Under the pieces are notes generated by a model, which saw only the letters and a list, made by a program, of their open reading frames with translations, did no database searches and was not told where the DNA came from. This document shows, one piece after another, positions 1 through 64,000 of a stretch of DNA of 64,000 bases. The position numbers were made by a program, and so were the translations under genes. The DNA comes from a virus. The stretch's first letter is position 1; each line of letters starts with the position of its first letter. Location: IMG/VR virus record IMGVR_UViG_3300045971_000385, positions 1 through 64,000 of that record, one strand, 5' to 3'.

Positions 1-261
1 GAAGGCTGGAAAGATAACTTAGCAGCTGCTGCAGTTGTTGGTGGATTAGCTGTTGCTGGAGGGAGTTTAATCGGTGCGCAAAAAGCTATTAATTCCAATA
101 CTATTCATATTGATGGTAAAGAATTTTACAAAAAGTCTGAGCCGGAAGATAAGTCAGAAGCTAAAATAAAAACTGATGACAAAGGAAATAAGTTTTATAC
201 GTGGTCAACTACAGCTGGGAATAAAACACACTATTGGTATTCTCCAGTTAATAAAAAGTAA
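1..261 (+). CDS. 3' end of a small protein with one hydrophobic segment (partial)
   Basis: The reading frame is open from the first base and stops at TAA 259-261, so the start lies outside the window. The visible 86 residues contain an Ala/Gly/Val-rich hydrophobic stretch (residues about 8-27) followed by a polar, Lys-rich tail with several Tyr and Trp. The hydrophobic stretch could be a transmembrane helix, or a glycine-zipper-like segment. A strong stem-loop follows 24 bases after the stop. I do not recognise the family. Confidence 0.7.
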   Translation, partial: EGWKDNLAAAAVVGGLAVAGGSLIGAQKAINSNTIHIDGKEFYKKSEPEDKSEAKIKTDDKGNKFYTWSTTAGNKTHYWYSPVNKK

Positions 262-284
262 ATAAGTTACTCTAAAGTAATAAA

Positions 285-310
285 CAAAGCCCTCTAAATA
301 GAGGGCTTTG
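285..310 (+). terminator. Rho-independent-type terminator stem-loop
   Basis: A perfect inverted repeat, CAAAGCCCTCTA/TAGAGGGCTTTG, sits just after the first gene and ends in a short T-rich stretch. It lies directly upstream of an early promoter (325-353). This stem-loop plus promoter arrangement matches the PeSL cassettes known from T4-type phages. Confidence 0.85.
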
Positions 311-324
311 TTACAATTAAACGT

Positions 325-353
325 TGTACATTCGTCAGGTTACATGTTATAAT
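325..353 (+). promoter_or_regulatory. Early sigma70-type promoter
   Basis: TGTACA (325-330), a 17-bp spacer holding TCAGGTTACATG, and TATAAT (348-353) preceded by TG at 345-346 (extended -10). The downstream leader contains TATAAATTGATTAA, repeated behind most early promoters in this window. Confidence 0.85.
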
Positions 354-383
354 AACTTATAAATTGATTAATCTGGAGCTATA

Positions 384-680
384 ATGTCAACAATGCAACT
401 ATTCGGTATTCAAGAAACTTATACTGGCTATTGGGTAACCTCAGCAAAATATGGAAGTCTTGGAGATTTCAATAAAGAAGTTTCAATCTTTGCTCAAGAA
501 AAAAATGCTGAACAAGCAATTAAAGAAATTAATAAAAGTATAAAAATTCAAGCACTTGTAGAATCTGAAGAATCCGATGCATTAATATGGGGAACTCATA
601 TCAATCATGCATATCAACAGTTGTTTATAAGAAACATTTCTTTCAACGTAGTTCCCTTAAATGTTACTCCAGTGCAATAA
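384..680 (+). CDS. Small early protein, unknown
   Basis: 98 residues, the first gene behind an early promoter, with the Shine-Dalgarno sequence CTGGAG about 6 bases before the ATG. The protein is soluble, has no membrane segment and no motif I recognise. The middle region (residues about 30-60) is Glu/Lys-rich and probably helical. It is the only gene before the next early promoter at 700-728. Position and size fit the many small T4-type early proteins that redirect host functions, but that role is inference. Confidence 0.75.
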   Translation: MSTMQLFGIQETYTGYWVTSAKYGSLGDFNKEVSIFAQEKNAEQAIKEINKSIKIQALVESEESDALIWGTHINHAYQQLFIRNISFNVVPLNVTPVQ

Positions 681-699
681 AATTGTTACACTCTTTTAA

Positions 700-728
700 T
701 GTACATTTCGTCAGGATCATGATATAAT
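700..728 (+). promoter_or_regulatory. Early sigma70-type promoter
   Basis: TGTACA (700-705), 17-bp spacer containing GTCAGG, TATAAT (723-728) with TG at 720-721. A GTTACACTCTTTT block lies just upstream and the AAATTGATTAAAC leader follows. It drives the GIY-YIG gene and downstream genes. Confidence 0.85.
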
Positions 729-757
729 TACTTATAAATTGATTAAACGGAGTTAAA

Positions 758-1069
758 GTGGCTAAAGCTATTTATAAGAAGATGCATATTATTTATTTGT
801 TAACAAATGTTATCACTTGTGAAACTTATATCGGAATGGCAGTTTGTGTAGATCGTTCTGGAAAAGAAACTTTAGCAGCTCGTTGGAGTCGTCACGTAGG
901 TCGGGCAAAAAACCAAGGCAAAAATTGGGCACTTTGCAAATCAATCCGCAAATATGGAGCAGAAGTTTTCCACAAAGAGATAGTTACTTTTGTTCGTGGA
1001 AAAGCGGCAGCTCATACTCTTGAAACCGAAATGAAAAAGGCAGGGAAACCAACCCTGAATACAGCATGA
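758..1069 (+). CDS. GIY-YIG domain endonuclease-like protein
   Basis: 103 residues starting at GTG 758, with CGGAG placed 6 bases upstream, so GTG is preferred. The N-terminal strand shows the GIY-YIG signature in variant form (IIYLLTN at 11-17 and TYIG at 23-26). It is followed by an Arg-rich helix (AARWSRHVGRA), IRKYG and a late Glu, the family order. GIY-YIG domains are single-strand nicking or cutting nucleases, common in T4-like phages as homing enzymes (Seg family) or repair nucleases. This is a minimal single-domain version without a visible DNA-binding tail. The stop overlaps the next start (ATGA). Confidence 0.8.
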   Translation: MAKAIYKKMHIIYLLTNVITCETYIGMAVCVDRSGKETLAARWSRHVGRAKNQGKNWALCKSIRKYGAEVFHKEIVTFVRGKAAAHTLETEMKKAGKPTLNTA

Positions 1070-1431
1070 ACAATGTTTTACTTAAACAAGCCCTCGAAAT
1101 AATTGCATCAATGACTCCACAACAAATTGTAGATTCTATGATTGAGTATGGGATTAAAGTCTCAACTGACACAGATGGAATTTTGCCAGAACCAGTTAAA
1201 CAGCTTCCATTAACTCCTGAATTACTTCAAAAGTTAAAAGTTTTATCTCAAGGTGAATCTTTTTTCGATCGTACTGATAGTGAAGGAGATCCACTAACTC
1301 CTGACGATCTTGAATTAAATGCTGATGATATTTTTTCAACGGGATATGAATCTGGAGAAATTCAATTGGCACGCGAAATATTATTTCAATTAATGGGTGA
1401 GGAAGAATATGTTAAATTTGCCAGTAACTAA
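1066..1431 (+). CDS. Early protein, unknown
   Basis: 121 residues, start coupled to the preceding GIY-YIG gene through ATGA. The sequence is acidic, especially residues 60-105 with several Asp/Glu runs, and has a helical N-terminus. No catalytic motif or membrane segment is visible. The last 23 bases overlap the next gene. Acidic small phage proteins sometimes mimic DNA or bind host polymerase, but nothing in the sequence proves it here. Confidence 0.7.
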   Translation: MNNVLLKQALEIIASMTPQQIVDSMIEYGIKVSTDTDGILPEPVKQLPLTPELLQKLKVLSQGESFFDRTDSEGDPLTPDDLELNADDIFSTGYESGEIQLAREILFQLMGEEEYVKFASN

Positions 1432-1609
1432 AGATGAACTTCGGCAGCTTCATTCCGGTATCGAATTTGCGAAGAAGTCTCTTTATGATACCGGAAGAAA
1501 TGCAGTAGATGAAGCATTCGGCGCGGGATATTTCGAAAAGACTTTAAAGAATATGCTTGCACTTGAAGATAAATTAGTAAATGCATTTTATTCAAAAGAC
1601 GACGAATAA
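1409..1609 (+). CDS. Small helical protein, paralogue of the N-terminus of the next gene
   Basis: 66 residues from ATG 1409, chosen because GAGG lies 7 bases upstream; an upstream in-frame GTG at 1397 lacks this. The protein starts MLNLPVTKDELRQL and ends in a helix with LEDKLVNAFY. Residues 1-60 align with residues 1-58 of the neighbouring HNH protein (MLNLTKDELR..., ...LLEEKIATAYY). It may be the free-standing version of a domain that was duplicated and joined to a nuclease. Function unknown. Confidence 0.75.
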   Translation: MLNLPVTKDELRQLHSGIEFAKKSLYDTGRNAVDEAFGAGYFEKTLKNMLALEDKLVNAFYSKDDE

Positions 1610-1618
1610 GGATTTAAA

Positions 1619-2485
1619 ATGTTAAACTTGACAAAAGATGAATTGCGAATGGTTCGTGAGGGAGTTAAACTCTCTATGGAAAATTTCCGTAATAATCAAG
1701 ATAAGACAAGTGAGTCATTTGATCTGCTATATTTCGGACAGACATTAAACAAATTAAATTTGTTAGAAGAAAAAATAGCCACCGCATATTATGCACCTGG
1801 AAATAAAGAAGCTAAAGCTAAATCAGCAAATGTAGATTTACCAGCTTCTCCAGCAGCAAAAGCGTTAATTAAATATCACAAGACCCGCGAAGGATTTAAT
1901 GTTAAGCAGGTTTTAACTGTTAAACAGGGAATGTTAATAGTCAAAACAAAACAGAAATTCCACAAAATCAGTAAGCGATTAAAATTCTTCGGAGTTCATA
2001 CAACTCAACCACACCGCATGAAACAATATTTAGTTAACTCCGGGCAAAATACCTGTGTTAAATGTGGAGTAGTTGGAGATCATTTTAATCTCGAGCGACA
2101 TAAAAATGCGGAATCCAATGCATACAATATTACTCTTTATGGCTGGAAGGGAGAGAAAGAAGTTGCAATGACATGGGATCATATTATTCCTGTTGCTCTT
2201 GGTGGTGCTGATTCAGTAGAAAATGCTCAATGTATGTGCAGCGATTGCAATGTGGAGAAGGGACACAATCTTTCCATATTTGATATTGCTAAAATAGTCA
2301 CTGATCCAAATGTTCTTAAAATGTACAAATCGGAAAATGTTGCTAAGAAGCCAGGCATTGAAAAATTACTAGCCCAAATGAAACAGAATTTGAGTATGGA
2401 ATGTAATCGCATCAAACATATGCCACCAATAAAGCAAGACAAAGTTCACCCATCAGTCGCAAGAATGGTAAAAGCATATTCATAA
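1619..2485 (+). CDS. HNH endonuclease with an N-terminal domain shared with its neighbour
   Basis: 288 residues. Residues 1-58 repeat the fold of the preceding 66-residue protein. A Lys-rich linker follows (about 60-140). The C-terminal half is an HNH nuclease: CVKCG near 146-149, TWDHIIPVALGG near 185-196, and CSDCNVEKG near 207-215, giving the metal-binding Cys pairs and catalytic His. HNH enzymes cut DNA with one metal ion and occur in phages as homing or packaging nucleases. The fusion to a neighbour-derived domain suggests an adapted homing-type nuclease. HNH call is strong; role is open. Confidence 0.88.
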   Translation: MLNLTKDELRMVREGVKLSMENFRNNQDKTSESFDLLYFGQTLNKLNLLEEKIATAYYAPGNKEAKAKSANVDLPASPAAKALIKYHKTREGFNVKQVLTVKQGMLIVKTKQKFHKISKRLKFFGVHTTQPHRMKQYLVNSGQNTCVKCGVVGDHFNLERHKNAESNAYNITLYGWKGEKEVAMTWDHIIPVALGGADSVENAQCMCSDCNVEKGHNLSIFDIAKIVTDPNVLKMYKSENVAKKPGIEKLLAQMKQNLSMECNRIKHMPPIKQDKVHPSVARMVKAYS

Positions 2486-2500
2486 TTAAGGTAGAATACT

Positions 2501-2902
2501 ATGAGCAACAATCTTACTGCTTGGCTTTCAGCCATTAATGCTCCAGAACGAGCTCAACATTTAGTTGTATTTGCAAAGGAACACATTAGAAATTCTAGCG
2601 GGGTTAAAACTCTCGGTTCCTTTCTAAATTGCTTAAATGATAATGAATTAACAACTTTGAATTTCTTGCTTGAATTGGATTGTGCGCGCAAGGATATTGA
2701 AGAACTTATCACTTACACGCACGATAATGTTTTCTTTTGTCAAGAAGCCACAATGGAAGATACAATAAGTTACTTTAAATTAATTGCATCTTTGATAACA
2801 AGAAGTCGTCAATTAGGTGGAGATTATGTTATTAAAGATGAAACTGTTATAACATTTAAACCAGAAGGAGCTACCCAAGATACAGAACATTACTTTCTGT
2901 AA
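2501..2902 (+). CDS. Early protein, unknown
   Basis: 133 residues, mostly helical by composition, with no recognisable motif. Two Cys residues (about 47 and 66) are not arranged as a metal site. The final codons (HYFL, bases 2891-2902) begin a 59-base block that recurs almost unchanged at 6121-6179 together with an early promoter. This shows that the gene end and promoter have moved as a unit. Nothing in the sequence points to a biochemical role. Confidence 0.72.
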   Translation: MSNNLTAWLSAINAPERAQHLVVFAKEHIRNSSGVKTLGSFLNCLNDNELTTLNFLLELDCARKDIEELITYTHDNVFFCQEATMEDTISYFKLIASLITRSRQLGGDYVIKDETVITFKPEGATQDTEHYFL

Positions 2903-2949
2903 ACATTCCTGTTACAATTCTTTTGAAAATAACTAAAATAACTGTGTAC
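2891..2949 (+). repeat. Direct repeat copy A: gene tail plus early promoter upstream region
   Basis: Nearly identical to 6121-6179 (about four differences in 59 bases), including a 41-base stretch without differences. It spans the last codons of the 2501-2902 gene and the -35 region of the promoter at 2945-2973. Confidence 0.85.
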
Positions 2950-2973
2950 TTTATCAGGTTAACGTGTTATAAT
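2945..2973 (+). promoter_or_regulatory. Early sigma70-type promoter
   Basis: TGTACT (2945-2950), 17-bp spacer with TCAGGTTAACG, TATAAT (2968-2973) with TG at 2965-2966. It is followed by the conserved ATATAAATTGATTAAAC leader and drives the AAA ATPase gene. Confidence 0.85.
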
Positions 2974-3010
2974 AACATATAAATTGATTAAACAGCTAAA
3001 GGAATAAACT

Positions 3011-3976
3011 ATGAATGAAGCAATAATCTCCTTGGATTCTCGTTCAAACAAATGGACAGCAACATTTAATGGCAAGATTCTTGCTTCTTCTCCTAATAAA
3101 GAATATGTTATCAGCAACATAACTAATGGTCGATGCACAAAAGCCAATGCTGTAAAAGTTACTAAAGTTCGTGAGGTTGGTCAAACAACTTTGAATGCAG
3201 AAACTGGTAAAGTTGAAAATGTTGAACGCTTTAATATTAATGAGCGTTTCGAATTTCTTACAGATTTCGTAAACATGGTTGCTGATCGCACTTCTGCTTC
3301 ATTAATAATTACAGGTGAAGGCGGTCTTGGAAAAACTTTTACAGTTAATCGTGCTTTGACCGATGCAGGTATGCAAAATACTGCAAAGCTGGTTGGATTT
3401 AGTTCAGATGATGGTTTAACTGCTGCACAATCTCGGACTTTGTATTCTGTTGTTAAAGGTTATTCCACGGCAAAAGGTTTGTATCGCACGTTATACGAAA
3501 ATCGTAATCGCGTAATTATTTTTGATGATTGCGATTCAATTCTTAAAGATGATACTGCACTGAATATTCTCAAGGGTGCATTGGATTCTTATGACGAGCG
3601 GATTATTTCTTGGAATGCAGAAAGTTTCGGCAAAGATGATGATCTCCCACGTAGCTTTGCTTTTAAAGGTGGAGTTATTTTTATCTCTAATATGCCTTTA
3701 TTCAAGATCGATAATGCAGTTCGCTCCCGTGCAATCTGTGTTGATGTGTCAATGACTCTGGATCAGAAAATTGAACGCATGACCCGCATTATCGATGACG
3801 AAGGATTCTTGCCAGAATATGAACGTTCTGCAAAAGTAATGGCTTTGGCTTTCATTAACAAAATGAAAAATGAAACAAAAGAAATGTCCCTTCGCACTTT
3901 GATTTCAGTTACAAAAGTTGCTGGACGCGGAGACAATTGGGAACGACGTGCAGAATATCTCTTGACTGCAGTTTAA
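3011..3976 (+). CDS. AAA-type ATPase
   Basis: 321 residues. Walker A is at 102-109 (GEGGLGKT), Walker B at about 168-173 (VIIFDD). A sensor-1-like FISNMP follows near 234, and NAVRSRA near 243 could be an arginine-finger region. The first 75 residues form a small extra domain. The family couples ATP hydrolysis to remodelling of protein or nucleic acid. It does not look like the T4 clamp loader gp44 or the helicases, and the partner is unknown. It is the first gene of an early operon, with SD AAAGGAATAA before the ATG. The ATPase call is firm; the substrate is not known. Confidence 0.85.
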   Translation: MNEAIISLDSRSNKWTATFNGKILASSPNKEYVISNITNGRCTKANAVKVTKVREVGQTTLNAETGKVENVERFNINERFEFLTDFVNMVADRTSASLIITGEGGLGKTFTVNRALTDAGMQNTAKLVGFSSDDGLTAAQSRTLYSVVKGYSTAKGLYRTLYENRNRVIIFDDCDSILKDDTALNILKGALDSYDERIISWNAESFGKDDDLPRSFAFKGGVIFISNMPLFKIDNAVRSRAICVDVSMTLDQKIERMTRIIDDEGFLPEYERSAKVMALAFINKMKNETKEMSLRTLISVTKVAGRGDNWERRAEYLLTAV

Positions 3977-3986
3977 GGAAACGAAA

Positions 3987-4187
3987 ATGACTGAAGAATT
4001 TATATCCTTAGGTGCAAAATGCAAAGTCTGCGGGAAGACCCGTGGATTGCATCAAAGCAAAACAGCAATGTGTCCGACTGGATTAAAAACTCGTATAGGA
4101 TATACTTCCTTCGGTCCAACAGTATTTGAATTGAAGCCAAGTTCGAAAAAAGAAATTGAAGCTGAAAAGAAACGGTTTAAAATATGA
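3987..4187 (+). CDS. Small protein with possible zinc knuckle
   Basis: 66 residues, SD AAGGAAACG just upstream. The N-terminal third has CKVCGKTRGLH (Cys 13 and 16, His 23) plus Cys 30, a spacing that could bind one zinc ion. The rest is basic and Lys-rich at the C-terminus. The stop overlaps the next start (ATGA). A nucleic-acid-binding role is possible but unproven. Confidence 0.7.
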   Translation: MTEEFISLGAKCKVCGKTRGLHQSKTAMCPTGLKTRIGYTSFGPTVFELKPSSKKEIEAEKKRFKI

Positions 4188-4543
4188 CTTACCCTACTGA
4201 ATTAATTGCCCAAGCCGAATATGAAATGAAAATTTTTGAGCGCTGCGGTAGTATTACGTGTCAAAATTTAATCAATGAAGTTAAGAAACTTCGTGCTACA
4301 ATTGAGACAATAAAGCAAGCAAAAGTAGATGAGTATTTTCCAGGAGATACGAAACCGTTATTATCCAAATATGAAATTGAAAGTCGTTTACAGGCATTCT
4401 GGGATTCAAATGAGCAAGATTGGTCGGTGTTCAATGATGTTCCTGAATCACAGCAAGTAAGTGTGATGTACCCACATCGAATAAGTGCTCTCAATATTGA
4501 TCCCGCGCACCTTGGTCCAAAAACAGAAGGAGGATTAACATGA
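4184..4543 (+). CDS. Early protein, unknown
   Basis: 119 residues, ATGA-coupled on both sides within the early operon from 2945. The first 45 residues look helical (coiled-coil-like NEVKKLRATIETIKQAK). The C-terminal half is aromatic and Pro-rich. No known motif. Confidence 0.7.
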   Translation: MTYPTELIAQAEYEMKIFERCGSITCQNLINEVKKLRATIETIKQAKVDEYFPGDTKPLLSKYEIESRLQAFWDSNEQDWSVFNDVPESQQVSVMYPHRISALNIDPAHLGPKTEGGLT

Positions 4544-4893
4544 CTGAAGTTAAACTAATAACAGCTCAAGAGGCAAGAGAGCTAGTTCAATCTAGCGATG
4601 AACTTGTTTCTAAAATGCTTAATTGCATCAGTACTGAAATTTCTATTGCTTGTAAACTTGGAGCACGCTTTATCTATTTGGATAAAGCAATTGGTTCTCC
4701 AATTTTCCATGTCAATAATGAATCATTTAGGGCAAATGAACCTACTCCTATTCAGCAGCTTTATTTTGAAAAGTTGCAAGCTGCAGGATATCAAGTTAAA
4801 ATGGATCAGCAAACTTATAAAGGTGGTGGTCTGGGTTGTATGGAAGAAAATCCTCCTGATGTTACTCGTTGGCATATTAAAGTTTCCTGGTAG
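4540..4893 (+). CDS. Early protein, unknown (phage small-ORF type)
   Basis: 117 residues. It starts with MTEVKLITAQEARELV, a helix-first layout, and ends in RWHIKVSW, which reads as a terminal beta strand. I have the impression of similar small proteins in other large myoviruses, in which a single alpha/beta domain ends with an I-x-W strand, but I cannot name a family. Coupled to the upstream gene by ATGA. Confidence 0.68.
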   Translation: MTEVKLITAQEARELVQSSDELVSKMLNCISTEISIACKLGARFIYLDKAIGSPIFHVNNESFRANEPTPIQQLYFEKLQAAGYQVKMDQQTYKGGGLGCMEENPPDVTRWHIKVSW

Positions 4894-4899
4894 AAAATT

Positions 4900-5139
4900 A
4901 TGATAGACACTCACAAACTTATAGAATTTTGTTATGAAGCAAAATTGAATATCCAACCTAACCCAATGTTAATGAGCGATGAGCTTTTAGATTTCGCACA
5001 AATGATTGTTAAAGAATGTACCGGAATCATGCGTCAAAAATCAGTTGATGCACAACGCAACAACACTTATATGGGTGATGATGTTCCAACATCAGTACTT
5101 ATTTCTGCTGTTGAAAAACACTTTAGGATTTCAAAATGA
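4900..5139 (+). CDS. Small early protein, unknown
   Basis: 79 residues, 6 bases after the preceding stop and overlapping the next gene by ATGA. Helix-rich, with an HKLIEFCYEAK start and a Met-rich middle. No motif recognised. Confidence 0.65.
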   Translation: MIDTHKLIEFCYEAKLNIQPNPMLMSDELLDFAQMIVKECTGIMRQKSVDAQRNNTYMGDDVPTSVLISAVEKHFRISK

Positions 5140-5822
5140 GTACTCATGCTGCAATTTGGATGCGAAATTCCGAAGGTACAGTTACAGGGATTTACTGTCA
5201 CTATGATGGTTATCTTTCTCATGTTGGCAGAATACTTCAAGCTCATTATAATGATCCCGAGAAAGTAAAAGCTCTAATATCACTTGGCGACATTTCTTAT
5301 TTGGGAAATACTTTAGAATCAAAAGCCGGGCAGCATGTGGATAATAACATCAACACGATAGTAGATAAAGATAGATACACATTAGCTTACGGAGAACGAC
5401 CATCAGAAGCAGATGATGTAGAATCATTTATGAACGGTTGGAAAGAAGAATTTAATTATTTCTGGAATGGTAATGACTGGTTATTTTTTGACGATGTCAA
5501 ATGGGTTTATTTAAGAAATGTATTGGCTGAGGAGAATATTATGGTATGGCAAGATGACATGGTAGTTGAGCAACAATCAACTGCAGGTTGGAGTGACAAG
5601 AAAATTGAAGTTCGGCTTTCAAATGAAGAAGTTTCAGATCTTCATAAGCATGAAATCCTGGATCGTATTTCTGTTATTAATCATTTGTTTAATGACGTTG
5701 TTATGGATCACCCAGCAGCAAAATTGCTCACTCAAGATAAGCTTGAATTAGTTGGGAAAGCTTTGGCTGATCTTTATCAAGATGCTGGTAACATGCGCTT
5801 TGAAGAGAAGCCGTTATGTTAA
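5136..5822 (+). CDS. Conserved phage protein of unknown function (STHAAIW/YCHYDGY type)
   Basis: 228 residues. The N-terminus reads MSTHAAIWMRNSEGTVTGIY followed by CHYDGYLSHVGRIL, then DPEKVKALISLGDISYLG. This resembles a protein group that I recall being widespread in phages, in which the N-terminal third is the conserved part; I know of no demonstrated activity. The central part is Trp- and acidic-rich. It overlaps its neighbours at both ends, so it is translated within the early operon. Recognition of the group is good; function is unknown. Confidence 0.75.
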   Translation: MSTHAAIWMRNSEGTVTGIYCHYDGYLSHVGRILQAHYNDPEKVKALISLGDISYLGNTLESKAGQHVDNNINTIVDKDRYTLAYGERPSEADDVESFMNGWKEEFNYFWNGNDWLFFDDVKWVYLRNVLAEENIMVWQDDMVVEQQSTAGWSDKKIEVRLSNEEVSDLHKHEILDRISVINHLFNDVVMDHPAAKLLTQDKLELVGKALADLYQDAGNMRFEEKPLC

Positions 5823-6040
5823 TGCTAACAGTAATTTACAATGGTTCTCAAAACCAAGAACCAGTTCTTTTAACTGGAAAGGATATGAGAGTTATTGGCG
5901 CAAAAGAAGTTGATGAAGTTTTGTTATTAGCTCTAGGAGATAAGTTACTAGAAGAAAACATTATTTCTGCATATCAATTAGTTCAACATGTAGGAATGCC
6001 AGTAACTAAAATTCTTGCGGGTCTTGAAGAATCTGAGTGA
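5816..6040 (+). CDS. Small early protein, unknown
   Basis: 74 residues, overlapping the preceding gene by 7 bases, the last gene of this early operon. Composition suggests a small alpha/beta protein with Leu-rich helices. A hairpin (6055-6097) follows the stop. No motif recognised. Confidence 0.65.
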   Translation: MLMLTVIYNGSQNQEPVLLTGKDMRVIGAKEVDEVLLLALGDKLLEENIISAYQLVQHVGMPVTKILAGLEESE

Positions 6041-6054
6041 CACCCAGATGAACC

Positions 6055-6097
6055 CAGAGATGATTTCACTCTCTATTAAGATAGTTAATCATCTCTG
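6055..6097 (+). other. Stem-loop without T-run after the early operon
   Basis: CAGAGATGATT (6055-6065) pairs perfectly with AATCATCTCTG (6087-6097). The 21-base loop holds a nested CTAT/ATAG helix. There is no T-run after it, so it is not a classic terminator; it may end or process the operon mRNA ahead of the promoter at 6175. Confidence 0.6.
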
Positions 6098-6120
6098 ATG
6101 AAGAAACACCTCTGAATAGT

Positions 6121-6179
6121 TACTTTCTATTAACATTTCTGTTACAATTCTTTTGAAAATAACTAAAATAACTGTGTAC
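6121..6179 (+). repeat. Direct repeat copy B: remnant gene tail plus early promoter upstream region
   Basis: Near copy of 2891-2949. Here the part matching the end of the 2501-2902 coding sequence lies in non-coding DNA, so it reads as a remnant carried along with the promoter. Confidence 0.85.
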
Positions 6180-6203
6180 ATACGTCAGGTTGCATGATAT
6201 AAT
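6175..6203 (+). promoter_or_regulatory. Early sigma70-type promoter
   Basis: TGTACA (6175-6180), 17-bp spacer with GTCAGGTTGCATG, TATAAT (6198-6203) with TG at 6195-6196, then the AAATTGATAAAAC leader. It serves the genes at 6242-7064. Confidence 0.85.
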
Positions 6204-6241
6204 TACTTATAAATTGATAAAACGACTAAGGAAAATATCAA

Positions 6242-6343
6242 ATGGATGCAACATTATGGGATAGATACCAAATGTACGTCGCAAGAATGCAGGGTTCAGA
6301 TGAATATATTCTAACATATGATGAGTGGCTTGAATGCCCGTAG
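6242..6343 (+). CDS. 33-residue early peptide
   Basis: The ATG at 6242 is the first after the promoter at 6175-6203 and has AAGGAAAA 8 bases upstream. The frame encodes 33 residues rich in Trp, Tyr, Met and Asp (MDATLWDRYQMYVARM...). It ends at TAG 6341-6343, 48 bases before the next gene. Promoter, SD and first position support translation. No family is recognised. Confidence 0.6.
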   Translation: MDATLWDRYQMYVARMQGSDEYILTYDEWLECP

Positions 6344-6391
6344 TTATTTCAGTTACAAATTATTTTATTAAAAATTAAAGGAATTAAAATT

Positions 6392-6862
6392 ATGTTACAA
6401 AATATCGCTCACATTGCTTCTCTCCCATATCGCCCAAATGATTCCATCATCATGGAAATGCTGCGTCGCATCGAACGCAAATTACCAAAAGGCATGAAAG
6501 TTGATAGCAAGAATTTTCAGCAATCTGTTTTGGATGCTGGAAAAGCTGTTGATGCAGAAGGTGACATGGCAATTCTTTCTTTAGTTCGCCAAATTTCTGC
6601 TCCTGAACCAGAAAAAGTGTTGAAGATTAAATCTTCTCCTAAAGGTGCTCGTATTGAAATCGCGGCTGCTGATGGAGTTCGTTATTCTTTCGGCCCAATT
6701 TGGAATGTTTCTGTCAACAAAGGCAAAGGTATTGCATATGCTGAATGCAATCGCAACAAATTGAATCATCAAGGGTTGATGATGGGTATCAAAGATCCAG
6801 CAGATATGGATGTCCAAGTATTGGGTAAAGCAATTGCTGAAGCTTTAGTTATTCAGGGCTGA
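6392..6862 (+). CDS. Early protein, unknown
   Basis: 156 residues, SD AAAGGAATT. The N-terminal half is helical and basic (RRIERKLPKGMKV). The C-terminal half has alternating hydrophobic residues suggesting beta strands, including a YSFGPIWNVSV stretch. Codon use is cleaner than in its small neighbours, with C-ending Arg and His codons, which hints at high expression. No motif recognised. Confidence 0.72.
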   Translation: MLQNIAHIASLPYRPNDSIIMEMLRRIERKLPKGMKVDSKNFQQSVLDAGKAVDAEGDMAILSLVRQISAPEPEKVLKIKSSPKGARIEIAAADGVRYSFGPIWNVSVNKGKGIAYAECNRNKLNHQGLMMGIKDPADMDVQVLGKAIAEALVIQG

Positions 6863-6863
6863 T

Positions 6864-7064
6864 ATGCAGGATAAAATTTTTATCCCTAAAGGTGCTCTAA
6901 AGAAGCAACAACCCGATAATGTTGTTGCTTCTAATTTAATAGAGCTCCGCGATAGTCTTCAGCATAGGGCTTTCTATGAAAATGGAACATGCAAAAATAC
7001 AGATATTGCTGAAATAGTTTTCAAAATTAATTCTTGTCTCTATCTTCAGAATCCAAGATTTTAA
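6864..7064 (+). CDS. Small early protein, unknown
   Basis: 66 residues starting 2 bases after the preceding stop. The last 38 bases overlap, tail to tail, the end of the minus-strand gene at 7027-7890. The first half is polar and the end helical. No motif recognised. Confidence 0.6.
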   Translation: MQDKIFIPKGALKKQQPDNVVASNLIELRDSLQHRAFYENGTCKNTDIAEIVFKINSCLYLQNPRF

Positions 7065-7890
7065 ATTCAATGGTCGGATTTTTAAATTTTCTAAGTAATG
7101 GAATTTTAAAAATCCGATCTAGTGGTTTTACGTCACCCAAATATTCCTCTTCTACTCTGTCCTTAAACATCTCTCCATAATGTGCTTCGATGTTATCAAG
7201 TGCTTCTTGATCATTGTCACGTATTTCTAAATCAAATCCGCCAATTGTAAATTGAACAATTTTCCGCTCGAAGAGTGGCATTGTGTTGTTCAATTTTTCT
7301 AATGTAGGCCAAAATGAAAATGCTAATTCTTCATTCTCTAAAAAGAAAAATGGTATTATGCTTTTCTTAGATTTAAATGCATATCTGTATAACCCAAGAT
7401 TATCATAATTTATTGCCGGTACTTCTAAATCTAGAATTGAACCACTCATTATAATAGTTCCATCTTCAATAGAAGACATCATTTTTATTTTTGCGCATAA
7501 TTGAGGACTTGTAACTCTAAAGCTATTGGCCCAATGAACGCATTCAAATTCGAAGAATTTTTTAAGATCGAAAAAATGTGGCACTATATTAATACGCAAT
7601 TTTTTAGCAAGCGCTTTTATTGATTTACCATATCCACTTGGTGTCTCATCTGTAAAATATGGTTGCATTACAGTAAAGCGAACATTCGCTTGTGACCATG
7701 CATAAATCATAGCTTGATCACAAATAGAAGATCCTATTAATAAAGTATATGGCGCAGGGTAATTTTTAACTATATTCTTAACGGTTTTAATTGCGGTATC
7801 AATAGGCAATATGCTGCTATCATACTTCGGATTAAGCTGAATAGTAATTTTATTATTATGTACATCTAATTTTTGATTCATCCACTTCAT
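7027..7890 (-). CDS. Unknown protein, possibly a degenerate PP-loop (ATP pyrophosphatase-like) fold
   Basis: 287 residues, divergent from the cyclitol cassette. Residues 45-80 show a helix, a strand (YTLLIGSS), another helix and an RFTVMQ strand. This order resembles PP-loop nucleotide alpha-hydrolases such as asparagine synthase-like or QueC-like proteins, but the usual SGGxDS loop is replaced by IGSSICDQ. Later segments include HFFDLKKFFEFE and a polar C-terminal extension. The fold assignment is a pattern impression, not proven. The TATAAATA box at 7985-7992 on the minus strand suggests late transcription. It could act with the divergent cassette or in the head. Confidence 0.7.
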   Translation of the reverse strand: MKWMNQKLDVHNNKITIQLNPKYDSSILPIDTAIKTVKNIVKNYPAPYTLLIGSSICDQAMIYAWSQANVRFTVMQPYFTDETPSGYGKSIKALAKKLRINIVPHFFDLKKFFEFECVHWANSFRVTSPQLCAKIKMMSSIEDGTIIMSGSILDLEVPAINYDNLGLYRYAFKSKKSIIPFFFLENEELAFSFWPTLEKLNNTMPLFERKIVQFTIGGFDLEIRDNDQEALDNIEAHYGEMFKDRVEEEYLGDVKPLDRIFKIPLLRKFKNPTIEFKILDSEDRDKN

Positions 7891-7984
7891 TATTCACCAC
7901 GTTATTGATTATTGATCAGAAGAAATATATCTTATGATTCTAATATAAAATAAATGTGAGTATGATTATTAAGATCTGATTATT

Positions 7985-7992
7985 TATTTATA
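7985..7992 (-). promoter_or_regulatory. T4-type late promoter box (TATAAATA, minus strand)
   Basis: TATTTATA on the plus strand reads TATAAATA on the minus strand, 95 bases before the ATG at 7890. The distance is longer than at the other late promoters here, so support is moderate. Confidence 0.45.
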
Positions 7993-8020
7993 TGCATTTT
8001 GAAAAATCGAGATCGATAAA

Positions 8021-8030
8021 TTAATAAATA
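8021..8030 (+). promoter_or_regulatory. Possible late promoter variant (TTAATAAATA)
   Basis: This box lies 28 bases before the ATG of the nucleotidyltransferase gene and no sigma70-type promoter is visible there. It resembles the TCAATAAATA boxes before 26709, 31794 and 56072 in sequence, and those before 26709 and 56072 also in distance. It is the likely start of the 8059-11556 operon, by inference. Confidence 0.45.
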
Positions 8031-8058
8031 TTAGTAATATTATTTCAAAGTAACTATT

Positions 8059-8787
8059 ATGATTCTTATAATTTGTATGGCTGGCTTAAACACTAGATTC
8101 CATGATGTTGGAGTTGACTGCCCAAAATATTTGTTACCATGGGGTAACGAATCTATTATAACTGAAATTCTTGAACAATTAACAAAGGATTATAATTTTA
8201 AAGAAATTATGCTCCTAGCTAATAAACGAGACAGTTACTTCAAACATAAACTTCGATTAGCAACAGATAAATTTGGTGTGAATATCTACTATATTGGTGA
8301 TACACACGGTCAAGCTGAGACTGCAGCAATTGCAGCAAAAATGACAGAATTGGATTGCCCGATATTATTTCATAATGCAGACACTATCATCTCTGATAGA
8401 AGTATGAAGGGTATACAAGAATTTCTAATTAGAAATGACGCTTACATTGATACATTCTATGCTGATAATCCTGCATATTGCTATGTAAATGTTGATCATG
8501 AAAAGATAATATCAATAGATGAAAAGAAAACTATTACTGGAATAGCAAGTTCGGGTTTATATGGTTTTAAGTCGGCTAAAGAATATCTTAAAGCATATGA
8601 TCAGACTGTTAAATTTGCTTCTTCTGAAACATATATTTCAGATGTGTTACAAACAATACTTAAAAATGGCGGGTCAATTGCTATTAATGAAAGAATTCAC
8701 AGTCAATCATTTTTTAAAAATAGGGCAGCCACTAAAGTAATAGGTAGTCCTAAAGAATACTGGGAAGCAATAAATGAAATCAACTAA
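8059..8787 (+). CDS. Sugar-phosphate nucleotidyltransferase-like protein
   Basis: 242 residues, GT-A/nucleotidyltransferase fold. The N-terminus gives the signature MAGLNTRF (7-14, matching G-x-G-x-R) and CPKYLLP (21-27, Lys contacting phosphate). GQAETAA (84-90) and the metal-binding Asp in FHNADT (Asp 108) follow. Such enzymes join a sugar 1-phosphate to an NTP, giving an NDP-sugar and PPi in the cytoplasm. 242 residues is the compact form seen in capsule and lipopolysaccharide loci, where it often pairs with an APH-like kinase, as here (14-base overlap). In this context an activated cyclitol is the likely product, by inference. It heads the cassette. Confidence 0.85.
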   Translation: MILIICMAGLNTRFHDVGVDCPKYLLPWGNESIITEILEQLTKDYNFKEIMLLANKRDSYFKHKLRLATDKFGVNIYYIGDTHGQAETAAIAAKMTELDCPILFHNADTIISDRSMKGIQEFLIRNDAYIDTFYADNPAYCYVNVDHEKIISIDEKKTITGIASSGLYGFKSAKEYLKAYDQTVKFASSETYISDVLQTILKNGGSIAINERIHSQSFFKNRAATKVIGSPKEYWEAINEIN

Positions 8788-9760
8788 ACTAAAAGGTGGA
8801 TCACTCAGTGCAACATGGCTGTGTGAGTCTCGTAATTTAAAATTTGTTAGGAAATCCGTAAAATTAAATGAGAATAGAGAATATGGATTTATGAGATGGT
8901 ATTCGCAATTAAAAAAGATGCAACGATTATACACTGCACACCCAAAATTGCTTCCTAAAATATTAAAAGTTGCATATCAAGATGATACTGCGTATTTCGA
9001 TATGGAATACTTAGAAGGATTTACAGATGTTAAGAGTCTCTTGAGAGACGATTCACTTTCACCAACTCAGCTTCATCAAATGCATGATGCATTATGGAGA
9101 GCATTTGACACAATACATGCACGCGAAATGGTTCCACTACCATCAAGTATGAGACTGTATTATAAGGAAGAAGTAAAACAGAAACTTGATGACGCAATGC
9201 TCAATAAGGAATTTGCTGAGTTTGCAAACATGCAGTCATTTTATTATATGGGTCAAGAAGTTTTTAATATCAGCAATTATTTAGAACTACTAAATGGATT
9301 TTTAAATTTATCATTAATAGCAACTGAAGAAACGATTCACGGTAATCCCACATTAGAAAATGTTATGTATTCGCCATACGAAAATAGAGTGGTGTTTATC
9401 GATCTTTATGAAGAAAGTATTATTGATTCTAAGTTATTAGATTATGCACAAGTACTCCAATGTTCAAGCAGCAGATATGGAATTATTAATGACGGTGATG
9501 TTTTTATAGATGGAGATAATCAAGATCATTTATATTTAGACCACAATTCTAAAATTTCCGATTCATTGTTAATATTTAATACTTATTTTGTTGGTGAATT
9601 ACACAGACGAAATGTTGATATGAAACTTGTTCGCGCTTTAGAAGCTACGCAATTTATACGAATGTTGCCTTTTAAAATTCTAGCTGGTGATATTGATAAA
9701 GCAAAATTCTTTTATGTTCATGCATGCAAATTATTAGGAGACATTTTTGATGTTGAATGA
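8774..9760 (+). CDS. APH/choline-kinase-like phosphotransferase with altered catalytic loop
   Basis: 328 residues. The N-lobe has LKFVRKS (Lys candidates 23-30). The hinge region MEYLEGFTD (77-85) is typical of aminoglycoside phosphotransferase and choline kinase folds. The catalytic loop is IHGNPTLENVMY: His 189, Asn 196, but Asn 191 where the family has the catalytic Asp (HGDxxxxN). The metal-binding Asp 210 (FIDLYEE) is present. So the fold is clear while the catalytic base is changed. These proteins normally phosphorylate small alcohols or sugars. It overlaps both neighbours and lies between the nucleotidyltransferase and the cyclase, suggesting phosphorylation of the cyclitol or a scaffolding role. 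Confidence 0.8.
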   Translation: MKSTKLKGGSLSATWLCESRNLKFVRKSVKLNENREYGFMRWYSQLKKMQRLYTAHPKLLPKILKVAYQDDTAYFDMEYLEGFTDVKSLLRDDSLSPTQLHQMHDALWRAFDTIHAREMVPLPSSMRLYYKEEVKQKLDDAMLNKEFAEFANMQSFYYMGQEVFNISNYLELLNGFLNLSLIATEETIHGNPTLENVMYSPYENRVVFIDLYEESIIDSKLLDYAQVLQCSSSRYGIINDGDVFIDGDNQDHLYLDHNSKISDSLLIFNTYFVGELHRRNVDMKLVRALEATQFIRMLPFKILAGDIDKAKFFYVHACKLLGDIFDVE

Positions 9761-10889
9761 AATAAACAATTTTAAGAAGACATGGAATGTCAAAGCAGAA
9801 TTGCCTATTGAATTTAATGTTCAATATTCCAGCAATATTTTTAATACCAATAACCATGACTTGATAAGCTATGGGGATTCCGCACGCCGCATTGTTGTCA
9901 TAGATAAAAATGTGTATGACTTATATGGCAATCAAATGGAGACATACTTCTCAACATTGAAAGTTGAACTACTTCTTTATGTTGTAGATGTATCTGAGGA
10001 AACAAAGAACTGGGAAAATACAGATAACATACTTAAATTTTTCGAGAAGAGCGGAATTTTAAGAAGGGCTGAACCAGTAATAGCAATTGGTGGTGGCGTA
10101 TTATTGGATCTTGTTGGTTTTTGCGCTAGCATTTATCGACGAGGAATTCCATACATAAAAATTCCAACAACATTATTATCTATTGTTGATGCATCAGTCG
10201 GCGTAAAGGTCGGTGCTAATCATTTGGGCAGGCGTAATAGAATTGGTGCATACTATCCGCCAATAGTTTCTTTATTAGATAAAAAGTTTATCAATACTCA
10301 AAACACTAGAGAGATTGTTAATGGTATTGCTGAAATTTTTAAACTTGCTCTTATTAAAGATGCTGAATTGTTTTCATTGTTGGAAGAAAATTATGAACAG
10401 CTAATTCAAGAGAAGTTTCAATATGGTGCTGTGCCAGTTAGAGTTATTAATCTTGCTATTAATGGAATGATTGAAGAGCTTGCTCCTAATTTATGGGAGA
10501 AGAAGTTAGATAGATGTGTCGACTTCGGACATTCATTCAGTCCAGTAATTGAAATGAAAAATGTAACAGAATTATGTCATGGAGAAGCTGTAGTATTAGA
10601 TTGTTTACTGAGCTCGTGTATAGCATATTCAAAGCAATTCATAACCATTAATACACTACAGCGAATTTTTGATACTGCTAAGAATCTACAGCTTCAAACA
10701 TATCATGAAGATTTTACTAACTTTGATCTGCTAAAGTCAGCTTTATCTGATACCATGAAACATAGAAATAATAATCAATATCTTCCATTGCCTATTGGTA
10801 TAGGCAATTATGTAATCGCTAATGATGTTACAGATAAACAAATTTTAGAAGGCATACATTACTACAAAGGAATGAATAATGTCCAGTAA
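9750..10889 (+). CDS. Sedoheptulose 7-phosphate cyclase, 2-epi-5-epi-valiolone synthase type
   Basis: 379 residues from ATG 9750 (SD TAGGAG; an in-frame TTG precedes it). Dehydroquinate-synthase superfamily. NAD-binding AIGGGVLLDLVG near 112-124, RRGIPYIKIPTTLLSIVDASVG near 130-151, and zinc ligands Glu in NGIAEIFK (about 195), His in DFGHSFSP (about 261) and His in CHGEAV (about 277). RRNRIGAYYPP and DFGHSFSPVIEM are the motif forms of C7-cyclitol synthases; true AroB proteins have a LNxGHTxGHAIE form instead. Family members cyclise sedoheptulose 7-phosphate to 2-epi-5-epi-valiolone, the entry to acarbose and validamycin-type cyclitols. It overlaps the kinase and the SDR gene, so it is one operon. 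Confidence 0.82.
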   Translation: MLNEINNFKKTWNVKAELPIEFNVQYSSNIFNTNNHDLISYGDSARRIVVIDKNVYDLYGNQMETYFSTLKVELLLYVVDVSEETKNWENTDNILKFFEKSGILRRAEPVIAIGGGVLLDLVGFCASIYRRGIPYIKIPTTLLSIVDASVGVKVGANHLGRRNRIGAYYPPIVSLLDKKFINTQNTREIVNGIAEIFKLALIKDAELFSLLEENYEQLIQEKFQYGAVPVRVINLAINGMIEELAPNLWEKKLDRCVDFGHSFSPVIEMKNVTELCHGEAVVLDCLLSSCIAYSKQFITINTLQRIFDTAKNLQLQTYHEDFTNFDLLKSALSDTMKHRNNNQYLPLPIGIGNYVIANDVTDKQILEGIHYYKGMNNVQ

Positions 10890-11556
10890 ATTAGCAGTAG
10901 TAACTGGTGCAAGCCGCGGGGTTGGATATGCTGTAGCAGAAAGTCTATTAAAGCAAGGCTGGATTGTTATAGGCTTATCTAGAAGCCCATGCCATCTTGA
11001 TATAGAATATCCTAAGTTTGTTCCAATTCAATGCAACATAACAGAAAAGACAGATGTGAAGCGTGCATTTATGAAACTAGAAAATGCTAAAATAGATCTT
11101 CTAGTAAATTGTGCATCAATTTTTAATATGCAACCATTTGGGGTATCTGCAGATACGCACAGTATCATTAATACAAACGTAATTGGAACTATTGATGTGA
11201 CTGGTGAAGCTCTATCATTAATGAATACTAATAGCAGAATAATCTTCATCAATTCTGTTGCGGGTTTAGAAGAGCTAGAAAATCAAGCTTTGTATTGCGC
11301 ATCTAAGTGGGCAATAACAGGTTTTGCAGGTGTTCTGGGTAAAGAACTCAGATCTAAAAAAATTAAAGTAACAAGCATTCATCCAGGTGGAATTAATACT
11401 TCTTTATGGAATGAAGGAAATCCATATCCAGTGGGAGATGTTACTAAAGCACTTCAAACTTCGGATATAGTGGATGCAATAAATTATATCCTGTCATGTC
11501 CTGACTATGTTGAAGTTAAAACTCTTAAATTATTTCCCGATATTGAGTGGCATTAA
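10879..11556 (+). CDS. Short-chain dehydrogenase/reductase
   Basis: 225 residues, SD AAGGAATG inside the cyclase end (11-base overlap). Classical SDR layout: cofactor loop TGASRGVG (9-16), NCAS near 75, catalytic Ser in INSVAGLE near 130, and YCASK (Tyr/Lys pair near 142-146). These enzymes oxidise or reduce an alcohol or ketone with NAD(P). Arg after the TGAS motif favours NADP, but that is a weak cue. In the cassette it would suit reduction or oxidation of the cyclitol ketone, as SDR enzymes do in C7-cyclitol pathways. Length is slightly short of the usual 250. Confidence 0.85.
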   Translation: MSSKLAVVTGASRGVGYAVAESLLKQGWIVIGLSRSPCHLDIEYPKFVPIQCNITEKTDVKRAFMKLENAKIDLLVNCASIFNMQPFGVSADTHSIINTNVIGTIDVTGEALSLMNTNSRIIFINSVAGLEELENQALYCASKWAITGFAGVLGKELRSKKIKVTSIHPGGINTSLWNEGNPYPVGDVTKALQTSDIVDAINYILSCPDYVEVKTLKLFPDIEWH

Positions 11557-11559
11557 TAG

Positions 11560-11588
11560 TTTACTTCTAATGCCATACATTATATAAT
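11560..11588 (+). promoter_or_regulatory. Sigma70-type promoter giving a nearly leaderless mRNA
   Basis: TTTACT (11560-11565), 17-bp spacer, TATAAT (11583-11588). The next ATG begins 6 bases after the -10 box, so transcription would start about at the initiation codon. There is no extended TG. Confidence 0.55.
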
Positions 11589-11593
11589 TAAAT

Positions 11594-12151
11594 ATGACAA
11601 TATTTTTCACATCAGATCTCCATTACCACCACAAGAATGTAATTCGTTTTTGCAATCGCCCATATTCTTCTGTTGAGGAAATGAATAAGGCTTTAATCGA
11701 CAATCATAATAAAGTTGTCGGTCATGATGACACAACTTATTTCTTAGGTGACTTATTTTTCTGTCAAATGGGAGAAGCAATTTCAATCATGAGCAGACTG
11801 AACGGTAAGAAGAGATTAATCCTTGGCAATCATGACAAGGTTATTCGAAATAATAAATTATTACAAAATCAATTTGAAATAATCTATCAAGATTTATATC
11901 AAGAAACTATTGATGGGATACATGTCGTGATGTGTCACTATCCATTACTATCTTGGAATAAAGCATCTCATGGGGCATTCATGCTATATGGACATGCGCA
12001 TAATAATATTCCATTTGATCCTCTATATCGAAGATTGGATATCGGAGTAGATGCACAAAATTATGCACCTATATCGTGGGAAGAAATAAAGCGTAAGCTT
12101 GAAAAAGTCACTCCTAAAGATTCTCGTGGAAGAGAATCAGGAGAGTATTGA
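11594..12151 (+). CDS. Calcineurin-like metallophosphoesterase
   Basis: 185 residues. The five metallophosphoesterase blocks are visible: SDLHYHH (Asp 8, His 10), FLGDLFF, LGNHD, MCHYPLLSW and YGHAHNN, so the two-metal centre is complete. The family removes phosphate from nucleotides, nucleic acids or small phosphates; this short form is common in phages and bacteria. No SD is visible before the ATG, and a promoter -10 box ends 6 bases upstream, so translation may be leaderless. It follows the cyclitol cassette and could remove a phosphate there, but its own promoter argues for independent use. The end overlaps the Nudix gene on the other strand by 15 bases. Confidence 0.88.
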   Translation: MTIFFTSDLHYHHKNVIRFCNRPYSSVEEMNKALIDNHNKVVGHDDTTYFLGDLFFCQMGEAISIMSRLNGKKRLILGNHDKVIRNNKLLQNQFEIIYQDLYQETIDGIHVVMCHYPLLSWNKASHGAFMLYGHAHNNIPFDPLYRRLDIGVDAQNYAPISWEEIKRKLEKVTPKDSRGRESGEY

Positions 12152-12550
12152 ATCCAAATTACTAAAGAATGTTTGCGTTTTAGAATGCAAGTTATCTGGG
12201 AGATCAGTTAGCTTGTAATTTTTAACTGCACTAATTTCAGATGACGGTAATACTTTATCAGATCCAGATATTTTAGCACTAAAATAAGTTGCTGTTCCAA
12301 TCTCAGCTATCTGCTTTAAAGAAGAAGGATCAATTTTATATCCCGTTTCTTCTTCTAATTCTCTAACTGCTGCATCTTTAGCAGACTCACCAATATCAAC
12401 ATGCCCACCGAAAAAATTCCATTGATTTGGATTATTTGATGATGGTGATCTCTTACCTAGAATAATCTTATTTCCATTATGGAGAATAACCCATGCAGTA
12501 TTCTTAGTTCTATTTGGTGTAGCTTTCTCAAAGAGTTCTTGTAATTTCAT
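12137..12550 (-). CDS. Nudix hydrolase with capsid-targeting-like N-terminus
   Basis: 137 residues. The Nudix box is complete: Gly 49, Glu 55, then RELEEETGY at 63-71 (G-x5-E-x7-REUxEExGU). It hydrolyses nucleoside diphosphates linked to another group, such as ADP-ribose, NAD(H), NDP-sugars or oxidised NTPs; the exact substrate is not shown by the box. The N-terminus MKLQELFEKA matches the other three genes of this operon and resembles T4 capsid-targeting peptides. It is the last gene of the minus-strand late operon. A packaged and injected Nudix enzyme acting on NAD or ADP-ribose products is a tempting inference. Confidence 0.88.
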   Translation of the reverse strand: MKLQELFEKATPNRTKNTAWVILHNGNKIILGKRSPSSNNPNQWNFFGGHVDIGESAKDAAVRELEEETGYKIDPSSLKQIAEIGTATYFSAKISGSDKVLPSSEISAVKNYKLTDLPDNLHSKTQTFFSNLDSILS

Positions 12551-12984
12551 TTTGTGTTAAATATCCTATATTTTGATGGCAGATGTCCAGAAGGAACATT
12601 TCCCCAGAGCCAAAGTGATTTTAATTTTGCTGTTGGAACTGGATTTCCTTTACCATCCATTTTGTAAAGTTCACCATCATTCTTTAATACTTTAGAGACG
12701 TGGGCTATCTGTCTGTACATCCAATTTACTTCTTCAGTTGACCATTCGCCCAGAGGTTTGGCTCTCATTCTTAAAATATTTCTAAGAGCTCCTTTATGTG
12801 GTTTTGAACCGATCTTCTTCTTAACATCCTTCTTTGATAATCCAGTGCTCTTGCCTTCACCTTGATCTAAAAATGAATGCACTGTTGTGCTCGACATATT
12901 AATGAGCTTCTTCCATCTATTATAATCAGTGCGCAACTGTAATGGATCTTTTTTAGCTTCAGTTAAAAGTTCGTATACTTTCAT
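12547..12984 (-). CDS. Unknown late protein, candidate internal head protein
   Basis: 145 residues, starting MKVYELLTEAKK. The sequence L-T-E followed by Ala fits the (L/I)-x-E cleavage consensus of T4 prohead protease gp21. The body is strongly basic with GLSKKDVKKKIGSKPHKGA and WSTEEVNWMYRQIAHVSKV, a helix-rich pattern I have seen in other phage proteins but cannot name. High positive charge suits a DNA-associated internal protein. It overlaps both operon neighbours by 4 bases. Confidence 0.75.
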   Translation of the reverse strand: MKVYELLTEAKKDPLQLRTDYNRWKKLINMSSTTVHSFLDQGEGKSTGLSKKDVKKKIGSKPHKGALRNILRMRAKPLGEWSTEEVNWMYRQIAHVSKVLKNDGELYKMDGKGNPVPTAKLKSLWLWGNVPSGHLPSKYRIFNTK

Positions 12985-13721
12985 TTTATTTCTATCCCAA
13001 GTAATTCTAAAACTTCTATCATAAATTCATGATCTTTATCTTCCGAGTGAGCCCAAGGACGGACATATTTTAATCCAATATAACCAGAACCCGTTATAAG
13101 AATATCTTCATATCTCAAGTCAATAACTTGTGCAAGATTATCAGCATCATTAAATCTTTTTGGTTCAAGGCGTTTTAAAGCTCCAGCGGTAATAGATATT
13201 TTTTCATCCATATCATCAGTTTTATCTATTACTTTTTTAATTTTATCAAGATAATTATAAACATAATCATCTTTTACATTTTCAAATATAGTAGCATCCC
13301 AACCATCTTTTACGAATATAATATATGAGTTACCCCAGTCACGAGCAGTAGATTCACTAGTTGTGCAGAAAATAGAATTGCCTCTTTTGGCTTTTAATTC
13401 TAACGTATCCATAGCAGCATCAATTATTTTCTGAAAATCTTGATTAAGAAAGACTGGTTTTCTATCCGGTCTAATATCTGCTGTTATTAAAAGTTGTCCA
13501 TATCCTTTTATTTTTTCAGACTCCTTTACCCCGCGATAAATAAATTCTCCAGTTTCTTGGTATGCTTCTACAAATTTAGAACAATGACTTTCAATTAAAT
13601 CAGCTGCATGCTGAGCAGATTGAACTGCCTCGGCATTAAGCGATTTTTTCGGTTCAGTCAATGACCTAGCTTTAAATTTATCAACAGTTTTAAATTTATC
13701 TAGAATTTCGAATACTTTCAT
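12981..13721 (-). CDS. Unknown late protein, candidate internal head protein with ART-like features
   Basis: 246 residues, starting MKVFEILDKFK. After a helical part comes EFIYRGVKESEK, then RPDRKPVF, a helix, and NSIFCTTSESTARDWGNSYIIF. The YRG strand and the TTS segment recall the Arg and STS motifs of ADP-ribosyltransferases, and I have the impression that similar RKP...F.T...A..YG proteins occur in other myoviruses. No ExE motif follows, so ADP-ribosylation is not supported. Shares the operon and N-terminal motif with three other candidate internal proteins. Confidence 0.75.
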   Translation of the reverse strand: MKVFEILDKFKTVDKFKARSLTEPKKSLNAEAVQSAQHAADLIESHCSKFVEAYQETGEFIYRGVKESEKIKGYGQLLITADIRPDRKPVFLNQDFQKIIDAAMDTLELKAKRGNSIFCTTSESTARDWGNSYIIFVKDGWDATIFENVKDDYVYNYLDKIKKVIDKTDDMDEKISITAGALKRLEPKRFNDADNLAQVIDLRYEDILITGSGYIGLKYVRPWAHSEDKDHEFMIEVLELLGIEIK

Positions 13722-13738
13722 TATATCTCGCTCGATAA

Positions 13739-14122
13739 TTATTTAACAAATTTCTTAAATGAATCTGGTAGTCTATTATTTTCATTCTTAAATGGCAATT
13801 CTATTTCCAGCATATCATCTCTAGTAAATTTTATTTTACTTGGGTCTACAATATCCGATAGAATAGGGAGCTTTTTGACTTCCTGTCTTATTACTGTTTT
13901 TACTTTCTCTTTTAGATTAGATGACATTGGATCTGTAGTACCATAAAACCATAATAGCGGATGCAATGAAAGTTTTGAATAATCAAAATCGGTTCTAAAC
14001 CAATCTGGTTCAAGTTTGACTAGTCTATCAAGAACATTCTGTCCTAATTCGATTATTGCTTGCGAAATTTGCTTTTCGTTTGCTGCTTCATTAGCACTTT
14101 CGATTAATTCGTAGATTTTCAT
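13739..14122 (-). CDS. Unknown late protein, first gene of the minus-strand late operon
   Basis: 127 residues, starting MKIYELIESANEAANEK (L-I-E before Ser fits the gp21-type cleavage site). The ATG has GGAAGAT just upstream and lies 46 bases after the TATAAATA box at 14169-14176. The rest is Leu/Pro-rich with basic and acidic patches and no known motif. The N-terminus and late promoter make it a candidate internal head protein. Confidence 0.75.
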   Translation of the reverse strand: MKIYELIESANEAANEKQISQAIIELGQNVLDRLVKLEPDWFRTDFDYSKLSLHPLLWFYGTTDPMSSNLKEKVKTVIRQEVKKLPILSDIVDPSKIKFTRDDMLEIELPFKNENNRLPDSFKKFVK

Positions 14123-14168
14123 TATCTTCCTAATAATAGTTATATAAGTATTAACTTAATTGATTAAA

Positions 14169-14176
14169 TATTTATA
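14169..14176 (-). promoter_or_regulatory. T4-type late promoter (TATAAATA, minus strand)
   Basis: Exact TATAAATA on the minus strand, 46 bases before the first gene (ATG 14122) of the four-gene operon ending at 12137. In T4 this box is read by the gp55 sigma factor with gp33 and gp45. Confidence 0.8.
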
Positions 14177-14196
14177 GGATTGTTACACTTTAACTG

Positions 14197-14225
14197 TGTA
14201 CTTGTCCTGACAAGTATGATATAAT
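14197..14225 (+). promoter_or_regulatory. Early sigma70-type promoter
   Basis: TGTACT (14197-14202), 17-bp spacer, TATAAT (14220-14225) with TG at 14217-14218, followed by the AAATTGATTAAACG leader. The spacer holds CCTGACAAG rather than the usual TCAGG. It drives the early operon from 14258 and sits back to back with the late promoter at 14169. Confidence 0.85.
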
Positions 14226-14257
14226 AACTTATAAATTGATTAAACGAGGTAATTAAA

Positions 14258-14335
14258 ATGCATTCTGCTTTATTTTTAATTTTCTGGTCTGCTTGGATGT
14301 TACTTGCAATATTTGCTTTTGTAAAATTATCATGA
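14258..14335 (+). CDS. 25-residue single-span membrane peptide
   Basis: ATG 14258 has CGAGGT 8 bases upstream and is the first start after the promoter at 14197-14225. The 25 residues (MHSALFLIFWSAWMLLAIFA...) are almost wholly hydrophobic, one transmembrane helix with a short basic end. The stop overlaps the next ATG (ATGA). Small phage membrane peptides can affect lysis or exclusion; here the role is unknown. Confidence 0.65.
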   Translation: MHSALFLIFWSAWMLLAIFAFVKLS

Positions 14336-14583
14336 AAACACTTGATGTCATGTCAGATAAAATGCAGGAATATCCTTATGTTGTGTATTGGATATCGGTT
14401 TTTGATGGTTCAGTTACAGATAGAGGTCACACAACTTCAGCATTGAAATCCGATTTTTCTGCATTTGCTACTTATCAAGAAGCAGATAAGTTTAAAATAA
14501 AAATGGAAGAATTGAAGGAAATTAAAGCAACGTACAGAAGTAGAGTTGTTTTTCAAGTCTCTCAAATAGAAAGTATAAAATGA
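14332..14583 (+). CDS. Small early protein, unknown
   Basis: 83 residues from ATG 14332, chosen because it overlaps the stop of the preceding peptide; an in-frame ATG at 14293 lies inside that peptide. Aromatic-rich N-terminal half (EYPYVVYWISVFDG) and helical C-terminal half. ATGA-coupled to the next gene. No motif recognised. Confidence 0.68.
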   Translation: MKTLDVMSDKMQEYPYVVYWISVFDGSVTDRGHTTSALKSDFSAFATYQEADKFKIKMEELKEIKATYRSRVVFQVSQIESIK

Positions 14584-15077
14584 TTAAAACTCCGTATCTC
14601 ATCCAGCGCGGCACCATTCGTACTCCAATGGATTTAAATTCTCGGTTATCTCAAGCTGTTAATTTTGATTACATGGGTTCAGCTGAATTTGAATGGGGCG
14701 CTTTGCCTAAATCATTCCGTGAAATTGAAAAGAATGCAGATAATTTTATCTGCAGATATGTTACGGATATCAACGATCAAGGTGGAAATGTTCTTAAGGT
14801 TTGGTCTTATTTTAGTGACATCGAATTTGCTAAATATGAAGTCTATTTAAAAACGTTGCGAAATCCATCAAGCGTTAAATCTGAAGAAAGAATTCATACT
14901 AAAGAATATACTGGTTTTGAATCTGGTGCAGCACAATTTAGAAATGAAAGAACTAATTTTTGGTGGGATATTGAAAATCAAATTATGTTTGGCTTTGATC
15001 AAGATTTTATGCCAAAAGTTGCACACTTTGTAGCTAACAGCTTAGACTATATGAATGAGCAGAAAGCAAATCAATAA
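14580..15077 (+). CDS. Conserved phage protein of unknown function (YMGSAEFEWGALP type)
   Basis: 165 residues. The block VNFDYMGSAEFEWGALPKSF (about 27-46) is a signature I recall from proteins of many large phages with no assigned role. A later part has FWWDIENQIMFGFDQDF. It overlaps its neighbours by single codons in the early operon. Group recognition is good; function unknown. Confidence 0.75.
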   Translation: MIKTPYLIQRGTIRTPMDLNSRLSQAVNFDYMGSAEFEWGALPKSFREIEKNADNFICRYVTDINDQGGNVLKVWSYFSDIEFAKYEVYLKTLRNPSSVKSEERIHTKEYTGFESGAAQFRNERTNFWWDIENQIMFGFDQDFMPKVAHFVANSLDYMNEQKANQ

Positions 15078-15295
15078 TGGAACTTCTCCAAGAGACTAGT
15101 GAATGGAGTACTTATACTCCTAATCACATTTATATTTTTGATGGCAGTACTACAAAAATTGCCGGCTATATTAAACTTGGAACTTTAACAGCAGTTCGGT
15201 TTTCTAAGCCAATGGTTTTTAATAAGCGCTACAGAACATTTTGCAAAATCAAGCCAAAAGGTTTTGATTTATCAGCATTCAAAACGAAAGAATAA
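15077..15295 (+). CDS. Small early protein, unknown
   Basis: 72 residues. The start sits on the last base of the previous stop (TAATG). Alternating hydrophobic residues suggest a beta-rich fold (HIYIFDGSTTKIAGYIKLG). The start MELLQETSEW superficially resembles the capsid-targeting type, but the gene is in an early operon, so I do not count it with that set. Confidence 0.65.
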   Translation: MELLQETSEWSTYTPNHIYIFDGSTTKIAGYIKLGTLTAVRFSKPMVFNKRYRTFCKIKPKGFDLSAFKTKE

Positions 15296-15296
15296 T

Positions 15297-15512
15297 ATGT
15301 CTGAATTCAAAGATATTGTTGGCAATACTATCAAACTTGGTGATGTCGTTGCCACCAATCATGTTCATTATCGTGATCGTTTATTTCTGTGCACTGTTAT
15401 AGGTTTCACTGCTCAGAAAATTAAACTTTTACCTGCTCAAGGTCAACATTCTTGGGGTAATGATGCCACATTAAGAACACCAGAGCAATGTATTGTAACT
15501 AAGAAAGATTAA
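15297..15512 (+). CDS. Small early protein, unknown
   Basis: 71 residues from ATG 15297, one base after the preceding stop; an upstream in-frame ATG (15264) would overlap that gene by 32 bases. Begins MSEFKDIVGNTIKLGDVVAT, which reads like a small beta-barrel (KOW/SH3-like), but this is only an impression. No catalytic motif. Confidence 0.68.
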   Translation: MSEFKDIVGNTIKLGDVVATNHVHYRDRLFLCTVIGFTAQKIKLLPAQGQHSWGNDATLRTPEQCIVTKKD

Positions 15513-15513
15513 T

Positions 15514-15972
15514 ATGACGACTCCTACATTCAAACGCGGAACTTTATTGGCTTCAATGCTCGTACTTGCTACTAACAGTCATGCTGGTCAATTCGATAAA
15601 GGCGGTGCGCCATACATTCTCCACCCGCTGAAAGTTATGTATTTGTTAAAATCTACAGATGAAGAACTTATGTGCATTGCTTTGGGCCATGATATTGTAG
15701 AAGATTGCGGAGTTACATGGGAAGATCTGCGGGCTGTTGGTATGACTGAGCGTGTTGTTGAAGGCATTCGATGCATGACTAAAATCCCCGGAGAAACATA
15801 TGACGAATATAAAGCCAAAGTTAAGTCTAACCCAGATTCTATCAAAGTTAAAAAATGCGATCTTCGTCATAACACTGATCTTCGTCGGCTAAAAGGTGTA
15901 ACAGCAAAAGATATGGCCCGCATAGAAAAGTATTCAAATTTCTATGTTGAATTAAACTCTTTAGAAGGTTAA
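15514..15972 (+). CDS. HD-domain (p)ppGpp hydrolase-like protein (MESH1/SpoT type)
   Basis: 152 residues. The SpoT/MESH1 hydrolase pattern is visible: HAGQFDKGGAPYILHPLKV (His 24, His 37), ALGHDIVED (His 59, Asp 60, Glu 63, Asp 64) and KKCDLRHN (Asp 116) at the place of the usual DRLHN motif. These enzymes use Mn2+ to remove the 3' pyrophosphate of ppGpp, or in MESH1 also act on NADPH. Only the hydrolase half is present, with no synthetase, TGS or ACT domains. An early phage gene of this type could lower the host stringent signal. The activity is inferred from motifs. Confidence 0.83.
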   Translation: MTTPTFKRGTLLASMLVLATNSHAGQFDKGGAPYILHPLKVMYLLKSTDEELMCIALGHDIVEDCGVTWEDLRAVGMTERVVEGIRCMTKIPGETYDEYKAKVKSNPDSIKVKKCDLRHNTDLRRLKGVTAKDMARIEKYSNFYVELNSLEG

Positions 15973-15976
15973 GATT

Positions 15977-16234
15977 ATGTTCGCATTTAGAGAAGTTATG
16001 ATTATGGATATTTGCAGCATGATTGGAAACCCAGAACAAAAGCTAGCTAATAGTATGCGCTGGAAAAAGGTTGCCCATTGGTTAGCAGATAGAATGATTT
16101 CTGCACAGCCAAAAAATAAACTAGCAACAATGCTTACACTTCAGCATTTTATAAACGAACAAGAATTATTTTCAGATGAATCAATCTATGCGTTGTTCGG
16201 ATTAGTTCACACACAATATTGCAAACAAATGTAA
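15977..16234 (+). CDS. Small early protein, unknown
   Basis: 85 residues, 4 bases after the HD gene. Helical throughout by composition (RWKKVAHWLADRMI). An internal ATG at 16007 gives a 75-residue alternative, but ATG 15977 follows AAGGTTAAG. No motif recognised. Confidence 0.62.
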   Translation: MFAFREVMIMDICSMIGNPEQKLANSMRWKKVAHWLADRMISAQPKNKLATMLTLQHFINEQELFSDESIYALFGLVHTQYCKQM

Positions 16235-16243
16235 GGAAGAAAA

Positions 16244-16771
16244 ATGGAAACAATTAAAGTTATTGAATATGTAAAATCTCCAAAAGTATCTACTTACGGT
16301 TATGTATTGCCTGGGATTGAAAGTGTCACACGGACTTATGATGTCTATTATTATGATGACATAAATGCTCTTGAGTGTGCGCTGAAAGCTATACCTGAGA
16401 TTCAAAAATCATTTGACACTCTATCCCGCGAATACAAAATGCTCCTTGAATATGTTACGATCAGTTATGCTGATTGGACAGAGAAATACAACAGTATTCC
16501 TGCTTGGCGCCGGTGGATTGCAGTAAAAGCCCCATTAGTTGAGGATTATGAACCTCTAAAAGAAGCTAAATTCAAAATGACATTGATTGGTACTTTGTTA
16601 ACTGAAGCTAGTGATTTAAAATATCGTGTTGATAATATTCAGATTTATACTAAACCCGATTCAAAGCCAGCCCCGACTGAAAAATTTAAATTTGAAGATC
16701 ATGCAGATTTAGTAGATCGTCTTAATAAATTCAGACATCTTGGTGTAGATTTCTTCTTTACTGGTATGTGA
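16244..16771 (+). CDS. Early protein, unknown, helical
   Basis: 175 residues, SD AAGGAAGAAAA. A beta-like N-terminus (VIEYVKSPKV...) is followed by long helices and a SIPAWRRWIAVKAPLVEDYEPL segment. No motif identified. Ends just before the promoter for the topoisomerase large subunit. Confidence 0.7.
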   Translation: METIKVIEYVKSPKVSTYGYVLPGIESVTRTYDVYYYDDINALECALKAIPEIQKSFDTLSREYKMLLEYVTISYADWTEKYNSIPAWRRWIAVKAPLVEDYEPLKEAKFKMTLIGTLLTEASDLKYRVDNIQIYTKPDSKPAPTEKFKFEDHADLVDRLNKFRHLGVDFFFTGM

Positions 16772-16772
16772 G

Positions 16773-16801
16773 TTTACATCAGGTCGTAAGTATGTTATAA
16801 T
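16773..16801 (+). promoter_or_regulatory. Early sigma70-type promoter
   Basis: TTTACA (16773-16778), 17-bp spacer with TCAGGTCG, TATAAT (16796-16801) with TG at 16793-16794. It starts the topoisomerase large-subunit transcript; the leader lacks the AAATTGATTAA block. Confidence 0.82.
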
Positions 16802-16833
16802 TATCATACAACATCAATACAATAGGCAAACTA

Positions 16834-18741
16834 ATGGTAAAGCAAAAAACAATTGAAGAAAAATTCAAAAAATTAAACGAGGTGGAGCATGTATTGCTCC
16901 GCCCAGGTCGTTATATTGGTTCTATTACTCCACATACCGAAGTAGCTCATGTCTATGATCAAGTAGCTAAGAAGATGGTAAAGGAAGAAGTAACTTATAA
17001 CCCAGGTTTCTTGAAACTCTTCGACGAAGTTATTTCTAATTCAATCGATCATTCAAAACGACCAGAAGGAAAAGCTTTAGATATTATTCGCATTGATTTT
17101 GATCAAGCGAAGGGCGAAATTTCTATCTACGATAATGGTGGTATTCCTGTTTTAAAACACAAGGAATATAATCAGTGGATTCCTGAAATGATTTTTGAAC
17201 TTCGCGCCGGTTCAAACTTTGATGACGATGACCAAGCAATGCTTACAGGTCAAAATGGTGAGGGTGCAGCTCTTACCAACATTTTCTCTAACAAGTTTGT
17301 AGTTGAAACTTGTGATGGCAAAAATAAATTCAAAATGGTATTTGAGAATAATTCTCAGAACCGTCATGAAGCAAAAGTTACTCCTGCTGAAGGTGCAAAA
17401 GGTTTTACTCGTATTACTTATTCTCCAGATTTCGAAAAGCTTGGATGCGAATTTACAGATGATAATCTGAAAATGCTGCTAAAGCGAGTAGTTGATGTGG
17501 CTGGTTTAAATACAAACCTAAAAGTATATTGGGATGGTGAACGTATTCCTACTCGTTCTTTTAAGGACTATGTTGAGCTGTACACTGGTGCTGATGGTGA
17601 TTATGCGTATGATGAAACAGAAAATTGGAAAGTTGCTGTTTGCGCGTCAGAAGATGGATTCCAACATGTCTCATTTGTGAATGGTACTAACACTAAAGAA
17701 GGTGGTACACATATTCTTTATGCTGGTATGCAGATATGGGAACGCATTCGCGAATACATTAAAAAGAAAAACAAGATTGATATTAAGCCATCTGAATTGC
17801 GCCAGCATATGATGCTGTTTATTGATTGTTCGATGGTCAATCCACGTTACTCTTCTCAAACAAAAGAAAATCTTATTACTGAAGTTAAGGATTATAAAAC
17901 ATCCTATGAAGTTACTGATAAGATGATTAACAAGATTGTAAAATCTTCAATCATTCAATCTATTCTCGATTGGGCACAAGCAAAAGCTCTTCAAGAAGAA
18001 ATGAAAGAATTGCGCAAGATGAATAAGGATGCAGCTAAAACTGATCCTAAGCGTGTTGATAAATTCTCTGATGCTATTGAAAAGAAAGAACGGTCTAAGT
18101 GCGAATTGTATTTGGCTGAGGGTGATTCAGCTAGAAAATCTATTCAAGAAGTTCGCGGTAAGAATCCATATATTGGATCTTATGCACTTCGTGGCAAGCT
18201 ATTAAATGTTACTGATTGCAAAACAGAAGATATTCTGGGCAACAATGAAATCGCAAACTTGTTAACAATTATCGGTTTAAAAATCGGTGAGAAAGTTAAG
18301 AGTGTAGATGAACTGCGATTTGGTAAAATTGTTATGATGACAGATCAGGATTTGGATGGACATCACATCTCATCTTTGCTGTTTAATTTCTTTGCTAAAT
18401 TCTGGCCAGAGCTGTTTGATCTTGGCGTCATCTATAAGTTAACAACTCCTCTGGTTATTGCTAAAACAAAAACTGAAGAGTTTGAATTTACCGATGATAT
18501 TGAATTTGAAACTTGGGCTAAGAAAGCTCCCAAGTTTACTTTTGAGCGTTTTAAAGGTCTTGGAACATTTACTTCTAGTGAGTTCGGAAAAATTATCAGT
18601 AAGCGCGAATTGTATCTCACAAAGATTGATAAACTTGAATCAAAAGATTTTGCTGCAATCAATTTAGCTTTCTCAGGTTCAGAAGCAGATGCTCGAAAAG
18701 AATGGTTGAATGGTGCTTCGTATTTCCACGAGTACGATTAA
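16834..18741 (+). CDS. DNA topoisomerase II large subunit (gp39/gp60-like, unsplit)
   Basis: 635 residues, GyrB/ParE-type. N-terminal GHKL ATPase with FDEVISNSIDHS (Glu 65, Asn 69) and IYDNGGIPV. The transducer domain follows, then Toprim with LYLAEGDSARKS (Glu about 429) and MTDQDLDGHHI (about 504-514). It supplies ATPase and metal functions for type II topoisomerase strand passage with the gp52-like subunit encoded next. In T4 the same polypeptide is split into gp39 and gp60; here it is continuous and close to their combined length. Own promoter at 16773. Confidence 0.95.
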   Translation: MVKQKTIEEKFKKLNEVEHVLLRPGRYIGSITPHTEVAHVYDQVAKKMVKEEVTYNPGFLKLFDEVISNSIDHSKRPEGKALDIIRIDFDQAKGEISIYDNGGIPVLKHKEYNQWIPEMIFELRAGSNFDDDDQAMLTGQNGEGAALTNIFSNKFVVETCDGKNKFKMVFENNSQNRHEAKVTPAEGAKGFTRITYSPDFEKLGCEFTDDNLKMLLKRVVDVAGLNTNLKVYWDGERIPTRSFKDYVELYTGADGDYAYDETENWKVAVCASEDGFQHVSFVNGTNTKEGGTHILYAGMQIWERIREYIKKKNKIDIKPSELRQHMMLFIDCSMVNPRYSSQTKENLITEVKDYKTSYEVTDKMINKIVKSSIIQSILDWAQAKALQEEMKELRKMNKDAAKTDPKRVDKFSDAIEKKERSKCELYLAEGDSARKSIQEVRGKNPYIGSYALRGKLLNVTDCKTEDILGNNEIANLLTIIGLKIGEKVKSVDELRFGKIVMMTDQDLDGHHISSLLFNFFAKFWPELFDLGVIYKLTTPLVIAKTKTEEFEFTDDIEFETWAKKAPKFTFERFKGLGTFTSSEFGKIISKRELYLTKIDKLESKDFAAINLAFSGSEADARKEWLNGASYFHEYD

Positions 18742-18742
18742 G

Positions 18743-18771
18743 ATTACTTTTATCTGATTACGTGATATAAT
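18743..18771 (+). promoter_or_regulatory. Probable extended -10 promoter for gp52-like gene
   Basis: TATAAT (18766-18771) with TG at 18763-18764 and a weak ATTACT at the -35 position (17-bp spacer). Lies in the 52-base gap between the topoisomerase genes. Confidence 0.6.
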
Positions 18772-18793
18772 ATTAAAATTAATGGATGAAACT

Positions 18794-20182
18794 ATGAAAC
18801 CAGCTAAAGCGTCAAAAGCAGTCGCACAAGAAACAAACTTCACTCTCGGTAAAACAGCATCAACGGATGTATTTTCATTCTTTGATTCTCATTTAAAACT
18901 TTACTCAGCTCATTCAAATGTCCGAGGAATTCCTTTCCTCGGAGATGGATTTAAACAAGCCCAACGAAAAGCTGTTTGGGGTATGGTTGCTCGTGGAGAA
19001 AATTCAGGTAAAAATACAGTTGAACGTATTGCTGCAGCTTGCGCATCTGATACCGATTACCACCACGGTGTTGGTTCTTTGGAAGGTACTATTGTTGGTC
19101 TTGCACAAGATTTTGCTGGCTCGAACAACATGAATCTTTTATGTCCTGAGGGTCAGTTTGGTTCTCGACTTGATAAGAAACCATCTGCTTCTCGATACAT
19201 TAAAACACAACTGCACGAAAATTTTAGAAAGCTGTATCGTAAAGATGACGATGCTATTATGGAATTTAATTATTCTAATGGCGATAAAATTGAACCTAAG
19301 TTCTTTATTCCTATTCTACCAACAGTGCTGATTAATGGTGCACAAGGTATGGGTACTGGACATGCAACGATGATCTTCAGTTATAATCCTTCTGAGATCA
19401 AAGATGCAGTATTGAAATTACTTAGCGGAAAGAAATTAACTAATTACGATTTAACTCCTTGGTTCACAGGATTTAAAGGCGAAGTTGAACGTGATAAAAC
19501 AACAGGTCAAGTGTCAACAAAAGGTAAATTAACGGTTGTGAATTCTACAACTATTAAAATTACTGAATTGCCAGTTGGTATGGAGTCAGATCCATTTGAA
19601 TCAAAACTATTCAAGCTGCAAGATAAAGGTTTGATTACTGATTTTGATAATCAATGGGATGATGGTTTTGATATCACTGTTAAAGTTCCGCGTTCTACCA
19701 CAACTAAATCTGAAGAAGAACTTTATAAGATGTTCAGTTTAGTTTCAAAAGATTCTGAAAACTTTACCGTGTGGAGTACAAATGGTCATATTAAAAAGTT
19801 TGAAGCTCCAGAAGAAATGATTTCCGAGTTCGTGAATTGGCGCCTTACTATGTATGAAGCCCGTTTACAGAAACAAATTGAAAGTGCAAATGAATCTATT
19901 GTTTGGTCCTCAATGAAAATTCGGTTCATTAAATTTTATCTTAAAAATATTATGTTGTTTAAAAATTCTGGTAAAAAGGAATTGATTGCAATGTTGATTG
20001 AGAATGATTTTTCTGAATATGATCGTCTGCTTAGCATGAGCATTTGGAATCTAACTAAAGATAAAATTGCTGAGTTAGAAAAGGAATTAGATGAATATAA
20101 AGCGGTGCTGAAATCTTTGGAAGAAGATTCAGCTAATGAAATGTACAAAAGAGAACTGAAAGATTTTAGATACGCATCATGA
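18794..20182 (+). CDS. 52: DNA topoisomerase II medium subunit (gp52-like)
   Basis: 462 residues from ATG 18794 (GGATG 7 bases upstream); ATG 18782 would add four residues but lacks an SD and sits close to the predicted transcript start. GyrA/ParC-type breakage-reunion domain. DTDYHHGVGSLEGTIVGLAQ, CPEGQFGSRLDKKPSASRYIKTQ with catalytic Tyr near residue 135, and NGAQGMGTGHATMI are all present. No GyrA C-terminal wrapping domain, as in T4 gp52. It forms the DNA gate with the preceding gene's product. Confidence 0.94.
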   Translation: MKPAKASKAVAQETNFTLGKTASTDVFSFFDSHLKLYSAHSNVRGIPFLGDGFKQAQRKAVWGMVARGENSGKNTVERIAAACASDTDYHHGVGSLEGTIVGLAQDFAGSNNMNLLCPEGQFGSRLDKKPSASRYIKTQLHENFRKLYRKDDDAIMEFNYSNGDKIEPKFFIPILPTVLINGAQGMGTGHATMIFSYNPSEIKDAVLKLLSGKKLTNYDLTPWFTGFKGEVERDKTTGQVSTKGKLTVVNSTTIKITELPVGMESDPFESKLFKLQDKGLITDFDNQWDDGFDITVKVPRSTTTKSEEELYKMFSLVSKDSENFTVWSTNGHIKKFEAPEEMISEFVNWRLTMYEARLQKQIESANESIVWSSMKIRFIKFYLKNIMLFKNSGKKELIAMLIENDFSEYDRLLSMSIWNLTKDKIAELEKELDEYKAVLKSLEEDSANEMYKRELKDFRYAS

Positions 20183-20361
20183 TTATTTTACTTTACATTA
20201 TATTGTTTCTTGTTGTTTGGTTAGTTGCTAGTTTTGCATATGTGTTTTCTCACATAGGCGAACCAGATAGAAGAGTGACTAAGACTCGAAGATTTTTCGA
20301 GCGCACCTTTTGCTTTCCATTATTGGCTGCATCGTATATTTTTGATAAATTGAGAAAATAA
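20179..20361 (+). CDS. Small membrane protein
   Basis: 60 residues, ATGA-coupled to the gp52-like gene. Residues 1-27 are one hydrophobic span (MIILLYIILFLVVWLVASFA...), followed by a basic tail with a second weaker hydrophobic patch. Likely inner-membrane anchored with the Arg-rich side in the cytoplasm. Function unknown. Confidence 0.68.
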   Translation: MIILLYIILFLVVWLVASFAYVFSHIGEPDRRVTKTRRFFERTFCFPLLAASYIFDKLRK

Positions 20362-20684
20362 TGGATTCCCCAGCAAAGCCCAAAATTAAACCTACTGTTT
20401 ACTTAAGCAAGTTAGCTGATTTAAGTGCTCATCCGGAAATTAACTTTGTTGTTATAACTGATTCGTCATTGCGCTATGATGATGGATATGGTTCTTCAAA
20501 CAATCCAAGTACATCAACACTTAATTATTTAAGTTTAATGGGTTTAGAAGATGAGGAATCCGTTAAAGCATGGATTAGATCCAATATGGATACGAAATAC
20601 TCGAGTGTTAAGGAATATAAAATCTTTAAAGTTTCTCCTGTTCAAATAATGACTGAGGTATCAATTTCAGTTTCAATGTCTTAA
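20361..20684 (+). CDS. Unknown protein, tandem paralogue of the next gene
   Basis: 107 residues, starting on the last base of the preceding stop (TAATG). It aligns with the 108-residue next gene: NFVVITDSSLRYDD versus NFIVLEDESMRYEN, a LSLMGLE/MSMRGFE helix start, and a C-terminal KVSP/RVSQ strand. A small alpha/beta domain is likely. No catalytic motif is seen. Confidence 0.7.
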   Translation: MDSPAKPKIKPTVYLSKLADLSAHPEINFVVITDSSLRYDDGYGSSNNPSTSTLNYLSLMGLEDEESVKAWIRSNMDTKYSSVKEYKIFKVSPVQIMTEVSISVSMS

Positions 20685-20695
20685 TTGGAAATAAA

Positions 20696-21022
20696 ATGAA
20701 TGATAAATCTGCAGTAGAGAAGCATATTACTGCTCTAGGTGTTCACCTGGCATCAATTAGCGATCTGAGAAATAACAAAAATGTTAATTTCATTGTGTTA
20801 GAAGATGAATCAATGCGATATGAAAATGATATTTCATATCAGGACACTATGAATCAACCTCAATTCGAACATAGAAAATTTATGTCAATGCGCGGATTTG
20901 AAACTCATGATCAAGCACTAACATGGGTAAAAGAAAATATTAATCGTCATCGTGGCACCTCTTCAGTAGATTTTCAGGTTATAAGAGTAAGTCAAATGAT
21001 GGTAAATATTTCATTAACGTAA
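20696..21022 (+). CDS. Unknown protein, tandem paralogue of the preceding gene
   Basis: 108 residues, SD TTGGAAATAAA. Matches the preceding gene across most of its length (see there), so the pair arose by tandem duplication and then diverged strongly. Function unknown. Confidence 0.7.
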   Translation: MNDKSAVEKHITALGVHLASISDLRNNKNVNFIVLEDESMRYENDISYQDTMNQPQFEHRKFMSMRGFETHDQALTWVKENINRHRGTSSVDFQVIRVSQMMVNISLT

Positions 21023-21033
21023 GGCAAAATAAA

Positions 21034-21345
21034 ATGCTGTTATCAAGAATACAAATTGCTAATGATATTGGAAACATGAAAGACAAGATTACAGCTTGCA
21101 TCTTTCCACCATTTACAGCAAATTTAGAATTTACTTATCATTTTTACGATAATGTACCCATAGAAGAAGACAATTTTAGCAAAATTTTATTCACTTATAT
21201 TGAATTTGCTATTGGTGATGGGACCCTTGCCGATTTTATTGCTCAACTAAGTCGTATTCAATCTGTTATACCTGGCGATGCACAAATAACCACAGTTAAT
21301 GGTTATGAAATGGTTAAAATTATCTTCTCGAAAGAATATAAATGA
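21034..21345 (+). CDS. Unknown protein
   Basis: 103 residues, ATGA-coupled to the first DnaJ-like gene. Mixed strands and helices, Ile/Phe-rich, no motif identified. Position suggests co-translation with the chaperone genes. Confidence 0.66.
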   Translation: MLLSRIQIANDIGNMKDKITACIFPPFTANLEFTYHFYDNVPIEEDNFSKILFTYIEFAIGDGTLADFIAQLSRIQSVIPGDAQITTVNGYEMVKIIFSKEYK

Positions 21346-22046
21346 ATGCAAAAGATGCTAGAGATGTTTTAGGTTTAGGTCCTACTGGGAGTCCAGTTGA
21401 AATTAAGAAGGCATATCAGCGTCTTGCAATGATTCATCATCCAGATCGTCCAAATGGAAGTGATATAAAATTTAAAAAGATCAATGAAGCATATAATGTT
21501 TTAAACAATATTTTTAATAACACGTACTATGATAATACGCCTATTATCATGTTGCCTATTTCCATCTTAGAAGCTTTTACTGGTTGTATAAAGACTGTAA
21601 CTATTGATGGCCGTGATGTTGATGTCTGTATCCCAGAGGGATCCTTAAGTAATGATCGCATTGAGTCTTCTGATGCTGTTACAATTATAGTCATGATTCA
21701 TTCTGATTTCACTATTGATTTAGGAACAAATGGTGATAATACTCGTGGTGATGTAACTAAGACTGTTATAGTATCTCCATTCTTAATGATGACTGGCGGA
21801 TTTATAGATGTAGAAATGCTAGATGGTTTTAAAGTTAAAGTTCGTGTACCTGAAGGATTAGCATCTAATTCATTATTAAAAGTGTCTAGACGCGGTTATT
21901 TTAGAGGATATGCTTGTGAAGATCGCGGAGATTGCTATCTTAGAATAGTTCCAGAGATTAAAAAGCTAAATGAATTTACTGACAAAGAGCTTTTCAATTT
22001 TGAACAAGCTTTAATGATCGCCAGAACCGGCGGACTAGATGAATAG
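21342..22046 (+). CDS. DnaJ-like co-chaperone (first of two)
   Basis: 234 residues. J domain at about 1-57 with the HPD motif ([10 protein letters not shown]). A short C-terminal substrate-binding region follows, recognisable by [15 protein letters not shown] and IPEGSL (CTD-I) and a second [21 protein letters not shown] block (CTD-II). No Gly/Phe-rich linker or zinc finger. It would recruit and stimulate host DnaK through the HPD loop. Overlaps its paralogue by 8 bases. The family call is firm; the client is unknown. Confidence 0.88.
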
Positions 22047-22932
22047 TTTTGAAGCGAGAAAAATATTAAATGTAGATAAAAATGCTACTGATGAAGAGCT
22101 AAAGAAAGCATATCGTCGATGCGCAATGGACTTCCATCCCGATAGACCAAATGGGGATGCAGTAAAATTTAGAAATGCAAAAGGTGCATATGATTTTCTT
22201 TTAGATAATAAAGATGTAAAAGAAGAAGCACAATATTCTTGGACTCAAGAAAGTAAACCATCTCCATCACCAGGATTTAAACGTGGCAAACGCCCAAAGC
22301 TAGATGATTTAGATGATAGTGGATGGATGGGCAGTGGCGATTTCGCAAAGAGCTACAAGTCCAATAGTCAAGGATTTAATGCACCAAGTACCTGTAAAGA
22401 ATATGTAGACATTTCATTAGATGAAGCATTTCGTGGTACAAATTTTAAGAAAACCGAAATATTAGATTCAAATGGATCTAACATTATAATCAATATTCCA
22501 CGTGGGGTAAAGGAAGGTGATTATTTATCTGAAGTTGTAGTTGGCCGTAATGGTCATATGTCTCAGACTAAATTTATGTTCTATGCGAGAATAGTAAGTA
22601 GTTTTAATATCACATTCGAGCATGCTAATAAATTGTTAAATGGTGATATTGAAAAAGACTTAGAGATTTCTCCTTTCTTAATGATTGTCGGTGGAACAGT
22701 AACTATTCGTGCAATTGATGACACTATGATTGAGGTTACGATTCCTGCAGGCCTTGGTGCGAATAAATTGCTTAGATTAGAAGGTAAGGGTTATTGGACA
22801 GATGAGACATGTAGGTCGAGGGGTAATTGCTATTTTAGGGTAGTACCAAGAATTAAAAAACTTAATGATATAAGTGCCGATGAAATGAGGGAGTTTCTAG
22901 ATGCAGTTAAAACAAAATATTCTAACATATAA
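22039..22932 (+). CDS. DnaJ-like co-chaperone (second of two)
   Basis: 297 residues. J domain at about 2-55 with HPD ([10 protein letters not shown]), then a Pro/Gly/Lys-rich linker (70-115) that the first copy lacks. CTD-I ([23 protein letters not shown]) and CTD-II ([21 protein letters not shown]) follow. Closest in plan to CbpA-type J proteins without the zinc finger. Tandem paralogue of the preceding gene; both could direct host DnaK to phage head or tail assembly, by inference. Confidence 0.88.
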
Positions 22933-23470
22933 TTATTATGGACTAGCTAAAATAATAAGTGGCGGGCAATGGGGTGCAGATAGGGGCGGCTTAGAAGCTG
23001 CTAAAGCATTTGGTGTTGATACTGGTGGTTGTGCTCCTAAGGGCTGGAGAACAAGTGCAGCCCCCGCACCCGAGCTTGCAGACTTTGGGCTAGTTGAAAA
23101 TAATTCTGAAGACTTTGCCAATAGGACTAGAATAAACATAAACCTTTCGGATGCAACTATTATTATTGCGACCAATATTAATTCTCCTGGTACTAGATTA
23201 ACAATTAGACTGTGTAAATTATATGGAAAGCCGTTTCATGTTGTTGACATAGATAATTTTAAGACCAACAAAGAAGATGAAATTAGTTTACTAACAGATT
23301 TTATAATTGGTACTGCACCAGTGGTTGTAAATGTTGCTGGCAATAGAGATTATCCTGATCGCTCTGGAAACATTATTCTGATTCACGGACTATTAGCATT
23401 TGATATTATGACTAAATTATTCAAACAGCTACGAGAACTAAAAAAGCTGATATTAATTAGCGATAAATAA
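22901..23470 (+). CDS. SLOG-superfamily protein (molybdenum-carrier-like / YpsA-related)
   Basis: 189 residues from ATG 22901, with GAGGGAG about 9 bases upstream inside the end of the DnaJ gene (32-base overlap). The glycine motif [16 protein letters not shown] (20-35) and [10 protein letters not shown], then SDATIII and NSPGTRLT, match the Rossmann-like family annotated as putative molybdenum carrier. SLOG proteins bind nucleotides or nucleotide-derived ligands and some occur in conflict systems. No partner is evident; role inferred only to ligand binding. Confidence 0.75.
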
Positions 23471-23506
23471 ATTCATCAATATATAACAAATAACAACAGG
23501 ATATAA

Positions 23507-24454
23507 ATGGAACAGACTTACCTAGAATATCAAGAGCAAGCATACCTTGACTTGCTTAAGAAAGTATTAGAAACTGGCGAAGAAAAAATTGATCGTACTG
23601 GAGTAGGTACGAAATCATTATTTGGAACTTCACTTAAATTTGATCTAAGTGAAAAGTTTCCAATGTTAACAACAAAAAGAATTTTTGTTAAACCTGTATT
23701 TGGTGAATTGCTTTGGTTCCTGGAAGGATCCGGAGATGAAAGACGCCTAGCAGAAATTACTTATGGCACTCGAGACAAAGAACGAACTACTATTTGGACA
23801 GCCAATGCTGAGGCTTCATATTGGAAACCAAAAGCTGCATATGAAGGTGATCTGGGGCGAGTATACGGTGTGCAGTGGCGTAAATGGAGAACAACAAAGC
23901 TCTCTAGTATTGGTGATATTGTTCATCATATTGATGGTGGATATACTGTATTTGATACTAAGGCGACTGTTACTGAACTGGATCAGATTGCCCAAGTAAT
24001 TAATTCACTTAAAAATAATCCAGCAGATCGTCGTATGATGATTACAGCTTTTAATCCTGGTGAGATTGATCAAATGGCATTACCTCCATGCCACATGTTC
24101 GCACAATTCCATGTTAATCAGCAAACTAAAAAACTTAATTGTCAAATGTATATGAGGTCAGTTGATTTATTTTTAGGATTACCTTTTAATATTGCTTCTT
24201 ATGCTCTCTTAACAAAAATGCTGGCACATGTAACTGGATTAACTGCAGGTGAATTGACTATCGCTATGGGTGATACGCACATTTATCTAAATCATTTAGA
24301 GCAAGTTAAAGAACAGTTGTCTAGAACACCATATGAAATGCCTACAGTTACATTAGATGAATCAATTACCAATATTGATGATTTTAAAATGGAACATATC
24401 AAGCTTAATGATTATCAATATCATCCAGCAATTAAAGCCCCGATGGCTGTATAA
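23507..24454 (+). CDS. thyA: Thymidylate synthase
   Basis: 315 residues, SD CAGGATAT. Complete ThyA signature: RTGVGTKSLFG, FPMLTTKR, GDLGRVYGVQWR, DRRMMITAFNP, catalytic Cys 195 in PPCHMFAQF, RSVDLFLGLPFNIASYALL with Asn 228, and C-terminal IKAPMAV. It methylates dUMP to dTMP with methylene-tetrahydrofolate. Asn 228, rather than Asp, argues for uracil (dUMP) over dCMP, so this is not a T4 gp42-like hydroxymethylase. A dUMP hydroxymethylase cannot be excluded by sequence. An insertion of about 25 residues lies at 125-155. Confidence 0.93.
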   Translation: MEQTYLEYQEQAYLDLLKKVLETGEEKIDRTGVGTKSLFGTSLKFDLSEKFPMLTTKRIFVKPVFGELLWFLEGSGDERRLAEITYGTRDKERTTIWTANAEASYWKPKAAYEGDLGRVYGVQWRKWRTTKLSSIGDIVHHIDGGYTVFDTKATVTELDQIAQVINSLKNNPADRRMMITAFNPGEIDQMALPPCHMFAQFHVNQQTKKLNCQMYMRSVDLFLGLPFNIASYALLTKMLAHVTGLTAGELTIAMGDTHIYLNHLEQVKEQLSRTPYEMPTVTLDESITNIDDFKMEHIKLNDYQYHPAIKAPMAV

Positions 24455-24464
24455 GGAATATAAA

Positions 24465-24866
24465 ATGTTTAAACCTAAAGATGATTTGTCAAAACAATTA
24501 ATGCGCAGCATCCCTAAGAAGATGGCCGCTCTATTTGATAGAATGAATCTAAAACAAAATGTTGATTATTCTAGCGAGTTTATTTCTTGGTTTGTTTCAC
24601 CTAAAAATGGATGGGTTACATTTAATCTTCCAGATTCAGGTGATGAATTATTTAAAATAGAATGGACTGGTAATTATCTTAAGCCTAGAAATATTCAAGG
24701 TAGTGATAAACGCTTTGAACACCTTGCTGATAATCTTGAATTCTTAGTGGCTGTTGAAAGATCAATTTATAATAATCTCGAAAAGCTCATACCGAAGATT
24801 GAAAATAGTGCTCTTAAAATTGCTAATAAATTAATTAGTCAACGAGAAACACGCAATGAAGGATGA
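24465..24866 (+). CDS. Unknown protein
   Basis: 133 residues from ATG 24465 with AAGGAATA upstream; the longer frame starting inside thyA has no reason to be used. N-terminal part is basic, then a beta-rich middle, then long C-terminal helices. Overlaps the next gene by 11 bases. No motif recognised. Confidence 0.7.
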   Translation: MFKPKDDLSKQLMRSIPKKMAALFDRMNLKQNVDYSSEFISWFVSPKNGWVTFNLPDSGDELFKIEWTGNYLKPRNIQGSDKRFEHLADNLEFLVAVERSIYNNLEKLIPKIENSALKIANKLISQRETRNEG

Positions 24867-25305
24867 TCTTTTAGTTCACCATTTTAGAAATATATCAAAG
24901 ACTCCTCAAGGGGAGTTTTATGATTTACCTTATGGTGGTGCTTGTATTTTATCAAGAGAATTTGCACCAAATAAATTTTCTTTTTGGATGTACATTGTTT
25001 CGCATAAAGCAATTTACTATGGTGAAGAATTCGCTGAAACATTAAAAAGAAATTTAGCAGATATACCGGAACCGTATGGCACTATCGATTTTGATGGTGA
25101 TCGTGGCGATGATCTTATGCATACTATTGTTTCTTTTATGCTTCGTAAAACTAGTCGCGAAGATTCTTTTGAATCAAAACAGGTATATAGTACACTATCC
25201 TTATTATCTATATCACATGGCTATCCATGTGATCAAAGAGATTTTTCATGGCTTCTAGATAAGCTGAAAATAGAATATCCAGGAGAAGCAAAAAATGAAA
25301 GCTAA
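24856..25305 (+). CDS. Unknown protein
   Basis: 149 residues, starting MKDDLLVHHFRNI. Contains DFDGDRGDDL (about 76-85), an acidic cluster that could bind metal, and three Cys/His residues without a clear pattern. Overlaps both neighbours by about 11 bases. No family recognised. Confidence 0.68.
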   Translation: MKDDLLVHHFRNISKTPQGEFYDLPYGGACILSREFAPNKFSFWMYIVSHKAIYYGEEFAETLKRNLADIPEPYGTIDFDGDRGDDLMHTIVSFMLRKTSREDSFESKQVYSTLSLLSISHGYPCDQRDFSWLLDKLKIEYPGEAKNES

Positions 25306-25795
25306 TATTTTATTTGGTAATATTCTAAGTGCTCGAGGGATTATTGTTCAGGGCTGCAATTCTCAGGGAGTAATGGGATCTGGATTAGCTAAAGATATTC
25401 GAGAAAAATGGCCATTAGTTTTTGATGTTTATGCTGACCACTTGAAAAGTAAAGATTTTAATTCAGGTACTGTTTTGGGGGATATCATTCCATTTCTCCC
25501 AAGTAATCAAGATGCAATTATTATGAATTGCATTACTCAGGAATTTTACGGGCGCGATACTAATATTAAGTATGTTAGCTATAAAGCTATTGACATAGCC
25601 TTTAGGAAAATCTATAGATGGATTAATGAAGCTAAGGCAGCGGGCGTTCTTTCTTGTTTAGATATTAATTATCCACTTATAGGCGCTGGTCTAGCTAATG
25701 GCGATTGGTCAGTCATATCAGCAATCATTGATAATGTTGCATCTGAGGAAGATCCAGGCAATTATATCAAACGAACTTTATGGATTAAAGAATGA
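25295..25795 (+). CDS. Macro domain protein (ADP-ribose binding/processing)
   Basis: 166 residues, a single macro domain. Starts with NILFGNILSARGIIVQGCNSQGVMGSGLAKDIREKWP: the Asn in the GCNSQG loop and the VMGSGLA loop bind the ADP-ribose in this fold. A C-terminal YPLIGAGLANGDW gives the second ligand loop. Macro domains bind or hydrolyse ADP-ribose on proteins, RNA or as 1''-phosphate; the VMGSGLA type is the ALC1/Appr-1''-phosphatase-like form seen in phages. Genes with related ligands lie near it (deoxyribosyltransferase-like, ADP-ribosyltransferase). Confidence 0.88.
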   Translation: MKANILFGNILSARGIIVQGCNSQGVMGSGLAKDIREKWPLVFDVYADHLKSKDFNSGTVLGDIIPFLPSNQDAIIMNCITQEFYGRDTNIKYVSYKAIDIAFRKIYRWINEAKAAGVLSCLDINYPLIGAGLANGDWSVISAIIDNVASEEDPGNYIKRTLWIKE

Positions 25796-26052
25796 GCAAA
25801 TATGTCTGTAAGCACTGTGGCAGTACGAGCATATTAAAAGTTCATGGTAAATGTTCCGATATGTGTAATGTCCAACATGGATCATTTGTTGAAGTAGATG
25901 GATATGTTCCAAGAGGATTAGGAATTGGCGGTGGAGATTATTTAGAATTTGCTTTCTGTACAGAATGCGGTATGAAGCATGATTATAAGTATATTTCTCC
26001 TAAAGAAATTTTAGAAATACTTGCACCAACTAAGGATAATGAAGATGAGTAA
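25792..26052 (+). CDS. Small zinc-binding protein
   Basis: 86 residues. Cys 6 and 9 (YVCKHCG), Cys 21 and 25, then a second CTECG near 60-64 with a nearby His, which is enough for one or two zinc knuckles. The remainder is Gly-rich (GLGIGGGDY). Coupled to both neighbours by overlapping starts. A nucleic-acid-binding or structural role is possible; no family recognised. Confidence 0.72.
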   Translation: MSKYVCKHCGSTSILKVHGKCSDMCNVQHGSFVEVDGYVPRGLGIGGGDYLEFAFCTECGMKHDYKYISPKEILEILAPTKDNEDE

Positions 26053-26659
26053 TTACACAACAAAGATTGGTTTATTTGGTACTTGCGGTAACAGTACATG
26101 GCGTGATGCATTTATTGAACAATACAATAAATTTGAAGTGGGTTTTTTCAATCCTCTTGTTAAAGATTGGGATCCATCATTAGCTGAAATAGAAGCATGG
26201 CATTTATCAAATGATGAAATCATTTTGTTTCCTGTGACAGATGAAACTTACGGGGTAGGTAGTTTAGCTGAGATTGGATTTTCAGTTTTATCTTCATTAA
26301 AACGTGAATTAAACAAACATGTTATAATTTACATTGCTCCTAAGGTTGATGAATCTAAATTAGCTGCAGTTGATAAGCAGGCTGTAAAAGATTCTAATAA
26401 TGCACGAGCTTTGGTTCTAGCCCACTTAAAAGCAAATCGGATGTCAAACATACACATCGTTAATAGCCTTTATGAAATGCTTGAGCTAAGTATTGTATTG
26501 TATGCTTCTGCAGAATTGCTATCCCTTGTTAAAATTCCAAACTGGCAGACTGGTATTCATTCGAGTCAGCTCAGAGAGATCATTAATATGATCGATCATA
26601 CTAAAGAATCAGTTGTAACTCGTAATGAAGATATTAAAGCCGGTGTGCCGCGATACTAA
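26045..26659 (+). CDS. Nucleoside 2-deoxyribosyltransferase-like protein
   Basis: 204 residues from ATG 26045 (AAGGA 8 bases upstream). Begins KIGLFGTCGNSTWRDAFIEQ, then VGFFNPLVKDWD, an acidic EIEAWHLSNDEIILFPV segment, and TYGVGSLAEIGFS. This is the order of the Nuc_deoxyrib_tr2-type fold, where the last motif carries the catalytic Glu (Glu in AEIG). Such enzymes break or exchange N-glycosidic bonds of deoxynucleosides or nucleotides. Adjacent macro domain and ART genes suggest a nucleotide- or NAD-derived substrate, by inference. Confidence 0.78.
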   Translation: MSNYTTKIGLFGTCGNSTWRDAFIEQYNKFEVGFFNPLVKDWDPSLAEIEAWHLSNDEIILFPVTDETYGVGSLAEIGFSVLSSLKRELNKHVIIYIAPKVDESKLAAVDKQAVKDSNNARALVLAHLKANRMSNIHIVNSLYEMLELSIVLYASAELLSLVKIPNWQTGIHSSQLREIINMIDHTKESVVTRNEDIKAGVPRY

Positions 26660-26673
26660 GTCAGAGTAACAAA

Positions 26674-26683
26674 TCAATAAATA
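26674..26683 (+). promoter_or_regulatory. Possible late promoter variant (TCAATAAATA)
   Basis: Same decamer as at 31735-31744 and 56035-56044, here 25 bases before the ATG at 26709. No sigma70-type promoter is visible between the preceding gene and this start. Confidence 0.5.
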
Positions 26684-26708
26684 AGCTTATATTCACTATG
26701 AGCTTATT

Positions 26709-28385
26709 ATGTTAAAATTATTACAAGAAGCAAGTACACTTAGCATGCCAGATATCAAAAAGGCTATGTCTAAGGATAAGCAAGCATCCCTCATATTCAA
26801 GAAAGATTTAACACTCGATAAAATCGATAATGTTGAATCTTTTCTTTCATCTATAAAATATTATCTTTTAAATAACGATAATATCCACTCATTTATTAAA
26901 TCACGCAACAATATAAAAGACGTAGATACTTCTTATTTGGCTAGCGTTCGCAAAATGAGAGCTGAAAAATTCAATCAGGAAGAATTAGATCATTTAAAAC
27001 AATTTGTTTCAGATCTGTTTAAAGAATATAAGACTGTTTCTAATGGAACAATGTCATCTGATCTCAAAAAAGAAATAACAAAATGGGTGAATAGTAATAG
27101 TTCCTATTTTAATTTTACTCACTGGGCGCAAAAAGAATTACAATCGCTACCAGCAATAAGGCCAACAAAGAAAGTTGTGCTTTATAGAGGTGTATTGTTT
27201 TCAGAATATTCTTTAAAATCTAAAATTGATACATACGATGGTTCTTTAGAAGAAGGTAATGGCGCGAAGTTTTTAAAATCAATAAGAGATGATAATAGAA
27301 CTGTCGATTTAACATGGGATAGAGCATCAAGCTGGACATCCGATAAATCTGTTGCTGAACAGTTTGCAAAATATGGTGCTGCATCTTCGCAATTTGGTGC
27401 AATGTTACAATGGTTTGATAGAAATAAATCTAAGAAATTCATAGATGGTTCTCTAGGTTATGTCATATCAACTTTAGCAGATCCAGCAGATATTCTTATA
27501 GATATGAATATGATGTCTGCCTCTATCCATTCGGCTCATGGCAATGAATCGGAAGTTATTATGAATCCTGGAACATATCTTTGCCGAGTAGTTAGAAAGT
27601 TTACAGTAGAAGGCGAAGTTGATCCGGATACTGTTCCTTCTGTTGAAAATATTGACAATATAAAGGGAGCGTTAGAGCTTCTTGATACCTTTGTTAAAGA
27701 GATCAAACTCCCAGATGAAGTTGAACTATCGTATATGGGCTATCATGGCAGTGCTTCTATCTTATCGAATGATAATCTTAAAAAATTAATACTTAATAGC
27801 TCAACAACAATTGCTACACATTATCTTGATAAATTTTTAGGCTTCTATAGAAAACATCTTAATGATATCCCAGATTCAGATTTAAGAGCAGATAGATTCA
27901 GTGATCCAATTATAGCTAGAAGAGCCAGTGCTCTAAAAGATCTTATTAGAGAATTTAAATCACCGATTGTTCATGCTAAATTTAAAGATAATCCTAAAAG
28001 CAAAGGTAAGACACATGAATTGTCTGCAGAAGAAATTCGCAAAAATTTTAATAATGCTGATATAGAGTATCTTGAACAGAATTTGTTAGTAAAGGGTATT
28101 ATTACTAGTGATGCCGCCGCTAGATTGCTTGTTGAGTTAGGCAGGGTACTAGATGTTCCATTACCAGCAGCACATGTTATAGTTAGAATGGGTAATGCAA
28201 AACAGAGTGAATTAATAAAGAAAGTATTGGATAAATTTTACAATAAGGTTGGAGTTTATGAACCCGCTGATAAGCATGAATCAATAAAAACAATGATCAA
28301 TTTATTAAAGAAAGCTAATAGAAACAATGCTACTCTTAATTTTATAAATAAGATTTACAAATCAATGGAACAAGTAAATGCTTAA
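26709..28385 (+). CDS. Alt-like ADP-ribosyltransferase, candidate injected head protein
   Basis: 558 residues. N-terminus MLKLLQEASTL contains L-Q-E before Ala, the T4 prohead-protease cleavage form. The catalytic R-S-E triad of ADP-ribosyltransferases is in order: Arg 160 in VVLYRG, SSWTS at 207-211, and Glu 280-x-Glu 282 in NESEVIMNPG. T4 Alt has the same order near its C-terminus (LYRS, FVSTS, EMEVILP). The N-terminal 150 residues are helical. In T4, Alt enters with the DNA and modifies host RNA polymerase. A C-terminal 250-residue extension is unassigned. TCAATAAATA precedes the gene. Confidence 0.82.
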   Translation: MLKLLQEASTLSMPDIKKAMSKDKQASLIFKKDLTLDKIDNVESFLSSIKYYLLNNDNIHSFIKSRNNIKDVDTSYLASVRKMRAEKFNQEELDHLKQFVSDLFKEYKTVSNGTMSSDLKKEITKWVNSNSSYFNFTHWAQKELQSLPAIRPTKKVVLYRGVLFSEYSLKSKIDTYDGSLEEGNGAKFLKSIRDDNRTVDLTWDRASSWTSDKSVAEQFAKYGAASSQFGAMLQWFDRNKSKKFIDGSLGYVISTLADPADILIDMNMMSASIHSAHGNESEVIMNPGTYLCRVVRKFTVEGEVDPDTVPSVENIDNIKGALELLDTFVKEIKLPDEVELSYMGYHGSASILSNDNLKKLILNSSTTIATHYLDKFLGFYRKHLNDIPDSDLRADRFSDPIIARRASALKDLIREFKSPIVHAKFKDNPKSKGKTHELSAEEIRKNFNNADIEYLEQNLLVKGIITSDAAARLLVELGRVLDVPLPAAHVIVRMGNAKQSELIKKVLDKFYNKVGVYEPADKHESIKTMINLLKKANRNNATLNFINKIYKSMEQVNA

Positions 28386-29721
28386 ATTATTATGCGAGAT
28401 TAATGAAATTGCTAGTATACCAGAACTACTGCTATTAGAAGATCAACTGTCAACTGATGCGCTAGCTAAACAGATAGTCGTTCAATTAAAAGATGCTGGT
28501 ATTGAAGCTGCTTCCATTTTTAAAAAATCATCTGGCACAGTAAGACATGTAAGATTAAAATCAGAAGATCCAGTATCAGCATTTAAATCAATTAATGTAA
28601 AATTGGATTTGATGCCAGGTTCAAAAATAGCAACTGGAAAAGCTTCCAATCAAACATTCTTAGCAACACTATCCAAATCAAGTGGTGATTTTAAGAAGGG
28701 TGATACTTTCTATGTTGTTAATACATATTCAGCTGGGTCCAAGATTGGAAGTAAATTACTTACACCATCTAAATTAGGCTTAGAGGCAGAAGATTTTATT
28801 GCTACATCTAAAATTATGTCAATGACTAAAGCCGCATTGAAAGATTTAGAATGCTTTTCTCCAGAAGAGCTACAATATTTTACGAAACTATTATCTTTAG
28901 GTAAAGCAGATACGCATGAAATCGTCGCCCCAAGTACATTAAGTACTGATGACTTAAATAGAATTGGTATAGACTTTGGTGAAATATTTGGGGCTGTTTG
29001 GTATTCAAAAAAGACTGGGATGGGAAACATATTATTTCCTAAAGGAAATAATCCTTTAATTGATTTTGAATTAAGTGACGGAACAAATGAGAAGATGGTG
29101 TCTTCAAAATCTGGTACTGGTGCCCCTCCATCTTTAGATGCTGTTATGACCCAAATTGAATTAGATAAAAAATACTTCAATAAAAAATACGGTAAAAATA
29201 TTGTTGATGCTTTATTGTTAATACAAAATTCATCTACTGTAGATGGTCCATTACTAGCAGCTCAGGCATTAGATACTCCTGGATATAAAAAGCTTTCTAG
29301 CATGATGAAATCAACTGACATGTCTTCTGCATCTGTTGAAAGATATCTAGCTAAATTTGAAACTAAAGAAGATCTAGTTAAAGCTATGGCTCCATTCTTT
29401 AAATTAATAAAGAGAAATACATCAGATGAATCACTAAATATTATCTTCAACCAAGGTCAACGTCGCATCGGCATAGTAACTGCTCAATTAGCAAACTATC
29501 TATGTGATCTGTTTAATTATGATGAAGATTATACAATTTTTAATGACTTATTAAATGAAGCTGTTAGAAGAATAAAAGTAGATCAGCTTTATACGAACGT
29601 CAAATCTGATGGTATTGAGTTTATTATGAAGGCTTTTGAGACAGGTACCTTCAGCTGGATAAATAATAGTAGCACCCGAAAGCCTTCTTTAAAGAAAATT
29701 GCTTTCAAAATGTCAAAGTAA
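28378..29721 (+). CDS. Unknown large protein, candidate internal head protein
   Basis: 447 residues, translated from an ATG overlapping the ART gene stop by 8 bases. N-terminus MLKLLCEINEI mirrors MLKLLQEAST of the ART gene (L-C-E before Ile). A second LLLLEDQ segment follows at about 20-26. The rest is mixed alpha/beta, Ser/Lys-rich, with no domain identified. Shared leader and operon make co-packaging with the ART protein plausible. Confidence 0.75.
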   Translation: MLKLLCEINEIASIPELLLLEDQLSTDALAKQIVVQLKDAGIEAASIFKKSSGTVRHVRLKSEDPVSAFKSINVKLDLMPGSKIATGKASNQTFLATLSKSSGDFKKGDTFYVVNTYSAGSKIGSKLLTPSKLGLEAEDFIATSKIMSMTKAALKDLECFSPEELQYFTKLLSLGKADTHEIVAPSTLSTDDLNRIGIDFGEIFGAVWYSKKTGMGNILFPKGNNPLIDFELSDGTNEKMVSSKSGTGAPPSLDAVMTQIELDKKYFNKKYGKNIVDALLLIQNSSTVDGPLLAAQALDTPGYKKLSSMMKSTDMSSASVERYLAKFETKEDLVKAMAPFFKLIKRNTSDESLNIIFNQGQRRIGIVTAQLANYLCDLFNYDEDYTIFNDLLNEAVRRIKVDQLYTNVKSDGIEFIMKAFETGTFSWINNSSTRKPSLKKIAFKMSK

Positions 29722-29744
29722 GTTTTAAATTATAAGGATGTAAG

Positions 29745-29927
29745 ATGGACAAAAATGATTATCTAGAATTTCAGCCTAAACGTCAATTAGATAAAAAGAA
29801 GCGTCATAAATCTGGCTTCAATGAAAATGTTCAGGATGACAGAAAAGCGAGAATAGGCTTTAAGAATTACATTCGTCAAATAGAAGAAGAAGATCTTCTA
29901 GAAGATGACGATGAACAGGATGAATAA
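29745..29927 (+). CDS. Small charged protein
   Basis: 60 residues, SD TAAGGATG. Very charged: Lys/Arg-rich centre (DKKKRHKSG) and a strongly acidic C-terminus (EEEDLLEDDDEQDE). Probably disordered. The next gene starts on its last base. Function unknown. Confidence 0.65.
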   Translation: MDKNDYLEFQPKRQLDKKKRHKSGFNENVQDDRKARIGFKNYIRQIEEEDLLEDDDEQDE

Positions 29928-30418
29928 TGATTATTGTTCCCATCGCAAAAGACCTCATCGAGACAGATGATGGAAAATATCGTGTTATTGAATATACAAA
30001 TTTCAAATCGGGCGGTCCAGCTGTCTACGTTAAAGTAAACGGCACAAAAGATATCATCATAATTTACTTTTTTGATATTAAATCTATCAATGGAACTAAA
30101 GTTGAGTATCAATCATCATCTAAATGCTTCAATGCTTTAGGTAAGATTGCCAGAGAACAGCATCTACCACAACCTGATGATAAAATAGTTGTATTAACTG
30201 ATGGCATAGATGATGAAGATTTGAAAGAAACATCCGAGGTTGTTGGTGTTAAATTAAAATCTAAATCATTAGGCGCAAATAAGGGTATGTTTGTTAAGGA
30301 TGCTAATGGAAAGTATTTCAGACTAAAACAAATTCTAGATATAAAACCATCTTTAGGTGGTAATTCATTTGATAGAGATTTATTCCTGTCAATTTATAAA
30401 GATTACATTGGGGTTTAA
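29927..30418 (+). CDS. Unknown protein
   Basis: 163 residues, TAATG overlap with its neighbour. Mostly beta in composition (VIEYTNFKSGGPAVYVKVNG), including a DKIVVLTDG strand. A 3' part reads GVKLKSKSLGANKGMFVKDANGKYFRLKQI. Likely a small virion or early morphogenesis protein because tail genes follow, but no family is recognised. Confidence 0.7.
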   Translation: MIIVPIAKDLIETDDGKYRVIEYTNFKSGGPAVYVKVNGTKDIIIIYFFDIKSINGTKVEYQSSSKCFNALGKIAREQHLPQPDDKIVVLTDGIDDEDLKETSEVVGVKLKSKSLGANKGMFVKDANGKYFRLKQILDIKPSLGGNSFDRDLFLSIYKDYIGV

Positions 30419-30421
30419 AGC

Positions 30422-30607
30422 ATGGCAAAAATATTAGGCAATGATGTTGTCACCACAGAAGAATTTAATAATTTTAAAGCTTCATTCTTGGTACCTCATA
30501 TTAATAAAACAAACGGTCTTATTGCTAAATTGAAAATTTTTGCAATAGGTTTTGGAGTCATGGCTTCTGCGCTAGCTGTTATAGTGGTTTTATTGATAAA
30601 TAAATAA
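30422..30607 (+). CDS. Small single-span membrane protein
   Basis: 61 residues. The C-terminal 25 are one hydrophobic helix (FAIGFGVMASALAVIVVLLI) after a polar N-terminus, with Lys-Phe at the boundary. Type II orientation is likely. Role unknown. Confidence 0.68.
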   Translation: MAKILGNDVVTTEEFNNFKASFLVPHINKTNGLIAKLKIFAIGFGVMASALAVIVVLLINK

Positions 30608-30628
30608 ACGACTACTTACGGGTTTCCC

Positions 30629-30850
30629 ATGTCTAAAAAATTCGGTTTCATTTCTCACATAGTAGAAGATTCTATATCTCCTAAGATAAAATATCAAGTA
30701 TTTGAGGCAGAGTTGGGCTTTGAACATGCTGAAGTTTTAATACCATTTGATAAGGCCGATGACTTCGTTAAAGAATCAGAATCATTAGCTCCTAAAAGTT
30801 TAACAGCATTATCTAAAATTGCTGCTAAATTTGGAGGAAGCATTAAATGA
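30629..30850 (+). CDS. Small protein, unknown
   Basis: 73 residues, start follows a GGGTTT sequence. A beta-rich first half and a Ser/Lys-rich second half. The stop overlaps the next ATG (ATGA), linking it to the tail block. Confidence 0.65.
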
Positions 30851-31716
30851 GTGTGTTACAATTATTTTCAAACAACGGTGTTTCATTACTTAACGCCGAT
30901 ATAACAGCATTTGACTTAACGATAGTATTACAACCTGGGGCTGGACAGCATTTTCCAAGACCATTGCTTCCCGGTGAATTCTTTTTAGTTACGTTAGAAG
31001 ATTTAGCTTCACCATCCATAAGAGAAATAATTAAAATAATTGGAAGAACGGGTGATATACTCTTCATTGATCCTGCAGGTAGAGCATTTGAACAAACAAT
31101 AGCAAGAGCTTGGCTTGCAAATGATACATTAGTTGATCACAGGGTAACCGCTGAAACAATGCGACAAGCATTCCTTCAGCCAGTTTCTTCTGGTTCTGGT
31201 ACACCGGGTCCTAAGGGGGATACTGGAGATACTGGTCCTAAAGGCGATGTCGGCGAACAAGGTATTCAGGGTGAACCCGGACCTAAGGGAGACACTGGTA
31301 GTCAAGGCCCTAAGGGTGACACTGGAGATGTAGGACCTCAGGGTCCTAAAGGAGATCCAGGTACCGGTACTGGAGGTGGTGGCTTGACGCCAACAGATCC
31401 AATAGTCGTTGAGCATGGTTGGACAGTACCAATTATCGACATTACATATTCAGACTTTAAGCGTGGTAATAAATTTTGGGTAACAGTCTATGATGCAGCA
31501 AGCGGTTTTGCTGAAACATTCGAAGTACTAACGGTCATTCAGGGACATCTATCTGCTAACACAGAAATAGTTACTTGGGCAAAGACTAACAGAATAGGAC
31601 ATAAATTTAATGGAGATATATTATTAACGTTAGATCAACCATTAAATAAATTAACATTTTCCTGGATTAACAATGAACCTGTAACAGATGTTATAGTCAC
31701 TCTAATCCACATATAA
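30847..31716 (+). CDS. Virion fibre protein with collagen-like repeat
   Basis: 289 residues. N-terminal head-on domain (1-115), then a collagen-like Gly-x-y run at about 118-175 ([17 protein letters not shown] style; DNA 31201-31373), then a beta-rich C-terminal domain of about 110 residues. Collagen-like Gly-x-y in phage tail fibres makes trimeric triple-helix shafts. It opens the tail-fibre block. T4 proteins of this kind are not exact homologues; the call rests on the repeat and position. Confidence 0.85.
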
Positions 31717-31734
31717 TACATAACATATAGCAAT

Positions 31735-31744
31735 TCAATAAATA
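31735..31744 (+). promoter_or_regulatory. Possible late promoter variant (TCAATAAATA)
   Basis: Identical to the boxes before 26709 and 56072. Here 49 bases upstream of the fibre gene at 31794, in a 77-base gap that holds no coding sequence. Confidence 0.5.
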
Positions 31745-31760
31745 ATTTATTATTCAAACA

Positions 31761-31775
31761 GCTCTAATTTAGAGC
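31761..31775 (+). other. Leader hairpin before the fibre gene
   Basis: GCTCTAA (31761-31767) and TTAGAGC (31769-31775) pair around one base; realistically GCTCT pairs with AGAGC. It lies between the candidate promoter and the SD AAGGGAGT, so it may stabilise the mRNA 5' end. Confidence 0.45.
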
Positions 31776-31793
31776 ACTAAAAAGGGAGTCCTT

Positions 31794-33194
31794 ATGTCAC
31801 AAGATTTTTTCCGCGTCGAACGTGGTGTTGAGTTAGATGAATCAGTTCAAATGTTGCAAGGCGCGGGAGCTCCTGGTGCAGCTGGTGATTCTTCTTTAGC
31901 GCCAGTAGGTTCAACATATCAAGATAATTCAACTGGTGATCTTTATACAAAGATTACTGCTGGTGTTGGTACCAATAAATGGCAAAAAATGGCTTCAGAG
32001 TCATATGTTAATAATGCTGTTGGTGCTACAGTTTCATGGCGGGAACCTGCATTAGTACGTGATAACGTAGCTACTGTTGTTCCAGCTGGTGTTGCAACAT
32101 CTCCAATCGTTGTTGATGGTGTTTCAGTTACTGACGGTCAACGAGTATTATTCTCAGCTATTACTGGTGGTAATGGTAAAAATGTCTACATTTATAATCA
32201 AGCAACTGGATTATTCGTTGAAGATGTAAACCAAGAATCAACTGGTGATGCTGCTTACGTTCAATCTGGTACATCTGCCGGTAAAACTTACATCTATAAT
32301 GGTTCAGCATGGGTACAATCTGATCAAGCTTCTTTAGATGAACTTGGATTTATCCGAGCTTTCATTGGTAAAGGTGCTGCTGGTGCAGAATCAACTGGAT
32401 TCTCATCTACTAATTTCGTTTCAGATGGCACTTCACTTGAAACTGCAGTTGGTGCATTAGATGCAGAAGTTGGTCCAAATGTATCTCTTGGCAACTACAT
32501 CGTTCCAGCTAATAAAGTAAATGGAAACATTCAAGCTTTAGATACTGCGATTGGTGCAAACGTTTCAGCTGGTAATCACATCACCCCAGCTAATAAAGTT
32601 CAACAGAACATTCAAGCTTTAGATACACAAGTTGGTGCTGAGTTAGCTGTTGGTAATTTCATCACTGCTAATCAATCAACTAATTCTGCTATCACAGCTT
32701 TAGATGCTGAGTTTGGTGCAAACGTTGTTAATGGTAATTTCGTAACAGCTGCATCAAAAGTCAATGCAAATATTCAAGCTTTAGATACACAGATTGGTGC
32801 TAATGTTGTTACTGGAACATATGTAAGCCCAGCCAATTCAACAAATGCAAACATTCAAGCTCTTGACACAGCACTTTCAGTAACTACTCTTGAAACTGCC
32901 GTAACAAATGTAACGTCAATTCAAACAATCGATTCAGTTGCTGGTGGTTTAGGTGCTAAATGGTTGGTTAGAGTTGTAGATGCAGCGGACTCTACACGTG
33001 TCTATGCAACTGAAGTTTATGCAGTTGATAATGGTGTTTCAGCAGACTATACTCGTTATGCAACATTGAAAATCGGTAGCAATATTGCTGGTTTATCAGT
33101 CACTGTTGATCTTAGCGGTGGTGCATTGAGATTAAGAGTTGCGTCAACAGCAGCTGTTAATGTTTTGGCTCGTCGTGTAGGTGTTTTTGCTTAA
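31794..33194 (+). CDS. Tail fibre protein with tandem NIQALD repeats
   Basis: 466 residues, SD AAGGGAGTCC. N-terminal domain (1-65) contains GSTYQDNSTGDLYTKI, a common fibre-family opener. Residues about 218-364 hold six tandem copies of a 25-residue unit built on (N)IQALDTxxGANVxxGN. The C-terminal part is a beta-rich domain of 100 residues. The repeat looks like a trimeric beta-helical or coiled shaft. Its N-terminal style recurs in the next gene, so the two probably assemble together. Confidence 0.85.
   Translation: MSQDFFRVERGVELDESVQMLQGAGAPGAAGDSSLAPVGSTYQDNSTGDLYTKITAGVGTNKWQKMASESYVNNAVGATVSWREPALVRDNVATVVPAGVATSPIVVDGVSVTDGQRVLFSAITGGNGKNVYIYNQATGLFVEDVNQESTGDAAYVQSGTSAGKTYIYNGSAWVQSDQASLDELGFIRAFIGKGAAGAESTGFSSTNFVSDGTSLETAVGALDAEVGPNVSLGNYIVPANKVNGNIQALDTAIGANVSAGNHITPANKVQQNIQALDTQVGAELAVGNFITANQSTNSAITALDAEFGANVVNGNFVTAASKVNANIQALDTQIGANVVTGTYVSPANSTNANIQALDTALSVTTLETAVTNVTSIQTIDSVAGGLGAKWLVRVVDAADSTRVYATEVYAVDNGVSADYTRYATLKIGSNIAGLSVTVDLSGGALRLRVASTAAVNVLARRVGVFA
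32445..32880 (+). repeat. Six protein-level tandem repeats in the fibre gene
   Basis: About 25 codons per unit, each including a version of ATTCAAGCTTTAGATAC. The units differ in third positions, so they are an old protein repeat, not a recent DNA duplication. Confidence 0.75.
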
Positions 33195-33218
33195 TTAACC
33201 AAATAAAGGTCGTGCTTC

Positions 33219-36200
33219 ATGGCAGATATCAGTCTCTCTTTTTCAGCTGAAGGCGGTATCAGCCTTGATGATTTGGTTGGAATTTTTACAGGAACAATCG
33301 ATCCTAGTGTAACGGGGGAAGTAGCCCCAATAGGATCGATATTTGTAAGACAGAATGGCCAGCTCTATCAAAAGACTGGCAGTCTTAATACTGATTGGAT
33401 AAGATTTTCACAGGGCTTGGGCGAAGCAGTTAAAATATCAGCAACTGATACAACATCAGGATATTTAAATGCTAAACTAACTGTGAGCAGTTCTATAGTT
33501 AAATCAGTAGGTTCTCCAAGTGGGAACGAAACACTCAATTTAGATTTAGCAAATGTCGGTACAGCAGGCACCTATACTTCTGTCACCACCAATGCTAAGG
33601 GTCAAATAATAGCAGGTACAAATCCAGGATTCTTAACGGCAAATCAGAATATTACTATTTCTGGCGATGCTACAGGTTCTGGTACAAATTCAATTCCTAT
33701 TACGTTAGTTGATACTGGCGTAGTAGCAGGTGCATATTCAAACAGTAATATCTCTGTTGACAGTAAAGGTCGTATAACTTCAGCAACAGATGGTATGAGC
33801 GGCACTGACACCGCACCATTTAAATCTAAAACTAATGCTCAGTCGGGTGCCCCAGGTAACGGACTTATTATCTGGAATAATGCTGTACTTGATTCTGCAA
33901 CTTCAGTTAATATCAGCACGCTCACGTCAAATGGTGTGAATGTTTCTGCATACTTTGCTTTACTTAAAACTAATACCACTTTATATTTCCAAGAGAAAGC
34001 TAGTGGTCAGAATTATCAAAGATGGTTAATCAACTCAATCACCAATAATTCTACATACTATACTTTTGGTGTAACACTGCTTGATAGTTCACCATTTAGT
34101 ATTAGCAATAATAAAGATATGGTGATCGCAATAGGAACAGTTGGTAGTGCTACATATGTTTCTTCTGTTAGTGCGTCTGCTCCAGCAGCTGGGTTTACAA
34201 TTAGTGGTTCTCCTATTACTACAACGGGCACATTTACTTTTGCCTTGGCAGATGATTTAGCTGCGGTTGAGGGAATCGCTACAACAGGTCTTGCTACAAG
34301 AACGGCTGCTAATACTTGGACTGCTAGAACTATTGCTGGAACTGCTGCTAGAATTTCAGTAGCTAATGGCGATGGAGTTGCTAGCAATCCAACGATAGAT
34401 ATATCATCTAATTATGCTGGTCAGGCATCTATTACTACACTTGGAACTATTACTACTGGCACATGGCAAGGTACCACCATCGCAACCGCTAATGGTGGTA
34501 CTGGTAGAACTTCTATAGGAACAGCAAATCAATTATTGGGTGTAAACACTGCGGGTTCAGCATTAGAATATAAAACACTTCAAGTAGGAACCGGTTTAAA
34601 TATTGCTCTTGCATCTAATTTAATTACGCTTACAAATACTGGTGTGACATCTATAGCAGGAACAGCAAATCAAATAACTGCAAGTGCTGCTACTGGTGCT
34701 GTAACTTTATCATTGCCGCAAAGCATTGCTACTATATCATCACCAACTTTTGCGCAATTAACTGTTGGATCTGATCCAACATTACCGCTCCAAGTTGCAA
34801 CTAAGCAATATGTTGATAATGCAATTCAAGGTTTCAAACCAAAACAGAGTGTTAGAGCTGCTACCACCGTACAAATTTCATTAGTAGGTGCACAAACTAT
34901 TGATGGTGTTTCAGTCATTACTGGTGATAGAGTTATGGTTAAAAACCAAACATTACCAGCAGAGAATGGTATCTATATTGTAGCAGCAGCATGGGTAAGA
35001 GCTACAGATATGGATGTATGGTCAGAAGTTCCAGGAACATTCGTACTTGTTGAAGAAGGGACTACTCAAGCAGATACAGCATGGGTGTCAACAGCTAACC
35101 AAGGTGGAACAATAGGAACAACAGCTATAACTTGGGTACAATTTAGTTCAATGGCGGACGTTATAGCCGGAACCGGTCTTTCAAAGACTGGTAATACTCT
35201 GTCAATTACTAATTTAGGAACCGCTGGATCTTACAATAATGTTACAACGAATGCACAAGGTCAGGTAGTTAGTGGTTCAAATGTAGCATACATTACGGGT
35301 AATCAAACAATCGTTTTATCTGGTGACATTACTGGTTCTGGCACAAATGCTATTGGTACAACTTTGTCTGCTACTGGAGTAACAGCTGGAACATATAAGT
35401 CAGTTACAGTTGATGCTAAAGGCAGAATTTCTGCCGGCACAAATCCAACTACATTAGCTGGATTTGGTATTGTTGATGCACAACCACTAAATGCATATCT
35501 TACATCTGAGTCTGCTCTTGCTACTAGCGGAATCGTTGTTAAAAATGGTTCAACAGCTTTAACACGCTCTATAGCAGTAGGCTCAACAAAATTATCAATT
35601 GCAAATGCGGATGGTATTGCTGGTAACCCAACATTGGATGTAGTTGAATCAAACTTAACTCTTAATAATTTAGGTGGAACATTAGGAACAAATAAAGGCG
35701 GTACTGGTTTAGCAGCTATAGGTACCTCTAATCAAATTTTGGGCGTAAATGCTGGAGCCACGGGATTAGAATATAAATCAATTATTGCAGGAACAGGAAT
35801 AACTCTAGCTCAAGCTGCTGGATCAGTTACAATTTCTGCTTCTACTGGTTCAGTAACTTCTGTTGCAGCTACTGGTTCAACTGGTTTAGTTGTGGGTGGT
35901 TCGCCAATCACAACAGCTGGTACATTAACATTTACTCTCGGTTCAGAATTACAGGGATTATCTGGATTATCAGCATTAGGAATAGTAACTAGAACTGCTA
36001 CTGGTACATACACAGCTAGATCGATTACCTCTGGTGTAGGAACAATAACAATAACGAATCCTTTAGGAACAGCTGGTAATTTTGGTTTAGATTTAACAAC
36101 TATAGGAACAGCTGGAACATATAAATCTGTTACAACAGATGCATTTGGTCGAGTGACATCAGGTACTAATCCAACTACTTTAGGTGGATACGGAATTACA

Positions 36201-37886
36201 GATGCAGTTAATATATCTCAGCTAGGTGTTGCTAATGGTGTTGCAACTCTTGATGCAACTGGTAAACTTACGATTGGACAATTACCGGCTTTAGCTATTA
36301 ATGATACATTTGTAGTGGGTTCTCAGGCTGCAATGCTAGCACTTACTACACAAATTGGTGACTTGGCAGTTCGTACCGATTTAGGACATACATATGTTCA
36401 ATCTGCATCTGACCCAACTCTATTAACTAGCTGGACTCAGTTACTTGATGGTACTACGGGTACTGTTACTTCAGTATCTGCATCGCAGCCAGCACAAGGC
36501 TTGACTATAGCTGGTGGTCCAATTACTTCTGCTGGTACGTTAACATTTACTCTTGCAAATGATCTTGCTGCAGTGGAAGCTTTATCTTCTACTGGTATTG
36601 CAGTTAGAACGGCAACAGATACTTGGACGACGCGATCGATAGTTGCTGGAACAGGTATCTCAGTTGCAAGCCCAGATGGTGTCGCTGGTAATATTACTAT
36701 CAATGCTTTAAATTCTGGTACGGTTACTTCTGTTGGATTAGCATTACCAAATATTTTTACGGTTTCTAATTCACCAGTCACAGCTTCAGGAACATTAACA
36801 GGCACGCTAGTTGTTCAACCAATTAATACTGTATTAGCTGGACCTACATTTGGTTCGCCAGCTGTTCCTTCTTTTAGAACACTCGGATTTGCTACTAACG
36901 ATATAAATGATGTAACAATTACTTCTGCTACTACCAACCAAGTACTTACATACAATGGTTCTCGCTGGGTTAATAGTGGTGCAGTTGGTGCAAATGCTGC
37001 TGGATTGGTAGGTGTGGGTCAATCTGGAGCAGCAGCTTGGACATTATTATCTGGCACAAAATATTATGCCGATTTTGCTCATGCACTTGGAACATATAAT
37101 GTAGTAGTTACGGTCTTTGACACAAGCACGAATTCAGTTGTTATTCCAGATAGCACCGTACTTACTAGCACTGGAAATGTTAGAATAACAGTTGTTGGTA
37201 ATACGAGAACATTAAGAGTTGTTGTTGTTGCAAATGGACAATCGATCGTTGCTGGCGGTTCAACACCTTCAAGCGTCGTTACAGCTAAAGACGGTGTTAC
37301 AATATCTGCTACTGCAACTAAGTTAAACTTTACCGGTCAAGCAATAAATGTTGTTGATGCTGGTTCTGGTACAACTAATATTACTATAGGAGCAAGATAT
37401 TCCTATTTTGCTAACTCACTAGATACACCAAACAATGCAGATTTTGTTATTAATGCTTTAGCACCTGTTACAACTGATCCAACTTATAATTCTTTAAATG
37501 TTAGATCATTTAGCAATACCGTAGAGCAAGGTGTTGGATTTACTTGTTCTATTCCTGCTGGAGCAACTCAAGCTACATTTAAATTTAGAGGTAGAGCAAC
37601 AACTGCTCCTGGTGCTGTTTCAGTAGTTCAACCTAGACTGTATGCAAGACAATTGCCAAATAATTCTGCAGTTGGTGCTTGGTCCGCAGCTAATGAATTG
37701 GCTAATATTTCTATTCCTACTAATGCATTCTTCCAGTATGCAACTCAGACTGTTTTATTATCAACTCTCGGTGTCGCGGCCGATAGATTGTATCAATTTG
37801 AATTAACAAGAAGAATTGCTGGTGTTACTGGAACAAACTTAGCATCTAATTTCTTATTAGCTGAAGTAACTGTGGAATTTGCATAA
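33219..37886 (+). CDS. Very large tail fibre protein
   Basis: 1555 residues, the largest gene here. N-terminus resembles the previous fibre (TGEVAPIGSIFVRQNGQLYQKTG). Recurrent blocks GTAGTYxSVTTDAxGRVxSGTNP and GDxTGSGTNxI repeat along the length, typical of long phage fibre shafts. A TKQYVDNAIQGFKPKQSVRAA domain lies near 525-650, and three copies of a TxSVSASxPAxGxTIxGxPIT block occur (about 310, 880, 1090). The C-terminal 150 residues are a different, probably receptor-binding, domain. Low-complexity Thr/Gly/Ala/Ser composition fits a trimeric beta-shaft. Confidence 0.9.
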   Translation: MADISLSFSAEGGISLDDLVGIFTGTIDPSVTGEVAPIGSIFVRQNGQLYQKTGSLNTDWIRFSQGLGEAVKISATDTTSGYLNAKLTVSSSIVKSVGSPSGNETLNLDLANVGTAGTYTSVTTNAKGQIIAGTNPGFLTANQNITISGDATGSGTNSIPITLVDTGVVAGAYSNSNISVDSKGRITSATDGMSGTDTAPFKSKTNAQSGAPGNGLIIWNNAVLDSATSVNISTLTSNGVNVSAYFALLKTNTTLYFQEKASGQNYQRWLINSITNNSTYYTFGVTLLDSSPFSISNNKDMVIAIGTVGSATYVSSVSASAPAAGFTISGSPITTTGTFTFALADDLAAVEGIATTGLATRTAANTWTARTIAGTAARISVANGDGVASNPTIDISSNYAGQASITTLGTITTGTWQGTTIATANGGTGRTSIGTANQLLGVNTAGSALEYKTLQVGTGLNIALASNLITLTNTGVTSIAGTANQITASAATGAVTLSLPQSIATISSPTFAQLTVGSDPTLPLQVATKQYVDNAIQGFKPKQSVRAATTVQISLVGAQTIDGVSVITGDRVMVKNQTLPAENGIYIVAAAWVRATDMDVWSEVPGTFVLVEEGTTQADTAWVSTANQGGTIGTTAITWVQFSSMADVIAGTGLSKTGNTLSITNLGTAGSYNNVTTNAQGQVVSGSNVAYITGNQTIVLSGDITGSGTNAIGTTLSATGVTAGTYKSVTVDAKGRISAGTNPTTLAGFGIVDAQPLNAYLTSESALATSGIVVKNGSTALTRSIAVGSTKLSIANADGIAGNPTLDVVESNLTLNNLGGTLGTNKGGTGLAAIGTSNQILGVNAGATGLEYKSIIAGTGITLAQAAGSVTISASTGSVTSVAATGSTGLVVGGSPITTAGTLTFTLGSELQGLSGLSALGIVTRTATGTYTARSITSGVGTITITNPLGTAGNFGLDLTTIGTAGTYKSVTTDAFGRVTSGTNPTTLGGYGITDAVNISQLGVANGVATLDATGKLTIGQLPALAINDTFVVGSQAAMLALTTQIGDLAVRTDLGHTYVQSASDPTLLTSWTQLLDGTTGTVTSVSASQPAQGLTIAGGPITSAGTLTFTLANDLAAVEALSSTGIAVRTATDTWTTRSIVAGTGISVASPDGVAGNITINALNSGTVTSVGLALPNIFTVSNSPVTASGTLTGTLVVQPINTVLAGPTFGSPAVPSFRTLGFATNDINDVTITSATTNQVLTYNGSRWVNSGAVGANAAGLVGVGQSGAAAWTLLSGTKYYADFAHALGTYNVVVTVFDTSTNSVVIPDSTVLTSTGNVRITVVGNTRTLRVVVVANGQSIVAGGSTPSSVVTAKDGVTISATATKLNFTGQAINVVDAGSGTTNITIGARYSYFANSLDTPNNADFVINALAPVTTDPTYNSLNVRSFSNTVEQGVGFTCSIPAGATQATFKFRGRATTAPGAVSVVQPRLYARQLPNNSAVGAWSAANELANISIPTNAFFQYATQTVLLSTLGVAADRLYQFELTRRIAGVTGTNLASNFLLAEVTVEFA

Positions 37887-38605
37887 TGGCTATTCAATCG
37901 AATGCAGCAGATATTCACCTGCGATCTTCGCAGGCTATGAATCTATCAGCCCTAACCCCATTTAGTGTAACTACTTGGATAAATGCTACATGGAATGCAG
38001 GGATTACTGCATCATTTGTGGGGATTTATGGTCCAACAGTAGATACACCACTCGACCCACCAGTTACAGCTATGCAGATCGGATGTCAAGCTGGAACTAA
38101 TGATCTAGTTTGTTGGACATGGGGTGGTGGTGTCTTAGTTGCTGGACCAGCTGCTACTATGACTGGATTTAATGGCATTTGGGTATTCATTACTTACACA
38201 TTTGATGGGACAACTCATCGGGTATATAGGAATGGACTATTACTTGCCTCATCTACTAATGCTCAGATTCCAGGTTTCTTAAATCAGGTTTACATTAATG
38301 GATATCCAGGATCAGTAACTGGAGAAGTTGCTTCATTTCAAACGGATCAATATGCTCTGTATAGAAGAACATTAACAGCAGATGAAGTACTAACAATTTA
38401 TAATGCCCACGGAGCTCGACATGGAATAAATAATGGATTAATATGTCGATACGAATATGATGAACTATCACAGGGTGTAAATATATCAGCTGTTCCAGAT
38501 TTATCAGGTAATAACAATACATTAACTTTAACCGGCGCTGGAACAAATATGACATATACGTATACGAATACTTTTGCAAATTCAAATATTAGGCCAGTAC
38601 AATGA
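37886..38605 (+). CDS. LamG/concanavalin-like lectin-fold virion protein
   Basis: 239 residues, TAATG overlap with the big fibre gene. The body matches a concanavalin A-like (LamG-type) beta sandwich: DIHLRSSQAMNLSALTPFSVTTWI, WVFITYTFDGTTHRVYRNGLLLASS, and a final YALYRRTLTADEVLTIYNAHG block. Such folds bind glycans and serve as phage adhesin domains. The 40 residues after the fold are disordered-like. It probably decorates the fibre tip, by position. Confidence 0.83.
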   Translation: MAIQSNAADIHLRSSQAMNLSALTPFSVTTWINATWNAGITASFVGIYGPTVDTPLDPPVTAMQIGCQAGTNDLVCWTWGGGVLVAGPAATMTGFNGIWVFITYTFDGTTHRVYRNGLLLASSTNAQIPGFLNQVYINGYPGSVTGEVASFQTDQYALYRRTLTADEVLTIYNAHGARHGINNGLICRYEYDELSQGVNISAVPDLSGNNNTLTLTGAGTNMTYTYTNTFANSNIRPVQ

Positions 38606-39483
38606 CAACAGAAATTTTAGGAAAGCTTTCATTTCTTCAGACACCAGATGTCAATGGAAGTGATGTGCTTTTAAATGCTGGTGGAGTTCCTCAGATTTTA
38701 GCTGGAACTACAGTCGCTAGACCTGCTGCTATTTTAGCGGGACAACTATATCTAGATATCACTCTTAATAAATGGTATAGAGATAATGGAACATCGTGGG
38801 ATGATTTGACAACTGTGCCTCTTATAGATGGCACAGCCAACCAAATAACAATTGTTGATGGGACAAATGTAACTCCAACAAATGTCTCTATTGCTAATGA
38901 CACAATTTTACCTGGGAATGCAGGTTTCCGCCCACCAGTCGGAACAACAGCGCAGAGAAATGTAACTCCAGGAGCAGGTGATACTAGATTTAATTCAACA
39001 ACTGCTAAAATGGAAGAATACAATGGGGTTTTTTGGAAACCGCAAGGTCAGATTCTTCAAGTAGTATCAGGGTCAATACCTGCTGCATCAGGTACCACAT
39101 TAGTTCCTCTGGATAACACATTACCATTAAATACAGAGGGATGGCAAATATGGACAAATACGTTTACACCAATTTCAGCAACATCGCGCATTATAATTAA
39201 GTTTTCAATAACTACTTCTAATAGTATTGCGACAGGAACAAATATTTGTTCTGTATTTGCAGGATCTACTAATATTGGCGTTGCTGCAACGAGATTAAGT
39301 ATTGCTTCAGGCAGCGGAAATTTATCTTTCAGTATTGTTTATTCGCCCGGTTCAGCAGCTGCTATTACATTTTCATCTAGACTTGGTGGAACAGTTGCTG
39401 GAACATCTTATTGCAATCAAATAGGCACAACAACCTTAGGTGGTGGCTTAGTATCAGAATATATTATAATGGAGATTCAATAA
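38602..39483 (+). CDS. Tail fibre/receptor-binding protein with beta-sandwich tip
   Basis: 293 residues, ATGA overlap. Residues 1-145 have short fibre-like segments (GQLYLDITLNKWYRDNGTSW, GAGDTRFNSTTAKMEEYNGVFW). From 150 a Ser/Thr-rich beta domain begins, resembling jelly-roll tips of phage receptor-binding proteins. The next gene starts at its stop. Assigned by composition and context. Confidence 0.8.
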   Translation: MTTEILGKLSFLQTPDVNGSDVLLNAGGVPQILAGTTVARPAAILAGQLYLDITLNKWYRDNGTSWDDLTTVPLIDGTANQITIVDGTNVTPTNVSIANDTILPGNAGFRPPVGTTAQRNVTPGAGDTRFNSTTAKMEEYNGVFWKPQGQILQVVSGSIPAASGTTLVPLDNTLPLNTEGWQIWTNTFTPISATSRIIIKFSITTSNSIATGTNICSVFAGSTNIGVAATRLSIASGSGNLSFSIVYSPGSAAAITFSSRLGGTVAGTSYCNQIGTTTLGGGLVSEYIIMEIQ

Positions 39484-39992
39484 TGGCAGTACAGAAACCT
39501 ACTTATATTGAAGCTATAAGTGCATTAACTCCTAACATTGATGTTTCATCATTAGGAGATGGATCTGATTATGATTCATTAGTTTGGCAGGGTGGAAATC
39601 CTTTACCATCAAAAGCTGATTTAGATTTACTTGTTATTGAGAAAATAAAAGTAAGACAGTGGAAAGTTATCCAAGAAATTAGAGATGCTAAGAAGGATGG
39701 AGGAGTAAAAGTTGGCAATAATTGGTTTCATTCTGACCCAACTTCAAGAATTCAACAGCTTGGATTAGTGATGTTTGGTGCAAATCTTCCACCTGGTATT
39801 ATGTGGAAAACTTTAAGTGGAAATTTTGTCGTCATGACACCTACTTTAGCTCAACAGATTTTTATGGCTGTTGCTATGAGCGATCAGCAAATTTTTGCTG
39901 TTGCTGAACAAAAGAAAGCGGCAATGCTTGCAAGTGCCGATCCCCTAAACTATAATCAAGATGCTGGATGGCCAGCAGTATACGGAGAATAA
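39483..39992 (+). CDS. Tail-fibre accessory protein, DUF4376-like
   Basis: 169 residues from ATG 39483, which shares a base with the preceding stop; an earlier in-frame TTG has no SD. The pattern KVRQWKVIQEIRDAKKDGGVKV, NNWFHSDPTSRIQQLGLVMFG and MWKTLSGNFVVMTPTLAQQI matches DUF4376-type domains common at phage fibre C-termini, where they may assist folding. Here the domain is a separate protein. Function is inferred from neighbours. Confidence 0.78.
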   Translation: MAVQKPTYIEAISALTPNIDVSSLGDGSDYDSLVWQGGNPLPSKADLDLLVIEKIKVRQWKVIQEIRDAKKDGGVKVGNNWFHSDPTSRIQQLGLVMFGANLPPGIMWKTLSGNFVVMTPTLAQQIFMAVAMSDQQIFAVAEQKKAAMLASADPLNYNQDAGWPAVYGE

Positions 39993-39997
39993 GAAAA

Positions 39998-40693
39998 ATG
40001 ATGATAATGTTTAAATTAATAATGGGCGCAATTTTCAATGGCATATTGAAAGCTATTGAAAGTGGTGTAGCTAAAATTAAAGCTAAAGCTGCATTAGAAT
40101 GGGTTGTCCAGCGGATAGGAAAAATAGAGTGGAAACAAACCCACGCTATTTCAGAAGAAGATAAACTAGCAATCCATAAATTATTAGCCGATGGTTATTA
40201 TATTATTTTAACTCGTAGAAGTAATCATTTTTCTACTTATGCTATTTCTTTTGCTAATTTTATTCTTACTAGAAAATTTAGTTTTTATTCTCATTCTCTT
40301 ATGAATTTAGAAGATGAAGTTAAGAGCCCGGATGATTTTAGATTGATAGAAGCAGTTGGAAAGGGTACTCAATATTCATCATTTGATACTGTGTTTGGCA
40401 CCGTGGATGCAGTTGCATTACTTAAACCTAAAGCATTATCGTTAGATGAATGGAATGATGTTATGGATAAACTAAAAAGCGAAATTGGTAAACCATATGA
40501 TACTCTTTTCGATTTAAAATCTGATGCAGCAGTTAGCTGTGTCGAGTTAGTTAGAGATGCGCTTAGAGCAGATCCTGAATATGCGACCAAATATGCTGCA
40601 TTTGAAGCTATGATAAATAAGAATAGAAATCTTACTCCGCAAATGTATTTTGATTGCTCTGACTTTGAAGTAGTACATACAGTAAAAAGATAA
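39998..40693 (+). CDS. Permuted papain-like amidase/peptidase (YiiX/NlpC-P60-like)
   Basis: 231 residues from ATG 39998 (GGAG 10 bases upstream). Catalytic triad order of permuted papain-fold enzymes: His 99 in FYSHSLMNL, Glu 118 in RLIEAVGKG, Cys 181 in AVSCVELV. A hydrophobic/basic N-terminal 35 residues precede the fold. Members cleave peptide or lipid amide bonds; phage forms may act on peptidoglycan or on envelope lipids. Its place after the fibre genes suggests a virion-associated or lysis role. The triad is visible; substrate is inferred. Confidence 0.8.
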   Translation: MMIMFKLIMGAIFNGILKAIESGVAKIKAKAALEWVVQRIGKIEWKQTHAISEEDKLAIHKLLADGYYIILTRRSNHFSTYAISFANFILTRKFSFYSHSLMNLEDEVKSPDDFRLIEAVGKGTQYSSFDTVFGTVDAVALLKPKALSLDEWNDVMDKLKSEIGKPYDTLFDLKSDAAVSCVELVRDALRADPEYATKYAAFEAMINKNRNLTPQMYFDCSDFEVVHTVKR

Positions 40694-41071
40694 ATGTCTA
40701 TAAACGCCTGCTCTATAAATGAGTTCACAATTAATACCTTATGCGGTAGGCGTAGAAGTGCAATAATAGAAGAGCTTCTACGGCCGCCAGTCATACAGAC
40801 AAATGGCGGTTCTCAACAGCATGTCAATCCTAATACTAAAGTTCCATTAAATATCTTTAGAAGAGACAGAAGAGAAGAAGATATTGTTGAAGATGTAAGA
40901 ACACTTGAACAAGAATATGTCGAAGTAAGTATAGAAATGATGGGTGAAAGATTTACACAGACTATTAAACAGGATGATATTTTACCGTTAATCACCATTT
41001 CACGAGTTACTCTGAAAGATAGATTAGAAGAACAAGTAAATATATCTGATTTTACAATTAGGATCATTTAA
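40694..41071 (+). CDS. Unknown virion-region protein
   Basis: 125 residues, starting directly after the preceding stop. Begins MSINACSINEFTINTLCG, a form seen in small phage virion proteins; the middle is Arg/Glu-rich (FRRDRREEDIVEDVRTLEQEY) and probably helical. TAATG overlap with the next gene. No function assigned. Confidence 0.7.
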   Translation: MSINACSINEFTINTLCGRRRSAIIEELLRPPVIQTNGGSQQHVNPNTKVPLNIFRRDRREEDIVEDVRTLEQEYVEVSIEMMGERFTQTIKQDDILPLITISRVTLKDRLEEQVNISDFTIRII

Positions 41072-41670
41072 TGCAACTCACCTTCCCTTCAGATAAGTCA
41101 ATTGAATTATCATTTAAAGTCGGCATAGCCGGTACTAACAGTGCGCCTTCATCTGTTGCTATTGTTTTAGAGCGAAATTCAACAGCATTAAGTTTTAAAG
41201 CTGTCAATGGTGGTAGCGATGAATGGACAGCTATTATTGATAATCCAGGTTCTGTGTTTGAAGCCGGTGAAGTTAATCTTAGTGTCAATATAGTGTTGAA
41301 TAATAGACTGTTTACTCCTATGAAATCAACTGCAACTATTGAAGCTGTCGCTAAAACTGCACCAGAAGCGCCCGTTAATGAACCAGTTCAACTCAATACT
41401 GATACTCAGTCAAATGAAATTCCAGCAATGGAAGAAGTAAATCAGGTTGAACAGATAAAAGATATTTTTAAATCTTCGTCTTCAAAGCCGGTTAAAACTG
41501 AATCTATTATTGAGAGAGTTACAGTTGCTCCTATCAAATTACAACTTCTTAAATCAATAGAGAAGGGAACAACAACAGTTAAACCGAAACCTATTGTCGC
41601 TGAACAAGTGATTAGCAAGAAAAAATCTAATACCCTAAGTATCAAAAAGACTAAAGTTGTTTATTTATAA
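41071..41670 (+). CDS. Unknown virion-region protein with Ig-like N-terminal domain
   Basis: 199 residues. Residues 1-95 form a beta sandwich pattern (IELSFKVGIAGT...VAIVLERN...WTAIIDNP), Ig-like in rhythm, followed by a Glu/Pro-rich linker and a Lys-rich C-terminal 70 residues. Last gene of the fibre block; followed by a small stem-loop. A structural role is likely by position. Confidence 0.7.
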   Translation: MQLTFPSDKSIELSFKVGIAGTNSAPSSVAIVLERNSTALSFKAVNGGSDEWTAIIDNPGSVFEAGEVNLSVNIVLNNRLFTPMKSTATIEAVAKTAPEAPVNEPVQLNTDTQSNEIPAMEEVNQVEQIKDIFKSSSSKPVKTESIIERVTVAPIKLQLLKSIEKGTTTVKPKPIVAEQVISKKKSNTLSIKKTKVVYL

Positions 41671-41674
41671 ACTA

Positions 41675-41694
41675 TTATTACTCAGAAGTAATAA
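41675..41694 (+). terminator. Small stem-loop after the fibre block
   Basis: TTATTACT (41675-41682) pairs with AGTAATAA (41687-41694) over a 4-base loop. It lies directly upstream of an early promoter, as at 285 and 57493. A weak A/T stem, so termination is uncertain. Confidence 0.5.
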
Positions 41695-41713
41695 AACTGT
41701 TACAATTTAACTG

Positions 41714-41742
41714 TGTACTTTACTCAGGTTACATGATATAAT
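41714..41742 (+). promoter_or_regulatory. Early sigma70-type promoter
   Basis: TGTACT (41714-41719), 17-bp spacer with TCAGGTTACATG, TATAAT (41737-41742) with TG at 41734-41735. It drives only the membrane protein gene before the terminator at 42349. Confidence 0.85.
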
Positions 41743-41772
41743 TAATCATAGTTAATATTATGAGAGAAATAT

Positions 41773-42333
41773 ATGTTATTCGGTGCTTTGGTGTATTTTT
41801 TATTATATCTTACAATCCCGTTAATATGTTGGGTAAAATTTGATATTTCTTGGCCCATGAGAATTTATTTTAAAATCTTATTATATTATTTTCTAGTAGC
41901 CATAATTACTTTTGCCGCTGTAGGTTTAACTTATATTGGAGATAATTCTTTCTATCAAGGAATAAATGCTTCAAGATTTAATTATAGTGCCGGTGTTGCT
42001 TGGTTTTTATCGCTATCAGGTTACATGATATTTCTTGCACCAATATTTCTTTTTGGTCAGTTAGCTTGGATGTGGGTTGAATTGAATCTCTATGGTGGTT
42101 TTATTCTATACACTTTTGAAATATTATCATTTTTTTACATATTTAGACCGTTAAACTTTATATTGAATATAGTTTTTGATGGCATTTTTTATTCTAAAGC
42201 AATGCATGAGGCAGCACAAGCTAGATTATTAGCTGATTATGAAGCTGATAATATGGTGCCTAATCCTGATCTTAATAAACCTGAAGAAGAATCTATTAAT
42301 TTTGAAACAAATGTTTTAAAAAGAAAAAAATAA
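41773..42333 (+). CDS. Multi-span membrane protein, early
   Basis: 186 residues with about four hydrophobic spans (near 4-22, 32-52, 70-95 and 105-130) and an acidic cytoplasmic-type C-terminus ending in KRKK. It stands alone between an early promoter and a strong terminator and is flanked by late genes, so it is an early single-gene insert. Candidates are superinfection exclusion or envelope modification; the sequence gives no family. Confidence 0.78.
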   Translation: MLFGALVYFLLYLTIPLICWVKFDISWPMRIYFKILLYYFLVAIITFAAVGLTYIGDNSFYQGINASRFNYSAGVAWFLSLSGYMIFLAPIFLFGQLAWMWVELNLYGGFILYTFEILSFFYIFRPLNFILNIVFDGIFYSKAMHEAAQARLLADYEADNMVPNPDLNKPEEESINFETNVLKRKK

Positions 42334-42348
42334 TTTTATCTTAACTGG

Positions 42349-42372
42349 AAAAGCCTGCTTAAGCAGGCTTTT
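42349..42372 (+). terminator. Strong terminator stem-loop
   Basis: Perfect 24-base palindrome AAAAGCCTGCTT/AAGCAGGCTTTT; TTTT within its right arm, then CG. It ends the single-gene early transcript from 41714. The A-run on the left arm could let it work in both directions. Confidence 0.85.
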
Positions 42373-42449
42373 CGTTGTCCTGAAATCCCATTTGACTGCA
42401 TTTTTAGTAAATAGTTTTGCGTACTATATACAAACAAATGGGGTTGATT

Positions 42450-43079
42450 ATGAAAGCTGTTAGTAAGGCTAAGAAGTTAGCAGAAAAGGTATCAGAGTTT
42501 GATGATATATCTTTAGCATCATTAGGAGTACATTTGTTTTTTGGTACAGTTGATGAAACGTCCGTTAAATCGGCAGCAGAATTTTTGCTTAAGTCTCATT
42601 TCCTGTTTAAGGAACCTCGAGAATTATCCTTATTTTTAAACAGTATTGGCGGAAGCTGTTACGATGGATTTGCCTTAACAGACATTATGGAAGTATCTCG
42701 TCATCCTGTTAAAACAATTGCTATGGGAAATGTATTATCGATGGGTGTTCTTGTTTTATGTGCTGGTGCAAAGGGGAGACGATTGATGACTAAAAATACT
42801 CAGGTTATGGTTCATCAATTTCACCATACTATTGAAGGTAAATTCCATGAAATGGAAGCAACTTTTAAAGCGCAAGTTTATTTAAAGAAACAATTTCTTA
42901 CTCACTTTAAACGTCACACAACAATGACAGATAAGCAAATAGAAACTATTATGTTTGGCCCAACTGATTATTGGTTGTCACCGAAAGAATGTTTAGATTA
43001 CGGTATCATTGATCAAATCATAGACGAATTGCCAGATGCAATTCTTAGTCATCGGGAATCTCTGCCTCTTTCCTCTTAA
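42450..43079 (+). CDS. ClpP-like serine protease
   Basis: 209 residues from ATG 42450 (GGGG 6 bases upstream; in-frame TTG 42417 and ATG 42438 are weaker). ClpP/crotonase fold with catalytic triad Ser 97 (GNVLSMGVLV), His 122 (VMVHQ) and Asp 173 (TDYWLSPKE). SIGGSCYDGFAL gives the oxyanion-side glycines. No ClpX/A partner is in the window. In phages such enzymes can mature the head or remodel the host; T4 itself uses the unrelated gp21. No clear promoter is visible right upstream. Confidence 0.88.
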   Translation: MKAVSKAKKLAEKVSEFDDISLASLGVHLFFGTVDETSVKSAAEFLLKSHFLFKEPRELSLFLNSIGGSCYDGFALTDIMEVSRHPVKTIAMGNVLSMGVLVLCAGAKGRRLMTKNTQVMVHQFHHTIEGKFHEMEATFKAQVYLKKQFLTHFKRHTTMTDKQIETIMFGPTDYWLSPKECLDYGIIDQIIDELPDAILSHRESLPLSS

Positions 43080-43245
43080 TAGATGCTTCGATAGCTTCTA
43101 TAAACTTGGCATATTGATTGGCGAATGAAGCATTTATTCCGCGCATGGCATAATACTTGTCTGACAAATTAATCTTAACATCATATAACTGCGATAGGGT
43201 TAAAGATGGCCATTCAGATTGCGGTGGTATTACTGGTGCTGTCAT
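43045..43245 (-). CDS. Small late protein, unknown
   Basis: 66 residues on the minus strand, overlapping the ClpP-like gene end by 35 bases. TAGGAG lies 7 bases before the ATG and TATAAATA 24 bases upstream (43269-43276), so it is a real late gene. The first 15 residues are Pro-rich, the rest helical and charged. No family recognised. Confidence 0.72.
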   Translation of the reverse strand: MTAPVIPPQSEWPSLTLSQLYDVKINLSDKYYAMRGINASFANQYAKFIEAIEASIKRKEAEIPDD

Positions 43246-43268
43246 ATTTGATCTCCTATATGTAGTAT

Positions 43269-43276
43269 TATTTATA
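43269..43276 (-). promoter_or_regulatory. T4-type late promoter (TATAAATA, minus strand)
   Basis: Exact TATAAATA on the minus strand, 24 bases before the ATG at 43245. Confidence 0.75.
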
Positions 43277-43306
43277 TGTGTCTAAATCTCATTCTGGTCG
43301 AGCATT

Positions 43307-43314
43307 TATAAATA
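43307..43314 (+). promoter_or_regulatory. T4-type late promoter (TATAAATA)
   Basis: Exact TATAAATA, 31 bases before the ATG at 43345. With 43269-43276 it forms a divergent late pair. Confidence 0.8.
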
Positions 43315-43344
43315 GAATTAGCAACTTTACACTTTGGAAAATAC

Positions 43345-43737
43345 ATGAAGCTTAATGAAATTAAAACTGTTAATGTCGGTGAATATGATTTATCTGAGGG
43401 TGTAATACCCGTTCACTTATCTATGACATTAGATCAAATAATCGATGCTGGTAAAATTACAAATAGTATTCAGACATTCACTCTAGGCGGACTCCTATCT
43501 ATGTTTAAGGATGGAGGTCCATTAAGATGGCCTCGAGATTTAAACACCTATGCTATGACAACAAGCTCCGACGTTATTGACGCTGTTAAGAATCTTTCTG
43601 ATTCCGAAGCTGTTGAGATGGCTGAGTGGTTGAAACAACAGTTAGTTAAACCAGTGGAATTTGAAACAGATCCTCAAATGTCACCACAAACTGATATAGT
43701 AAAATGGATGAGATACGTTCTCAAGAAACAAGATTAA
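43345..43737 (+). CDS. Late protein, candidate internal head protein
   Basis: 130 residues, starting MKLNEIKTVNVGEYDLSEG. The first five residues match the MKxxE motif of the other late candidates. LSEG near 17-20 fits L-x-E before Gly, the gp21-type cleavage form. The body has a DQIIDAGKITNSIQTFTLGG segment and is otherwise featureless. TATAAATA is 31 bases upstream. Packaging in the head is inferred. Confidence 0.75.
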   Translation: MKLNEIKTVNVGEYDLSEGVIPVHLSMTLDQIIDAGKITNSIQTFTLGGLLSMFKDGGPLRWPRDLNTYAMTTSSDVIDAVKNLSDSEAVEMAEWLKQQLVKPVEFETDPQMSPQTDIVKWMRYVLKKQD

Positions 43738-43847
43738 AAATTTTTAACGTGAAACTTTTAAAAGGAGATTCAGCTCACACTCGATGAAATTAACACGGCC
43801 TGGTGAATGTAAATTAAACATAACGCTAACAGTAAGGGGTCAAACGT

Positions 43848-44636
43848 ATGCCACGTAAACAGAAATATCCTCAGCCATTACCTAACGAAACTAAAGTACC
43901 AGCTTCTAGCGGAAATGCAGTAAGGATGAAGCATCAAATTAAGCAAAAAAATATAACTCAAGGATCTTATATTGAGTCTCTTCGTGAACAACCATTAACT
44001 ATTTGTAGTGGTCCTGCCGGCTCAGGCAAAACTTATATCGTAACTGCTATTGCTTTAGAGAAACTTATCAAGAATGAAGTTGATAAGATTGTGATCACTC
44101 GCCCAGTTGTTGAAGCTGGTGAAAAGATGGGATTCTTGCCGGGTACACTTGAAGAAAAACTTGATCCTTATTTACGACCAATTATGGATGCAATGGAAGA
44201 ACATATTGGCGTCATTATGGTTAAAAAATTGTTAGAGATTGGCAAAATCGAAATAGCCCCGCTTGCTTTTATGCGTGGAAGAACATTTAATAATTGCTTT
44301 GTTATTTTAGATGAAGCACAGAATACTACCCCATTACAGATGAAATTATTTTTAACTAGAATGGGATATGAAAGTACATTTGCCGTTAATGGCGATGTGA
44401 GTCAGTCAGATCTTACTAAACCTCGGGATCATGTAGGTTTGTGGGAAACTGGAATCGAGTACGCGGTTAGAAAACTTAAAGGGAGGGATGAAAATATCAA
44501 TTATATTCAATTCGAAAACAAGGACAGTGTCAGATCTGTAATGTGTTTAAGAGTATTAAACCTTTTGGATACGCCAGAACCGAAACTAGTCCCAAATCAA
44601 CAGAGAGCAGTACTAATGGAAGAAAGGGTGTATTAA
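43848..44636 (+). CDS. phoH: PhoH-like ATPase
   Basis: 262 residues, SD AAGGGGTC. Walker A at 55-62 (GPAGSGKT), TRPVVEAGEKMGFLPGTLEEKLDPY, Walker B FVILDEAQNTT and a GDVSQSDL motif: all standard PhoH blocks. The N-terminal 45 residues are basic. PhoH ATPases are widespread in phages and bacteria and are linked to RNA metabolism; the phosphate-starvation name does not prove such control. The C-terminal 30 residues overlap no other gene, and a terminator follows. Confidence 0.92.
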   Translation: MPRKQKYPQPLPNETKVPASSGNAVRMKHQIKQKNITQGSYIESLREQPLTICSGPAGSGKTYIVTAIALEKLIKNEVDKIVITRPVVEAGEKMGFLPGTLEEKLDPYLRPIMDAMEEHIGVIMVKKLLEIGKIEIAPLAFMRGRTFNNCFVILDEAQNTTPLQMKLFLTRMGYESTFAVNGDVSQSDLTKPRDHVGLWETGIEYAVRKLKGRDENINYIQFENKDSVRSVMCLRVLNLLDTPEPKLVPNQQRAVLMEERVY

Positions 44637-44703
44637 ATTTATTCATAGACAGACCCATTCGGTACTGCACTACATTAAATTGTTACATTTTATTAATAGG
44701 ACG

Positions 44704-44729
44704 GGGAGAACGCAAGGAGGCGTTCTCCC
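44704..44729 (+). terminator. Terminator stem-loop after phoH
   Basis: GGGAGAACGC (44704-44713) pairs with GCGTTCTCCC (44720-44729) around AAGGAG, followed by TTGTTTTT. A textbook factor-independent terminator. Confidence 0.9.
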
Positions 44730-44736
44730 TTGTTTT

Positions 44737-44744
44737 TATAAATA
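44737..44744 (+). promoter_or_regulatory. T4-type late promoter (TATAAATA)
   Basis: Exact TATAAATA directly behind the phoH terminator and 78 bases before the ATG at 44823. Confidence 0.75.
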
Positions 44745-44822
44745 TGTTTATCTATCTTTCTAGGTAAATACCGGACTCCTAGAAAAATCATATATTTGTG
44801 AGCCGGCACATATGGAGAAGTA

Positions 44823-47633
44823 ATGAGCTATAAAATCGACTGGCAGAGTAATGATGCAGAAGGGATGCCCGGCAAAGCGGCAATAACCTTACCTAATAAG
44901 ACCCTTAATACAACATCTACATCTCTTACTTTAACAGGTAAAGGTATCAATAATTACGGTGAAATTCAGCAAGAAAATTTCTTGCATTTAATGGAACATT
45001 TTTCATCTGGAGTTCCACCTCAAAATCCTACTATAGGTCAAATTTGGTTTAACACAGCCGAAACAATTTTATACATGCGAGTGGATCCAGCAGTAGTTGG
45101 TCCTATGCATCCTCTTTATCATCCTCAGAGTCCAGCAGCATGGGTTCAAATTTGGCCAGACAGTGGTGCAAATACTTATGCTGGTCTTGCAGAATATAAT
45201 GCACTAGGAATAGAAATAAATCGTATTATTGGTTTACCATCTGTATTTGGATCTCAGCCTGATTCTGCATATGAGCAGTGGGGTTGGGGACAAAATGATT
45301 TAGTTCCAATTTATGACAATGTAAACACATTGGCTGCTGGTTTTAGTCCAGCTATTTTCCCACCTGTGTTTGATAATAATGCGTGGGTTATTCTTCTTTC
45401 TCGTTTACGAAAAGCATTGAGACATGTTGGTATAAGTGAAATGCAAGCGTCACCAATAGGTTTTATAAATGATAACCGTCCTTTTGGTCCATTAGGAAAT
45501 GCCTTAGCTAATGATTATAATGATTATCCTGCTGTTGGAACATTAGCTGATTATAAGGCTGGTTGGCAAAATTTCGGAACTGCTACAGTTCAATTACATT
45601 ATGCTAATACACTAAATTCAATATCATCGCTTATTGGTGGTAGGTTTACAGCTTCACCTCTGTCAACCGAAATGTTAACACTTGGAACAGTTTCTAGATC
45701 AGCTCCTTGGACCTCATCTGTATCTCAAAGTGTGTCAATGACATTCGCAACACATGATAATGCTAGATCATATTTTAATTCTGGTGGCACATTTGCTTTC
45801 AATTTTAATCTAGCATCACCTGGTGCAGATATGTTAAGCGCATCATGGGCAAATTTCTTATCAAATCAGAGTAATTTAATATTTGATTTTAAAGGCGTTA
45901 GACATGGAACCACATATCATAATGGTCCAGCTGGAGTTCCAAGTCTAGGATTCTATGATTTGACAACTACGCCTCAATTGATATATGAAGTAAAGAGAAA
46001 TTATGGTGGCGCTTATTATTCAATATACGATGGTGGCCTACAAATATTCTCACATAAAATTTACAATGGTGATGGCACATGCACAATTAATTTCAATATT
46101 GTTTTTGCTGAGGCTCCATATCCGGGCGAATCAGTAACAGGCACATTGACATCTTCTCAAATAGCATTTAAAGCGAATTCTTTAAATGTTAATTCTCCAT
46201 TAATTTCTTATCCAAGTTGGACAGGTTCTTCAATAGATAATGTAGTACCGGCCCCAGCGCCTGGTCCAGCAGAAGGAACAGGTAGTGGTTCTGGTGGCTC
46301 AGGAGGTGGTGGTTCTGGTGGCTTTAGTATTACATCCTCAACAACTAATGTGAATGAGGGCGGTTCTGTAACATTCAATTTCATTACTAGTGGAATTGCT
46401 AATGGACAACCGGTATATTGGACTATAACTGGTTCTAATAATTCAAGCGATTTTGTAGGTGGAGTTTCATCTGGTAATGTAATTGTTAATTCTAATGCTG
46501 CATCACTAGTACTAACTTTAGCCAACGATTTAACAACAGAAGGAACGGAATCCTTTGCATTACAACTTAGAACCGGTGGACTTGCTGGAACAATAATGGC
46601 TATTAGTAATACCATTTATGTTGTAGATACTTCCATAACTCCAGCGCCAGTACCAACAGTTACGGGTGTAGAAATTCGTAAATTGAGTAATTCTGGTTCA
46701 CCTGCTAATTTCTCAATAAATGAAAATTCATCAGTTAATTTATATGCGATGGTTCTATATTCAGATTCTAGTTCAGCTCCATACAGTAATGTTATAGGAT
46801 CAAATATTACTTGGTCAGAAACTAATCCTTATGTCACATTAACAGGAGCATCTGGAAACCAAATAACATTGAACACCTTGTCAGTACCTGCTGATCAAGC
46901 TGCGCAATCTGTTACTGTATCTATAACAACGTCGGCAGGTGTATTCACTGATACAGTAAATGTTGCAGTTTTAGATGTTCCAGTGACATATGCTGGTTTA
47001 CAGATAAGACGTAATTCAAATGCTGGGCCTGATATGAATGGATCAACATTGATAGAAGGGACAAATGTTATAGTTTATGTTGTTAAATTATGGTCAGACG
47101 GTACTTCGACTGCATATCCAAATAGCAATCTAACATGGGCGGCGATACCAGTCGACAGCAATGGAACGATGTTAACATTGTCTAGTCAATCTGGAAATAC
47201 TATCTTTGTTACAGCACCACAAGTATCAAGCAATGGTAATTATGGTGGACTATCGGTAACTGGTGGAAATCCTGGTGAATCTACTGCTGCAAATATCTAT
47301 GTTTTAGACTCAGCAACTCCTGACAGAGCGCCTACTGTATCTAATGCTAGAATAAAGCTTCAAGGTCAACCAGCTGGAAATTCTAATATATTTGTAACGC
47401 ATCCATCTACATTAGCTGCTGATTATACATTTGATCAAGGTCAGCCTGCAAATTATGCTACGTACGTATGGTATAGAAGTGGAGTACCTATTAGCGGATT
47501 AGATCAATATAGTGGTGCATATGCGACTCAGTCTGCAGATATAGGAAATTCTATAACTTACACTGTAACATTATCTAATTATCTAGGTACAGTATCTTCA
47601 ACGTCTTCAAATAGTGCTGTTGTATCCGCATAA
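44823..47633 (+). CDS. Large virion protein with Calx-beta and Ig-like domains
   Basis: 936 residues, SD ATGGAGAAGT. The first 80 residues (LNTTSTSLTLTGKGINNYGE, NPTIGQIWFN) are, as I recall, the N-terminal domain shared by fibre or neck proteins of large T4-like myoviruses. A globular region runs to about 470, then a Gly/Ser linker (GSGSGGSGGGGSGG). A Calx-beta-like domain (SSTTNVNEGGSVTFNF..., EGTESFALQL) follows, then Ig-like domains to the end. Adhesion or decoration of the virion is likely. Late promoter upstream, terminator downstream, so it is a single-gene unit. Confidence 0.87.
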   Translation: MSYKIDWQSNDAEGMPGKAAITLPNKTLNTTSTSLTLTGKGINNYGEIQQENFLHLMEHFSSGVPPQNPTIGQIWFNTAETILYMRVDPAVVGPMHPLYHPQSPAAWVQIWPDSGANTYAGLAEYNALGIEINRIIGLPSVFGSQPDSAYEQWGWGQNDLVPIYDNVNTLAAGFSPAIFPPVFDNNAWVILLSRLRKALRHVGISEMQASPIGFINDNRPFGPLGNALANDYNDYPAVGTLADYKAGWQNFGTATVQLHYANTLNSISSLIGGRFTASPLSTEMLTLGTVSRSAPWTSSVSQSVSMTFATHDNARSYFNSGGTFAFNFNLASPGADMLSASWANFLSNQSNLIFDFKGVRHGTTYHNGPAGVPSLGFYDLTTTPQLIYEVKRNYGGAYYSIYDGGLQIFSHKIYNGDGTCTINFNIVFAEAPYPGESVTGTLTSSQIAFKANSLNVNSPLISYPSWTGSSIDNVVPAPAPGPAEGTGSGSGGSGGGGSGGFSITSSTTNVNEGGSVTFNFITSGIANGQPVYWTITGSNNSSDFVGGVSSGNVIVNSNAASLVLTLANDLTTEGTESFALQLRTGGLAGTIMAISNTIYVVDTSITPAPVPTVTGVEIRKLSNSGSPANFSINENSSVNLYAMVLYSDSSSAPYSNVIGSNITWSETNPYVTLTGASGNQITLNTLSVPADQAAQSVTVSITTSAGVFTDTVNVAVLDVPVTYAGLQIRRNSNAGPDMNGSTLIEGTNVIVYVVKLWSDGTSTAYPNSNLTWAAIPVDSNGTMLTLSSQSGNTIFVTAPQVSSNGNYGGLSVTGGNPGESTAANIYVLDSATPDRAPTVSNARIKLQGQPAGNSNIFVTHPSTLAADYTFDQGQPANYATYVWYRSGVPISGLDQYSGAYATQSADIGNSITYTVTLSNYLGTVSSTSSNSAVVSA

Positions 47634-47659
47634 TTATCTGATCGTGCAATTGAGGTAAA

Positions 47660-47689
47660 TAAAAGAAACGCTTAAACGCGTTTCTTTTA
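47660..47689 (+). terminator. Terminator stem-loop
   Basis: TAAAAGAAACGC (47660-47671) pairs perfectly with GCGTTTCTTTTA (47678-47689) over a 6-base loop. The A-run/T-run arms suggest it could work in both directions. Confidence 0.88.
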
Positions 47690-47713
47690 CCATCTTCATA
47701 AGGAATAACATAA

Positions 47714-48097
47714 ATGTCAAAAACTAATCCTGACCTTCAGGCAGCAATTGATACGCGTCTAGAAGAAGCTATGAAAACCCAGACATACAGGTTAACTTTA
47801 GCTACACAAAAAGAAAATGCTAGATTGAAATTATCAAATGATTTAACATTTGCTGTAAATGGTGGATCTTTTATTGTATCAATGGAACTTATTTCTTTTA
47901 TCTCAATCTTAATAATGGCTGGGAAAAATGAAACTATTCTACTTGACATGCATCAAAACCCAATTCAAATTGACGATCTAAATGAGTTTGTTGAATCAAT
48001 TATGAATGTGTATTTTGAGAGCACCAATACATTCTTTCTAGAATTTAATAAGCTACAAAAATTAAGAACTCCCAAGGCAATATTAGGAGTAAAATAA
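47714..48097 (+). CDS. Unknown, probably virion-linked protein
   Basis: 127 residues, SD AAGGAATAA. Starts MSKTNPDLQAAIDTRLEEAM and continues with a helix; a strand-helix region (TFAVNGGSFIVSMELISFISILI) and EFNKLQKLR end follow. I have the impression of a counterpart next to tail genes in other large myoviruses, without a known role. Its stop shares bases with the next start (TAATG), so it leads the glycosyltransferase operon. Confidence 0.7.
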   Translation: MSKTNPDLQAAIDTRLEEAMKTQTYRLTLATQKENARLKLSNDLTFAVNGGSFIVSMELISFISILIMAGKNETILLDMHQNPIQIDDLNEFVESIMNVYFESTNTFFLEFNKLQKLRTPKAILGVK

Positions 48098-48984
48098 TGT
48101 CAAGAGGCATTGTAATTTTTGGCGTTAATAATGAGCGAGTTGATTATGTTCAACTTGCTATTATGGCCGCATCATTTGTTAAAAAGAATATGCCCGGAAC
48201 TGATGTGTGTTTAATATCAGATGAAAATTCGGTTGTTGTATCAGGTGGAAGAGATGAACTATTAAAAACATTTAGTCACATTCAAATAATTCCAGAGAAT
48301 ACAGTAGAGCAATTTGAAAACAAACGAGCATACAAAGACACTCAATACTACCACGTACTAGATCGATTCAGAAATGAAACTAGATCATTAGTATACAACC
48401 TATCTCCCTTTGAAGAAACATTATTAATTGATAGTGATTTTCTTATTATGAATAACAATCTTAGTAAGGTGTGGGGTAGTGTAGAAGAGGTTATGATCAA
48501 TCATCAAGCTATAGGATTAGCACATAATCAATTACATGGACAAGAGTTTAGATTGAATCCATTTGGTATAAAAATGTACTGGGCTACCTTAATTTATTTT
48601 CGTAAGGGTGAAAAAGCTCAGACTCTTTTTAACTTGGTAGATCATATTAAAGATAATTGGGATTTTTATAAGCTAACATATGATTTTCCGAATTTACTAT
48701 TTAGGAATGATTATGCATTTTCAATTGCCATTCATATCTTAAATGGATTTTTAGAGAATAGCAATTATGTTGTATCTCTTCCAGAACCAACTATTCTAAG
48801 CGCGTTAGATATAGATCAATTTTTTGACATTCAATCGCCAACTGAAATATGTTTATTTGCTAATGATATGAAAGAATCTTGGAAGTTCTCAGCAATTAAA
48901 ACTAAAGGTTTAAATGTTCATTGTATGAATAAGCTTTCTTTGATTAATCATATGGACAAAATAATGGGAATACTAAATGAGTAA
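48097..48984 (+). CDS. Glycosyltransferase-like protein (GT-A fold), first of a tandem pair
   Basis: 295 residues. Residues 1-40 begin a Rossmann-type strand (IVIFGVNNERVDYVQLAI). The metal/nucleotide-sugar DxD is Asp 112-x-Asp 114 in LLIDSDFLIM. YWATLIYFRKGEKAQTLFNLV is conserved with the next gene. The pattern fits GT8-like retaining transferases, though the family cannot be fixed by eye. Probable substrate is an NDP-sugar; acceptor unknown. Overlaps the next gene by 8 bases. Confidence 0.75.
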   Translation: MSRGIVIFGVNNERVDYVQLAIMAASFVKKNMPGTDVCLISDENSVVVSGGRDELLKTFSHIQIIPENTVEQFENKRAYKDTQYYHVLDRFRNETRSLVYNLSPFEETLLIDSDFLIMNNNLSKVWGSVEEVMINHQAIGLAHNQLHGQEFRLNPFGIKMYWATLIYFRKGEKAQTLFNLVDHIKDNWDFYKLTYDFPNLLFRNDYAFSIAIHILNGFLENSNYVVSLPEPTILSALDIDQFFDIQSPTEICLFANDMKESWKFSAIKTKGLNVHCMNKLSLINHMDKIMGILNE

Positions 48985-49837
48985 AGGTTATTTTACTATA
49001 GCTCAGGGACAGACATATCAGCGCCTTGCATATGCTTTAGCTTTATCACTAAAAATATCTCAGCCTACTGGATATAATTCACTTGCTATTGGTGTAACGC
49101 CTAAAGAATTGCCATTTGTTAATCCTAAGTATCTAGAAGTCTTTGATGCAGTAGTTCCAATTCCATGGAAAGATAGTGCTATTAATAGCTCATGGAAATT
49201 AGAGAATGAATGGAAAGCCATTCACATGACTCCTTATGACGAGACAATTAAATTAGATGCTGACATGTTATTCCCAGCAGATGTTAGTCATTGGTGGAAA
49301 TACTTGGAACTTAGTGATGGCGTATTTGCTACACAAGCTCATACATATAGAGGTCATATAGCTGAGTCTGATTATTACAGAAAAACATTCACTGAAAACA
49401 ATTTGCCAAATGTATATTCGGCTATGTTTTATTTTAAAAAGAATGATGTCAATTTTGAATTTTTCGAAATAGCAGAACATATTTTTAATAACTGGGAAAG
49501 ATATTTTTATGATTTCTTGGCTACAGAAAATAGACCTAAGATAGTATCTACCGATGTAGTGTTCGCTATCGCAGCAAAAATTATGGACTATCAACAATAT
49601 AATAAAACGCCACAGCTTCACTGTCCATCTTTTGTTCATATGAAGACTAGATTGCAGGATTGGCCTGACGATCAATTTATGTCTGAGGATTGGACTAAAA
49701 TGATTCCTCATTATTTCGATAAGAGAGGTAATTTAAAAGTTGGAAATTATGCTCAGATATTACCATTTCATTATCACGTAAAAGATTTTATAACGGATAA
49801 AATTATAGAAAATATGGAAAAGAGGTTAGGCATATGA
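48977..49837 (+). CDS. Glycosyltransferase-like protein (GT-A fold), second of a tandem pair
   Basis: 286 residues. DxD is Asp 94-x-Asp 96 in IKLDADMLF. VYSAMFYFKKNDVNFEFFEI and the STDVVFAIAAKIM end correspond to matching parts of the preceding gene, so the two are paralogues from tandem duplication. Both would use an activated sugar. Overlaps the next gene by 4 bases. Confidence 0.75.
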   Translation: MSKGYFTIAQGQTYQRLAYALALSLKISQPTGYNSLAIGVTPKELPFVNPKYLEVFDAVVPIPWKDSAINSSWKLENEWKAIHMTPYDETIKLDADMLFPADVSHWWKYLELSDGVFATQAHTYRGHIAESDYYRKTFTENNLPNVYSAMFYFKKNDVNFEFFEIAEHIFNNWERYFYDFLATENRPKIVSTDVVFAIAAKIMDYQQYNKTPQLHCPSFVHMKTRLQDWPDDQFMSEDWTKMIPHYFDKRGNLKVGNYAQILPFHYHVKDFITDKIIENMEKRLGI

Positions 49838-50487
49838 ACATAATGGATTTTATTAATCAGCTAGTAACTGGGTCGGCTCAGTCTGAGCCGCCTGTAGTAG
49901 TTAAGTCTACTAATAAATTTTATGCGCATATTGATACTCAACAGATTTCTATATGCGCAATCTCTCCATCAGAATCCGATGATAGACATATTAGAAATGT
50001 AGAAATTGATAGTGAAACTGCAATTAAATTTTTATCTGGTGAGGAAGCTTTATCTGGCTGGGAAGTTTTAATTGCTGGTGAGGAATATAAAATTAGTAAA
50101 AATGTTAAAACTGGTAGAGCGGTTTATAATAGAGTTGAAATTCAACCTATTACTGAAGTTACTTGGCTAGAAGAATCTAAAAAGAAATTAACATCCGAGG
50201 ACATCCTTATCAGCATAAGTCATAAGAATAAAACTGCTAGCATTCATTATGATGGTAGTAAAATCTCTAATTGGGCAAGACCTGCTAAATTATATTTTAC
50301 TGGAGAAGGGGATCCATCATACCTGAAATGTGCATTTACCTTAGATATAAATATCATCAATGACATTATGGTAGCTAATAAATTATCTAGATGGCCGAAT
50401 CCAATTATATTGCCGCTATCGGATACTACTGATATATCTGTCTACACAATTAAATCCAATCTTATTATAAATTTAAATCACATATGA
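49834..50487 (+). CDS. Unknown protein in the glycosyltransferase operon
   Basis: 217 residues. Begins with a helix (MNIMDFINQLVTG), then Pro-rich and beta-rich segments with regular turns. No catalytic motif. It sits between two glycosyltransferase genes with ATGA overlaps on both sides. It may be the acceptor or a partner, or simply a virion protein. Confidence 0.68.
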   Translation: MNIMDFINQLVTGSAQSEPPVVVKSTNKFYAHIDTQQISICAISPSESDDRHIRNVEIDSETAIKFLSGEEALSGWEVLIAGEEYKISKNVKTGRAVYNRVEIQPITEVTWLEESKKKLTSEDILISISHKNKTASIHYDGSKISNWARPAKLYFTGEGDPSYLKCAFTLDINIINDIMVANKLSRWPNPIILPLSDTTDISVYTIKSNLIINLNHI

Positions 50488-51452
50488 AACATTCTATAAA
50501 TGAATTTGACATTTTCTATCTGTCATACGATGAACCGCAAAAAGAAGAATTTTGGGCTAAACTTGTTGATATTTTTCCATGGGCACAGCGTATTGACGGA
50601 GTAAAAGGTTTTGATGCTGCCCATAAAGCCTGCGCCGATGCATCAACAACAGATAGATTTATCACTGTTGACGGAGATAATTTGGTATATCCGAACTTCT
50701 TAGATATTGAAATTGATATCCCAGATAAATTAGCTGATGCTTCTTTAAGTTGGGGTGCTAAGAATATTGTTAATGGATTATGTTATGGTAATGGTGGATT
50801 AAAACTCTGGACTAAAGAGTTTGTTCTTAAAATGAGAACGCATGAAGCTGCAACTAAGGATGAAGAGAAGGTTGATTTCTGTTGGGATGATAAATATGTT
50901 CAACTCAATAATACATATTCAGATACTTATATCAATGGTTCTCCATTCCAAGCCTTTAGAGCTGGATTTAGAGAAGGTGTTAAGATGACTTTAGATCGCG
51001 GTGTTAAAGCAGGAGAAGGAACAATATCTAAACACATGCATTCTAAAAATTATAATCGTCTGCTAATTTGGGCATCAATAGGCCAAGATGTAGAGAATGG
51101 AATTTGGGCAATCTATGGAACACGATTAGGAATATATCAAGCTAACATCAATAAAGATTTTGACATCGCACAAATATCAGACTATGATTGGTTTAAAAAA
51201 TACTATCACGAAGAGATTGCTACTAAGTTCGTAAAAGATGGTGAGAAAAGATGTTGGAGAACTGGACAAGTTTGGAATGAGCACACATTAAAAGCTGCTT
51301 CTACTGCTCTACTTGAACCACTTAAGAAACAATTAGGAATGAATCTTGCGGATTTGGATGCAACTCAATCGCTATTCTTTAAAACCGTATATGAATCTCC
51401 GCGAAGAAATAACAATCCAGTAATGACGGAATCTGAAGCTGACAGACTTTAA
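50484..51452 (+). CDS. Glycosyltransferase-like protein, paralogue of the gene at 62924
   Basis: 322 residues. N-terminus FDIFYLSYDEP, then RIDGVKGFDAAHKAC and VDGDN (Asp 63, Asp 65) as a DxD-type site. AFRAGFREGVKM lies near 168-179. The 62924 gene has the same succession (IIFISYDEA, HGVKGIANAH, VDGDS, AFRGAFREAVKL), so they are paralogues. The C-terminal 120 residues are helical and unassigned. Probably transfers or builds a glycan; the acceptor is unknown. Confidence 0.75.
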   Translation: MKHSINEFDIFYLSYDEPQKEEFWAKLVDIFPWAQRIDGVKGFDAAHKACADASTTDRFITVDGDNLVYPNFLDIEIDIPDKLADASLSWGAKNIVNGLCYGNGGLKLWTKEFVLKMRTHEAATKDEEKVDFCWDDKYVQLNNTYSDTYINGSPFQAFRAGFREGVKMTLDRGVKAGEGTISKHMHSKNYNRLLIWASIGQDVENGIWAIYGTRLGIYQANINKDFDIAQISDYDWFKKYYHEEIATKFVKDGEKRCWRTGQVWNEHTLKAASTALLEPLKKQLGMNLADLDATQSLFFKTVYESPRRNNNPVMTESEADRL

Positions 51453-51472
51453 TAACATTTAAATAACTAAAT

Positions 51473-51512
51473 TGTAACAGTTTTATATCAAAATGATAAC
51501 AAAACTGTTACA
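51473..51512 (+). terminator. Stem-loop upstream of the lipoprotein gene
   Basis: TGTAACAGTTTT (51473-51484) pairs with AAAACTGTTACA (51501-51512) over a 16-base loop, followed by CTCTTTTTG. It ends the glycosyltransferase operon and abuts the early promoter at 51522, another stem-loop plus promoter cassette. Confidence 0.8.
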
Positions 51513-51521
51513 CTCTTTTTG

Positions 51522-51550
51522 TTTACATCCTGACGGTTTCATGATATAAT
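51522..51550 (+). promoter_or_regulatory. Early sigma70-type promoter
   Basis: TTTACA (51522-51527), 17-bp spacer with CCTGACGG, TATAAT (51545-51550) with TG at 51542-51543. It drives only the lipoprotein gene. Confidence 0.85.
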
Positions 51551-51612
51551 GTATCTACAAACTGATTAACTTAGTTGGTTTGACTAAACTATTTAATTAT
51601 TAAAGGATTGAA

Positions 51613-53022
51613 ATGAAAAGCTATAAACTTAGTCTTGTTGCATTAAGCGTCGCTTCTGCAATCTTAGTAACTGGTTGTGGAGGTGGAGGTGGAGGTGGAA
51701 CTTCTGGCCCAGTAACTCCCCCAGTAGTCGTTACTCCCGCGCCGATAGTCACACTTTCTTTTGCATCACCAAAAGCTAACGTGGGAACCCCAGATGTTCT
51801 GACTTGGACATCATCAAATGCTACATCTTGTACGGGATCAGATGGTTTGTCTGGATCATTGCTCACAGGAAATTCTACAACAATCACGCCAACAGTTGGT
51901 GGTGTTGCAAAATACACAGTATCTTGCACTGGTGCTGGAGGTAGCACTTCGAAAACCGTGGAACTTGTTACGCCAATCCCAGTTCAGAAAACTTCGTATT
52001 TGAATTTTAAGACAGTTAATCTCCCTGCGCAGACTGCCCCAATTAGTTCTACTTTTGTTGCTAATGAAGCTGTTACTTCTGGAATCGCTTATGGCGACTT
52101 CTTCCAAGATGGAACAATTTCAATGGTCGCTGCAACAAATGTGTTTAATGGGTCTGGAACATTCGGTTCAACTGATGCAGGTAGAATTTATTTCTTTCAT
52201 ACAGATGGCAAAGGTGGTTGGATAGACCAAACTGACAAAATTTTAAGTGCCAGTGATCGCACTGGATGTTTAAGTCCTCGTAAAGTTGTAGTGGCTGATT
52301 TTAATGGTGATGGAAAACCCGATTCATTTATTGTATGTCACGGTATTGATGGTGATATTAAACCTGGATTTTCTCAAGGTGAGCATCCACGATATATCTT
52401 AAGTCAATCAGATGGTACATACAAGAATATTGATGCTGGATTTAATTGTTATTGTCACGGTGCTGCGGCAGCAGATTTTAATGGTGATGGATTCGCTGAT
52501 ATTGTAGTTGCTAGTCCACCGGTTTTAGGTCGTGTTGTTTATCTAAAAAATAATAAAGATGGAACTTTCACGGATTCTCCTTCACTAATACCAGCAAGCA
52601 CATTTAATAAAAGTATTTGGTCAATGGAATTTGTTGATGTGAACAGCGATGGCAAATTTGATTTGGCTATGTATGGATCTGAACACGGTAATGGTACGCC
52701 AGGTGGAATTACCTGGGATTGGCAGCCAACATTCTTTATTAATAGTGGAACAAATATCTTTTCAGATACTATGCAGCAAGTAAAAGCTCCATTTAGTTTA
52801 AATGGTGATGCTTTAGATATTATTGTAGGTAATGGAAAAATTGCTTTCACTAGAGCTGATAATAATCCTACTAAGAAATACCAAGTTCAAATTTTATCTT
52901 ATCCTTCAATGACGCAGCTGAGTGTTACAGATATCGGAGCACTTGATTCCCCTTGGTTCAATCTTTATAACGGGAATATTGTTGGAATGTGGACATACAA
53001 TAATTATTCGATATCTTTCTAA
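51613..53022 (+). CDS. Lipoprotein with FG-GAP/VCBS repeats
   Basis: 469 residues, SD AAAGGATTG. A lipoprotein signal peptide (basic MKSYK, hydrophobic 7-20) ends in the lipobox V-T-G-C with Cys 22, then a Gly/Pro-rich tether. An Ig-like domain spans about 48-115. FG-GAP/VCBS-type repeats with calcium-loop motifs DFNGDGKPD, DFNGDGFAD and DVNSDGKFD (about 228-355) follow. It would be anchored in the host envelope and face the periplasm or outside. The single-gene unit with its own early promoter and terminator looks like a recently gained moron-type gene, possibly a superinfection or envelope factor. Confidence 0.87.
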   Translation: MKSYKLSLVALSVASAILVTGCGGGGGGGTSGPVTPPVVVTPAPIVTLSFASPKANVGTPDVLTWTSSNATSCTGSDGLSGSLLTGNSTTITPTVGGVAKYTVSCTGAGGSTSKTVELVTPIPVQKTSYLNFKTVNLPAQTAPISSTFVANEAVTSGIAYGDFFQDGTISMVAATNVFNGSGTFGSTDAGRIYFFHTDGKGGWIDQTDKILSASDRTGCLSPRKVVVADFNGDGKPDSFIVCHGIDGDIKPGFSQGEHPRYILSQSDGTYKNIDAGFNCYCHGAAAADFNGDGFADIVVASPPVLGRVVYLKNNKDGTFTDSPSLIPASTFNKSIWSMEFVDVNSDGKFDLAMYGSEHGNGTPGGITWDWQPTFFINSGTNIFSDTMQQVKAPFSLNGDALDIIVGNGKIAFTRADNNPTKKYQVQILSYPSMTQLSVTDIGALDSPWFNLYNGNIVGMWTYNNYSISF

Positions 53023-53035
53023 GATATTATTTTAA

Positions 53036-53061
53036 AATAAAGGACCTTCGGGTCCTTTATT
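53036..53061 (+). terminator. Bidirectional terminator between convergent genes
   Basis: AATAAAGGACC (53036-53046), TTCG tetraloop, GGTCCTTTATT (53051-53061) followed by TTT. The left arm starts with A-rich sequence, giving a T-run on the other strand. It overlaps the stop of the minus-strand gene at 53057. Confidence 0.9.
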
Positions 53062-55462
53062 TTTGGTCCGGTAATTGAGGTCTTAAATATCCTTCATATG
53101 AATGACAGTGTTTGTTTCTCCACCAAGAAGCAGTATCACAATAAATTGCTTTATACAACTTCCAATCATATTTGTCACTGGGTAATAAATTAAAAGTATC
53201 TCTAACGAATACGGTATCTATCACACGATCTAATTCTGAAGAACACATATCATCATCTGTTCCAAATAATTCTTCATTTATATTTTGCCTAAATGCGTTA
53301 TATAAAACCACGTGACCATCAGCATTATGATTATTAAGTGCGTGCATTTTCAACAACTCTAATGTTACGTCATTAAAAATAGTTTTAAATTTTGAAATAT
53401 GCGATTTATTAATGAAAAACATATGGTCTCCCATTCCATATATTTCAGAATGTCTGAACTGATTAGTTTTAAATGGCATTTCGGATATTAAACATTTTTT
53501 AATATCTTCCTTACTTGTGCACCAATAAAATCCATCAGGTCTAACTATCACATACTTATTATAATCATTTGGCACATTATAGAAAATTTGCTGCCATAAA
53601 TAAACCATCCTACAGAAATTATTGATAGCTGATCCATCAGCATACACATTTCCAAATTCTGAATCCTTAATTACAAATGATTGCTTTATTCCAGCTTTCT
53701 TAATATAGTCATCCATTTTTTCTTGTCCCGCAGACTCCCAAGTTACTAAATAACGATCTGCTTCCCCCCAAATGGGTAATGACAATAAAGCAGCATCGTA
53801 ATTTCTTAACATTCCAGAAATAACAACAGCAACTTTTTCGCTGTTAATACTCGTGTTCTTGACACCAACTTGTATATTCCATTTATCATTCATCGGCTCG
53901 CCATTATGATGAACAATAGCATTTATTCTTTTTGCTTCTTCCCAATACCAAGAATGCTTAGCACACAATTCAATAGAATTTTCTTCGCCACTTTCGAATC
54001 TATGAATATCAAAACTATTTAAACAATTTGGTGTAGGTAAAATATCTTTCACTATTGAATTAGTATATTCAAATAACCATTTATGAATATCGCCCTCAAC
54101 AATTTTGCTTTTCCAATTGTTAAACATATCTTCAGTTATTAATTTTTCAATATTTTCTTGAGAAGATAAAAATAAAAAATCGCCCAATGATTGATTATTA
54201 ATATCAGACCAAGCTGTCAATAATGAAGAATTTGAAAAATTATTAAGATCGGTTTTAAATCCTGAAAATGTATCGACGTCATTAACGAAAATATCCGGTC
54301 TAACTATCATTATCCAATCATAATGTTTCTTGGATTCCTTTATTAATTTAATACCATTAATCCACCGATTAATCATTTCTAAACCATAAGCTTTTGCCTC
54401 ACCTAATTTTTCATCCTTTAAGTTACCTAAACTGATATTCACTGGTATTACAGGTAAAAGATCTTCCTTTATTTTGTCTAAATTAATATTTTGAAATACA
54501 TCTACATTTAATCGTTTATTTAATACGTGAGATGTATCCCAAGTACTAAAGTAAACGTCAACATCTGGATCATCTAAAAACTTCATAGTTTTTCTGCAAG
54601 TTTTAAATGTCCTATATTCGCCAGAAATTAAAATTGCTACTCTAAATGTGTTTTCATATCTTTTAAAGAATCCTGAATCTCTGAGACTAAGAGCATCATT
54701 TACTATTTTTTCACCCCAAGCCGCAATTGGCCCATTAGTATCATTAAACTTTTCAACCCAATTTACTATTCCACAATCTCGCCATACGTCTTCAAGCTGC
54801 CTAACAGTCGCCCACGAATCACCATCTTTTGCCATCGATCTGCAGAAGGATACTTTCTCCCATTCACAAAGTTGATTTAATTCAAAAAAAATTCCATTAA
54901 TAAATGTCGTCCACCATTTATGCCAATCTAATTCGTCTTCTTGATTTACCCACAGATCCACCGTTAAGGTTTCAGAAAGCTGCTTCATCTTGCCAAATGG
55001 CATTGCAAACATATTATCTTGTAGAAATGGTGTGCTCCCAGAATGCCAAGCCACCCGCATTTCATTTTCTTTTATATCTAATAATGAATTCAAATTGAAA
55101 TTATTCTCTATATTGAAGTACAGGTCTGGCCTCATCACTAGAACATAGTCGTATTCAATGCCAGAATTTTTGATCATCGCAAATCCCGACAGCCATCTAT
55201 GAATCATTTTGTCGTTGTATCGACGAGATACAAAGCATTCTTCCGGCTCAATCAGAATAGTTGCAGGAATCTTTAGATCATTCCGAACTCCGTCTTCTGT
55301 GATTGTGTCATTTATATCTAAATTTAATCGCTCATTCTTTACTATAGACTTGTCCCACGTGCTGACATATACGTCGACTCGTTCGTCATTAAGAAATGGC
55401 ATTGTCTTTCGACAGATTGGGAAAGTACGATACTCTCCGGAGATTAGGATTGCTATTTTCAT
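53057..55462 (-). CDS. Triple-repeat glycosyltransferase-like protein
   Basis: 801 residues made of three related units. Unit 1 (about 1-270) starts KIAILISGEYRTF, unit 2 (about 274-540) starts RVAILISGEYRTFKTCRKTM, unit 3 (about 541-801) starts VAVVISGMLRNYDAALL. Units 1 and 2 continue with DVDVYxSTWDxS and later VLVMRPDL/IMIVRPDI, a strand pattern seen in GT-A-like surface-glycan proteins. Unit 3 keeps VTWES and VIVRPDG. The RPD tripeptide marks the conserved core. Enzymatic activity is not proven by a clear DxD. Co-transcribed with the 55463 gene (adjacent stop and start). Confidence 0.75.
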   Translation of the reverse strand: MKIAILISGEYRTFPICRKTMPFLNDERVDVYVSTWDKSIVKNERLNLDINDTITEDGVRNDLKIPATILIEPEECFVSRRYNDKMIHRWLSGFAMIKNSGIEYDYVLVMRPDLYFNIENNFNLNSLLDIKENEMRVAWHSGSTPFLQDNMFAMPFGKMKQLSETLTVDLWVNQEDELDWHKWWTTFINGIFFELNQLCEWEKVSFCRSMAKDGDSWATVRQLEDVWRDCGIVNWVEKFNDTNGPIAAWGEKIVNDALSLRDSGFFKRYENTFRVAILISGEYRTFKTCRKTMKFLDDPDVDVYFSTWDTSHVLNKRLNVDVFQNINLDKIKEDLLPVIPVNISLGNLKDEKLGEAKAYGLEMINRWINGIKLIKESKKHYDWIMIVRPDIFVNDVDTFSGFKTDLNNFSNSSLLTAWSDINNQSLGDFLFLSSQENIEKLITEDMFNNWKSKIVEGDIHKWLFEYTNSIVKDILPTPNCLNSFDIHRFESGEENSIELCAKHSWYWEEAKRINAIVHHNGEPMNDKWNIQVGVKNTSINSEKVAVVISGMLRNYDAALLSLPIWGEADRYLVTWESAGQEKMDDYIKKAGIKQSFVIKDSEFGNVYADGSAINNFCRMVYLWQQIFYNVPNDYNKYVIVRPDGFYWCTSKEDIKKCLISEMPFKTNQFRHSEIYGMGDHMFFINKSHISKFKTIFNDVTLELLKMHALNNHNADGHVVLYNAFRQNINEELFGTDDDMCSSELDRVIDTVFVRDTFNLLPSDKYDWKLYKAIYCDTASWWRNKHCHSYEGYLRPQLPDQK

Positions 55463-56023
55463 TTAATAAAAACCTTTTCCAAGCCCAGTCGCTTTAAGCG
55501 CCTCAGACAGTGCATGTTTATAATCGGTTTTATTTTTTGTTTCATCTGAAAGTTTTATTTTTGATATTAAATAATTAGTTGACTTTGATTCGTTATTTTC
55601 ATAAAAATAAAAACCTAGCTTCTTATTCATTCTATCAGCCATAAATGAATATATTTCACGTTTTGTATTATATTCTTCATCAGAATTCGAATGATCTCTA
55701 TTAGCTAAAAAAAAGAAAGCATCGTATTCATTAAATTTATCTGATAATCCATTTAGCACAGCACCATATACTTTTGCTGTTGACGATTTAGTTGTTCCAC
55801 TATTAGTAGAAAAGGCTTTTTTGTCATCATCTATATCAGCTCTGTAGAAAGAAACTTCAGCAGTTCGTTTCCCAATTAGTTCCTTGAACCTATGATCTAG
55901 AGATTTTCTATCTATTTGAACATTAAATATGCCATCATTTATTTTAAATTGAGATAATTCAAACCTGCCGTTCCTCTGCCAAACTAATTGTTCAGTATGA
56001 TCAAATATTTCCTGCAATTTCAT
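55463..56023 (-). CDS. Late protein, candidate internal head protein
   Basis: 186 residues from ATG 56023 (GAGG 10 bases upstream; a TTG at 56038 would add five residues but lacks support). Begins MKLQEIFDHTEQLVWQRNG, sharing MKLQE with the Nudix gene. The body is Lys/Ser-rich with a KAFSTNSGTTKSSTAK segment. TATAAATA lies 30 bases upstream on this strand. Packaging in the head is inferred from the N-terminus. Confidence 0.74.
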   Translation of the reverse strand: MKLQEIFDHTEQLVWQRNGRFELSQFKINDGIFNVQIDRKSLDHRFKELIGKRTAEVSFYRADIDDDKKAFSTNSGTTKSSTAKVYGAVLNGLSDKFNEYDAFFFLANRDHSNSDEEYNTKREIYSFMADRMNKKLGFYFYENNESKSTNYLISKIKLSDETKNKTDYKHALSEALKATGLGKGFY

Positions 56024-56034
56024 AGGTTTAAACC

Positions 56035-56044
56035 TCAATAAATA
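56035..56044 (+). promoter_or_regulatory. Possible late promoter variant (TCAATAAATA)
   Basis: Same decamer as at 26674 and 31735, here 27 bases before the ATG at 56072. Interleaves with the minus-strand late box at 56054-56061. Confidence 0.55.
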
Positions 56045-56053
56045 GTTATACCG

Positions 56054-56061
56054 TATTTATA
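56054..56061 (-). promoter_or_regulatory. T4-type late promoter (TATAAATA, minus strand)
   Basis: Exact TATAAATA on the minus strand, 30 bases before ATG 56023. Serves the 55463-56023 and 53057-55462 genes. Confidence 0.78.
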
Positions 56062-56071
56062 AGAGATAATT

Positions 56072-57487
56072 ATGTCATCAAATCAAGATCGAATAGATAA
56101 CCTGAAAAGAAAAGTTATCAAAATTAATTCAGTATCCCCAACATTCTGTACAGCTAAATGGTTAACTTCAACCACTACATTGTATAACGGGTTTACACAT
56201 TCGTGTCATCACCCATCAGCACATAAAATTAATATAGCTGATTTAAAAAAATCTGCTACCGCACTACATAATACTCCTACTAAAATAAAAGCACGTCAGG
56301 ATATGTTGGATGGTGTTCAGACAAAAGAATGTGATTACTGTTGGAACATTGAGAATTTAGAAGGTGAACATTTTTCTGATCGACATTATAAAACGGCATC
56401 TGATGGACAGGGTATTTGGTCCAGGTTCCAAGAAGTAGTTGATGTTAAGCTTGGTGAAGATATGAACCCAAGTTATCTAGAAGTTGCATTTGAGAACACC
56501 TGCAATTTTAAATGCACATACTGTTCCCCGGATGTATCTTCTAAATGGATGGATGAAGTATCTAGACATGGCGGATTTAAATTAGCTAATGGAAATATTC
56601 ACCATGATTTAGATTGGCAAAAACGTTCAGGTAAATTTCCAATTCACTACAAAGAAGATAATCCCTACATTAATAAATTCTGGGAATGGTGGCCAGAACT
56701 ATATAAAACTTTACACACATTCCGTATTACAGGTGGAGAACCTTTACTGTCAGAAAATACTTGGAAGATTTTAGATTACATTATTGATAATCCAAATCCA
56801 AATATGGATCTTAAAATTAGTATCAATACTAATATGGGTATCCCGAGGAAGCTTGTTGAAAAATTAGTAGAGAAAATTAATTTAATCCAAGGTAAGTGCA
56901 GGGATATTTCTATTTTTACTTCTGCAGAATCTGTAAAGGAACATGCAGAGTATTCTAGATTTGGTTTAGACTGGGAATTATATACTAGCAACATAAAGTA
57001 TTTTATGGATCAAACCGCTAAACATAGAATTAGAATTAGCTTTATGACAACTGTAGATATTTTTGCATCTGCTTCATTTGATAAATTTCTAGAATATGTA
57101 TGTGGAATTAGAAAGATTTATGATACAAATAGATCTGATTCTTTAGTTGGATTCCATGTAGCTTATTTGAGATGGCCACATCACCAACAAATTACATTAT
57201 TAGATCCAAAACAGAAAGAAATCTTTGGTCAAAAAATGAAAGATGTTATTGTTAAACTTACAGAGGGTGGATCTGATTTAAATGGAAATTTATACATTGA
57301 GGAAATCGACCAGATAGAAAGGTTAGTTGAATGGATGAATTCTGAAACACCCGCGCAAGAGGAATACATAAATTTTGTGAATGTGTTTGATGAAATGGAT
57401 AGACGCCGAAACACGAATCTTCTTAAAACATTTCCGCATTTGGATACTGTTTACAATATCGGACTAAACAATATTAACAAAAAGTAA
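56072..57487 (+). CDS. Radical SAM protein with N-terminal twitch-like domain
   Basis: 471 residues. Radical SAM cluster CNFKCTYC (Cys 144, 148, 151) binds the SAM 4Fe-4S. The N-terminal part has FCTAKW, CHHPSAH and CDYCW (Cys/His-rich, about 26-90), like the additional cluster region of the N-twitch rSAM family; RITGGEPLLSENTW near 218 is the GGE SAM-contact motif. Such enzymes make radical modifications of peptides, sugars or nucleotides; the substrate is unknown. It diverges from the glycosyltransferase-like 53057 operon. SD AAGAGATAAT precedes the ATG. Confidence 0.88.
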   Translation: MSSNQDRIDNLKRKVIKINSVSPTFCTAKWLTSTTTLYNGFTHSCHHPSAHKINIADLKKSATALHNTPTKIKARQDMLDGVQTKECDYCWNIENLEGEHFSDRHYKTASDGQGIWSRFQEVVDVKLGEDMNPSYLEVAFENTCNFKCTYCSPDVSSKWMDEVSRHGGFKLANGNIHHDLDWQKRSGKFPIHYKEDNPYINKFWEWWPELYKTLHTFRITGGEPLLSENTWKILDYIIDNPNPNMDLKISINTNMGIPRKLVEKLVEKINLIQGKCRDISIFTSAESVKEHAEYSRFGLDWELYTSNIKYFMDQTAKHRIRISFMTTVDIFASASFDKFLEYVCGIRKIYDTNRSDSLVGFHVAYLRWPHHQQITLLDPKQKEIFGQKMKDVIVKLTEGGSDLNGNLYIEEIDQIERLVEWMNSETPAQEEYINFVNVFDEMDRRRNTNLLKTFPHLDTVYNIGLNNINKK

Positions 57488-57492
57488 CATTA

Positions 57493-57531
57493 ATTACTCC
57501 AGAGTAACACTTATAATTACTCTGGAGTAAT
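57493..57531 (+). terminator. Terminator-type stem-loop after the radical SAM gene
   Basis: ATTACTCCAGAGTAA (57493-57507) pairs perfectly with TTACTCTGGAGTAAT (57517-57531) over a 9-base loop. No strong T-run follows. An early promoter lies 32 bases downstream (PeSL-like arrangement). Confidence 0.8.
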
Positions 57532-57562
57532 AAAACTGTTACACTCTTTTTGCAAATAACTG

Positions 57563-57591
57563 TGTACTTTACTCAGGTTGCATGTTATAAT
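57563..57591 (+). promoter_or_regulatory. Early sigma70-type promoter
   Basis: TGTACT (57563-57568), 17-bp spacer with TCAGGTTGCATG, TATAAT (57586-57591) with TG at 57583-57584, then the AAATTGATTAAAG leader. It drives the RNA-repair operon. Confidence 0.85.
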
Positions 57592-57623
57592 ATCATATAA
57601 ATTGATTAAAGAGAGTTCTCAAA

Positions 57624-57905
57624 ATGACAGACTTCTTCACTACAAATGGCAAATCTGGATATCCTTTACCGATAGTTACATTTGAAGCGACATTTATTGA
57701 TTATACAAACTCTGACAGTTCTAACAGATTTGCAAAAATGGTTAGAGCTGAAGTTTTAACAGTGAATATTAATTCTGGTACTATACGTGTCAGAATTTTT
57801 AAAGAAGATTTGCCTCCCGCTGGTCAAGTAATGAATCAAGGTAGAGATGCTCAGGATATTTCAGCTCAATATTTCTTTGATCAATTCAGCATCAAGAAAG
57901 ACTAA
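57624..57905 (+). CDS. Small early protein, paralogue of 58067
   Basis: 93 residues, SD AGAGAGTT. Shares YPLPIVTFEA near the start, EVLTVNINSGTIRVRI in the middle and YFFDQFSIK at the end with the gene at 58067 (YPLPIVLFES, EVLTVNINAGSMRVRI, FFFDQFYIK). A small beta-rich domain. Function unknown. Confidence 0.74.
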   Translation: MTDFFTTNGKSGYPLPIVTFEATFIDYTNSDSSNRFAKMVRAEVLTVNINSGTIRVRIFKEDLPPAGQVMNQGRDAQDISAQYFFDQFSIKKD

Positions 57906-57906
57906 A

Positions 57907-58080
57907 ATGTCAAACTATATTGAGTATCAAGTGGCGAAGTTGGCACTACCAAAATGTCCAGAAGATATAATGTCTATCCAGATAGTTTCTGGAAGTACAA
58001 AGACCAATTTTATTAATATTTCCGAAGAAGAATTAAATCAAATTGCAGCTATTTTAGTAAAGCGCTATGATGAAAAATAA
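57907..58080 (+). CDS. Small early protein, unknown
   Basis: 57 residues from ATG 57907, 1 base after the preceding stop; an earlier in-frame ATG at 57847 lies inside that gene. Beta-like middle and a helical end (EEELNQIAAILVKRYDEK). Overlaps the next gene by 14 bases, between the two paralogues. Confidence 0.65.
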   Translation: MSNYIEYQVAKLALPKCPEDIMSIQIVSGSTKTNFINISEEELNQIAAILVKRYDEK

Positions 58081-58318
58081 ACCAAAATATCCGTTGCCGA
58101 TAGTTCTTTTTGAAAGTTATGAAAATCTTCCGAGATTTCCAGGTGAAGAACAGCGTAGAGGTAATATTCTTCTTAAAGGTGAAGTTTTAACAGTTAATAT
58201 AAATGCCGGTTCAATGCGAGTCAGAATTCTTGATGGTGAAATTGCTGCTGGAACAAGGGATGTTAGTGCTTCATTTTTCTTTGATCAATTCTATATAAAA
58301 GATAAAAATGTCATATAA
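58067..58318 (+). CDS. Small early protein, paralogue of 57624
   Basis: 83 residues; starts ATGATG, so either codon may be used. Same three conserved blocks as the 57624 gene, with divergent loops between them. The duplication is interrupted by the 57-residue gene. Overlaps the next gene by 11 bases. Function unknown. Confidence 0.74.
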   Translation: MMKNKPKYPLPIVLFESYENLPRFPGEEQRRGNILLKGEVLTVNINAGSMRVRILDGEIAAGTRDVSASFFFDQFYIKDKNVI

Positions 58319-58643
58319 GCTTTTTATAGATGATGAACGATTTCCTCCAGGTTCTCAGCATCAGTGGATGATTGCTCGTTCTTCTGAAGAAGCAATTCGT
58401 ATTGTTAGTTTACTTGGCATGCCAGAATTTATCAGCTTCGATCATGATTTAGGTGGAGATGATACTTCAATTGTTTTTGTTAAGTGGATGATTGAATGGG
58501 TTCTTGATTGTATAGAACAGGGTTGTGAAGATAAAATAAAATTGAGCTATTATGTTCATAGCCAAAATCCGGTTGGTAAGAAAAATATTGAAGGATTAAT
58601 GGATTCCTTTTTAGAATTTATTGATGATCGTAGAGTGAAATGA
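58308..58643 (+). CDS. Cyclic-phosphate processing receiver (cREC) domain protein
   Basis: 111 residues, a single receiver-like domain. FIDDER (6-11), ISFDHDLGGDD (42-52) and HSQNPVG (84-90) match the cREC family. This is a receiver fold without phospho-relay use that has been linked to processing of cyclic phosphates in RNA-repair contexts. That link fits here, because two RNA ligases lie 0.7 and 3 kb downstream in the same early region. Domain match is good, activity is inferred. Confidence 0.78.
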   Translation: MSYKLFIDDERFPPGSQHQWMIARSSEEAIRIVSLLGMPEFISFDHDLGGDDTSIVFVKWMIEWVLDCIEQGCEDKIKLSYYVHSQNPVGKKNIEGLMDSFLEFIDDRRVK

Positions 58644-58900
58644 GATCAGAATTTCAAAATGGCTATTGGATTTTATGTGGTGGAATTATTCCTAAGCGAG
58701 ATGTAAAAATTGGACAGAAATGGTTTGCTTCTGAAACCTCTACTCCAGTTACAGTTACACAAATTACAGATGACAATGAGTGGGTAACTTACGAAAGTTC
58801 GATTCAACCATCTCATGAGAAAGATAATTTTTCTTTTCAATGTCGATATTGTTTAGTACTAGAATCTGCTGAAGTTCCGTTGGAGTATCGAAATGTTTAA
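58640..58900 (+). CDS. Small early protein, unknown
   Basis: 86 residues, ATGA-coupled. Contains WILCGGIIPKRDVKIGQKWF and FQCRYCL; Cys 75 and 78 with Cys 13 might bind zinc, weakly. Overlaps the next small gene by 8 bases. Confidence 0.66.
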   Translation: MRSEFQNGYWILCGGIIPKRDVKIGQKWFASETSTPVTVTQITDDNEWVTYESSIQPSHEKDNFSFQCRYCLVLESAEVPLEYRNV

Positions 58901-59030
58901 GTGGTTAAAATGGTATTTTGTTACAACTAAACAATGTGAACATAACAAAACCCAATGGTACATGATAAATTGTGGAATGGGCAAAGCAGAATATTGTGAT
59001 GACTGTGGTAAATGTATAAGAATAATTTAA
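58893..59030 (+). CDS. 45-residue Cys-rich peptide, probable zinc ribbon
   Basis: ATG 58893 has TTGGAG 8 bases upstream in the end of the preceding gene. 45 residues with CEH at 15-17, Cys 27, then CDDCGKC (Cys 35, 38, 41). This pattern can bind one zinc ion. Aromatic, basic N-terminus (MFKWLKWYF). SD, overlap and Cys pattern support a real gene. Confidence 0.66.
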   Translation: MFKWLKWYFVTTKQCEHNKTQWYMINCGMGKAEYCDDCGKCIRII

Positions 59031-59042
59031 GAAAGAAATAAA

Positions 59043-60164
59043 ATGATCAAAATTAATAACATCAATGAATTCCGCGAACAAGTAAAGCATCGCGAAGAAA
59101 TCCGTGAAAACACTATAGGCAGAGATTTAAATTCTTTTTGCTATATGATCTCTTCAGAAGGTACTTTTGACAATAATGCTTTGCGTGAATGCCGTGGTAT
59201 TGTTTTCAATACTGTAACAGGTCAAGTAGTATCTCGTCCACTACATAAATTCTTCAATGTAAATGAACGCGCTGAAACTCGAGTTGAAAATCTTGATTGG
59301 TCTAAAGTTACTCGTGTTATGGACAAACGTGATGGTTCCATGATTCATACTGTTATTACTGATGATGGTTTTAAGTTGAAGTCTAAGAAGACTTTTGATT
59401 CTGAAGTTGCTAAGTCTGCTTCTGCATGGCTTGAAACTCCAGAAGGTGCTTCAGCAAAGCGTGTATGTCAGTATGCAACTTCGCATAATCTTACTGCTAT
59501 TTTTGAGTGGACAGCCCCAGATGCACGAATCGTTCTTTTCTACCCAGAAAAGAAATTGACTCTGTTACATATCCGCGACAATGTTACTGGTGATTATTTT
59601 CCATATCATAAATTGGAACTGATAAAGTCAATGACTGATGTTGAAATAGTGTTTGATTTAGTTACTGAATATGGTGTCACTGGAACTGATTTGCTAGAAC
59701 AAGCAAAAACTGAAGAAGGTATTGAAGGTTGGGTAGTTCAGTTCGAAGATGGTAACATGGTAAAAATCAAAACTGATTGGTATATGCTGCGTCACCGCGC
59801 TATGACTTTCATTCGTGAACGTGATATCGCTATGCTTGCTATCGAAGAAGGTTTGGATGACATGAAGGCAATGTTAGTTGGCGATGGTATTGATATCTCT
59901 GATATCCTTAATATCGAAAATGATGTTGTAACTGTTTTGAATGTTCTTGCTCATTCAGTTGATACTATTGTTCAAGAAGATGGGCGAATGATTCGTAAAG
60001 ACTTTGCTATTAAGCATAAAGAACATCCGCATTTTGGTTTGCTTATGGCAAAGTTTGTAGGTCATGATCCAGACTTCAAGGCATATTTTGAAAAGAATGT
60101 ACTTCGTGAACGTTATACTCTGCGCCAATTGGTACTAGTACCTTCTGTTGCAGAAGTTGATTAA
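59043..60164 (+). CDS. rnlA: RNA ligase 1 (T4 Rnl1/gp63-like)
   Basis: 373 residues, the same size as T4 Rnl1. The adenylated Lys is Lys 95 in motif I, KRDGS (T4 has KEDGS at 99). The later motif IFEWTAP (III/IIIa), EGWVVQF (IV) and VKIKTDWYM (V) complete the nucleotidyltransferase set. It seals RNA 5'-phosphate to 3'-OH and in T4 repairs host tRNA cut by an anticodon nuclease. The cREC gene upstream and a second ligase downstream form an RNA-repair context. No PseT/Pnkp gene is in the window. Confidence 0.93.
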   Translation: MIKINNINEFREQVKHREEIRENTIGRDLNSFCYMISSEGTFDNNALRECRGIVFNTVTGQVVSRPLHKFFNVNERAETRVENLDWSKVTRVMDKRDGSMIHTVITDDGFKLKSKKTFDSEVAKSASAWLETPEGASAKRVCQYATSHNLTAIFEWTAPDARIVLFYPEKKLTLLHIRDNVTGDYFPYHKLELIKSMTDVEIVFDLVTEYGVTGTDLLEQAKTEEGIEGWVVQFEDGNMVKIKTDWYMLRHRAMTFIRERDIAMLAIEEGLDDMKAMLVGDGIDISDILNIENDVVTVLNVLAHSVDTIVQEDGRMIRKDFAIKHKEHPHFGLLMAKFVGHDPDFKAYFEKNVLRERYTLRQLVLVPSVAEVD

Positions 60165-60165
60165 C

Positions 60166-60912
60166 ATGACTGAAACATTATTCGATGTTTACATGCGCTC
60201 AAAGGAAGAAGCTCTAGAGCTAGCCTTTGAGATGCAGAGTAAAGAGTGTCCATATGAAAAGGATATTCTTCAAATATGGTCAGCGACTTTAGGTACAGAT
60301 CTTCAAACATCTTATGCACGCAGTAGATGGGCAACTCGAGAAGAAATAGCAACTCGAAAATATAAGATGGGTTTTAGTTCAGCAAATCGATTTACATTTG
60401 ATTGGCTAGATGCACTTTATGACCCTAAAACTTTTAAACAGATTCCAAATATTACAGGTAAAAGAATGTTAAACGGCTACGTAAAAATTTCAGATTTAAA
60501 TAGCAACACTGTTTATTACATTATTGAAAATGTTTTCAATAAAACATTTCATGCAGATGCTAAAGTCTTCTTGGAATGTCCGATGATGATGCGGGTTGAA
60601 CATTCTGATTTTGTTATCGTTAAGGGAAATGAATTTCTTAAAACAAGAATTCAGTTAACGGATATGGTTGAAAAATGCCTAGCTGGTAGTGTCAAAAACC
60701 CGAAAGAATTAAAGTCGGATATTGTTAAGGTTGAGGAATATAGAGGTTGGAAGATTTCAATTAAAGACAATTTTAATTATCCAACTTATAAATTTGAGTG
60801 GAATATTACTAAAGGGGTACTCAATTTCAATGATCCTACTTCTGCACAAAATATCGAAACTTCTGTTCTCTGGGCAAAAGAACGAATTGATTATTTTGAG
60901 GATGAGCAATGA
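60166..60912 (+). CDS. Unknown early protein
   Basis: 248 residues from ATG 60166 one base after the RNA ligase stop; in-frame TTG 60148 lies inside that gene. Helical first half (RSKEEALELAFEMQSK...), beta-rich second half with KVEEYRGWKISIKD. No family recognised. It overlaps the next start (ATGA). Confidence 0.72.
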   Translation: MTETLFDVYMRSKEEALELAFEMQSKECPYEKDILQIWSATLGTDLQTSYARSRWATREEIATRKYKMGFSSANRFTFDWLDALYDPKTFKQIPNITGKRMLNGYVKISDLNSNTVYYIIENVFNKTFHADAKVFLECPMMMRVEHSDFVIVKGNEFLKTRIQLTDMVEKCLAGSVKNPKELKSDIVKVEEYRGWKISIKDNFNYPTYKFEWNITKGVLNFNDPTSAQNIETSVLWAKERIDYFEDEQ

Positions 60913-61280
60913 AAGTAAGTGAACGTAAAGAGGGGATGCTTTTAGGACCAAATGAAAAGCATCACCCTAATAAAAATGAATCAAAAGAACTTCGCCGCTT
61001 AATGCAGAAGTCAGGTGAGACAGAAGACCAAGTTCGTGCGAAGAAAGAAAATCGAATCAAATTATCAACCGCGCAGAAACCAAAAGAATCAAATGATGAA
61101 TCAATTAACAAGAGATATAAATTTCTAGTTAAGCGTGCTAAACATCGCATCGCAAAATATTTAAATGTCAATGTTTGGGATGAACAAGTTGAAATCGAAA
61201 TGAAAGAAAGCAATTCATTTAGAGGATCAAAGTACGATAGTTGCTGGTATGAAGCTGGCGGCAATTACAGATACCGTTAA
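60909..61280 (+). CDS. Basic early protein, unknown
   Basis: 123 residues, very Lys/Arg-rich (pI clearly basic), with helices NESKELRRLMQKSGETEDQV and INKRYKFLVKRAKHRIAKYL and an aromatic C-terminus SCWYEAGGNYRYR. Could bind nucleic acid; no motif identified. Followed directly by the next early promoter. Confidence 0.68.
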   Translation: MKVSERKEGMLLGPNEKHHPNKNESKELRRLMQKSGETEDQVRAKKENRIKLSTAQKPKESNDESINKRYKFLVKRAKHRIAKYLNVNVWDEQVEIEMKESNSFRGSKYDSCWYEAGGNYRYR

Positions 61281-61286
61281 TCCCAG

Positions 61287-61315
61287 TTTACAATTTATTA
61301 AACCTGTGATATAAT
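61287..61315 (+). promoter_or_regulatory. Early sigma70-type promoter
   Basis: TTTACA (61287-61292), 17-bp spacer, TATAAT (61310-61315) with TG at 61307-61308. It lacks the TCAGG spacer motif and the AAATTGATTAA leader. Confidence 0.82.
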
Positions 61316-61342
61316 TATATCTTACAAAGATGAAAGAATAAT

Positions 61343-62431
61343 ATGGACTTCAGAAAACTAGTTACCATCAAAAATATTGATGCTCTTAACCCAATTCCTG
61401 ATGCAGATGCAATCGAGGTTGCAACTATTGGCGGCTGGAAAGTTGTTGTTAAGAAGGGTGAATTTAAAGTTGGAGACAAGTGTATCTACTTTGAAATTGA
61501 TTCTTTTTTGCCGAAGTCTGATTTGCGTTTCGAATTCTTAATGAATCATGGTGTACGAATGTTCGAGGGAGTTGAAGGACATGTTCTTCGTACTGTTAGA
61601 CTTCGTGGTCAGATTAGTCAGGGTCTAGCATTACCAGTTCAAAGTTTTATTGGCGATTTTGCTGGAAGTAAATTTGATGAAGGCCAAGAACTTTGCGAAT
61701 TTTTCTTCCCAGGAAATGATTTAACTGATTTTCTGAATATTAAAAAGTGGGAACCTACTATTCCGCCAAATATGGCTGGACAAGTTAAAGGTGCTTTCCC
61801 GAGCTTCATGATTAAAACAGATCAAGAACGTTGCCAGAATCTTATTGACGAAATCTTTATCGAAAATAAAGATTCACGTTATGAAGTGTCTATGAAAATG
61901 GATGGTGCTTCTGTTACTTTCTACACAAAAGGCGGAGAGTCTGGTGTATGTAGCCGAAATCTAGAATTGAAAGTGCATGAAGAAAATAAAGATAATACTT
62001 TAATTAAATTATTTGTTGATTCTGGTTTACAACGATGCTTTGGCGAAATGAGCGACGTAGTTGCGATGGCCATTCAAGGTGAAATGATGGGTCCTGGTAT
62101 TCAAGGTAACCCAGAAAAATTCACTAAGCCGCAATTTTTTGTTTTTGATATGCAGAACATTCATTCACTTGAACAGTTAACCTCTGTTGAGAGATCGAGT
62201 ATTTTAAGCGATCTAGCAGATCACGGTTGTATTCTGCAACATGTACCTGTTCTTCATCGTGGTGTTACTCTTGCCGATTTAGGTATTACAAACTGCGAAG
62301 AGCTGTTAAAGTTCGCAGAAGGAAAGAGTCTAGTTGGCCCAATCAGAGAAGGATTGGTTTTCAAACGTATGGATGGACAATTTAGCTTCAAAGCTATCAG
62401 CAATGAATTTTTAAGAAAGAAGAAAGACTAA
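61343..62431 (+). CDS. RNA ligase of the DRB0094 type
   Basis: 362 residues. The N-terminal domain (LVTIKNIDALNPIPDADAIE, VGDKCIYFEIDSFLP) is the OB-like part typical of the DRB0094/TIGR02306 RNA ligase family. Motif I is MKMDGAS with Lys 185 as the adenylate acceptor. GEMMGPGIQGN and EGLVFKR (IV-like) follow, and the end is FSFKAISNEF (V-like). It seals RNA, possibly 5'-phosphate nicks. Unlike Rnl1 it has no T4 counterpart. Two unrelated ligases in one early region suggest repair of more than one type of RNA cut. Confidence 0.88.
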   Translation: MDFRKLVTIKNIDALNPIPDADAIEVATIGGWKVVVKKGEFKVGDKCIYFEIDSFLPKSDLRFEFLMNHGVRMFEGVEGHVLRTVRLRGQISQGLALPVQSFIGDFAGSKFDEGQELCEFFFPGNDLTDFLNIKKWEPTIPPNMAGQVKGAFPSFMIKTDQERCQNLIDEIFIENKDSRYEVSMKMDGASVTFYTKGGESGVCSRNLELKVHEENKDNTLIKLFVDSGLQRCFGEMSDVVAMAIQGEMMGPGIQGNPEKFTKPQFFVFDMQNIHSLEQLTSVERSSILSDLADHGCILQHVPVLHRGVTLADLGITNCEELLKFAEGKSLVGPIREGLVFKRMDGQFSFKAISNEFLRKKKD

Positions 62432-62432
62432 C

Positions 62433-62552
62433 ATGGACAGTATGAGTAGAAAAGAACGAATACAACTTAAGGCAAAAATAGTATTAACTGTAGGTTCGTT
62501 AATTTTGCTCATTTCTGTCTGTACTTTTGCTATTGTTATGTCAAAAATCTGA
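62433..62552 (+). CDS. 39-residue single-span membrane peptide
   Basis: ATG 62433 starts one base after the RNA ligase stop, with AAGAAAG upstream. Residues 1-15 are basic, then one transmembrane helix (IVLTVGSLILLISVCTFAIV). Cytoplasmic N-terminus likely. Function unknown. Confidence 0.6.
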   Translation: MDSMSRKERIQLKAKIVLTVGSLILLISVCTFAIVMSKI

Positions 62553-62575
62553 TTTAAACACTGCTAAAATATAGC

Positions 62576-62583
62576 TATAAATA
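62576..62583 (+). promoter_or_regulatory. T4-type late promoter (TATAAATA)
   Basis: Exact TATAAATA, 30 bases before the ATG at 62613. Confidence 0.78.
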
Positions 62584-62612
62584 TTTTATGCAAATAGATT
62601 ATGGTGATATGA

Positions 62613-62924
62613 ATGGCAGCAATTGAATTTAAATATCAAACAATGTTCACCTGCAGTGTTCCTGCAGGTGTTATTGTTGTGAAGGATTTTAGTGAAATTA
62701 TTTCGTCAAATGAAAGATTATCATCAGACGAAATAGTTCAAACTATTAAACTTTCATTTGAAAATGCTGATATACGAGTAGATGATTTAATCATGTCAGC
62801 TGACATGGGGCATTGCGACGTGTATATATCAGGAGAAGATTTTTATATTAGAGTAATTATTAGAGTTCGGGCGAGTTTGGTTGTAGGCGATTTAATTTTC
62901 AAATTAGATGAGTTGGACATTTAA
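62613..62924 (+). CDS. Late protein, unknown
   Basis: 103 residues; ATG 62613 is chosen as the first start after the late box, although the SD (GGTGAT) is weak. Beta-rich, with an IIVRVRASLVVGDLIFKLDELDI end. TAATG links it to the next gene. Role unknown. Confidence 0.68.
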   Translation: MAAIEFKYQTMFTCSVPAGVIVVKDFSEIISSNERLSSDEIVQTIKLSFENADIRVDDLIMSADMGHCDVYISGEDFYIRVIIRVRASLVVGDLIFKLDELDI

Positions 62925-64000
62925 TGCTCGATATTATTTTCATAAGTTATGATGAGGCGAATGCCGATAAAAATTTTGCTACATTACGAAACCGATTTCC
63001 GTATGCGAAAAGAGTTCATGGAGTAAAGGGCATTGCAAATGCGCATCTAGCCGCATCAAAGAAAGCTAATACTAAATTTTTCTATGTCGTTGATGGAGAC
63101 TCAGAAGTATTAAGTACATTTGATTTTTCATTTAAGCCAGAAGTATGGGATGAAAATTATGTACATATTTGGCACGCATTTAATCCAGCTATTGGTATAG
63201 ATTATGGTTATGGTGGTATAAAACTATTCAATAAATCATTCTTTAAAAATATAGATATCAATAATCTAGACTTCTCTACAACACTCACGAGTGATATAAA
63301 AATCATTGATGAGATAGCAAGCATAACTAACTTCAATTCAGATTCGCTTAGAGCTTTTAGAGGGGCTTTTAGAGAAGCAGTAAAATTAACCCTAACTATT
63401 GAAAATAAAAACAAGTCTAAATCAGAAATAGCTGAGGCAAAAGAGAGATTAAAATGCTGGCAAAAACCCAAACATGATTGTAGATTTGAAAAGCTAATTA
63501 TATCGGGCGTGTATCATGGTATAAAAGCTGCATCCAAATCTAATAAAAGTTTTGCCGACGTAATGTACATTAATAATATGGAATCTTTTAATTCCATTAT
63601 TAGAGAATATCATGCAAATGTTTTCGATGATACACTCGACCCAACACCAAGAGAAGGTAATCCTATGAAGCACGAATTTTTCTTTACTGCCAGAATAGCA
63701 GGAATTCTTTATGATCCGTATGTTAAAGAACATTTACCACTTAGCGAATTAAGAGATGCAATTTCTGATGGACAGTTATTAAGTAAAAATTGGCTAGTAG
63801 AAATATTAGTGGATCTTTTAGATAAGAAAACAATAAAACTATCCGAAGGAAAGGAATTAAAAGTTGCTATTCTTGGAGGTTGGCTGGGCACTCTGGCTCT
63901 AATGATTAATGTTAGAGAGCTGCCATTTAAAGTTACAAGTATAGACTTAGATGGAAGAGCAAATACAATCGCAGAAAAATTAAACTACGATTTTAATTTC
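62924..64000 (+). CDS. Glycosyltransferase-methyltransferase fusion (partial, runs off the window)
   Basis: At least 359 residues; the frame stays open to base 64000. N-terminal part is a paralogue of the 50484 gene: IIFISYDEA (4-12), HGVKGIANAH (32-41), VDGDS (56-60) and AFRGAFREAVKL near 145-156. A linker of about 100 residues follows, then ELKVAILGGWLGTLALM near 312-326 and KVTSIDLDGRANTIAEKL near 335-352. These read as motif I and motif II of a Rossmann SAM-dependent methyltransferase. It may glycosylate and then methylate one acceptor. The C-terminus and exact methyltransferase type are outside the window. Confidence 0.78.
   Translation, partial: MLDIIFISYDEANADKNFATLRNRFPYAKRVHGVKGIANAHLAASKKANTKFFYVVDGDSEVLSTFDFSFKPEVWDENYVHIWHAFNPAIGIDYGYGGIKLFNKSFFKNIDINNLDFSTTLTSDIKIIDEIASITNFNSDSLRAFRGAFREAVKLTLTIENKNKSKSEIAEAKERLKCWQKPKHDCRFEKLIISGVYHGIKAASKSNKSFADVMYINNMESFNSIIREYHANVFDDTLDPTPREGNPMKHEFFFTARIAGILYDPYVKEHLPLSELRDAISDGQLLSKNWLVEILVDLLDKKTIKLSEGKELKVAILGGWLGTLALMINVRELPFKVTSIDLDGRANTIAEKLNYDFNF

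Follow-up and report, generated by a model that had tools for sequence, protein, structure and literature searches.

A four-gene cassette with an EEVS-like sedoheptulose 7-phosphate cyclase in uncultured phages, a probable source of activated C7 carbasugars for glycans

Why should a T4-like phage carry a cyclase of the kind that makes C7 cyclitols, set among enzymes that could turn its product into an activated sugar? The question is raised by a stretch of 64,000 nucleotides (the window), positions 1–64,000 of an IMG/VR record totalling 76,717 bases. Like the rest of the viral material it comes from metagenomic contigs and its genome is fragmentary; genes for topoisomerase II subunits and for an RNA ligase/tail-fibre attachment protein identify the phage as T4-like. 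Four open reading frames (ORFs) follow one another on the plus strand, encoding a putative sugar-phosphate nucleotidyltransferase (8059–8787, 242 residues), an APH-fold protein resembling small-molecule kinases (8774–9760, 328 residues), a putative 2-epi-5-epi-valiolone synthase (EEVS)-type sedoheptulose 7-phosphate cyclase (9750–10889, 379 residues from the ATG) and a putative short-chain dehydrogenase/reductase, or SDR (10879–11556, 225 residues). Successive ORFs overlap by 14, 11 and 11 bases, the second overlap becoming 14 if an alternative TTG start at 9747 is used. ORF coordinates and Pfam thus agree with an initial annotation that described four enzyme genes at 8059–11556 overlapping by 11–14 bases.

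The class of the cyclase is central to the question. The protein matches the Pfam families DHQ_synthase (7e-33) and DHQS_C (4e-20), and among PDB entries its top match is ValA (4p53) with 309 bits, a score that exceeds that of DDGS (208 bits) by 100 bits; AroB reaches at most 127 bits and DOIS 80. The motifs RRNRIGAYYPP and DFGHSFSPVIEM, taken in the initial annotation as C7-type forms, are indeed present and are conserved among relatives. In a tree of 43 sequences, covering ValA, DDGS, AroB and the phage, rhizobial and Balneolaceae cyclases, all phage cyclases form a single group (100/100), which the Balneolaceae cyclase joins (100/100). This group falls within a larger one comprising ValA, DDGS and bacterial sedoheptulose-7-phosphate cyclases, with AroB and its kin outside (100/98). 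DDGS forms a group of its own; the tree gives no firm order of branching for ValA, DDGS, the phage group and the rhizobial cyclases, and some branches are long. A phylogeny of the 379-residue protein had been proposed as a check on its class, and it places the protein with the sedoheptulose-7-phosphate cyclases and not with AroB.

The active-site residues point the same way. The metal ligands Glu, His and His are intact in all 21 phage cyclases aligned, and the Asn and second His of the GHxxGH motif that are typical of AroB are replaced by Asp and Pro. Two fingerprint sites distinguish EEVS from DDGS (PMC4426668). At these sites the phage cyclases have Asp and His (21/21), as does ValA, where DDGS has Ala and Thr. 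We take the two sites to be Asp281 and His360, which fits the alignment at an offset of six. These residues and the separate position of DDGS in the tree speak against a DDGS of the mycosporine pathway. The phage and Balneolaceae cyclases share one peculiarity, an Arg in place of the Lys that precedes a conserved Asn in all other cyclases. Could the enzyme nevertheless be an ordinary AroB, a 3-dehydroquinate synthase serving aromatic amino-acid synthesis in the host? The top NCBIfam model is in fact aroB, but its 213 bits fall far short of the cut-off of 305; the tree and the active-site residues exclude the AroB group, and the Balneolaceae metagenome-assembled genome (MAG) that carries a related cyclase encodes a separate AroB. 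We regard this identity as scarcely credible. Score, tree and residues together support an EEVS-like sedoheptulose-7-phosphate cyclase, as had been proposed from the sequence alone.

Two of the other three proteins are readily assigned to families. The nucleotidyltransferase matches Pfam NTP_transferase (3.4e-13, above the cut-off), and its residues Gly9, Arg13, Pro22, Lys23 and Asp108, invariant across 16 homologues, correspond to the signature G-x-x-x-R ... PK and the metal-binding Asp. The product of the fourth gene matches adh_short (1.7e-37); the Gly residues of its cofactor motif (Gly10, Gly14, Gly16) are invariant in the alignment, as is an intact Ser-Tyr-x-x-x-Lys set (Ser126, Tyr139, Lys143), and the protein has a C-terminal EWH motif. 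By these features it qualifies as a classical SDR.

Do the four genes belong together? Separate scans with the cyclase, the kinase-like protein and the nucleotidyltransferase all recover the identical four-gene order. Viral representatives that differ in their kinases number 46 (the window counted); in 40 the set is complete and adjacent, and the other 6 run off the contig. The nucleotidyltransferase scan added 72 new loci, 60 of them complete and 12 cut by the end of the sequence stretch; incomplete cassettes are thus found only where a contig or stretch ends. There are 55 distinct viral cyclase–kinase pairs, not counting the window and the Balneolaceae locus, and an arrangement shared by no fewer than 55 distinct cassettes in viruses lies far beyond chance. 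The settings are several and unrelated, namely a main T4-like clade, the contigs L002 and L005, the contig L075, and the window phage together with L120, its sister, so that the four genes travel together as a unit in unrelated phages. All four are under purifying selection, with dN/dS well under 1 (0.02–0.18 in nine close pairs, and 0.39 for one swapped SDR). Searches of 50,697 GenBank phage records with the cyclase and the kinase found no member of the family; cyclase matches there are below 31% identity, and those annotated are AroB. Nor did the literature searched hold anything relevant on phage EEVS or on C7 cyclitols in polysaccharides, in keeping with the earlier view that no phage pathway of this kind is known to have been described.

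The kinase-like protein calls for more caution. Its Pfam match, to Pkinase, is weak. An AlphaFold model (pLDDT 93.4) finds APH(4)-Ia as its top structural match (Z 19.0, rmsd 3.2, 263 aligned residues), closely followed by choline, glucosamine, methylthioribose and maltose kinases, and the modelled protein has a full-length APH fold. In the catalytic HxD motif, Asn replaces Asp to give HGN in every homologue covering the site, nearly all of which read HGNPTLEN. Phosphorylation is therefore a predicted step, and the weakest in the pathway that we propose. One could suppose instead that the protein is not a kinase, that it binds a nucleotide and serves the cyclase or the nucleotidyltransferase as a regulator or scaffold, and that the donor is made otherwise, for instance with a host kinase. 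The uniform HGN fits this idea, as does the sequence profile, which in the PDB matches best to the JAK2 pseudokinase domain, likewise with HGN. Set against it are the complete APH fold, the purifying selection on the gene and the invariance among homologues of Lys27, Glu36, Asn196 and Asp210, the ATP- and Mg-binding positions. Moreover, SelO is an example of a kinase-fold enzyme that can be active although it lacks this Asp. We consider a non-catalytic role unlikely, and treat the protein as a predicted small-molecule kinase.

Where might the product go? The most informative relative is bacterial. A contig of the Balneolaceae MAG (L032; JAGYJQ010000017.1) carries homologues of all four genes, the cyclase being 47% identical, in the order kinase–cyclase–SDR–nucleotidyltransferase. 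Their neighbours, by reading of the translations, include an RmlA-type nucleotidyltransferase, a UDP-GlcNAc 2-epimerase, a DegT-type aminotransferase, an ABC transporter, a capsular polysaccharide dehydratase and glycosyltransferases, features that mark a surface-polysaccharide locus; phage genes are absent from it. Such relatives do not appear to be widespread in bacteria. A kinase profile matched this MAG alone among 196 genomes of its class and, among 395 genomes of the phylum, only the MAG and one distant nucleotidyltransferase–kinase fusion, and we reject a wide bacterial spread. The scan of genome contigs relied on exact peptide patterns, and the scans of sequence collections were pattern-based too, so that the lack of further bacterial matches from them is no proof of absence.

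The viral cassettes have glycan-like neighbours of their own. In 35 viral representatives a protein of one family lies upstream of the nucleotidyltransferase, and its homologue lies directly upstream of the cassette in the Balneolaceae locus. Most of these glycosyltransferase-like neighbours match no Pfam family. Modelled with moderate confidence (pLDDT 69), the protein finds GT6 glycosyltransferases in a Foldseek search, and its structure compares with those of GT-A glycosyltransferases and cytidylyltransferases at Z 9–10, implying that it is likely to have a GT-A-type fold. Most viral cassettes adjoin such a probable GT-A-fold glycosyltransferase. Next to the cassette of one contig (L039) there are, in addition, a DegT aminotransferase, an epimerase and a protein resembling GDP-mannose dehydratase. 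A SAM methyltransferase is found near many cassettes. In the window itself there is no glycosyltransferase directly beside the cassette; a candidate lies 42 kb away on the minus strand (53057–55462), where an 801-residue protein consists of three tandem repeats of a domain related to the GT-A-fold neighbour. The two share phrog_13607, and a profile comparison suggests a distant relationship (E 6e-5, probability 65%). We infer from these matches that the 801-residue protein may be a glycosyltransferase tied to the cassette.

With the enzyme classes and the conservation of the unit established, the individual catalytic steps can be predicted. The cyclase, to judge from its class, would act on sedoheptulose 7-phosphate from the host and close it, with loss of the phosphate, into a ring, either 2-epi-5-epi-valiolone or a near epimer of it. 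Reduction of the ketone by the SDR would give a C7 carbasugar polyol, and the APH-fold protein would phosphorylate a hydroxyl group of the ring, probably the pseudo-anomeric one; reduction may come before phosphorylation or after it. The nucleotidyltransferase, whose family is clear and whose substrate we deduce, would then give an NDP-cyclitol, and the neighbouring GT-A-fold transferase could attach the cyclitol to a glycan, the likeliest acceptor being one at the surface of either the virion or the infected cell. Precedents exist for the parts of this scheme, in the NDP-valienol of validamycin biosynthesis (PMC3288074), in the acarbose scheme (PMC6599336) and in AmgK and MurU, which form a kinase plus nucleotidyltransferase pair (PMC5371407). 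We think it fairly probable that the cassette serves the phage as a C7-cyclitol (carbasugar) module supplying glycosyltransferases, the most likely product being an NDP-activated C7 carbasugar destined for glycan.

Other fates for the cyclitol have to be weighed. To our knowledge, all described EEVS products are small molecules. Acarbose (PMC6599336), validamycin (PMC3288074) and gadusol (PMC4426668) are examples, and by analogy the cassette might yield a product that stays free of glycan and acts within the infected cell, be it a cyclitol in phosphorylated or nucleotidylated form, a sunscreen resembling gadusol, or an enzyme inhibitor. The methyltransferase close to many cassettes would suit such a product, but no counterpart of the fish methyltransferase–oxidoreductase appears among the translations examined. 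Moreover, a nucleotidyltransferase is present in every copy, which points to an activated donor, and the glycosyltransferase-like neighbours and the Balneolaceae polysaccharide locus likewise argue for transfer to a glycan. We judge a free small molecule to be distinctly improbable. The initial annotation had also named DNA, beside a glycan or the virion, as a target for decoration. T4-like phages are known to glucosylate their DNA, and an activated cyclitol on phage DNA could help to evade host nucleases. Against this, the polysaccharide locus that holds the bacterial relative is devoid of phage genes, the cassette neighbours resemble glycan enzymes, and a non-systematic look at the stretches revealed no DNA-base modifying gene beside the cassette. 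Decoration of DNA therefore found no support, and we give it very little credence; the polysaccharide locus and the glycosyltransferase-like neighbours favour the glycan.

How does the cassette compare with known systems? It resembles the validamycin system in the fold and sequence of its cyclase, with the same metal ligands and Asp and His fingerprint residues, and in the general logic of cyclase, reductase, kinase and nucleotidyltransferase. It differs in being viral, in comprising only four genes, in its tie to glycan genes and not to an antibiotic cluster, and in the Arg that its cyclase has at a site where ValA has a conserved Lys. The kinase also sets it apart, since the bacterial cyclase clusters examined carry ROK-family kinases. 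The Balneolaceae locus shares the four homologues and the same upstream protein of probable GT-A fold, but has a different gene order and lies on a bacterial chromosome. In peptidoglycan recycling AmgK and MurU, a sugar kinase and then a nucleotidyltransferase encoded by adjacent genes, similarly give an NDP-sugar (PMC5371407), but the substrates differ and there is no cyclase or SDR. The glycan island of the cyanophage Synechococcus phage B23 encodes a nucleotidyltransferase, glycosyltransferases and two homologues of the GT-A-fold neighbour, but the B23 proteins tested include no cyclase, and no kinase or SDR of the cassette families.

EEVS chemistry has so far been associated with bacterial natural products and animal sunscreens, and C7-cyclitol chemistry mainly with antibiotic-type natural products; here it appears within a viral module that is strictly conserved and that is shared with a single known surface-polysaccharide locus of a bacterium. 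Should the product prove to be a building block of glycans, carbasugars would pass from the class of small-molecule inhibitors into that of structural glycans, and the four short genes would offer a directly testable source of NDP-carbasugars. More tentatively, and at somewhat less than even likelihood, we suggest that many uncultured aquatic phages make a C7 carbasugar nucleotide and put it into glycan of the virion or infected cell; a ring-carbon sugar mimic familiar from antibiotics would then be a structural constituent of glycan, one that host glycosidases, receptors or defences possibly fail to recognise.

Finally, the phage genomes bear on hosts, on substrate supply and on the position of the cassette. 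The Gp23 of the main clade is 65% identical to that of cyanophages; despite this, 15 records, many of them fragmentary, contain no psbA, and we reject cyanobacterial hosts for this clade. A phage-supplied source of sedoheptulose 7-phosphate through transaldolase is rejected likewise, none being encoded in the same 15 records. Phages of the main clade have the cassette inside a stretch of 6.4–10.7 kb flanked by the conserved genes c0 and c5. A single small ORF is all that parts the homologues of c1 and c5 in Methylophilales phage Melnitz and Stenotrophomonas phage DLP_6, so that the cassette stretch behaves as an accessory island. In the sister phage L120 the cassette and related glycosyltransferase-like proteins lie between a homologue of window 6392–6862 (44%) and one of the window metallophosphoesterase at 11594–12151 (63%). 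The initial annotation had held that unrelated positions of the four genes in sister phages would count against its reading; the cassette of L120 has the same flanking genes as that of the window.

Evidence on how the cassette enzymes may work together comes from locus L107 of a Bacteroidota genome (G503), where a nucleotidyltransferase-like domain and an APH-like kinase form a single fusion protein, the kinase part of which carries the canonical HGD motif. Such a fusion supports the view that the nucleotidyltransferase-like and APH-like kinase activities act sequentially.

Two cassette-bearing loci, L047 and L048, differ chiefly in the SDR; the nucleotidyltransferase, kinase and cyclase are 96-97% identical between them, whereas the SDRs share 59% identity. 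From these sequences it looks as if the reductase has been replaced, a swap that would perhaps alter the stereochemistry of the product. In the sister of the window phage (locus L120), the cassette is immediately preceded by three ORFs resembling SGNH/GDSL-type hydrolases (L120:3467-6004; motifs GDSW, GDSF and GCSW), which are possible glycan acyl-modifying enzymes.

The T4-late-promoter-like octamer TATAAATA precedes all three minus-strand gene groups of the window (minus strand, 7985-7992, 14169-14176 and 56054-56061), lying 16-102 bases upstream, although its window-wide count is not above chance. One of these groups includes the 801-residue glycosyltransferase-like protein. Adjoining this protein is one of 469 residues with FG-GAP repeats (51613-53022), which may sit on the surface of the virion or serve in adhesion.

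A further protein, of 453 residues (window 62924-63997, continuing to 64285 of the record; L114:925-2286), found no match in Pfam or PHROG; by eye it resembles glycosyltransferase-like phage proteins near the cassette at locus L075. Finally, two neighbouring proteins (21342-22932) carry DnaJ and DnaJ_C domains, a pair uncommon for a phage.
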